A stretch of 25,491 nt of DNA, taken from positions 1 to 25,491 of the IMG/VR virus record IMGVR_UViG_3300037261_000237. One strand, written 5' to 3'. Of the stretch, positions 1-25,491 are shown in pieces. This DNA is from a virus. Under the pieces are notes generated by a model. The model did no database searches, was not told where the DNA came from, and saw only the letters and a list, made by a program, of their open reading frames with translations. The stretch's first letter is position 1, and every line of letters begins with the position of its first letter. The position numbers and the translations under genes were made by a program.

Positions 1-948
1 TCATCCCAGCGATGCTACTTCCGCCGCAATGGGAGTCGATGGCATTTCGTTCCACTCACGGCCGTCGAGCAGGCGGCCGGCGCGATGCTTGCCGACGCGA
101 AGAAAGTCGGCGTCGGTGCACTGGTTTCGCCCCTGGGCATCGTCCTGGCCGGACGGCAGCCACTCGCCCCACTGTTTGAAGAAGAATGGGACGCCGGCGG
201 CGGTGCATTGATCGCGCAATGATCGCGCCCAGGCGGGGTCCATTGGGCGCGCATGAGGGCCGCTCTCCCCACCAGCGATGACCCAATGAATCCCACCTTC
301 AAAATCGTAACCAGGCCCGAGACGTGGATTGAAATTGGACAGACAGATGTCGCCCAGCAACGGCTCGCAGCTGAGGAATCGGACGGCGGCCGGCGTCTGC
401 AAGAGGAGTGGGATGCGCTCGGCGGCCCGAGTTTGATCCTCGACCGATGTGCCGAGCCAGACGTTGGGCGGGGCCTGAAAAAGCATGTGCCATCGACATG
501 CTAGTTCAGAGTCGCGGGAAATTTTGTGAAGGCGGTGGCGAAACAATTCCGGCCGCTTCGTGAGGAGTTGCCAGTCGAGGTTCGGAGTCGCGTGGATGAG
601 CGCAAGCAGATCGGCCAGCCATTCGATGGGGACCTCGTCATCGAGCCAGTCGGCGAGCGACGCGCAGAAGACGCGCGGGCGCGGCATCCGCCCAGCGCGG
701 GAGGGGCCGAGCTCCATTTCGTTTTGCCGCTCGTTTTCGACGATGGCGTTCCAGCGCAAGGGCAGCTTCCAATTCGCCGCGCTCGTTCGCCTGCGAGGCT
801 TGCCTTTGCCCCAGCCGTCCGGGGTCCAGCCGCGGCGCTTGTCTTCGGTCTCGGCGTAGCAATGCGCGCAACCCGGCGAGACCTTGGTGCAACCGATCCA
901 CGGATTGAAGGTGTGATCGGTCCACTCGATTTTTGAATTCGCGCTCAT
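1..948 (-). CDS. DUF5131 / Gp37-Gp68 family radical-SAM-like phage protein
   Basis: The 315-residue protein matches the phage Gp37/Gp68 (DUF5131) family: an N-terminal IEWTDHTFNPWIGC stretch followed by the Cys cluster C20-x6-C27-x2-C30, then TKRPE, WLGTSVE, FLSCEPLL, WVIAGGESG and FFFKQWG blocks. The family is thought to be related to three-cysteine radical SAM enzymes such as spore photoproduct lyase, but its substrate is unknown. The gene is complete; the stop is the first three bases of the window. It starts with ATG 21 bp after the preceding gene and is the last early-operon gene visible. It is known mainly from phages and mobile elements, so a DNA-repair or DNA-modification role is an inference. 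Confidence 0.9.
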   Translation of the reverse strand: MSANSKIEWTDHTFNPWIGCTKVSPGCAHCYAETEDKRRGWTPDGWGKGKPRRRTSAANWKLPLRWNAIVENERQNEMELGPSRAGRMPRPRVFCASLADWLDDEVPIEWLADLLALIHATPNLDWQLLTKRPELFRHRLHKISRDSELACRWHMLFQAPPNVWLGTSVEDQTRAAERIPLLLQTPAAVRFLSCEPLLGDICLSNFNPRLGPGYDFEGGIHWVIAGGESGPHARPMDPAWARSLRDQCTAAGVPFFFKQWGEWLPSGQDDAQGRNQCTDADFLRVGKHRAGRLLDGREWNEMPSTPIAAEVASLG

Positions 949-969
949 ATATAATAGAGAGGGCTCAGG

Positions 970-1332
970 TCATGCCGGTGAGTTTTCGACCAGCTCCAGC
1001 TTGTGCATGCGGCGCCAGACGGGTTTCAGTTGCGCTTCCATCCGGCGGGTCTGGGAGCGAACGGCGGCGTCGCACCGGCGCAGTTCGGCGAGCGTGCAGT
1101 GATCGAGCAGTTTGTAACCGGGGCTGCCTGGGAAAGAGACGATCTTGCCCCTGGCCATTTCCTTGATCCGGCGCAGCCGGCGCTTCTGGGCCTCGGTCGT
1201 GGCGCCGAGGTTCTTGGTGGTGACCCAGTCGACCTTGCCGCGGAGCTGGTCGACGAACCAGGCGACATCGGCCGCTGACACGCGCGGCGCGCGGCGGGCG
1301 GTTGCCAAATCGAGATCGAGCTGGGCGGTCAT
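970..1332 (-). CDS. Small winged-helix-like phage protein
   Basis: A 120-residue protein whose central part (about residues 20-80: WFVDQLRGKVDWVTTKNLG, RRLRRIKEMARGKIVSFPGS, then PGYKLL) looks like the winged-helix module often seen in phage early regions, with a basic C-terminal helix. The ATG at 1332 overlaps the upstream stop in ATGA, matching the pattern of this operon; an upstream in-frame ATG at 1389 would overlap the previous gene by 61 bp and is less likely. DNA binding is inferred from the fold only. It could be a middle regulator comparable in role to Mu Mor, but no sequence similarity to Mor is visible. Confidence 0.75.
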   Translation of the reverse strand: MTAQLDLDLATARRAPRVSAADVAWFVDQLRGKVDWVTTKNLGATTEAQKRRLRRIKEMARGKIVSFPGSPGYKLLDHCTLAELRRCDAAVRSQTRRMEAQLKPVWRRMHKLELVENSPA

Positions 1333-1616
1333 AGCGTCAAATTCTCGCCCCAACCATGCGATCGAATGGCCGAAAGAAATCCTATGCACAAGCTCTCCCC
1401 GCCACCTGGCTCTCGCTTTTCATGACAGTAAAATGGCGTTCCATGAATTACAGAAATCGCCGCGCCTTCGACAGTTTGAAAACAGCGGTTTGGAACCGTG
1501 CCCAACCTGAAAGCGCACGACCCGCACATGCCGTGAACTGGCGGTGTCACTCGAGCGATCTTCGCGCCAAACGCAGCGCCCTTTTTGCTCGGAAGATTTC
1601 GACGCCCGCCGCTCAT
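1329..1616 (-). CDS. Cysteine-rich small phage protein, probably zinc-binding
   Basis: A 95-residue protein with C31-x2-C34 in the string CGSCAFRLGT, then C45, a C64-H65 pair (PFYCHE) and C77. The spacing suggests one structural zinc site. Similar CxxCxFRxGT...CH...C proteins occur in phage early regions, but I know no function. It overlaps both neighbours by four bases (ATGA), so it is translated in the coupled cascade. It belongs to the accessory block downstream of Gam, where phages commonly keep host-takeover or anti-defence genes; that role is inference from position only. Confidence 0.75.
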   Translation of the reverse strand: MSGGRRNLPSKKGAAFGAKIARVTPPVHGMCGSCAFRLGTVPNRCFQTVEGAAISVIHGTPFYCHEKREPGGGESLCIGFLSAIRSHGWGENLTL

Positions 1617-2329
1617 GCGGCCGCCCCCGCGAGATGGCGCTCATTCCAGCGGCGGTGAATGCCGCGCAGGCGATTTTTCTTTTGCCGCGGCGTGTAGTGG
1701 GCCCAGACACGCGCGATCGACTCGCTTCGCTTCTCACTGCTGACAGGCGTCAAAACGGGTCGCGGGCCGAGGCCTGCATAGAATTTTGTCCAGGCATTCC
1801 CGGACGGTCTTCCCGTCGCAGCTTCGACCCGACTCACGCAATAGAGATTCTTGATCGCGCAATTTCGCCGATCGCCGTCGCGGAACATGACCTGGTGACC
1901 GGGCGGAATCGGGCCGCGATGCTCAATCCAGACGAGGCGTTGCAGAAAGGTTTCCCGCCCGGCTTTGTGCGCCGATCGCCGCAGGTATCCATCTTTTTCC
2001 GGCGTGAACTTTTCGCCTTGGTAGATCACCGGCTCATGCCTGATGCTGTAGAGAGGATTCAGCAGGATGCGCGAATGCAGGATCTGCCAAAGCGATTGCC
2101 GTGATCGATTGAATTTGGCGGCTGTTTTGGCGAGCGAATTCGTGCTCCGATATTCCGCGATCATCGCGTTGACGATGTTTTCCGGCAGGCCGCCGCGGCC
2201 GTAGCACCCCTTGCGTTTCGAAGTGATCGCGATCACCTCGTCTGGCCGCAGCATCGTGTTCTTGGCAACCAGCGCGGCCACTTTCTCGGGAGTGAGACCG
2301 AGCCGATCAAGCACGTCTTCCTTGATCAA
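1613..2329 (-). CDS. HNH endonuclease with N-terminal HTH
   Basis: A 238-residue protein. Residues about 50-85 (NIVNAMIAEYRSTNSLAKTA, ending RQSLWQIL) look like a helix-turn-helix. The C-terminal half has the HNH_3 pattern LQRLVWIEHRGPIPPGH, DGDRRNCAIKNLYCVSR. In the usual family the run after GH reads vxhHxDG; here it is QVMFRDG, so the second His is replaced, as in several phage relatives I recall. The best start is TTG at 2329: it overlaps the upstream stop (TTGA) and has a strong GGAGGT six bases before it, while the open frame upstream shows no credible protein. It could be a free-standing homing nuclease or a packaging-linked nuclease; activity is not certain. Confidence 0.8.
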   Translation of the reverse strand: MIKEDVLDRLGLTPEKVAALVAKNTMLRPDEVIAITSKRKGCYGRGGLPENIVNAMIAEYRSTNSLAKTAAKFNRSRQSLWQILHSRILLNPLYSIRHEPVIYQGEKFTPEKDGYLRRSAHKAGRETFLQRLVWIEHRGPIPPGHQVMFRDGDRRNCAIKNLYCVSRVEAATGRPSGNAWTKFYAGLGPRPVLTPVSSEKRSESIARVWAHYTPRQKKNRLRGIHRRWNERHLAGAAA

Positions 2330-2898
2330 AACGGCACCTCCGAGGGCGATTGTCCATTTTTGCCCTCTCGATCGTGGCTGGGAAAATGGACATATCCCCG
2401 CCGGCCGCCCGGCCGGCCGCCGCGGCGGAGGAAGCGCTTCAGCTCGCCCATGAGGGTGATGAGCTGCTCGTACTCGAGGCTGGCCAACTCGGGGAGCGGA
2501 TCGGCCGGCGTGAGGCGCAAGCTGCGCCGGGCCATGCCGCGCATGTAGACTTCGTCCACGTCGTTTTCGATGCAGACCTCGCGAATGTTGTGCGCGATCC
2601 GGCGAGCGTCGCCGCCGTAGACGCGCAGGTTCCAATAGATGCCGGCGCCGGCCAGCATTTCGAAGTGCGCCATGGCGGCTTCGAAATCGCGTTTCGGATC
2701 GAGGCTGGAGGTCGTCGTCTCGCCGGTGGCGACCTCGAGCTCGGCTTCATACCAGGCGCGACGCGCGGCGGCCTTGTCGGCGTAATCCAGGACGCTGGAA
2801 TCAAGCTTGCAATGGCGCTGCCAGGCGGCGGCCACCAGCGGACGGTAAAGGCCCTGCTGTTTGCGGGTGAACCCGTCTTTTCTGGTCCAGTAGCTCAT
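2326..2898 (-). CDS. Conserved-looking early phage protein, function unknown
   Basis: A 190-residue protein beginning MSYWTRKDGFTRKQQ. It is helical and rich in charged and aromatic residues (LYRPLVAAAWQRHC, DFEAAMAHFEMLAGAGIYW, YMRGMARRSLRL) and ends in a basic Gly/Arg tail (RRGGRPGGRRG). Its position late in the early operon is where Mu carries gemA/gp16, and the final helix (LEYEQLITLMGELKRFLRR) loosely recalls that family, but I cannot claim homology. The start is fixed by the ATGA overlap with the previous gene. The basic tail suggests nucleic-acid binding, which is inference. Confidence 0.7.
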   Translation of the reverse strand: MSYWTRKDGFTRKQQGLYRPLVAAAWQRHCKLDSSVLDYADKAAARRAWYEAELEVATGETTTSSLDPKRDFEAAMAHFEMLAGAGIYWNLRVYGGDARRIAHNIREVCIENDVDEVYMRGMARRSLRLTPADPLPELASLEYEQLITLMGELKRFLRRGGRPGGRRGYVHFPSHDREGKNGQSPSEVPF

Positions 2899-3122
2899 GG
2901 CAGAAACCGGAAGTCGTAGCGGAACATTTCGAACCAGCCGTCCCACGTGCCGGGTGATCCGTAACCCTCCCAGCAGAACCAAGAGAGTGGTAAGCCAGGT
3001 CGGCTATATTGCTCGTCGTGCCGGCGCTGCAGCTCGGCGGCGATCTTGAGATTCTTCTTCGCCGACTCAGTGCGTCGGTGCTCGGCGTAAAGCTCAGCGG
3101 TGGAAGCGAGGTACAGGTTCAT
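2895..3122 (-). CDS. Small phage protein, function unknown
   Basis: A 75-residue protein: a charged N-terminal helix (residues 1-40, ending LQRRHDEQY) and an aromatic C-terminal half rich in Trp, Gly and Phe (SWFCWEGYGSPGTWDGWFEM). I do not recognise the family. It abuts the upstream stop directly (start at 3122, stop at 3123-3125) and overlaps the next gene by four bases, so it is part of the coupled operon. Confidence 0.65.
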   Translation of the reverse strand: MNLYLASTAELYAEHRRTESAKKNLKIAAELQRRHDEQYSRPGLPLSWFCWEGYGSPGTWDGWFEMFRYDFRFLP

Positions 3123-3365
3123 TTATTCCTTCCACCAGTCGGCGTCGCGCACGTCGTCCCGCTGTTCTTCCCAAAGCCGGCGGCTCAGCTCAGCGGCGTA
3201 TTTCGACCACCACTGGAGACGCCCTCGCATCCAGTCGACGTGTTCTTCCAGCGCTTTGATCTCCACTTTGCGCACCGGGTCGTTCCAGATGGCACGACCG
3301 ATCGAGATGCCGATCAAGATGCCGCTGCCGATCCAAAGGAGAATTCCGAAAACAAAGCCGCTCAC
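3123..3365 (-). CDS. Small membrane-anchored phage protein
   Basis: An 80-residue protein with one N-terminal membrane segment (about residues 2-24, FVFGILLWIGSGILIGISIG) followed by a Trp- and charge-rich, likely coiled-coil tail (KALEEHVDWMRGRLQWWSKY). The GTG at 3365 is preferred because it overlaps the upstream stop as GTGA, like the ATGA junctions around it; the longer frame from 3536 adds only Arg-rich residues that are a shadow of the previous gene. Inner-membrane location is likely. The role is unknown; superinfection exclusion is one possibility for such proteins, not shown here. Confidence 0.65.
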   Translation of the reverse strand: MSGFVFGILLWIGSGILIGISIGRAIWNDPVRKVEIKALEEHVDWMRGRLQWWSKYAAELSRRLWEEQRDDVRDADWWKE

Positions 3366-3646
3366 TTGTTCCTCCGGCAAAAGGCTTCGAAACGGGAGTT
3401 GCTCGCGATCGCGATCAGGCGTTTGCTCGGGCCGCGCTGGACGTCGACGCCTGGCGCGGAAGGATGGCGCAATTGCTCGCCTAACGACTTCACGGTGATC
3501 CCGATCCGCCCGCAGAATTGCCAGGTTGGCTCCCAATCGCGCGGCCGCTCGATGAAGTAGCCTTGCTCGCGCAGATATTCGATCAGGCGCGCGTTGATCG
3601 TTTCCTGGGTGGGCGCTTCCAGGGTGAAGGTGAAGGAAGAGATCAT
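3362..3646 (-). CDS. Small HTH-like phage protein
   Basis: A 94-residue protein. The stretch FCGRIGITVKSLGEQLRHPS (residues about 48-67) resembles the turn and second helix of an HTH, and the end, RLIAIASNSRFEAFCRRNK, resembles the last helix of small winged domains. The KSLGE codons carry a reverse-oriented copy of the dispersed GCCTAACGA motif (3480-3487). The start at 3646 overlaps the upstream stop (ATGA). DNA binding is a weak inference; the target is unknown. Confidence 0.65.
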   Translation of the reverse strand: MISSFTFTLEAPTQETINARLIEYLREQGYFIERPRDWEPTWQFCGRIGITVKSLGEQLRHPSAPGVDVQRGPSKRLIAIASNSRFEAFCRRNK

Positions 3647-4089
3647 CGGCCCATCTTCTTTTTGAACTCGGCGAGATGTTCCTTGATGTGGACCGGGTCG
3701 TTTTCGGCGGCCGGATCCCGCTCGGTGGCGAGCGTCACATCGCCGGCCGTGCGCGAGCTGGGTTCGACCGGCGGCCGCGGCCGTTTCGCTTTGCGGGTGA
3801 GCAGGACGAGATCGCGAAACGCTTCCGGGTCGCGCAGGATCTTGGCAAAGCGGAGCGACCATTTCGCTTTCCCATCCCGATTCTCCTCGCGCATCAGGTT
3901 GACGGCGCCGTGCACGTCGCGCGCGGTGATCTTGCCGCCCGCGGAATCGTCGAGCGATTGGAGAACGAAAAGGAAATCGTGCCAGGCGTTGAGGTCGCCC
4001 ATGCCGGGCCGGAAATAGTCGACCCGCAGCGCAGCGAGAAGCGCGCGATGGAGGGCGTCGATTTCGGGCGGGATGACGGGCGGATTCAT
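3643..4089 (-). CDS. Early phage protein, function unknown
   Basis: A 148-residue soluble protein, MNPPVIPPEIDALHRALLAALRV at the start and a Pro-rich linker (KRPRPPVEPSSRT) before a short helical tail ending EFKKKMGR. The middle (LNAWHDFLFVLQSLDDSAGG, then ARDVHGAVNLMREE) is helical. I do not recognise it. It shares four-base overlaps with both neighbours, so it is cotranslated with the accessory block downstream of Gam. Confidence 0.65.
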   Translation of the reverse strand: MNPPVIPPEIDALHRALLAALRVDYFRPGMGDLNAWHDFLFVLQSLDDSAGGKITARDVHGAVNLMREENRDGKAKWSLRFAKILRDPEAFRDLVLLTRKAKRPRPPVEPSSRTAGDVTLATERDPAAENDPVHIKEHLAEFKKKMGR

Positions 4090-4307
4090 GGCAGCCAGGC
4101 CGCGCGTTTTGAGCGCTCGTTAGGCAGCGGCAGGTTGCTTTCGACCGTTTCGGTCGGGCTGATCCGGGCGGTGTGAGTGGTCGAGGAAGGCACAAGGAAG
4201 AATGAAGGAGGAAGAAGAGGACGGCGGCCGCGCCGCGCCGCGCGCGCCTCGTTGCGCCGCAGGATTTCGCGAATGGCGAGCGGGTAATCGCAGATCGTTT
4301 TAATCAT
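4086..4307 (-). CDS. Small basic phage protein, function unknown
   Basis: A 73-residue protein, MIKTICDYPLAIREILRRNE at the N-terminus followed by an Arg-rich stretch (ARAARRGRRP) and a Ser/Thr/Pro-rich tail. The start is set by the ATGA overlap with the upstream zinc-binding gene; the longer frame is a shadow of that gene. Near the end LPNERS is encoded by the dispersed motif (4117-4125). The tail's low complexity makes this one of the weaker calls in the operon, but the two four-base overlaps support it. Confidence 0.55.
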   Translation of the reverse strand: MIKTICDYPLAIREILRRNEARAARRGRRPLLPPSFFLVPSSTTHTARISPTETVESNLPLPNERSKRAAWLP

Positions 4308-4525
4308 GAGCGATCGGCGTCGTAGTATTCGCGCGCGCTGTCTTGCGCGAAGCGGAGCTCCTCGATCGTGGCGTGGGATTGCTCGATTTCGTGCGCGGTG
4401 AAGCAGCGGTTGATTTCGTTGCGCAGGGCGCGCGGGAGCTGGCGCCAGTGCGAACGGCAGGCGAACCGGTTGGCCGGCAGCCATAGTTTGCAGTCGGGGT
4501 GGGCGCAAAGGTGGCGGCCGGTCAT
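4304..4525 (-). CDS. Small zinc-binding phage protein
   Basis: A 73-residue protein with a four-ligand zinc pattern at the N-terminus: C7-AHPD-C12, then C23-RS-H26-W, followed by LPRALRNEI and a helical acidic tail. Proteins of this shape (CxxxxCxxxLP...CxxHW..LP..LR..I) occur in many phage early regions with unknown function. It overlaps the J-domain gene and the following gene by four bases each. Confidence 0.75.
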   Translation of the reverse strand: MTGRHLCAHPDCKLWLPANRFACRSHWRQLPRALRNEINRCFTAHEIEQSHATIEELRFAQDSAREYYDADRS

Positions 4526-5091
4526 GACGATCTCCGGGTGGCCAGGGCGATGTCTTTCGCCTGCGACAGGGCATTGAAGGCTTCGCTCGATCCGCCCTGA
4601 TCTGGGTGCGCCTTTTTCGCCTTGCTGCGGTAGGCGTTGAGGATTTGGTCCTCGGTGGCATCGCTCGAAATTCCGAGCACGTCCCAGCAGCTCGGGCCGG
4701 TCTTTTCCGGGAGGGCGGTGAAGCCGGAAAACATCGCGGCGATCATGTGCTTCGCGCCCCAGCGCTCCATCCCGCGCATGGCTTCAATCGCTAGTGCGAT
4801 GGCCCGGACGTTGATTTCGATCCGTTTCCAGCGATCGCAGGGGATCGCGACCTGGCTGCCGTTATATTCGAAGTAAGCCACCACGCCGGATTCTTTCGGG
4901 CTCTCGTTGCCGAGAGTGTAGTTACTCGAGAGAACGACGTTTTTGCCGTCGAGCCGACGAACTTCATCTTTCAAGCCGTTCAGCGCGCTCGCCAGTGTGA
5001 CGTTCTTAAAATGGTTGCCGGCTTCGCGCTTGTTCAGCTCGGTTTTCGGCCAGCCTTTCGGCCACTGCAGCGGATGGGCGCGGGCGCTCAT
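4522..5091 (-). CDS. Phage protein with C-terminal J domain
   Basis: A 189-residue protein. Residues about 133-189 form a J domain: CWDVLGISSDATEDQILNAY, then AKKAHPD with the diagnostic HPD at 162-164, and a short final helix. J domains stimulate the ATPase of Hsp70 (DnaK). The N-terminal 130 residues (SALNGLKDEVRRLDGKNVVL, YFEYNGSQVAIPCDRW) are not a known DnaJ part and may bring a phage or host client. Phage J proteins are generally assumed to recruit the host chaperone for replication or assembly. The start is set by the ATGA overlap at 5088-5091. Confidence 0.85.
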   Translation of the reverse strand: MSARAHPLQWPKGWPKTELNKREAGNHFKNVTLASALNGLKDEVRRLDGKNVVLSSNYTLGNESPKESGVVAYFEYNGSQVAIPCDRWKRIEINVRAIALAIEAMRGMERWGAKHMIAAMFSGFTALPEKTGPSCWDVLGISSDATEDQILNAYRSKAKKAHPDQGGSSEAFNALSQAKDIALATRRSS

Positions 5092-5396
5092 AGGAAAAAC
5101 GGCACGTCAGTTTCACAGCCGGTGGTTTGGCTGACGCGGATCGGCATGTCGCCGCCGCCGTTCATGTGCTCCAAGAATTCGTTAGGCGATCCGCCTCGGA
5201 GTTTGGTCACTATCTCGGCGATTTGGGCCCGCTGCGCGTCGCTGCACTTCGCCCAATCGAGCATGTAGGCGCTGGTCTCGTCGCTTCCTTCCAGCCTCAC
5301 CTGGTTGGGGACAAGAATATTTTTTATGGGCACCAGCCCGCCTTCGAAGATCGGAAAGAAGGGCGAGTCTTCGCGGAGATAAGCGAAGTTGTTCAC
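5088..5396 (-). CDS. Early phage protein, function unknown
   Basis: A 102-residue protein starting MNNFAYLREDSPFFPIFEGG. The middle contains a helical segment (SDAQRAQIAEIVTKLRGGSP) and no Cys cluster or membrane segment. SPNEF is encoded by the dispersed motif at 5179-5187. I do not recognise the family. Both ends overlap neighbours by four bases. Confidence 0.65.
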   Translation of the reverse strand: MNNFAYLREDSPFFPIFEGGLVPIKNILVPNQVRLEGSDETSAYMLDWAKCSDAQRAQIAEIVTKLRGGSPNEFLEHMNGGGDMPIRVSQTTGCETDVPFFL

Positions 5397-5662
5397 GCGG
5401 CCTCCTTGCTTTCATTCGCCAGCGCGAGCTGCAGCGATCGCTCGACACACCGGGTGCAGATCGTGTGTTCGTCATCGACCCAGGCGCACCCGCCATCGCA
5501 GGCGTGATCGTCCGTGCAGCCGCAGAGATTACAGACTCCCGGACTACTAAGGGCTTTCACCAGGTCCGCGCGACACCCGAAGGTGCGGACGAGAGTCGTG
5601 TTATCATCCCGACGTTCGAGAAGGACGAATGGCTGATCGGTCGAAAAGAGAGTGGCTTTCAC
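5393..5662 (-). CDS. Small cysteine-rich zinc-ribbon-like phage protein
   Basis: An 89-residue protein. Its second half has the arrangement CNLCGCTDDHAC, GGCAWVDDEHTICTRC, a pattern common in small phage proteins that probably bind one or two zinc ions. The N-terminal half (FVLLERRDDNTTLVRTFG) looks like a short beta domain. It follows Gam with a four-base overlap (ATGA at 5659-5662) and opens the accessory cascade. The function is not known to me. Confidence 0.75.
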   Translation of the reverse strand: MKATLFSTDQPFVLLERRDDNTTLVRTFGCRADLVKALSSPGVCNLCGCTDDHACDGGCAWVDDEHTICTRCVERSLQLALANESKEAA

Positions 5663-6213
5663 GCGGCCTCCTTGACGTTTGCGGCCGGCGCCACCAGCCG
5701 CTGCGAATCGGCCGGGTCGCGCTTGGGATCGATGAAGAAGGTTTCTTTTTGCTCGATGCGGGTGCCGACGCTGACGAGCTGTTCGGGGGTGAGCCGCGCT
5801 TTCATCCCGTCTTTGTCGACCGACGTTTTGACGAGGAGGAATTGGCCGTCAAAGAGGAGCTTGAGCTGCGCGATCACTTGCGCCCAGGTCCATTTGCGGT
5901 TGAGCAAAACGAGCGTCGGGTTGCCGATGCGGAAGCCGAAAAAAGCGAAGCTCGTCTCGGCGCTTTTCAGTTTGGTCGGGAGCAGCTCGTCGCGGTGGTC
6001 GAGCGCGTATTTCTCGGCGCGCAGGACGTTGTTCTGGATCGCTTCGTCGAGATCCGAGATTTCGGGATCGAAAAGGTCGCGCACGGCGAGCAACTGCTCG
6101 TCGCGCTCCAGTTCGCGGCCTTCTTTGATGAGCTGCAAGGTGACGGTGTCATCGATCAGGCGATCGAACTCGAGGCGGGTCTTGATTTCGGCGGTGGCTT
6201 TGAGGCGTTTCAT
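5659..6213 (-). CDS. gam: Mu Gam-like host-nuclease inhibitor
   Basis: A 184-residue protein similar in length and pattern to Mu Gam (about 174 residues). Gam dimers bind free double-stranded DNA ends and protect phage DNA from host exonucleases such as RecBCD; the family is related to Ku. The recognisable parts are the long N-terminal helix with LIDDTVTLQLIKEGRELERD, the central PTKLKSAETSFAFFGFRIGN and the LNRKWTWAQVIAQLK block. It lies downstream of the transposition genes, as in Mu. Upstream is the inverted-repeat element at 6210-6431; downstream the accessory genes are coupled to it by ATGA. Confidence 0.85.
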   Translation of the reverse strand: MKRLKATAEIKTRLEFDRLIDDTVTLQLIKEGRELERDEQLLAVRDLFDPEISDLDEAIQNNVLRAEKYALDHRDELLPTKLKSAETSFAFFGFRIGNPTLVLLNRKWTWAQVIAQLKLLFDGQFLLVKTSVDKDGMKARLTPEQLVSVGTRIEQKETFFIDPKRDPADSQRLVAPAANVKEAA

Positions 6214-6431
6214 AGGATTTTTACCACGAAGGGCACGAAGGTTGGGGAGGCACTGGATCTTATGGCTCTCCAGATTTCACGGTGACGGCGATGGCGCGCG
6301 ATCGCTTCCAGGCGAGCTTTGAATTCAGGACGGGCGCGACGTTCCGCGCGGCGCTTCATGCGGTCTTCAAACGTGCCTTCCCACCATCCCGAAACCTTCG
6401 TGATCTTCGTGTCCTTCGTGGTGGTGTTCAT
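6210..6431 (-). repeat. Inverted CACGAAGG repeat element, possibly with a 73-aa ORF
   Basis: The left side (6224-6241) reads ACCACGAAGGGCACGAAG; the complement of the right side (about 6398-6424) reads ACCACGAAGGACACGAAG followed by another CACGAAGG unit, so they form an inverted repeat around some 155 bp. This ACCACGAAGGxCACGAAG string is familiar to me as an intergenic repeat in Verrucomicrobia and Planctomycetes, often mis-annotated as proteins starting TTKDTKDTK. The minus frame across it is open for 73 codons (MNTTTKDTKITK to FVPFVVKIL), and its ends are translations of the repeat. The middle (EDRMKRRAERRARPEFKARL) looks more like real protein, so a coding origin for part is not excluded. 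Confidence 0.6.
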
Positions 6432-6436
6432 GTTCG

Positions 6437-6748
6437 TTAGGCGCGGTGGAGGACGTAGCGGCCTTTGCTGCTCCGCCCTGGTGGAAATTCCTGCGCGAAT
6501 TGCGCGGCGGTCAGCGGTTCGGCGCTGAGGACGCGGAGGAAACCGGCTTTGATGCGGGCGTTGCCCTGCGCGACGCTTTGCTGCTGATGTTTGCAGCCGA
6601 AGACAACCCGCTCGGGCCGGCCGTGGCGCGGGTTGCAGCGCTCGAAGGTGACGCGATAGCCGTGGACCGGCGCCGGCGCCGCGGCTGGCTGGACAGATTG
6701 CAAAATCCTGCGCAGTTCAAAACTGGCTCCGTTGCTGATTGAGTTCAT
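6437..6748 (-). CDS. Small basic protein, function unknown
   Basis: A 103-residue protein, MNSISNGASFELRRILQ at the start, then a Pro/Ala linker (PAAAPAPVHG) and a compact basic domain (YRVTFERCNPRHGRPERVVF, RIKAGFLRVLSAEPLTAAQF). It ends RSSKGRYVLHRA, with its stop inside the dispersed motif (GCC TAA CGA, 6434-6442). It lies between the secreted protein and the repeat element before Gam, a position where Mu carries small early genes such as ner-proximal or kil-type genes; I see no homology to those. The start ATG at 6748 is the first Met of the coding-like stretch. Confidence 0.6.
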   Translation of the reverse strand: MNSISNGASFELRRILQSVQPAAAPAPVHGYRVTFERCNPRHGRPERVVFGCKHQQQSVAQGNARIKAGFLRVLSAEPLTAAQFAQEFPPGRSSKGRYVLHRA

Positions 6749-6761
6749 TGTCAGGGGTTTT

Positions 6762-7961
6762 CTATTTGGCCAGTTGCGCGGCGGTGGCGGCGATGGTGGC
6801 GGCATTGGCTGGATTGTCGCCATCGGCCGCGTAAATCTCGATGTCGCCCCTGCCGTGCAGGAGGGCGACGCCCACCGGCAGCACCTCGGCCAGTGTGCCG
6901 CCGGTGCGCGGATCGCTCGTGTTGGCGACGAATTGCAGCGCGCAGGGATGCGTCGGCGACCAGGCATCGACGAGCGCGTTGGGCATATAGCTGGTACTCG
7001 AGTCTTTTTTGAGACTGCAGCACATGACGCCGAAATTCGGGTCGAGCGCCATCTGGGAATCGACCAACGACTTGAGCAAGTTATCGCCGTTAGGCAAAGG
7101 CTGGCCCGCCGCCATGATGTGGGCCCTATTCGGAAATGCCGCCGCAAAAGCGGCGCGGATCTGCGCGCAGGAGGCGGTCCATTTCGTGGCCGCGTCCGGG
7201 TCGCCGATCGCGGTCATGTCGTCGGCCGTCTTGGCGACATAGGATTCGAAGCCGGGATTGGTGCCCAGGCCGCCGATTACGACGCCGGTCAGATTCGGGT
7301 CGTTGGCGTAGCGCGCCCCGAAATCCTTGATGAACTGCAACTCGACCGCCACGACCAGCGGGTCCCAGGGCAGGACGGATGAGCCATTGGAGAGCGCGTA
7401 GAATTTCGCGCCGACAAAGGCCGGGGTGGCCGGACCAAACTGGACGCCGACGCTCCATTGTTTGCCATTGGCCTTCGCGAGCGCGGATGCGGCGTCGAGT
7501 TGCGACCAATCATATTTGCCGGGAGCGGTCAGGATCGAGGCCGCGCTCTTCCGCAGCCGGACGCCGGAAAAAGCTTTGTTCGTCCAGCAGCTTTGCGCGG
7601 CGGAGATCGGCGCGTCAGTCGAGAGGAGGTAAAAACTTCCGAGCGGCGCCTTCGTTAGGCTGGGAGTCGGGGTCGCGGTCGACGTAGGCGTGGGAGACGC
7701 GGAGGCAGTGGGGCTCGGCGTAGACGAGGGGGACCCGCTGGGAGTCGGTGTTGGTGACGGTGACGTTGTAGGAGATGGCGTCGGGGATGGAGAAGGTGTT
7801 GGTGTCCATGTCGGTGTGGGTGTTGGGCGCGGCGTCGCGGTCGGCGTCGGGCGTGGTGTTGGTGTTGGTGTTGGGTGCGGTGGCCGGGCAAAGCCGTAGC
7901 AGGACGAATCGAGCGTGAGCACGAGCGCGAGCGCGAGCAGGAGCGGGAGTTTGGTTTTCAT
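6762..7961 (-). CDS. Secreted protein: Pro/Thr-repeat linker plus glycosidase-like domain
   Basis: A 399-residue protein in three parts. Residues 1-23 are a signal peptide ([16 protein letters not shown], then SSC; the LDSSC box is not a good lipobox). Residues 28-102 are a low-complexity PT/PS linker ([20 protein letters not shown]), encoded by an imperfect 6-bp-type repeat at about 7656-7880. Residues 105-399 look like a TIM-barrel glycoside-hydrolase-type domain: [63 protein letters not shown] cannot name a family or the catalytic acids. It sits inside the early transposition operon between MuB and Gam, which is unusual, and is probably a cargo (moron) gene altering the host surface or degrading polysaccharide. 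Confidence 0.8.
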
Positions 7962-8008
7962 TTATTGTTAGGCTGGCTGGTTGGTTTGGTTTGTTCCGGG
8001 GTCGGAAA

Positions 8009-9082
8009 TTATGCTTTGCCGAACTCGCCTTTGGCCCAGCTGTCGGCGCTATCGCTCGTCGTCAGAAAATGTTTCCAGGTGACGCGGCAGTGCGCGCCGG
8101 TGGCGAGCGAGCGCGCCGCCTTGAAATATTTGGTCAGCTTCCCGATTCCTTTTTCCTGCGCGATCGCTTTTACGATCAGCGCCGCTTCGCCGGCCGGCTC
8201 GGTTTCGAAGCCGTAGGCTTTAACCAGGAGAAGAATGTCGCTGGCGGTGGGGACCGCCGGGATCTGGAGCCGGAAGACGCCGCGGTTGCTGATCTGCCCG
8301 AGGAAATCCTTGTAGCGCGCGTTCTCCATCATGTCGGGCACGACCGGAGTTCCGCAGAGCACGACCGGCGTCCCGCAGTCGTCGTTGAACTCGCGGATCC
8401 GATCGACCGTCACCGTTTTGATGGTGCGGCCGGTGACGGCCTGGTGAAATTCGTCGACCAGGAGCAGCCAGAGATTATTGAAACGGGCGAGGAGGATTTC
8501 GCGCATTTCCTCGTGCGATTTGCGCACGGAGATTCCGCCGCGGGCGCGCGCGATCGCTTTCATGCTCGCGATCACGCCGCCGCCCGCGGGCAGCTTGGCG
8601 TAGGCGGTCATGAGCTCGACTTCGGCGACGTATTTGAGCGCCTTGGTTTTGCCGCTCTGGTTCCGGCCCCAGATCATGCCGATCTCGCCGTTTTTGCGGA
8701 TCATCTTGCAAAACGAGCTGATCCGTTTGACCACGCTCAGCTCGGCGACGTAGGGCTCGACGCCGTAGGCCTGGCGCTCGGTCCACATCGCGCGGAAGTG
8801 GCGCACCTGGCCGCAGAAGGAAGTGAGATCGGCCTCGTATTTGCCCCGGAAAACTTTCGAGATGGTGGCCTGGGAGAAAGCGGTTTCTTTCGCGATCTCG
8901 GAGAAATTCCGGAGGCCCCGGCTCTGCGCGTGATCGACCAGCCAGAGAACGTCCTCGAGCAGCTCGGGCGCGACGCCGCGGTCCAGCAGGTTTTTCTCGA
9001 CCGTCTGGAGATCGGGCAGTGAGCCGGAGTGATCGGCCAGGCCGTTTTCGGAATGAAGAGTGAGAGCCGCGCTATTATTCAT
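8009..9082 (-). CDS. MuB-like AAA+ ATPase, transposition target activator
   Basis: A 357-residue protein with Walker A GRNQSGKT at residues 139-146 and Walker B LLLVDE at 206-211. An N-terminal HTH (about 56-80, NFSEIAKETAFSQATISKVF) precedes the ATPase, as in MuB. MuB forms ATP-dependent filaments on DNA, chooses target DNA and stimulates MuA strand transfer. The later CGTPVV and NRGVFRLQIP stretches fit the sensor regions of AAA+ proteins of this group. The gene begins five bases after the transposase stop, within the same operon. MuB is about 312 residues; the extra length is at the N-terminus. Confidence 0.88.
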   Translation of the reverse strand: MNNSAALTLHSENGLADHSGSLPDLQTVEKNLLDRGVAPELLEDVLWLVDHAQSRGLRNFSEIAKETAFSQATISKVFRGKYEADLTSFCGQVRHFRAMWTERQAYGVEPYVAELSVVKRISSFCKMIRKNGEIGMIWGRNQSGKTKALKYVAEVELMTAYAKLPAGGGVIASMKAIARARGGISVRKSHEEMREILLARFNNLWLLLVDEFHQAVTGRTIKTVTVDRIREFNDDCGTPVVLCGTPVVPDMMENARYKDFLGQISNRGVFRLQIPAVPTASDILLLVKAYGFETEPAGEAALIVKAIAQEKGIGKLTKYFKAARSLATGAHCRVTWKHFLTTSDSADSWAKGEFGKA

Positions 9083-9087
9083 GGTCG

Positions 9088-11100
9088 TTAGGCAAAATCA
9101 TCCATCGAAGCGATGGGACGCGGCTCCGTGTCGGAGGGTTCGCCGGCGAAATCATCCAGCCCGGCGGTGTTGGCGCGCCGGGCGCGGCTGGCGGCTTTTT
9201 CGTCGGGGGTGAAATCGCGCGCGGTGTCGGCGAGCGCTTCGTTCGTCGCGACCATCTCCGCGTGCGCGCTGCTGTCGCCGGCGTGCCGGAGTCGCGCCGG
9301 CGCGAGACGATCGGCGGTGCGCGCGGCGGCATGGCCCCAGGCGCGAATCGTGGCCGCTTCATCCAGCGGGCTGACGCCATGCACGCGCCGGGCAAGGCCA
9401 AGGAATTGCTTGCGCGCGCCGCAGACAAAGAGGTACTCCGGCGCGAACGGATTAACGAAGACGAGATACTTTTCGCCCTCGGGCAACTCGACTTCGCGAG
9501 TCGCGCCGGGCGCGAGAATGCGCGCCTCGAAAATCATTTCTTCCGGGTCGATCTCGATGTCGCGAAAACGGAAGTAGGAGCCCTTCACTTTTTCTTCGCG
9601 GGCGAGATCATCGAGCAGGAGATCGCAGACCACGTCGGGCCCGATGTGCAGGAAAGTCGGCCGGGCCGGGTCGTAGACTTCCGCCGGGCTGAGCTGCCGG
9701 GTGCGGCTGTAGGTTTGCGGCTGAGCCCGGACTAACGAGTGAAGCAAGCGCCGTGATTCCTCCGGCAAAGCGAGGAGCTCGCGCTCGCCCAGCCAGTCGA
9801 GCGCCTGGGGCGCGGTCCGATATTCATTCGTGAGGTATTCGCATTTACTCCAGCCTTCTAGGCGATGATTGGTGCGGCCGTTGATCGCCCGGTAGAGATC
9901 GCCCAGGAGCGGGAGGAAATGGGCGTGATATTCGAGGGTGGGATGGATGAGGAGAGCGCGGCGCGATTCTGGCAGCCGGGCCGCGAGCTCGAGCAGGTCC
10001 TGCTCGTAATCGAGCATCTTCGCGAGCGTTTCCGGGCGGCGCTGTCGATCGGGGCCGGTCTGGGCCGGGAGATGGTCGAGCCGGTTGTGAATGAGGTTGC
10101 GCAGGCTTTCGAGATGAGCCTTGGCCCTCGGGTTGCCTTTCCCCTCGCCGCGCCAGCTGGCCAGGACGGCCTGTTCTTCGCCGCTGATGCCGCTGTAGCG
10201 GATGTTGATCAGTCCGCCGGTGCGATCGTAAAGGATGCGCGCGATCCGCTCGCGAATGAACGCGGTGCCGTGCTCGCTCATGATCCAGGTGCCGCGCGCC
10301 GAGTAGCCGGTATGGAAAAGCATCCCAGCGAGGAGGAGCCTAACGTTGCGCTCTTTCAGCCCTTCCATTTGCGCGGGGTTGAGCGCTTTCGGAAGGCGCG
10401 GCTTCGTGCCCCAGGCAAACTTGTTCCCGGTGCCAACGCAAAGCGCATCCAGTTCCATGACGCGGCCGACCGCGCCTTTCACTCCGACCCGGACGAAATT
10501 GTCGTGCCAGAGATCGTCGATCTGGACATGACTCATCGGCCAGAGACCGACCCGAGTGGAAAAGGTTTGCGGGAGGCCGGGCGCGGCCGCGCTCAGGCCG
10601 ATATGGAAAGCGATGCGCTCGGTTTTGGTGGGCTGCACCCGGTAGAGATTCCGCTCGCTCCAGCCGCGCGGAAGATTGGGCCAGCCCGGATGACCGTCGT
10701 AGCCAGGGATCGCTTCGCGCCGCCGCCAGCGTTCCTGCAGATCCTCGATCGCGCTGTAGCCGGACCGCTTGTGCTCGTCGTAGAGCTTCTTCAGGAACTG
10801 CTGAAACTCCGGGTTTTTCGTGCGCGCCGCGCGGACCGCTTCGACCGCGCGGTAATCGATGAAAACGCGCCAGTCGGCGCCGTCGCGCAGCTCGTCGTAG
10901 ACCCGGCGCACGGTCGCCGGGCTGACCCCGAGGATGCAGGAGATTTGCTGGAGCGCGTGCCGGATCGGCCTAACGAGCGGGACCCGGCAGAAAGCTTCGA
11001 CCCCATCGCGAATCCGATCGCGCTGCGCCTGCGGCAGAGAGGCATAGAACTTGTCGTTAGGCAGAATGACGAGCGCTTTCATGTTAATCGGCGACGGCAT
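9088..11100 (-). CDS. MuA-like DDE transposase
   Basis: A 670-residue protein, close to MuA (663). An N-terminal HTH (about 51-74, QQISCILGVSPATVRRVYDE) is followed by the Mu transposase core: HVQIDDLWHDNF near residues 191-202 carries the first catalytic Asp (D195/D196), SEHGTA at 275-280 occupies the second position, and AKAHLES (E331) the third. The second position reads Glu instead of the usual Asp. A beta-barrel-like region follows and the end (GLDDFAGEPSDTEP, IASMDDFA) is acidic, as expected for contact with MuB. Two starts are possible, ATG 11100 or ATG 11082 (MKALVILPND); the second leaves a one-base gap after the upstream stop. The stop is in the dispersed motif. Confidence 0.9.
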   Translation of the reverse strand: MPSPINMKALVILPNDKFYASLPQAQRDRIRDGVEAFCRVPLVRPIRHALQQISCILGVSPATVRRVYDELRDGADWRVFIDYRAVEAVRAARTKNPEFQQFLKKLYDEHKRSGYSAIEDLQERWRRREAIPGYDGHPGWPNLPRGWSERNLYRVQPTKTERIAFHIGLSAAAPGLPQTFSTRVGLWPMSHVQIDDLWHDNFVRVGVKGAVGRVMELDALCVGTGNKFAWGTKPRLPKALNPAQMEGLKERNVRLLLAGMLFHTGYSARGTWIMSEHGTAFIRERIARILYDRTGGLINIRYSGISGEEQAVLASWRGEGKGNPRAKAHLESLRNLIHNRLDHLPAQTGPDRQRRPETLAKMLDYEQDLLELAARLPESRRALLIHPTLEYHAHFLPLLGDLYRAINGRTNHRLEGWSKCEYLTNEYRTAPQALDWLGERELLALPEESRRLLHSLVRAQPQTYSRTRQLSPAEVYDPARPTFLHIGPDVVCDLLLDDLAREEKVKGSYFRFRDIEIDPEEMIFEARILAPGATREVELPEGEKYLVFVNPFAPEYLFVCGARKQFLGLARRVHGVSPLDEAATIRAWGHAAARTADRLAPARLRHAGDSSAHAEMVATNEALADTARDFTPDEKAASRARRANTAGLDDFAGEPSDTEPRPIASMDDFA

Positions 11101-11797
11101 CGAGGGAGCGTTTTGCTTTGCCGAAAAGGCTGGCCATCAAGAGGCGCTGCGACTTCGGCAGCAGCGTGGGACTGTTCTCCCGGAGAAAACGGTCAACCGA
11201 TCGGCAGATTGTTTCGTAGCTTTCGAACGCGTCCGCCTCGGCTTGCGCGCGCACTTCGGCCAGAGTCAGCTTCTTTCCCTTGCGCTCGCGCCGGCCGCCG
11301 AGCGGCGCCGGATAATCGAGCATCAGCTGGTAAGAGCCGCGGCCATTGACCCAGCGCGCGACGTAGGAGACGACTGGATGCCGCAGATCGAGCCGAAACT
11401 TCTCCAGCTCTTTGAGCGACGTGACCACATCGTTCGTGAGCAGCTCGAACGTCTTCGACCGCTTCCGGTCAATTTGGACAGTACTGTCTAATTGGCCCTT
11501 GAGGCAGGCGCCCCCAATAAGCATGTAGCGGTTGGCCGACCGGTGGGACTTGCCGAAATTTTCCTTGATGAACGGCCCGAATTCGCCGCGCGGCAGCCGG
11601 TCCTTGACTTCATGGAGAACGATCCCAACCATGACCGCGCAAATGCCGCTCAAGTTTTCGTGGGTGGCTTCCAGCTTAAGCAGGCCAGCAACAGTCGCCG
11701 CCATCTGCGCGCGGTTCATGTCGGCGAGGCCGATCGCTTCGCGCACCAGAGGGCTTTCGTCGTTAGGCGGGATGAGCGCCAGCGTACCTTTTTTCAC
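11084..11797 (-). CDS. DUF3102-like protein
   Basis: A 237-residue protein. The stretch VGIVLHEVKDRLPRGEFGPF, then GKSHRSANRYMLIGG at about residues 57-93, fits the DUF3102 pattern (a helix with EAK..L..GEF..W, then fS.rtA.rYM), found in phage and plasmid proteins thought to bind DNA. The rest is helical and basic (RRERKGKKLTLAEVRAQAEA). PPNDES near the start is encoded by the dispersed motif (11760-11768). Its position just before the transposase suggests a role in early replication or control. It overlaps both the upstream gene (ATGA) and the longest transposase frame. Confidence 0.75.
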   Translation of the reverse strand: MKKGTLALIPPNDESPLVREAIGLADMNRAQMAATVAGLLKLEATHENLSGICAVMVGIVLHEVKDRLPRGEFGPFIKENFGKSHRSANRYMLIGGACLKGQLDSTVQIDRKRSKTFELLTNDVVTSLKELEKFRLDLRHPVVSYVARWVNGRGSYQLMLDYPAPLGGRRERKGKKLTLAEVRAQAEADAFESYETICRSVDRFLRENSPTLLPKSQRLLMASLFGKAKRSLDAVAD

Positions 11798-12171
11798 GCG
11801 ACGAATTTCCTTTTGCGCAGGCTGCCGGCGTCGCGGATGAGCTCGTCGAGCTGGGGCGCGGTCATCTCGCCGAGGAGCGCTTTGATCCGGTCCATGAAAT
11901 CGCCGCTCCGGTAGGTGGCGGAGCGCGCCAGATGGAGCGCCACGCTCCGCCGCGTGATCATGTAGCGATTGACCTCGCGGTTCATCGGCTTGTGCGCGTC
12001 CAGCTCGCCGGATTCGATGCAGCCGTAGATGTAGTTGAGCGAGCGCCCCAGGATGCGGGCCGCTTCGTCCGGGCGCATCAGCGGCTTTTCAAAATCGATC
12101 AGGAAACCGAACGCGATTTCATAATCCGACTGACGGGCCGGCGGGCGGATCGGTGGCGGAGCGGCGCCCAT
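11794..12171 (-). CDS. Excisionase/MerR-type HTH protein
   Basis: A 125-residue protein. Residues about 30-85 (LMRPDEAARILGRSLNYIYG, then ELDAHKPM and ITRRSVALHL) match the HTH_17 / excisionase-type DNA-binding fold: RPDEAAxxLGxSxxxIYxxIESGEL followed by a strand and a RxSVxxxL helix. The C-terminal part (LLGEMTAPQLDELIRDAGSL) is a helical tail. It probably binds phage DNA as an early regulator or a transposition accessory factor. The start lies four bases after the upstream stop and the end overlaps the next gene by ATGA. Confidence 0.75.
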   Translation of the reverse strand: MGAAPPPIRPPARQSDYEIAFGFLIDFEKPLMRPDEAARILGRSLNYIYGCIESGELDAHKPMNREVNRYMITRRSVALHLARSATYRSGDFMDRIKALLGEMTAPQLDELIRDAGSLRKRKFVA

Positions 12172-12175
12172 ACGC

Positions 12176-12367
12176 CTAATGGCTGAGTTGGGCGTCGGGC
12201 AGGGCCTGGATTTCGCAGAGCAGGGCGCGCTCTTCCGCGCTCTGCGCGGCGGCGGTCGTGGGGAGAGCGGCCCGCAGATCGGCGCGCGCGGTGGTTTCCC
12301 ACGCCATCGGGGTAATGATCCGCGCCGTGGCGGCGGCGAGGCAGATAATGATGAGGAGCTTTTTCAT
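12176..12367 (-). CDS. Small exported or membrane protein
   Basis: A 63-residue protein with a clear signal-peptide-like N-terminus (MKKLLIIICLAAATARIITP) and a short Ala/Glu-rich mature part (AQSAEERALLCEIQALPDAQ). Its leader is an unusual A-rich stretch (complement of 12368-12390, AACCAAAAAACCAAAAACC before ATG), similar to the leader of the secreted gene at 7961. The function is unknown; a membrane-acting early peptide is possible. Confidence 0.6.
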   Translation of the reverse strand: MKKLLIIICLAAATARIITPMAWETTARADLRAALPTTAAAQSAEERALLCEIQALPDAQLSH

Positions 12368-12397
12368 GGTTTTTGGTTTTTTGGTTTGAGAGAGTCG

Positions 12398-12610
12398 TTA
12401 GGCTGGGGAACGGTTGGCGCGGGCGAACTGGGCGCGCTTGGCGTCGCGGGCGGCGACGACCTTGGAGAGATCGATTGGCTCTGCCACGTCGAACGAGGCG
12501 CCATAGCTGGGGGATTCAAGGCAGCGGTCGGTAAAGCAGACGATCGCCACTCCCGCCCAGGGCCCTTCGCAAGTGATTTCCTCTGCCTCGAGGCCGGGGA
12601 TCGCGCTCAT
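12398..12610 (-). CDS. Small early protein, function unknown
   Basis: A 70-residue protein, MSAIPGLEAEEITCEGPWAG, then VAIVCFTDRCLESPSYGASF and a helical end (VVAARDAKRAQFARANRSPA). The start at 12610 overlaps the stop of the upstream HTH gene by ATGA; the longer frame from 12805 is a shadow of that gene. The stop lies in the dispersed motif (12395-12403). No family is recognised. Confidence 0.65.
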   Translation of the reverse strand: MSAIPGLEAEEITCEGPWAGVAIVCFTDRCLESPSYGASFDVAEPIDLSKVVAARDAKRAQFARANRSPA

Positions 12611-12786
12611 TTGGCGGCCTCCGCGCGTTTCAGTGCCCGGTAGCGCCGCAGAAGCGGTTTGCTCTCCCGCATCCTCTTCAGCACGTACCAGAGATGGATG
12701 CGCGAAACTCCGAGTTCGCGAGCGTGTCGGACGATCCCAGGGAATTGCGGATTCTGGGGCGAATAGGGTTTCCTGTTGCTTTTCAC
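12607..12786 (-). CDS. Small Cro/Ner-like HTH regulator, first early gene
   Basis: A 59-residue protein read from GTG at 12786. The sequence VRHARELGVSRIHLWYVLKR (residues 19-38) is a clear helix-turn-helix, followed by a basic tail (ESKPLLRRYRALKRAEAAK). GTG is preceded by AGGAA eight bases upstream, and the stop overlaps the next ATG as ATGA. As the first gene of the early operon, opposite the repressor, it takes the place of Ner in Mu or Cro in lambda: it probably limits early transcription and repressor expression. The role is inferred from position and fold. Confidence 0.75.
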   Translation of the reverse strand: MKSNRKPYSPQNPQFPGIVRHARELGVSRIHLWYVLKRMRESKPLLRRYRALKRAEAAK

Positions 12787-12809
12787 GGTGTCGTTCCTGT
12801 AACATGGCT

Positions 12810-12838
12810 ATTAAAGAGCAGAATTCTTACCACGTCCA
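12810..12838 (-). promoter_or_regulatory. Predicted early leftward promoter with embedded operator
   Basis: Read on the minus strand, TGGACG (12838-12833, four of six against TTGACA) and TTTAAT (12815-12810, five of six against TATAAT) are separated by exactly 17 bases. The palindrome AGAATTCT (12820-12827) lies in that spacer, so a bound repressor would block polymerase. Transcription would begin near 12803, about 17 bases before the GTG of the Cro-like gene. The host's sigma-70 consensus is assumed. Confidence 0.5.
12820..12827. promoter_or_regulatory. Operator candidate 1 (CAGAATTCT)
   Basis: This perfect palindrome AGAATTCT, preceded by C, occurs three times within 170 bp and nowhere else in the window that I found. 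This copy lies between the repressor gene and the early operon, inside the predicted early promoter. Confidence 0.5.
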
Positions 12839-12855
12839 GACTTTTTTCTTATCAA

Positions 12856-13272
12856 ATGCAGAATTCTCTCAAGCGGATCAGAAAAGACCGTGGCATCACT
12901 CTGAAAGCCCTCTCCAAGCAGAGCGGGTATGCGGTCTCGACGATCAACAATTTTGAGAACGGCCGGTCCGGTGCGAGTCCAGAATTCTTGCGGCAAATGG
13001 CCGAAACTCTGAAGGTCTCGACGCACCAAGTTCTCGGGACCGAGGACGCCCGGACTAACGAATTACCACCGCGGCGACCGAAGTTCGACTTCGGGACGCA
13101 AGAGGGAAGCCGGGAAGCGTTTCACTGGTTGATCGAGAATATGCCGCTCGAGCATCTGTTGGAGCGCGTGAATGCGATCCTGGATGACTCCGTCAAGCCA
13201 GCCGATCAGAAACTGGCCATGGTGAAAGCCATGATGCCGACGATCGAGAAGAGAATCCAGGCTCTGCGGTAA
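12856..13272 (+). CDS. XRE-family phage repressor (c-like)
   Basis: A 138-residue protein. Residues about 5-60 (LKRIRKDRGITLKALSKQSG, then VSTINNFENGR and LKVSTHQVLG) form a typical XRE/cI HTH: recognition helix AVSTINNFENG. The C-terminal half (EAFHWLIENMPLEHLLERVN, IEKRIQALR) is helical and probably dimerises; there is no LexA-type peptidase Ser/Lys pair, so it is not self-cleaving by that route. It is divergent from the early operon and is the likely lysogeny repressor. The start ATG at 12856 begins the domain; the upstream in-frame extension is non-coding. Operator-like AGAATTCT palindromes overlap its first codons (12860-12867) and lie inside the gene (12981-12988), suggesting autoregulation. 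Confidence 0.85.
   Translation: MQNSLKRIRKDRGITLKALSKQSGYAVSTINNFENGRSGASPEFLRQMAETLKVSTHQVLGTEDARTNELPPRRPKFDFGTQEGSREAFHWLIENMPLEHLLERVNAILDDSVKPADQKLAMVKAMMPTIEKRIQALR
12860..12867. promoter_or_regulatory. Operator candidate 2 (CAGAATTCT), at the repressor start
   Basis: A second exact CAGAATTCT copy covers codons 2-4 of the repressor. Its centre is 40 bp from copy 1, about four helical turns, which would put dimers on the same DNA face. Confidence 0.45.
12981..12988. promoter_or_regulatory. Operator candidate 3 (CAGAATTCT), inside the repressor gene
   Basis: A third exact copy, about 121 bp from copy 2, lies within the repressor coding sequence. It may support DNA looping or roadblock control. 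It encodes ordinary residues (PEFL), so it could also be chance. Confidence 0.35.
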
Positions 13273-13306
13273 CAGGTGGCATCGCGGGTGCTCTAACAGA
13301 AAGAGC

Positions 13307-13768
13307 ATGAAAAAGCTGATTCTCTGTTTCCTCCTCGCCGCCTCTGTGGCCAGCGCCCATGCGGGACAACGGTCGTTCATTTACGGGCGCATTTTGAGCG
13401 TGACGAGCACCGGCGTGCTGATTTCGTGCGCATCGGCCAGGCACTCACATCCGACTGGATCTTATGACCTGGCGGATTCCGGCAACCAAATCGTCCACGT
13501 GACGGCCGATCCGAAGACATTGTTCGCGATCTTGTCGAAACTGCCGGACACGACGATTCACGCCGGCGACAAAGACACCGTGATGCTGAGCGCGCTGGCC
13601 CAAGGCGAATACACCTACACCACGGTTTTGAGGGTGCAGAACACTGTGCCGAACCTGGTCTCTCCGGAAGCGATTGCGCATTACAGCGTGGTGACTCTTA
13701 TCGACCCAAACAATCCGCCCAAGCCGTCCGGCACCCCGGAAATGAAACTGCCGCGCTACAATTTGTAG
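13307..13768 (+). CDS. Exported protein of unknown function
   Basis: A 153-residue protein with a signal peptide (MKKLILCFLLAASVASAHAG, cleavage likely after AHA). The mature part looks like a beta-rich domain (YGRILSVTSTGVLISCASAR, VTADPKTLFAILSKLPDTTI, YTYTTVLRVQ). It lies 34 bp downstream of the repressor on the same strand and may be expressed in the lysogen, so a lysogenic-conversion role is possible. The gene is followed at once by the dispersed motif and the first late-promoter module. The family is not recognised. Confidence 0.75.
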   Translation: MKKLILCFLLAASVASAHAGQRSFIYGRILSVTSTGVLISCASARHSHPTGSYDLADSGNQIVHVTADPKTLFAILSKLPDTTIHAGDKDTVMLSALAQGEYTYTTVLRVQNTVPNLVSPEAIAHYSVVTLIDPNNPPKPSGTPEMKLPRYNL

Positions 13769-13769
13769 T

Positions 13770-13875
13770 CGTTAGGCAGAGCTTCCGCCCTCTGGAAACG
13801 CTTTATCCATCCCTGACTCGCCCCAGTCGCCTGAGTCATTGGCGTCCCGCCGGCGCGGGGTGCGACGCTCGACGC
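13770..13875 (+). promoter_or_regulatory. Late-promoter-like module, copy 1 (upstream of the lysis cassette)
   Basis: In order: CGTTAGGC (13770), a short TTCC...GGAAACG hairpin followed by CTTTA (13784-13804), a 30-bp block (13811-13840) identical to 23109-23138, and GCGCGGGG (13853-13860), then the ATG at 13876. The 30-bp block carries the dyad TGACTC (13814-13819) / GAGTCA (13833-13838). The same order and nearly the same total length (106 against 105 bp) occurs before the scaffold gene. Mu has activator-C-dependent late promoters at both equivalent places. The likely meaning is an upstream terminator followed by an activator site; the start of transcription is not visible. Confidence 0.6.
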
Positions 13876-14640
13876 ATGAAGATTACATTCTTTGGGCGCG
13901 AACCGGCCCTCTGGCTCAGTCTCATTTCGAGCGTGGTCATGATCGTGAGCTCGTTCGCCTTCGCGCTCTCGCCCGAGCAGCAGGGCGTGATCAACGCGGT
14001 CGCGCTCGCTTTCTTCGGCCTGCTCACCGCCTGGAGCATGGCGCGCGACGGTCTCTCCGCCGCGATCCTCGGTTTGATCAAGGCGATCCTCGCCCTCGGG
14101 ATTGCTTTCGGGCTGCAAATGTCCTCGGCCAACCAGGCGATCGTCATGACGCTGGTCGCCGCGGTCTCGGCCATGTTCATCCGGACCCAAGCCGTCGCGA
14201 GTGTTCCGCCGGCGACGGCGTCGATTCCGGTTCTGGGTGGCGCCGCGCCTGCCTTCCGCGCCTTGCTCGTCGCCGCGCTCCTGCCGGCGCTGATGTTCGG
14301 CGGCTCGATCGGCCTGACGAGTTGCGCTACGACTTTTACCGGAAAATCCGAACAAGCCACTCAGCTCACGGCTGATGTTTTCAACGCCTTCGTCACCGCC
14401 GAGCGCCAGCTCAATCCGCTGCCGGTGAGCGCAGCCGTCAAGGCAACTCCGCTCCATCAATACGCGGAAGTGATCCGCCGGAACGGGGTCAACTGGCTGC
14501 AGACGGCCGAAGCTTTGACCGACGCCTATCGGCTGAATCCAACTTCAGCGAATGAAACGGCTCTCCAACAGGCACTCGCCGTCGTCGCAGCGGCGCTCGC
14601 ACAAAGCCAGATCTACCTGGCGCAACTCAACCACCAATAA
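13876..14640 (+). CDS. Holin-like membrane protein with an internal lipobox
   Basis: A 254-residue protein. Residues 11-102 hold three or four membrane segments (ALWLSLISSVVMIVSSFAFA, VALAFFGLLTAWSM, AILGLIKAILALGIAFGLQM, AIVMTLVAAVSAMFI). A further hydrophobic stretch (129-148) ends in LTSC (C150), a good lipobox, followed by ATTFTGKSEQATQL and a helical soluble tail to the end. It looks like a holin joined to a lipoprotein, normally separate proteins. It precedes the endolysin, so a role in lysis is likely. An internal start (ATG at Met 100 or 140) could yield a separate lipoprotein. It follows late module copy 1. Confidence 0.65.
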   Translation: MKITFFGREPALWLSLISSVVMIVSSFAFALSPEQQGVINAVALAFFGLLTAWSMARDGLSAAILGLIKAILALGIAFGLQMSSANQAIVMTLVAAVSAMFIRTQAVASVPPATASIPVLGGAAPAFRALLVAALLPALMFGGSIGLTSCATTFTGKSEQATQLTADVFNAFVTAERQLNPLPVSAAVKATPLHQYAEVIRRNGVNWLQTAEALTDAYRLNPTSANETALQQALAVVAAALAQSQIYLAQLNHQ

Positions 14641-14642
14641 AT

Positions 14643-14825
14643 ATGGGCACCGAACTAGTCACAGTCCTCATCGGCACGGTCCTTCCCTTGGCCATCAAGG
14701 AATACGACAACCTCAGCCAAAAAGGCGAATTCACGGACGCGCAACTGGCGACCATGAAGGGGCAAATCCAGAGCTATCGGGATTTCGTCGCCAACCCGCA
14801 ATGGCAGCCGGACGCGACGGCCTAA
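14643..14825 (+). CDS. Small lysis-region protein
   Basis: A 60-residue protein with a short N-terminal hydrophobic helix (LVTVLIGTVLPLAI) and a helical charged tail (TDAQLATMKGQIQSYRDFVA). It begins two bases after the holin-like gene and ends in the dispersed motif (GCC TAA CGA, 14820-14828). It may be a second holin or antiholin; this is inferred from size and place. Confidence 0.6.
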   Translation: MGTELVTVLIGTVLPLAIKEYDNLSQKGEFTDAQLATMKGQIQSYRDFVANPQWQPDATA

Positions 14826-14836
14826 CGAAGCAAGCG

Positions 14837-14907
14837 ATCGGGTGATCGAGTGAGCGGGCGATTGCCATTCGCTAAATCGCCAACTCGCTCACTGAAAATC
14901 ACCCGAT
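14837..14907 (+). promoter_or_regulatory. Long hairpin covering the endolysin start codon
   Basis: Three nested perfect arms pair: ATCGGGTGAT (14837-14846) with ATCACCCGAT (14898-14907), AGTGAGCG (14849-14856) with CGCTCACT (14886-14893), and GCGATT (14858-14863) with AATCGC (14875-14880), leaving an 11-base loop. The right arm includes the first two bases of the endolysin ATG. In RNA it would hide the ribosome site and delay endolysin synthesis. It may instead be a REP-type palindrome of host origin. Confidence 0.65.
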
Positions 14908-15517
14908 GCCTTCCCTTAAACTCACGCCCGATGTTACCTCGGACTACGTTCGACTTTTCCTGAGCGTCGCGCCGGGCGACCCCAAGGCGGTCGCGAAACA
15001 GGCGGCCCGGATCACGTCCGGCCAGGAGCGCTACCAGATCGTGGCGAACCGGCTGCCGAACATGCCGTGGTTTTTCATCGGGCTCATCCACTCGCTGGAG
15101 GGCGATCTCTCCTGGAAAACCCATCTCCATAACGGCGACCCGCTGAGCGCGCGCACCGTGCACGTGCCCAAAGGCCGGCCAGCGTTGGGCCAGCCACCTT
15201 TCGCCTGGGAAGACAGCGCGCTCGACGCCCTGCGCTACGACGGGCTGGATGAATATCACGACTGGAGCATCGCCGGGATGCTTTACGCGCTCGAAAAATT
15301 CAACGGGATCGGCTACCGCGCCCGCGGGATTCCGTCGCCCTATCTCTGGGCCGGCTCGCAGCATTACACGAAAGGGAAATTCACCGATGACGGGAAATTT
15401 AGCGCGACCGCGGTGAGCGACCAGATCGGCGCCGGGGTCCTCCTCCATTCCCTTTGCGCGGGCGGCTCGGTTGCTCTCCGCGCGACCGAAGTGAGCGGCT
15501 CGGCCGGGCTTGCCTAA
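14906..15517 (+). CDS. Phage lysozyme-like endolysin
   Basis: A 203-residue protein. The blocks PWFFIGLIHSLEGDLSWKTH, LHNGDPLSARTVHVPKGRP, GMLYALEKFNGIGYRARGI and PSPYLWAGSQHY match a lysozyme-type muramidase family known from phages and cyanobacteria; E65 in IHSLEGD is the likely catalytic acid. It would cut peptidoglycan to release phage. It has no signal peptide, so it needs the holin. Its start codon lies in a long hairpin, and its stop TAA sits in the dispersed motif, two bases before the next ATG. Confidence 0.85.
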   Translation: MPSLKLTPDVTSDYVRLFLSVAPGDPKAVAKQAARITSGQERYQIVANRLPNMPWFFIGLIHSLEGDLSWKTHLHNGDPLSARTVHVPKGRPALGQPPFAWEDSALDALRYDGLDEYHDWSIAGMLYALEKFNGIGYRARGIPSPYLWAGSQHYTKGKFTDDGKFSATAVSDQIGAGVLLHSLCAGGSVALRATEVSGSAGLA

Positions 15518-15519
15518 CG

Positions 15520-15972
15520 ATGACAGCTCTTGCTCAGATCCCTTTTCCTTCGGAACCGATCCTCAACAACTTTATCTGGGGGCTGGGCGGGTTGCTCCTC
15601 ATCGCGCTGCTCGTTTTGAGCGTGATCTACTTCTGGAAGCAGGTTTTCGGGCGCCAGCCGAGCCTGAATTCCACCATTTCCGGGCTGATAACGCACGGCG
15701 CGTTTACCGAGTTCAAAAAGGAGATGCACATCCGGTGTCGCGGGCTCGAAGAACAGATCTCGAAGATGCGCCACGACGTGGACGCGGCCCTCAACACGGC
15801 CTTCGTCGCCGCGGAACTGCGCGGCGGCGTCATCACCATGATGCGCGACCAGGTCTCGCGGCTGCAGGAGCGGACCGAGACCCACATCCGCAAGCTCGAT
15901 CAATACGACCTGAAACTGGACACCTTGATCCGCGAGCTGCCGCGCGCGCTGCGCGCCGCCAACGGGCATTAA
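15520..15972 (+). CDS. Membrane-anchored coiled-coil protein (i-spanin-like or DUF2730-like)
   Basis: A 150-residue protein with one N-terminal membrane segment (about residues 18-41, FIWGLGGLLLIALLVLSVIY) and a long helical, coiled-coil-like rest (EFKKEMHIRCRGLEEQISKM, MMRDQVSRLQERTETHIRKL). This is the topology of an Rz-type i-spanin, and also of Mu gp24/gp26-type (DUF2730) proteins that lie between lysis genes and gp27. The nearby short Pro-rich lipoprotein at 16679-16849 makes the spanin reading attractive. The ATG at 15520 follows the endolysin stop by two bases; the 172-residue frame from 15454 is rejected. Confidence 0.65.
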   Translation: MTALAQIPFPSEPILNNFIWGLGGLLLIALLVLSVIYFWKQVFGRQPSLNSTISGLITHGAFTEFKKEMHIRCRGLEEQISKMRHDVDAALNTAFVAAELRGGVITMMRDQVSRLQERTETHIRKLDQYDLKLDTLIRELPRALRAANGH

Positions 15973-15974
15973 AC

Positions 15975-16220
15975 ATGGGCGACGACGAAACCAAGCCGGC
16001 GATGAAAAGAGCGCTCGATTCGAACACGGTAAAAATTCTCTCGCTCCGCGGGCATATCACCCGCCTCGAAAATATGCAGGAGGCCACCAACCAGAAGCTC
16101 GATTCGCTGGCCCTGAAGGTGGAGCGGCTGATCGAGATCCTGATCAAAAACAGCCCCGTCTCGGCGCTGCGCAAGATCCCGGAAGACGCCGCGCCACCGG
16201 GAGAGGAAAAGAAAACATGA
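15975..16220 (+). CDS. Small coiled-coil protein
   Basis: An 81-residue protein with a central coiled coil (LRGHITRLENMQEATNQKLD, SLALKVERLIEILIKN) and a Pro/Glu tail. It starts two bases after the previous stop and overlaps the next gene by ATGA. Its place in the Mu gp24-gp26 block suggests a morphogenesis accessory role; the function is not known. Confidence 0.65.
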   Translation: MGDDETKPAMKRALDSNTVKILSLRGHITRLENMQEATNQKLDSLALKVERLIEILIKNSPVSALRKIPEDAAPPGEEKKT

Positions 16221-16486
16221 CCGCCGAAGACATCGAGCTGATGCAGGAAAAGATCGTCCTGCTCTGCCATTTCGCCGGGGTGTTCGGCCTGCCGGAAGAT
16301 CGCCTCTTGCGCGGCCTGGCCAAGGCTGGCTACGAAATCGATCAGGCGACGCTGGAGCGCCATCTCCGTTATTTGGAATCGAAAGGCTGGATCATCACGA
16401 TCGACAAGGAGCTCCGGCCTGATCTGCGCCGCTGGGTGACGCGCGCGCCGGGCGATGAATACCTCATGCGCCAGAAGCTGATTTAG
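16217..16486 (+). CDS. Small winged-helix phage protein (VpaChn25_0724-like)
   Basis: An 89-residue protein. CHFAGVFGLPEDRLLRGLAK, then DQATLERHLRYLESKGWIIT and a final RRWVTRAPGDEYLMRQKLI form a winged-helix pattern: helix, recognition helix, wing, C-terminal helix. Small proteins of this type (VpaChn25_0724 family) are found just upstream of the terminase genes in Mu-like phages. DNA binding linked to packaging is plausible but unproved. Confidence 0.7.
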   Translation: MTAEDIELMQEKIVLLCHFAGVFGLPEDRLLRGLAKAGYEIDQATLERHLRYLESKGWIITIDKELRPDLRRWVTRAPGDEYLMRQKLI

Positions 16487-16678
16487 AAAGTGCGTGAGCG
16501 GATGAAAAATCACCCTGTCACCAGCTCACCCGCCTCGCAAAAACGCGCTGGCCGCGATCCTGGAGCGTCGATTCTCGCGAAAAGGCCCGTAAAACGCGCG
16601 ACCGGGTCACATCTTGTCGTCAGCCACGTTTTTTCCCGGCGAGCGGGAATCGTGGTTTCCGGTTGTTTTCAGAGCGGT

Positions 16679-16849
16679 TTGGAGCCTGTTTTTCGAAAGC
16701 TTAAAGATTTTGGACGGCCGGTTTTTCCCTTCCTGATTCTCCTCCTCCTGCTGGGCTGCGCCGAGCATCCGCTGCCCTACGATCCAACCAGGCCGGATGC
16801 CACCCCGCTGAAATGCCCGCGCGGCGCCTGCCAGAACCTCCTCCAATGA
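16679..16849 (+). CDS. Short proline-rich lipoprotein, probable o-spanin (Rz1-like)
   Basis: The frame ends with a basic n-region (RKLKDFGR), a hydrophobic core (PVFPFLILLLLL), the lipobox LLGC (Cys at 16760-16762 approximately) and a 30-residue mature part rich in Pro (AEHPLPYDPTRPDATPLKCP). That is the form of Rz1-type outer-membrane spanins. The start is uncertain: TTG at 16679 puts the signal peptide at the N-terminus, whereas ATGs at 16490 or 16502 would add 60 residues of non-conserved-looking sequence. The stop overlaps the next gene as ATGA. The stretch 16487-16678 holds only a weak GTGAGC/GCTCAC inverted repeat. Confidence 0.6.
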   Translation: MEPVFRKLKDFGRPVFPFLILLLLLGCAEHPLPYDPTRPDATPLKCPRGACQNLLQ

Positions 16850-17409
16850 GCGACCGCAACAAAATCGCGCAGGCGCTGACCGTGGAGCAGCTCGACAAGT
16901 TCGTCCGCGAGCTGGCGGCGCTGCCCGGCTCGGAGCGGAACCTGGAAGCGATCAAAGCGAAGGCCGCGACGCTCGGGATCGAGATCTCGCTCATGTCGGC
17001 CACGTCGTTTCGCGACGTGACTTTCAAGCGCCACCTCGACCGGCTCGAAAAAGCGCAGGCGCTCGCCACCCAGGTCGCCTCCATGCAACAGCAGGGCGCC
17101 GGCAATACCCTGGCCGATGCGACGGCCGCCATGCTTTCGCAGCAGGTCTTCGACCTGGTCGATGCGCTGGGCGACGACGAGCTCGATTTGAAAAAGGCCG
17201 GCTCGATCGCCTTCATTCTCTCGAAAATCCGCCAGGGCGACGTGAGCGCGCGCGGCCTCGAGCTGAAGGTGAAGGAATACGAGCGCAAGGAGCGCGAGCG
17301 CCTCGAGAAAATCGCCGCGCTGCAAAAGACGATCGAGAAAGAAGTCAAAAAGGGCGGGATCAGCGCGGAAGCGCGCCTCCTCATCGACCAGGAATTGGGG
17401 GTGCTCTGA
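16846..17409 (+). CDS. Mu gp27-like protein (DUF3486), small terminase candidate
   Basis: A 187-residue protein of the DUF3486 family: SDRNKIAQALTVEQLDKFVR, SERNLEAIKAKAATLGIEIS, then long helices (LVDALGDDELDLKKAGSIAF, LKVKEYERKERERLEKIAAL). In Mu, gp27 precedes the large terminase gp28 and is suspected to be the small terminase subunit. It overlaps the lipoprotein stop (ATGA) and lies one base upstream of the large-terminase start. The length fits the family. Confidence 0.85.
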   Translation: MSDRNKIAQALTVEQLDKFVRELAALPGSERNLEAIKAKAATLGIEISLMSATSFRDVTFKRHLDRLEKAQALATQVASMQQQGAGNTLADATAAMLSQQVFDLVDALGDDELDLKKAGSIAFILSKIRQGDVSARGLELKVKEYERKERERLEKIAALQKTIEKEVKKGGISAEARLLIDQELGVL

Positions 17410-17410
17410 A

Positions 17411-18889
17411 ATGTTGCTCGCGGCGCCAAACATTTTCGTCCCGCAATCGCCGCGCGAATACGCGGAATGGGAAGCCGGGATCCGGGCCCGCCGTTTCCTC
17501 GGGTTCCAGGGCCGCTGGAACGCGGACCGCTCGCGGATGAAGATCGCCGAGAAATCGCGCCAGCTCGGTTTCTCCTGGTGCGACGCCTACGACACCGTGA
17601 CCGAGACCGCGGGCACGGAATGGCCGTTCGATTGCTGGGTCACCTCGCGCGATCAGATCCAGGCGCAGCTCTACACCGAGGACTGCCAGATGTGGGCGAA
17701 ATCGCTCAACATTCTCGCCACCGACCTGGGCCAAAGCATTCTCGAAAACGCCGAGACCGGCCGGCACGCGAGCGCGCAACGGCTCAAGCTGGCGAACGGG
17801 CGCGATATCTGGAGCCTGAGCTCGAACGTCGACGCGCAGGCGGGCAAACGCGGCACGCGCAAGCTCGATGAGTTCGCGCTCAACCCGGAAAACCGGCGCC
17901 TCTTCGCGATCGCCCGGCCCGGCATCACCTGGGGCGGCCGGCTGGTCATTTTTTCGACCCACCGCGGCAGCCATAATTATTTCAACGAGCTGATTCGCGA
18001 GATCCGGGAAAAAGGGAATCCGAAACATTTTTCGCTCCACCGCGTCACGATCGAAGACGCCTTGCGCGACGGACTCCTGGTCAAGCTGAAGCAGCAATGG
18101 GCCCGGATCGACCCTAACGACGAGCGGCTCCTGATGAGCGAGGACGATTACCTGCAGAACGAGCGCGACGAATGCGCCGACGAAGAGACCTGGCTGCAGG
18201 AGTATATGTGCGTCCCGGCGGACGACGCTTCCGCCTTCCTCGAGTACGAGCAGATCATTAAGTGCCGTTATCGGCCGGAAGAGATTTGGGAGACGGATCT
18301 GTTCGACGCGAAGGGCGAACTGTTCGTCGGCGTCGACATCGGCCGCAAACACGATCTGACCGTCATCTGGGTTTTGGAAAAGCTGGGCGACACTTTTTAT
18401 ACCCGGCGCGTGATCGAGATGAGCCGGCAGCGTTTCGACGCGCAGGAAGCGGAGCTCTACGCGATCCTCGCACTCCCGCAGGTCCGCCGTTGCTGCATCG
18501 ACGAAACGGGCATCGGCATTCAGTTCACCGAGCGCGCCAAGATCTACAGCGGCAAAGTCGAGGGCGTGACCTTCACGCCGCGGGTCAAGGAAGAGCTGGC
18601 CTATCCGCTCAAGACCGCGTTCGAGGAAATGCGGGTCCGCATTCCGGACAACAAATTCATCACCACGGATCTGCGCGCGGTGAAAAAGGAAACGACCCTT
18701 TCGGGCAATGTGCGTTTCGCGGCCGATCGCGGGGTCAACGGGCACGCCGATCGGTTCTGGGCGCTCGCGCTCGCGCTCCATGCCGGCGCGACTCTTTCCC
18801 CCGCCGGCACTTTCAAAGCCTTCGGCGCGAAGAGCGGCCGCGGCCTAACGAGACAAGAAATCCGGCACTCGCGGAGGATGCTGGGATGA
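17411..18889 (+). CDS. Terminase large subunit (Mu gp28-like)
   Basis: A 492-residue packaging motor and nuclease. The N-terminal ATPase shows a terminase-type Walker A (AEKSRQLGFSW, residues 46-56), Walker B with LDEF (about 152-155) and the coupling motif FSTHRG (181-186). The C-terminal RNase-H-type nuclease shows VGVDIGRKHDLT (about 307-318) and CCIDETGIG. It translocates DNA into proheads and, in headful fashion, cuts it. DPNDERL is encoded by the dispersed motif (18112-18120) and GLTRQ near the end by another (18843-18851). The stop overlaps the next ATG as ATGA. Confidence 0.92.
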   Translation: MLLAAPNIFVPQSPREYAEWEAGIRARRFLGFQGRWNADRSRMKIAEKSRQLGFSWCDAYDTVTETAGTEWPFDCWVTSRDQIQAQLYTEDCQMWAKSLNILATDLGQSILENAETGRHASAQRLKLANGRDIWSLSSNVDAQAGKRGTRKLDEFALNPENRRLFAIARPGITWGGRLVIFSTHRGSHNYFNELIREIREKGNPKHFSLHRVTIEDALRDGLLVKLKQQWARIDPNDERLLMSEDDYLQNERDECADEETWLQEYMCVPADDASAFLEYEQIIKCRYRPEEIWETDLFDAKGELFVGVDIGRKHDLTVIWVLEKLGDTFYTRRVIEMSRQRFDAQEAELYAILALPQVRRCCIDETGIGIQFTERAKIYSGKVEGVTFTPRVKEELAYPLKTAFEEMRVRIPDNKFITTDLRAVKKETTLSGNVRFAADRGVNGHADRFWALALALHAGATLSPAGTFKAFGAKSGRGLTRQEIRHSRRMLG

Positions 18890-19068
18890 GCTGCGCGAAA
18901 CATTCCTATCCGGACAAGCGCGCCGCGATCAGCGCGCGCAAGATCGTCCTGCGCACGCGCGGCCGGCACTCGCGCCCGATGGATCTGCGCCCCTACTTTT
19001 GCGAAGAGTGCCGCGCCTGGCATCTGACCAAGCAGCTCTCTCTCCCCGCGTTCCTGCAGGTTTCTTAA
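18886..19068 (+). CDS. Small zinc-finger-like phage protein
   Basis: A 60-residue protein with C3-AK-H6 near the start and YFCEECRAWHLT (Cys39-x2-Cys42-x3-His46) near the end, separated by a basic helix (RAAISARKIVLRTRG). Small proteins with a YxCxxCxxWHLT signature are frequent in phages. It sits between terminase and portal with an ATGA overlap at its start and a six-base gap at its end. The function is unknown; zinc binding is inferred. Confidence 0.75.
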   Translation: MSCAKHSYPDKRAAISARKIVLRTRGRHSRPMDLRPYFCEECRAWHLTKQLSLPAFLQVS

Positions 19069-19074
19069 AACGCC

Positions 19075-20643
19075 ATGATCACCAATTTCTACCTCGATCA
19101 GATCAACCCGCTGCAGAACCTCGACCTGCCGACAGTGATCAACCTGATCCAGCTCGGTCAGCGCGGTTATTACGCGCGGCTGCAATGGCTCTACCGCGCG
19201 ATTGAGAAACACGATCCGGTGGTGCGCGCGGTGAAGCGGCGGCTCCTTGCCTCGCTCTCCGGGCTCGATTGGAACATCAAGGTCGAAGACGTGGGCGACG
19301 ACCCGGCGAAAAAAGCTCTGGCCGACAAGCAGGCGGCGGATCTGCGCGCGGCCTACGATGCGATCGCCAATCTGCGCAGCGCCCTCACCTTCCTCGCCCT
19401 GGCCGATCTGCGCGGCTTTTCTCACGTCGAAAAAATTTATGCGGGCGAAGGCGCGGACGATCCCTGGCTCGTGACCGAGCTGCGGATCGTCGAGCAATGG
19501 TTCTGGGTCCGGAACGGTTACTACGGCGACTGGGCCTACAACGCCGACGCGCGCGAGATCAATTTCGGGGTGCCGATCGATCCGGACCAATTCGTCATTC
19601 ACACGGTGGACGATCCGTCCGATGAAATCTTCACCCGCCTCGCGGTCAAAAGGGAAGTGAACGACGCCGACTGGGATGGCTTCCTGGGGGATTACGGCGT
19701 TCCGCCGATGTTCATCATCGGGCCGCCTAACGTCCCGATCGACAAGGAAGCCGGTTATCAAACGACCGCCGAGAATGCTGTTTCGCGCCGGCGCGGTTAT
19801 TTGCCTAACGGGGCCACCCTGGAGACCCCGAGCGCGACCGGGAGTGGCGGCGCCGACGTCTTCAGCGCGCGGCTGCATTATATCGATGAACAAATCGTGA
19901 TCGGCGGGACCGCGGGCAAGCTGACCGTCCTTTCCGAAGCGGGCTCGGGGACGCTCGCCGGCACCGCGCAAAAGGAAGCGTTCGACGAGATCGCGCAGGC
20001 GATCGCGAACCAGGTCGCGACCCGGCTGCACGAGCAATTCGACAAACCGCTTCTGGCGCGTCTTCACCCTGACGAGCCGGTCCTGGTCTATTTCGAGTTC
20101 GCCCAGATCAACGTCAAGGACACGAGCTCGGTCCTGACCGACGCGGCGACGGCCGCGACCGCCGGTTTCAAGATCGACCCGGAAGAGTTGAGCGAAAAGA
20201 GCGGCTACAAGCTCGAGTACGTGGGACTTGCGGGCGCTCCGCCCGCCACCGGCCAACCGGGCTTGCCAAAACCGGGCGGACCGCCGCCGTCACCGAATCC
20301 CGCTGCAGTCCCGCCTAACGACCCGACAACTGGCAAGCCGGCGACAGCGGCACCTGCAGCGCCCGCGCCCGTGTCCGCGGCGCCGGCTGCGCCTAACGAC
20401 CCTATCGCCACGGTCGCGGATGAACTCCATGTCACGCCCGAATTCGTCGCGCCGGCCAAGAGCGTAATCGACGACTTGATCGCGAAAGCGCAGAGCGGCG
20501 ACATCAGCAAAAAGGACTTGCTCGCCGCCGCCACCGAAGCGCTCAAGCGGATGCCGGAACTCGCCCTGCAGACCGATGTCAGCGGCGTGGCCGATGCCCT
20601 GCAAAGCGCGCTCGAACAATCGGCCGCGGCGGCGCTCGCCTAA
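19075..20643 (+). CDS. Portal protein (Mu gp29-like, DUF935)
   Basis: A 522-residue protein of the Mu gp29 portal family: an N-terminal LIQLGQRGYYARLQWLYRAI, VKRRLLASLSGLDWNIKVED, FSHVEKIYAGEG, VPIDPDQFVIHT, then DWDGFLGDYGVPPMFIIGPP and a long helical crown region. Twelve copies form the vertex ring through which DNA passes. After about residue 390 comes an Ala/Pro linker with PPNDPTTGKP and APNDPIATV (both PND encoded by the dispersed motif), then an extra helical domain (FVAPAKSVIDDLIAKAQSGD to the end). The stop lies in the dispersed motif. Confidence 0.9.
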   Translation: MITNFYLDQINPLQNLDLPTVINLIQLGQRGYYARLQWLYRAIEKHDPVVRAVKRRLLASLSGLDWNIKVEDVGDDPAKKALADKQAADLRAAYDAIANLRSALTFLALADLRGFSHVEKIYAGEGADDPWLVTELRIVEQWFWVRNGYYGDWAYNADAREINFGVPIDPDQFVIHTVDDPSDEIFTRLAVKREVNDADWDGFLGDYGVPPMFIIGPPNVPIDKEAGYQTTAENAVSRRRGYLPNGATLETPSATGSGGADVFSARLHYIDEQIVIGGTAGKLTVLSEAGSGTLAGTAQKEAFDEIAQAIANQVATRLHEQFDKPLLARLHPDEPVLVYFEFAQINVKDTSSVLTDAATAATAGFKIDPEELSEKSGYKLEYVGLAGAPPATGQPGLPKPGGPPPSPNPAAVPPNDPTTGKPATAAPAAPAPVSAAPAAPNDPIATVADELHVTPEFVAPAKSVIDDLIAKAQSGDISKKDLLAAATEALKRMPELALQTDVSGVADALQSALEQSAAAALA

Positions 20644-20649
20644 CGAGTT

Positions 20650-22236
20650 ATGCCCGAGATCGCGGCCAATCCGCTCGCGGTCGAAAAGATCGCCAGCCGC
20701 ATTCCGGTCGCTTCGCCGCTCAATAGCGCGGAGTGGGCCGACCTGCCGATCGCCCTCCGCGATCGCGCGCAATTCTCGGCCACGGTGGAGAGCATGCGGC
20801 TGATGCAGCGCGTGCAGGATCGGATCGAGCAGGCGATCGGACAGATCCGCAACGAGCGCAGCGTCGTCGTGAACGAAGCGCAGTTCGTCGCCGAGATGCA
20901 AAAGATCGCGCGCGATGAAGGGCTCGATCCGCGCAACCTCGCGGCCACCTCCGACCGTTTCGGCGGCATCCAGGACATCACGAGCGAGAAACGGCTGAAG
21001 CTCATTTACCGGACGCAGGTGCAGATGATGAATGAGTATGCGCGCTGGCGCAAAGCGCAGGATCCGGCCGTGCTCGCCGCCTGGCCGGCGCAGGAATTCA
21101 TCCGGGTGCAGGCCCGCCGAGTGCCCCGCATGAATTGGCCGGTGCGGTTCGCGCGCGCCGGCGGCAAACTAGTCAACGGCCGGATGGTCGCGCTCCTGAA
21201 TGACCGGGTCTGGCGGTCGCTCAGCGTTTTCGGCAATCCTTATCCGCCCTTCGACTACGGGAGCGGAATGGGTTTGCGCAGCCTCAGCCGGCGCGAAGCG
21301 GAGGCGCTGGGCTTGATCAAGCCAGGCGAAGTCCCGAAGTCCGCTTTCGAAGAATTTAACGCCCATCTGCAGGCGAGCGTGACCGATCTGAATCAGGAAT
21401 ACCTCGACGACCTGAAAAAGATTTTCGGCGATCAGATCGAAATCGAGAAGGGTGTCGTCAAATGGGTCGCCTCTCGGGCGGAGACCAAAATCGTGCCGAG
21501 TGGTTTGGAAACGACGCTCCCGCCGCTCGATCTGGGCGGCGACCCGGCCGCGGTCCCGCCCATTCGCCTCGCCCAACCGCCCGCCGCCGCGGCCAGCAAT
21601 GCGCTCGGTTCCAAGATCAGCCTGGCCGCGCAACTTCCGGACGGTCTCGGGACGGACGCGGCCAGCTTTCAAGATGGCCTAACGACGATCGATGGAGTGC
21701 ACGGCGACGGACCGCTCACGCCGATTCCGTTCAATCACCGGGTCGGTGAAAAGATGATCGGCACCTACTGGACTAATCGCGCGGGTGACGAAGCGATCAG
21801 CATCGGAGTGCTGCCAGGGATCGACGACACCGAGTTTGGCCTGGCGCACGAGGTTGGGCATTGGCTCGACAACATCGGGATCCCGAGTTCCTCAAAATTT
21901 GCCTCCGAGAGCGGCGCGCCCGAGCTGCAAGCCTGGCTCGAGGCCGTGCGGGAAACGGACGCCTACCAAAGGGTTGTCGCAGGCGAGAATCTTTCCCCGG
22001 ACTATCACGCCTATCTCATGCAACCGAATGAGTTCTGGGCTCGGGCCTATGCCCAGTTCATCGCGGAAGAAAGCAACGACCCGGCGATGCTCGCCAGCTT
22101 GCAAAAGGTCGTGTCCGGAAACTTCCCTGGCCTGCCCGCGATGTCGCAATGGAGCACCGAGGATTTTGCTGCCGTGCGCGCCGCGATCCGCGCGCTCTTT
22201 ATCAAGCTGGGCTGGATTCTTCCACCGGGAATATGA
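20650..22236 (+). CDS. Mu F-like head protein fused to a zinc-metallopeptidase domain
   Basis: A 528-residue protein. Residues 1-270 are the Mu F-like head morphogenesis domain (FIRVQARRVPRMNWPVRFAR, FGNPYPPFDYGSGMG, SRREAEALGLIKPGE). After a Pro/Ala linker (290-320), residues 340-528 hold a different domain with the zincin motif HEVGH (400-404, in GLAHEVGHWLDN) and a likely third ligand in PNEFWARAYAQF (E461). MuF proteins with variable C-terminal enzyme or toxin domains are known from temperate phages, so this may be an injected effector or a head-processing protease. GLTT in the linker is encoded by the dispersed motif. The stop overlaps a convergent minus-strand gene by 35 bp. Confidence 0.88.
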   Translation: MPEIAANPLAVEKIASRIPVASPLNSAEWADLPIALRDRAQFSATVESMRLMQRVQDRIEQAIGQIRNERSVVVNEAQFVAEMQKIARDEGLDPRNLAATSDRFGGIQDITSEKRLKLIYRTQVQMMNEYARWRKAQDPAVLAAWPAQEFIRVQARRVPRMNWPVRFARAGGKLVNGRMVALLNDRVWRSLSVFGNPYPPFDYGSGMGLRSLSRREAEALGLIKPGEVPKSAFEEFNAHLQASVTDLNQEYLDDLKKIFGDQIEIEKGVVKWVASRAETKIVPSGLETTLPPLDLGGDPAAVPPIRLAQPPAAAASNALGSKISLAAQLPDGLGTDAASFQDGLTTIDGVHGDGPLTPIPFNHRVGEKMIGTYWTNRAGDEAISIGVLPGIDDTEFGLAHEVGHWLDNIGIPSSSKFASESGAPELQAWLEAVRETDAYQRVVAGENLSPDYHAYLMQPNEFWARAYAQFIAEESNDPAMLASLQKVVSGNFPGLPAMSQWSTEDFAAVRAAIRALFIKLGWILPPGI

Positions 22237-22405
22237 TGAGAGCGATCTCCGCGCCGGTCGTATCCTTCACGCTCACCCGGCCGTCCTCCGCGACGTCGGG
22301 GGTGTCGCCGATCCGCGCGAGATATTGGCTCGCCCGCTCGATCGTTAGGCCGTTCAGCTCCGCGATGCGTTGCGCGAGTTTGGCGAATCCGTCGGTCGTC
22401 ATCAT
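22202..22405 (-). CDS. Small minus-strand gene behind the F-metallopeptidase gene
   Basis: A 67-residue protein on the opposite strand to all late genes. It has a helical N-terminal half (GFAKLAQRIAELNGLTIERA) and a beta-like C-terminal half (DGRVSVKDTTGAEIALIIFP) and reads like a real protein. It fills most of the 191-bp gap between two plus-strand genes and its 3' end overlaps the metallopeptidase gene. GLTI is encoded by the dispersed motif on this gene's own sense strand (22343-22351), in line with the orientation rule. Its ATGATG start borders a perfect inverted repeat. It could be an immunity protein for the upstream effector or a lysogen-expressed regulator; neither is shown. Confidence 0.6.
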   Translation of the reverse strand: MMTTDGFAKLAQRIAELNGLTIERASQYLARIGDTPDVAEDGRVSVKDTTGAEIALIIFPVEESSPA

Positions 22406-22421
22406 TACGCTGCGAGCGTAA
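22405..22421. promoter_or_regulatory. Perfect inverted repeat between divergent starts
   Basis: TTACGCT-GCG-AGCGTAA has seven-base arms and a three-base centre. It lies exactly between the minus-strand ATG (22405) and the plus-strand ATG (22428), so a protein bound there, perhaps the 67-residue product itself, would affect both genes. A simple RNA hairpin is the alternative. Confidence 0.5.
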
Positions 22422-22427
22422 CCCAAA

Positions 22428-23075
22428 ATGGCGATCGAGATCAAGATCGATATCAAGGACGCGGCCAGCCCGAGCCTGGACGCGATCGTGCGCAACCTGC
22501 GCGATCGCACGCAGCTCCATGGCGCCCTCGGCGGTTGGGGCGAGCGGACGATGCGCGATTACTTTGCCCGGCGCGAGAGTCAGCCGAACAAACGCGGCTG
22601 GCCGTCACAGCATTTCTGGGATCAGATCCGAAGCGCGACCGCGCTCTCAAAAGTGGATCAGGACGGCGCCACCATCACAGTCAACGATTCGCGCCTGGCC
22701 CAGAAAGTTTATGGCGGAACGATCCTGCCCGGCGCCGGCAAAAAATATCTCGCGCTCCCCGCGATCGCGGCCGCCGCCGGCCGGTCGCCCTTGAGCATGA
22801 CCAATCTCCAGCCGGTCATCCGGTTTATTAACGGCGAGCGCCGCGCGGTTGCGCTCGCCGAACGTCTGGCGAGCGAGATCAGCTACGGCCGGCTGCGCAA
22901 GGACGGCACCCGCGCGGTCAAGCAGACCGCCTCGCGGACCGGCGGCATCTGGTATTGGCTGGTCAAATCCGTGACGCAGAACAAGGACGAGCTCGCGCTG
23001 CCCGACGAGGAAGGTTTTCGGCGCGGCCTCCTTGATGAAACGCGCGCTTATCTCGATCAGTTCGGCACCCGTTAG
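22428..23075 (+). CDS. Mu G-like virion morphogenesis protein
   Basis: A 215-residue protein of the phage virion morphogenesis family (Mu gpG, tail-completion type): IEIKIDIKDAASPSLDAIVR at the start, a QPNKRGWPSQHFWDQIRSAT block and ITVNDSRLAQKVYGGTILPG. In this family RGW.S..FW and the GG.I....K stretch are typical. The gene lies between the F-like and I-like genes, as in Mu. Its stop is TAG within a reverse copy of the dispersed motif (CGT TAG GC), which begins late module copy 2. Confidence 0.85.
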   Translation: MAIEIKIDIKDAASPSLDAIVRNLRDRTQLHGALGGWGERTMRDYFARRESQPNKRGWPSQHFWDQIRSATALSKVDQDGATITVNDSRLAQKVYGGTILPGAGKKYLALPAIAAAAGRSPLSMTNLQPVIRFINGERRAVALAERLASEISYGRLRKDGTRAVKQTASRTGGIWYWLVKSVTQNKDELALPDEEGFRRGLLDETRAYLDQFGTR

Positions 23076-23174
23076 GCCGTTTTTCCGGGCGTGGAAACGG
23101 TTTTCCGTCCCTGACTCGCCCCAGTCGCCTGAGTCATTCGCCAGCGCGCGGGGCGGCTTCTACCCTCGCCGCAG
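23070..23174 (+). promoter_or_regulatory. Late-promoter-like module, copy 2 (upstream of the scaffold gene)
   Basis: The order is the same as in copy 1: CGTTAGGC (23070), a hairpin, the identical 30-bp block (23109-23138) with TGACTC (23112-23117) / GAGTCA (23131-23136), then GCGCGGGG (23146-23153) and the ATG at 23175. The 30-bp block ends 36 bp before the ATG here and 35 bp before the ATG at 13876. Outside the block the two copies are only partly alike, so the 30 bp is under selection or was recently copied. The equivalent Mu site is late promoter PI. Confidence 0.6.
23077..23104 (+). terminator. Possible weak terminator after the G-like gene
   Basis: CCGTTT (with a two-base bulge) CC pairs with GGAAACGG (23093-23100), followed by TTTTCC. 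It ends the transcript of the upstream head genes just before late module copy 2. The stem is short, so termination is probably partial. Confidence 0.4.
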
Positions 23175-23942
23175 ATGTCAGTCTTCCGACCGGTCCTTCA
23201 CTCCACGCGCCGCGGCTGGGCTGTGTTCCATCAGCCTGATATTGTCGCCAGTGGTGGAGCGGAGAACGGCGCAGCCGCAGTGGTGCCTGATCCCGCGGCA
23301 GCTGCCGCGGCCGGACCGCTCGATTACAAAGCGCTTCTTCTCCAGACGCTTGATCTCGACCCCGCCGCGGATGACGCCGCGATCCAGACCGCTTTCGCCG
23401 CCGAAGAAGCGGAGCCGGCAGACGACGCCGGGGCCGCCAATGCGACGCAAGTGACCGATTTGCAGAACCAGTTGACCGCTGCGCAAGCGCGCATCACGGA
23501 GCTGGAGACGACCGCCAATCAGCGCAGCCAGGAAGAAATCGACGAGCTGATCGCCGAAGCAGGCGAATTGCCCGACGACGCGAAGGCCGCCCTGCGCAAC
23601 GCGCTCGGGACCGATCGCGCCGGCGGCATGGCATTGCTCGGCGCGATGAAAAAGCCTGCGCCCGCGGCTCCCGCCGACGCGGCCCCCGCAGTTCCGGCCG
23701 ACGCAGCCGCCGCCCCGGTGGAAAAGCCAGCCGCCGCCGCCGCGCCTAACGACAAAACGACCGGCAAGCCGCCGCCCGCTCCGGTGCACGACACGAAAAA
23801 AAAGGACGCGGGCCTGAGCGACACCGAGCTGGCCAATAAAATTTCCGCACGGGCGAAAGAAATCGTCAAAGCAAGCAATCCGAAGATCAGCCTGACGAAG
23901 GCTTATCAGCAGGCCGAAACCGAGTTGAAATCCAAATCATGA
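23175..23942 (+). CDS. Scaffold-like protein (Mu I C-terminal-like)
   Basis: A 255-residue acidic, Ala/Pro-rich protein. The centre is a coiled coil (TQVTDLQNQLTAAQARITEL, then QEEIDELIAEAGELPDDAKA) and the end is a short conserved-looking helix pair (SDTELANKISARAKEIVKAS, SLTKAYQQAETEL) typical of Mu-like I proteins, where the C-terminal part acts as scaffold. The usual N-terminal serine-protease half is missing, so this resembles the internal scaffold product (Mu Z) alone. The linker PNDKTTGKP matches one in the portal protein and is encoded by the dispersed motif. The next gene overlaps its end by four bases (ATGA at 23939-23942). Confidence 0.7.
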   Translation: MSVFRPVLHSTRRGWAVFHQPDIVASGGAENGAAAVVPDPAAAAAAGPLDYKALLLQTLDLDPAADDAAIQTAFAAEEAEPADDAGAANATQVTDLQNQLTAAQARITELETTANQRSQEEIDELIAEAGELPDDAKAALRNALGTDRAGGMALLGAMKKPAPAAPADAAPAVPADAAAAPVEKPAAAAAPNDKTTGKPPPAPVHDTKKKDAGLSDTELANKISARAKEIVKASNPKISLTKAYQQAETELKSKS

Positions 23943-24370
23943 ACCCAACCCAATCCAATACTCAGACCGGAAAAATCAAGCGCACCGCGGGCGTCGATCT
24001 GACCGGCCTGGAAGGTTATCTCTGTCTCCTGGTCGCCGTCTCCAATGTCGGCGTGGTCCTGTTGCCCGCCGCCATTACCGACGTGCCTGGCTTCATCGTC
24101 GACGACGGAGGCGCCCTGGCCGACGACGTTTCGATCGATCCACTTTCGCCCGATCGGCAATATCGCGTGGCCGGCAAGGGCGTGATCAATCCCGGCGCCG
24201 CGATGGTTCTGGCCGCGATCGCTGGCGCCGATGCCGGCAAGGCCCGCCAGCTGCCCGCCACCACCGGCACCTACCGGGTCATTCTCCGCTGCGAAGAGCT
24301 CAATCCCACCGTCGACGGCCAGCTCGTGCTCTGCCGCCCTTCGGCGGAAGGAAACATCATCGTCGCCTAA
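23939..24370 (+). CDS. Capsid decoration-like protein (DUF2190-type)
   Basis: A 143-residue protein. The pattern GVDLTGLEGYLCLLVAVSNV, then VSIDPLSPDRQYRVAGKG and GAAMVLAAIAGADAGKARQL resembles DUF2190 or capsid-stabilising proteins next to major capsid genes, which form beta-rich trimers on the head surface. It overlaps the scaffold stop and ends in the dispersed motif (TAA in GCCTAACGA). The family assignment is from pattern and place. Confidence 0.65.
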   Translation: MNPTQSNTQTGKIKRTAGVDLTGLEGYLCLLVAVSNVGVVLLPAAITDVPGFIVDDGGALADDVSIDPLSPDRQYRVAGKGVINPGAAMVLAAIAGADAGKARQLPATTGTYRVILRCEELNPTVDGQLVLCRPSAEGNIIVA

Positions 24371-24395
24371 CGACTAAAGTAAGCACTTTCGAAAC

Positions 24396-24422
24396 GGCCG
24401 TCCCGCCACCCGCGGGACGGCC
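24396..24422 (+). terminator. Strong GC hairpin before the capsid genes
   Basis: GGCCGTCCCGC and GCGGGACGGCC pair perfectly over 11 bases around a five-base loop (CACCC). No T-run follows, so it is either a pausing or partial termination point or an RNA-stability hairpin protecting the heavily translated capsid mRNA downstream. Confidence 0.55.
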
Positions 24423-24442
24423 TTCGGAGTCAAAAGGAATAT

Positions 24443-24586
24443 GTGGCTGACCGACTGCGCACCCTCTCGATGAACCCGACCGTGAAGAACTTCGCGGCGG
24501 GCGCCCGCCAGCAGGTTGCGCCGGAGAAGCGGCCACTTTCCACCCGTCACGTGCAGCCGAAGAAAGCTGCCCCAACCAAACGCTAA
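24443..24586 (+). CDS. Small protein repeating the capsid N-terminal segment
   Basis: A 47-residue protein read from GTG, with AAGGA about five bases upstream. Its residues 5-23, LRTLSMNPTVKNFAAGARQ, match the capsid's LRDLSLNPTLINFAQDASQ at 12 of 19 positions, and the coding DNA matches over 42 bases at 34 positions (24455-24496 against 24742-24783). The rest is basic (RPLSTRHVQPKKAAPTKR). It lies directly between decoration and capsid genes. It may compete with or nucleate capsid assembly, or be a relic of duplication. It is too short for routine gene finders. Confidence 0.65.
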   Translation: MADRLRTLSMNPTVKNFAAGARQQVAPEKRPLSTRHVQPKKAAPTKR

Positions 24587-24591
24587 AACTC

Positions 24592-25491
24592 ATGAAATTC
24601 TCCAATCGAATTCTCGGACTAACGATCTTCGCCACGGCGCTTCTTTGCTTCTGCATGGATCAACCGCTCGCCGGCGCCGTCATGCTGGTCGCGGCGCCGG
24701 CCGCGCTTCGCCTCGGCGGTTCGCGATGCCTGGGCAATGCGCTGCGCGATCTCTCGCTCAACCCGACCCTGATCAACTTCGCGCAGGACGCTTCCCAGGC
24801 CGCGATTCGGAAGATCGCGGACTTTCTCGCGCCGAGCGTGGAAGTGCCGGCGATGACCGGGCAGTACAAGATTTTCGACGCCAAGCATCGCTACAAACGC
24901 CCGATCACCCGGCGTTCGAACGATGGCCGCGCGACCCGGATCGGCTTCACCGCGGGCGACGCGTTTTTCAACCTCGAGCCGAACGCGCTCGATTTTCCGA
25001 TCCCGAACGTCGAGTCGATGGATGCCGGCGCGCTCCTCAACTACGCGAAGTATGGCGCGACCTTGCTCGCCGATTCCTCCGGCCTGGCGCATGAAGGTGA
25101 GACGATCGACAAGGCACTGGCCGCAGTCGGCGCGGGGACCGATTACAATTTCACGCTCACCACCGTTTTCCCGCTCGACATCATCGACAATGCGATCCTG
25201 GCCGTGAAGAAGCTGGCCAAGAACGGCGCAGGCGTGAAGGTCCTCTTCGGCACGACCGCGTTTCTGCGCACCCGCCAGAACAAGGATACCCGCGCCCGTT
25301 TCGTGGGCGGCCGCGGTGGCGCGGCGGCGGGCGGCGCTAGCACCGTCTCTCCGCAACTGGCCGACCTCTCGGGCATGCTCTTCAGCAATCCGACGGTCGC
25401 AATGTCGGACATGGTGGAAGACAAGGCGGCCGAGGGCCTGCCGGAAGACATCCAGTTCATGCTCGACGAAGCGATCATCGTTTTCGCGAGC
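24592..25491 (+). CDS. Major capsid protein (Mu gpT-like position), partial at right edge
   Basis: At least 300 residues, open to the window edge with no stop. The main body (RKIADFLAPSVEVPAMTGQY, RATRIGFTAGDAFFNLEPNA, LAHEGETIDKALAAVGAGTD, VKVLFGTTAFLRTRQNKDTR, EDIQFMLDEAIIVFAS) looks like an HK97-fold capsid of the kind found after scaffold and decoration genes. The first 45 residues are different: MKFSNRILGLTIFATALLCF and AVMLVAAPAALRLG are hydrophobic, signal-like sequence, odd for a capsid. It may be a cleaved propeptide, or the true start may lie downstream (in-frame ATG at Met 22 or Met 31). GLTI is encoded by the variant motif GGACTAACGA. Confidence 0.75.
   Translation, partial: MKFSNRILGLTIFATALLCFCMDQPLAGAVMLVAAPAALRLGGSRCLGNALRDLSLNPTLINFAQDASQAAIRKIADFLAPSVEVPAMTGQYKIFDAKHRYKRPITRRSNDGRATRIGFTAGDAFFNLEPNALDFPIPNVESMDAGALLNYAKYGATLLADSSGLAHEGETIDKALAAVGAGTDYNFTLTTVFPLDIIDNAILAVKKLAKNGAGVKVLFGTTAFLRTRQNKDTRARFVGGRGGAAAGGASTVSPQLADLSGMLFSNPTVAMSDMVEDKAAEGLPEDIQFMLDEAIIVFAS

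Follow-up and report, generated by a model that had tools for sequence, protein, structure and literature searches.

What is the role of a perfect repeat that occurs twice in a Mu-like phage, once ahead of the lysis cassette and once ahead of the scaffold gene? The window, by which we mean the whole 25,491-bp stretch of DNA analysed here, holds such a pair, and an earlier note suggested that its copies belong to a late-promoter module shared by the two operons, after the manner of Plys and PI of phage Mu. Judged by its genes, the window is a B3-like transposable (Mu-like) prophage of soil Verrucomicrobiota, and a comparison spanning 15.4 kb showed no difference between its DNA and contig PNAA01000048.1, which belongs to a Spartobacteria MAG (palsa_1392). 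The early genes, including TnpA and TnpB, run leftward and the late genes rightward, in the order known from Pseudomonas phage B3, and the other parts of the B3-like plan, a DDE transposase with an AAA partner, a Mu-type terminase and portal and an inverted early region, were all found. Matches were obtained to TniB/AAA, Terminase_6C and Portal_Mu, and TerL stands at 52% to that of B3; TnpA matched no Pfam family, yet it has relatives at 30-72%. A CI-like repressor, an HTH_3 protein at 12694-13272, adjoins the late region. The MAG contig adds 1.6 kb to the left of the window. Here, at the left end of the prophage (locus L056, 1.0-1.6 kb to the left of window position 1), a Dam-like methylase is the last gene of the early operon. 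This end also carries a small convergent ORF, conserved in the relative L003 (15081-15356, minus strand), and GTTGAGAA-like short repeats, possible end sites of the transposase. The genes and repeats from which the question arises are as follows.

13876..14640, plus strand: holin gene, gene 1 of the lysis cassette
23175..23942, plus strand: scaffold-like gene, gene 1 of the capsid operon
13810..13840, plus strand: copy 1 of the 31-bp exact repeat, 5' of the lysis cassette
23108..23138, plus strand: copy 2 of the 31-bp exact repeat, 5' of the scaffold gene

The holin-like gene had been named from the sequence alone, and this call was borne out by PHROG (phrog_9752 holin, E 1e-26), while a search with the holin as query found no relatives. 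For the scaffold call, synteny spoke in its favour, with homologues at the same place in the relatives L008 and L069, whereas the Pfam match (PF06810, E 1e-3) fell below the cut-off.

The two copies are identical over 31 bp, one base more than the perfect 30-bp repeat described earlier (13811-13840 and 23109-23138), and they end, exactly as had been claimed, 35 bp ahead of the holin ATG at 13876 and 36 bp ahead of the scaffold ATG at 23175. An ungapped match between them reaches 41 bp, with 37 or 38 identical positions, and beyond it TGGAAACGsTTT (11/12) lies in register; the score of this pair (41 bp plus TGGAAACGsTTT) was equalled in none of about 300 random windows. We estimated the chance expectation of an exact 31-mer repeat in 25.5 kb at <1e-9, and TGACTC-N13-GAGTCA, present twice in the window, was absent from 100 dinucleotide shuffles. 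No further copy of the 31-bp repeat was found in the 25,491-bp IMG/VR record, which ends inside the capsid genes, and a search of IMG/VR for an exact 25-mer gave none. In addition, a search of the MAG (about 4.5 Mb) that allowed up to 3 mismatches found the repeat twice, both times in the prophage, and thus not scattered through the host genome. The proposed flanking parts CGTTAGGC and GCGCGGGG were both found, giving spans of 106 and 105 bp. We left CGTTAGGC out of the module because none of the relatives' sites that were read showed it and because its position in copy 2 overlaps the preceding gene's stop codon.

Searches among related Verrucomicrobiota phages revealed pairs at corresponding places in three of them. 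L008 (IMGVR_UViG_3300044808_000083), whose portal is about 60% identical, possesses a 33-bp repeat of its own (30/33 identical) that differs from that of the window and ends 31 bp ahead of the holin-like ATG and 33 bp ahead of the scaffold start. L060 (IMGVR_UViG_3300044838_000165), with a head module different from that of the window, has a 36-bp repeat ahead of the holin-like gene and a tail gene. L069, which resides as a prophage in a different genome from the order of the host, carries GGTTGGTGTGGTTGGTG-type repeats ahead of the holin and scaffold genes, and this 3.7-Mb genome contains the repeats in their exact form at no other place. The pair was the top-scoring match of a two-region scan in all four phages, narrowly so in L069. 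As a point against the late-promoter reading, neither the 35.7 kb of G001 nor the 31 kb of G009 contained a third copy. The sequence of the closest relative, L003 (transposase 72%), stops ahead of the scaffold gene; where its lysis cassette would be expected there is a nuclease-like gene (343-1107). A search for long repeats in distant Verrucomicrobiota prophage fragments returned mostly simple repeats. Separately, another prophage locus, L049, contains a near-identical 78-bp repeat (5184-5261 and 12185-12262) that looks like a small intergenic or mobile repeat, and a Pontiellaceae prophage locus, L034, has a TTCCAA-N3-TTGGAA palindrome five times (300, 1193, 7760, 7835 and 12496), possibly a regulatory site.

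Comparison of the four phages also revealed what the repeats have in common. The element of the window can be parsed into the 9-bp units GACTCGCCC, CAGTCGCCT and GAGTCATTS, followed by GC, and on the basis of the self-match at lag 9 and of a register common to the relatives we propose two activator sites.

13815..13841, plus strand: three tandem 9-bp iterons of the lysis promoter, GACTCGCCC, CAGTCGCCT and GAGTCATTG, proposed activator site
23113..23139, plus strand: three tandem 9-bp iterons of the scaffold promoter, GACTCGCCC, CAGTCGCCT and GAGTCATTC, proposed activator site

The corresponding units are ACAGCGCAT AGAGCTTCC AGAGCATTA GCC at the lysis site and AGAGCGCAT GGAACTTCC AGAGCATTA GCC at the scaffold site of L008, AGAGCGCGT AGAGCGCGC GGAGCGTTA GCC in L060, and GGTGTGGGT GGTGTGGTT GGTGATCTA TCC at the scaffold site of L069. 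Thus, in all four Verrucomicrobiota phages 9-bp direct repeats, about three in tandem, share one register and run into TTnGCC. Across them, the lag-9 self-match has a mean z of 3.2-3.5 and every other lag one of at most 1.4, and sets of four random 36-mers, drawn 40,000 times, never did as well at lag 9 and did so once when any lag was counted, the latter figure allowing in part for the fact that the period was first spotted by eye and then tested. A match to as few as two iterons (SASTC-N4-SASTC) is confined, in the window, to the two late promoters. The TGACTC-N13-GAGTCA dyad, which had been put forward as the recognised feature, did not hold up in this comparison: a counterpart exists in none of the three relatives, whereas all have the direct repeats in the same register. 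Because it can be derived from the near-palindromic GASTC units and lacks such a counterpart, the dyad is probably incidental to these sequences and not an essential recognised feature. Likewise, an inverted repeat with a short spacer, of the kind bound by Mu C or Mor, was found neither in the window, whose 6-bp dyad arms are 13 bp apart, nor in the relatives.

Downstream of the iterons, alignment with the relatives suggested a common promoter core, and the following putative boxes were assigned in the window.

13839..13844, plus strand: proposed -35 box TTGGCG of the lysis promoter, aligned to TTnGCC of the relatives
13864..13869, plus strand: proposed -10 box GACGCT of the lysis promoter, 19 bp further on and 6 nt ahead of the ATG; the L008 lysis promoter has the same box
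23137..23142, plus strand: proposed -35 box TTCGCC of the scaffold promoter
23161..23166, plus strand: proposed -10 box TACCCT of the scaffold promoter, 18 bp further on and 8 nt ahead of the ATG, followed by CGCCGC as in the relatives

In seven of the eight promoters, the last iteron runs into TTnGCC (TTGGCG at the window lysis site and CTATCC at the L069 scaffold site), the spacer after this box is 18 bp, or 19 in the window lysis copy, and the start codon lies 6-10 nt past a second, TAsnYT-like box (10 nt in the case of the L060 tail gene, with its ATG at 19392). This second box reads GACGCT, TACCCT, GACGCT, TACTTT, CAGGCT, TAGCTT or TAGTTT. As a further point against the late-promoter reading, no fitting core was found for the L069 lysis copy. 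Beyond the second box, the scaffold and tail copies share a TCGCsGC stretch. Within the window the core pattern occurs at its two promoters only, and the layout of three 9-bp repeats, box, 18-19 bp, box, 6-8 nt and start codon recurs in relatives with repeats of another sequence. Neither site has a sigma-70 consensus promoter, as is expected of activator-dependent promoters, and TTGGCG/TTCGCC and GACGCT/TACCCT may act as weak -35 and -10 elements. If they do, the mRNA should start at the start codon or no more than about 5 bases from it; from this spacing we infer that the mRNAs would be leaderless or nearly so.

For comparison with reference transposable phages, the DNA upstream of the lysis gene was matched, genome by genome, with the DNA upstream of the protease gene and scored against about 300 random windows. 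In B3, D3112 and RhkS_P1 the match beat all random windows. Mu, whose C sites are known and which served as the positive control, gave a weak signal, at about 2% in the same comparison; Leptolyngbya phage JY19 gave no convincing pair, and no repeated dyad was evident at such places in StopSmel, Aussie or Mwe-Yong1. The 38 kb of B3 (L013) contain exactly three TTTTCG-N6-CGAAAA dyads, at 11566 before the holin gene, at 19835 before the protease gene and at 26818 between the methylase gene and that for the tape measure, and these are likely to be the binding sites of the Mor-like late activator of B3. B3 thus resembles the window in its gene order with an inverted early region and in a shared site before holin and protease genes, but it differs in having this dyad, no 9-bp period and a Mor gene (the Mor-like late activator ORF1). 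The period was also absent from RhkS_P1 and was seen in only one copy in D3112 (z 2.1). Long segments common to lysis-side and protease upstream DNA were observed at 10693/19737 in D3112 (L057) and at 11651/19543 in RhkS_P1 (L059), which are candidate late promoters. The suggestion of a shared late-promoter module like Plys and PI of Mu was therefore strengthened by lineage-specific pairs in three relatives and in at least three reference transposable phages, a lineage-specific site that recurs at these operon heads being what is expected for a dedicated late activator. Taken as a reading of sequence, the two copies are probably activator-dependent late promoters of the B3-like prophage, serving its lysis and scaffold/capsid operons through iteron sites in a Mu C-like manner.

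As in the C and Mor systems of Mu, a shared candidate site stands before the lysis and scaffold/protease operons, and the same is true of the relatives. The late promoters of Mu have their C sites upstream of the -35 (PMC4461284), and Plys, PI, PP and Pmom with C resemble the window in the lysis and scaffold/protease places, in this upstream site, in non-consensus promoters and in one site common to several late operons; they differ in that C recognises a dyad and not 9-bp iterons, and in the Verrucomicrobiota phages the start codon lies 6-10 nt from the proposed -10 box. Pm of Mu likewise has its activator site just upstream of or over the -35, but the Mor dimer binds two 5-bp inverted repeats centred at -43.5 (PMC4390567), in contrast to the direct repeats of the window. 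Contiguous 9-bp direct repeats such as those of the window are bound in Streptomyces by BldC, head-to-tail and with one winged-helix protomer per 9 bp (PMC5859096), a likeness in geometry only, as BldC is a host regulator with AT-rich sites. In the proposed mechanism, a phage protein encoded in the early operon would bind the iterons (about -60 to -34) in a head-to-tail row and, once bound, would activate host RNA polymerase at the lysis and capsid operons at once, late in infection.

Could the repeats instead be operators of the CI-like repressor (12694-13272), which would silence the late operons in the lysogen with no dedicated activator involved? The last iteron does overlap the proposed -35 box, and the gene for this HTH_3 protein lies beside the late region. 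However, the early control region (12100-12900) contains no similar element (best match 17/30), and mainly for this reason we consider the explanation unlikely; in addition, even the two-iteron match is confined to the two late sites, which lie mostly upstream of the -35 of promoters that look weak unaided. Alternatively, an alternative sigma factor might read these promoters and the repeats might be a side effect or a minor upstream sequence. The core boxes are kept between phages and depart from the sigma-70 consensus, and one related prophage (L082) encodes, between its winged-helix and Dam genes, a 68-aa ORF (13706-13912, minus strand) with a sigma-70 region 4.2-like motif (IERRALRKLR). 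Nevertheless, none of the four phages that carry the pair showed such a motif, and within each phage the repeats are more exactly kept than the core, which makes this scenario very unlikely. Still more improbable is an RNA element, that is, a terminator, an antitermination site or a leader structure, as might be suggested by the location of the repeats in intergenic gaps and by the short hairpins seen in the earlier reading: the TTCC/GGAAACG hairpin is no more stable than shuffles, the folding energy of six copies is no better than that of shuffles (z -0.5 to 1.2), no Rfam family was matched, and the proposed start leaves no leader. Finally, although some loci of this group do contain simple repeats, a host intergenic repeat or chance duplication has a negligible probability, being excluded by the presence of only two copies in the MAG, both in the prophage, and opposed by the different pairs that the relatives have at the same places.

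With late promoters under a dedicated activator as the preferred reading, two early genes of the window come into question as the source of that activator.

970..1332, minus strand: winged-helix-like early gene, candidate activator 1 (annotated ORF 970-1389, conserved Met at 1332), kept in all four phages
11794..12171, minus strand: HTH_17 early gene, candidate activator 2 (PF12728, E 5e-7), with homologues in all four phages

The first gene occupies a place close to the end of the early operon, as Mor does in B3, and in L069 no other gene separates the winged-helix gene from the lysis promoter. An AlphaFold2 model from 8 sequences predicted a winged helix with a long additional helix (pLDDT 85); a first model from 3 sequences was poor (pLDDT 41) and was set aside. 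The model matches many winged helices at a generic level (Z 4-6), and BldC was not among the matches listed. Homologues of this gene were found in nine other genomes among 388 Verrucomicrobiota genomes, and in the eight of these that were examined, which contain prophage remnants, its neighbourhood showed no recognisable lysis or late region. The HTH_17 protein gave no match to BldC by sequence. The winged-helix gene is our best guess for the late activator, at somewhat below an even chance, and the HTH_17 gene is a second and distinctly less probable one. With regard to the classical activators, the Pfam Mor/C family (PF08765) had no match in the window phage, the MAG, G001, G003, G009, L003 or G034, in a search that also missed the annotated Mor of StopSmel.

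Seven phages yielded pairs, and Mu a weak signal, when lysis-upstream DNA was compared with scaffold-upstream DNA within each genome; such a comparison seems to be an inexpensive means of locating late-activator sites in uncultivated phages. Mor/C has been taken to mark transposable phages, yet the available part of one report (PMC8705779) describes groups without it, namely transposable prophages of Leptospira with a B3-like plan, for which no replacement activator is named there. It is conceivable, though we hold this only tentatively, that the transposable phages of Verrucomicrobiota have swapped Mor/C for a winged-helix protein that binds head-to-tail on 9-bp iterons, and that protein and iterons co-diverge while the core and the leaderless start stay fixed. 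For this group, the paired iteron promoters would provide a concrete DNA target, together with two candidate genes for the protein that acts on it.
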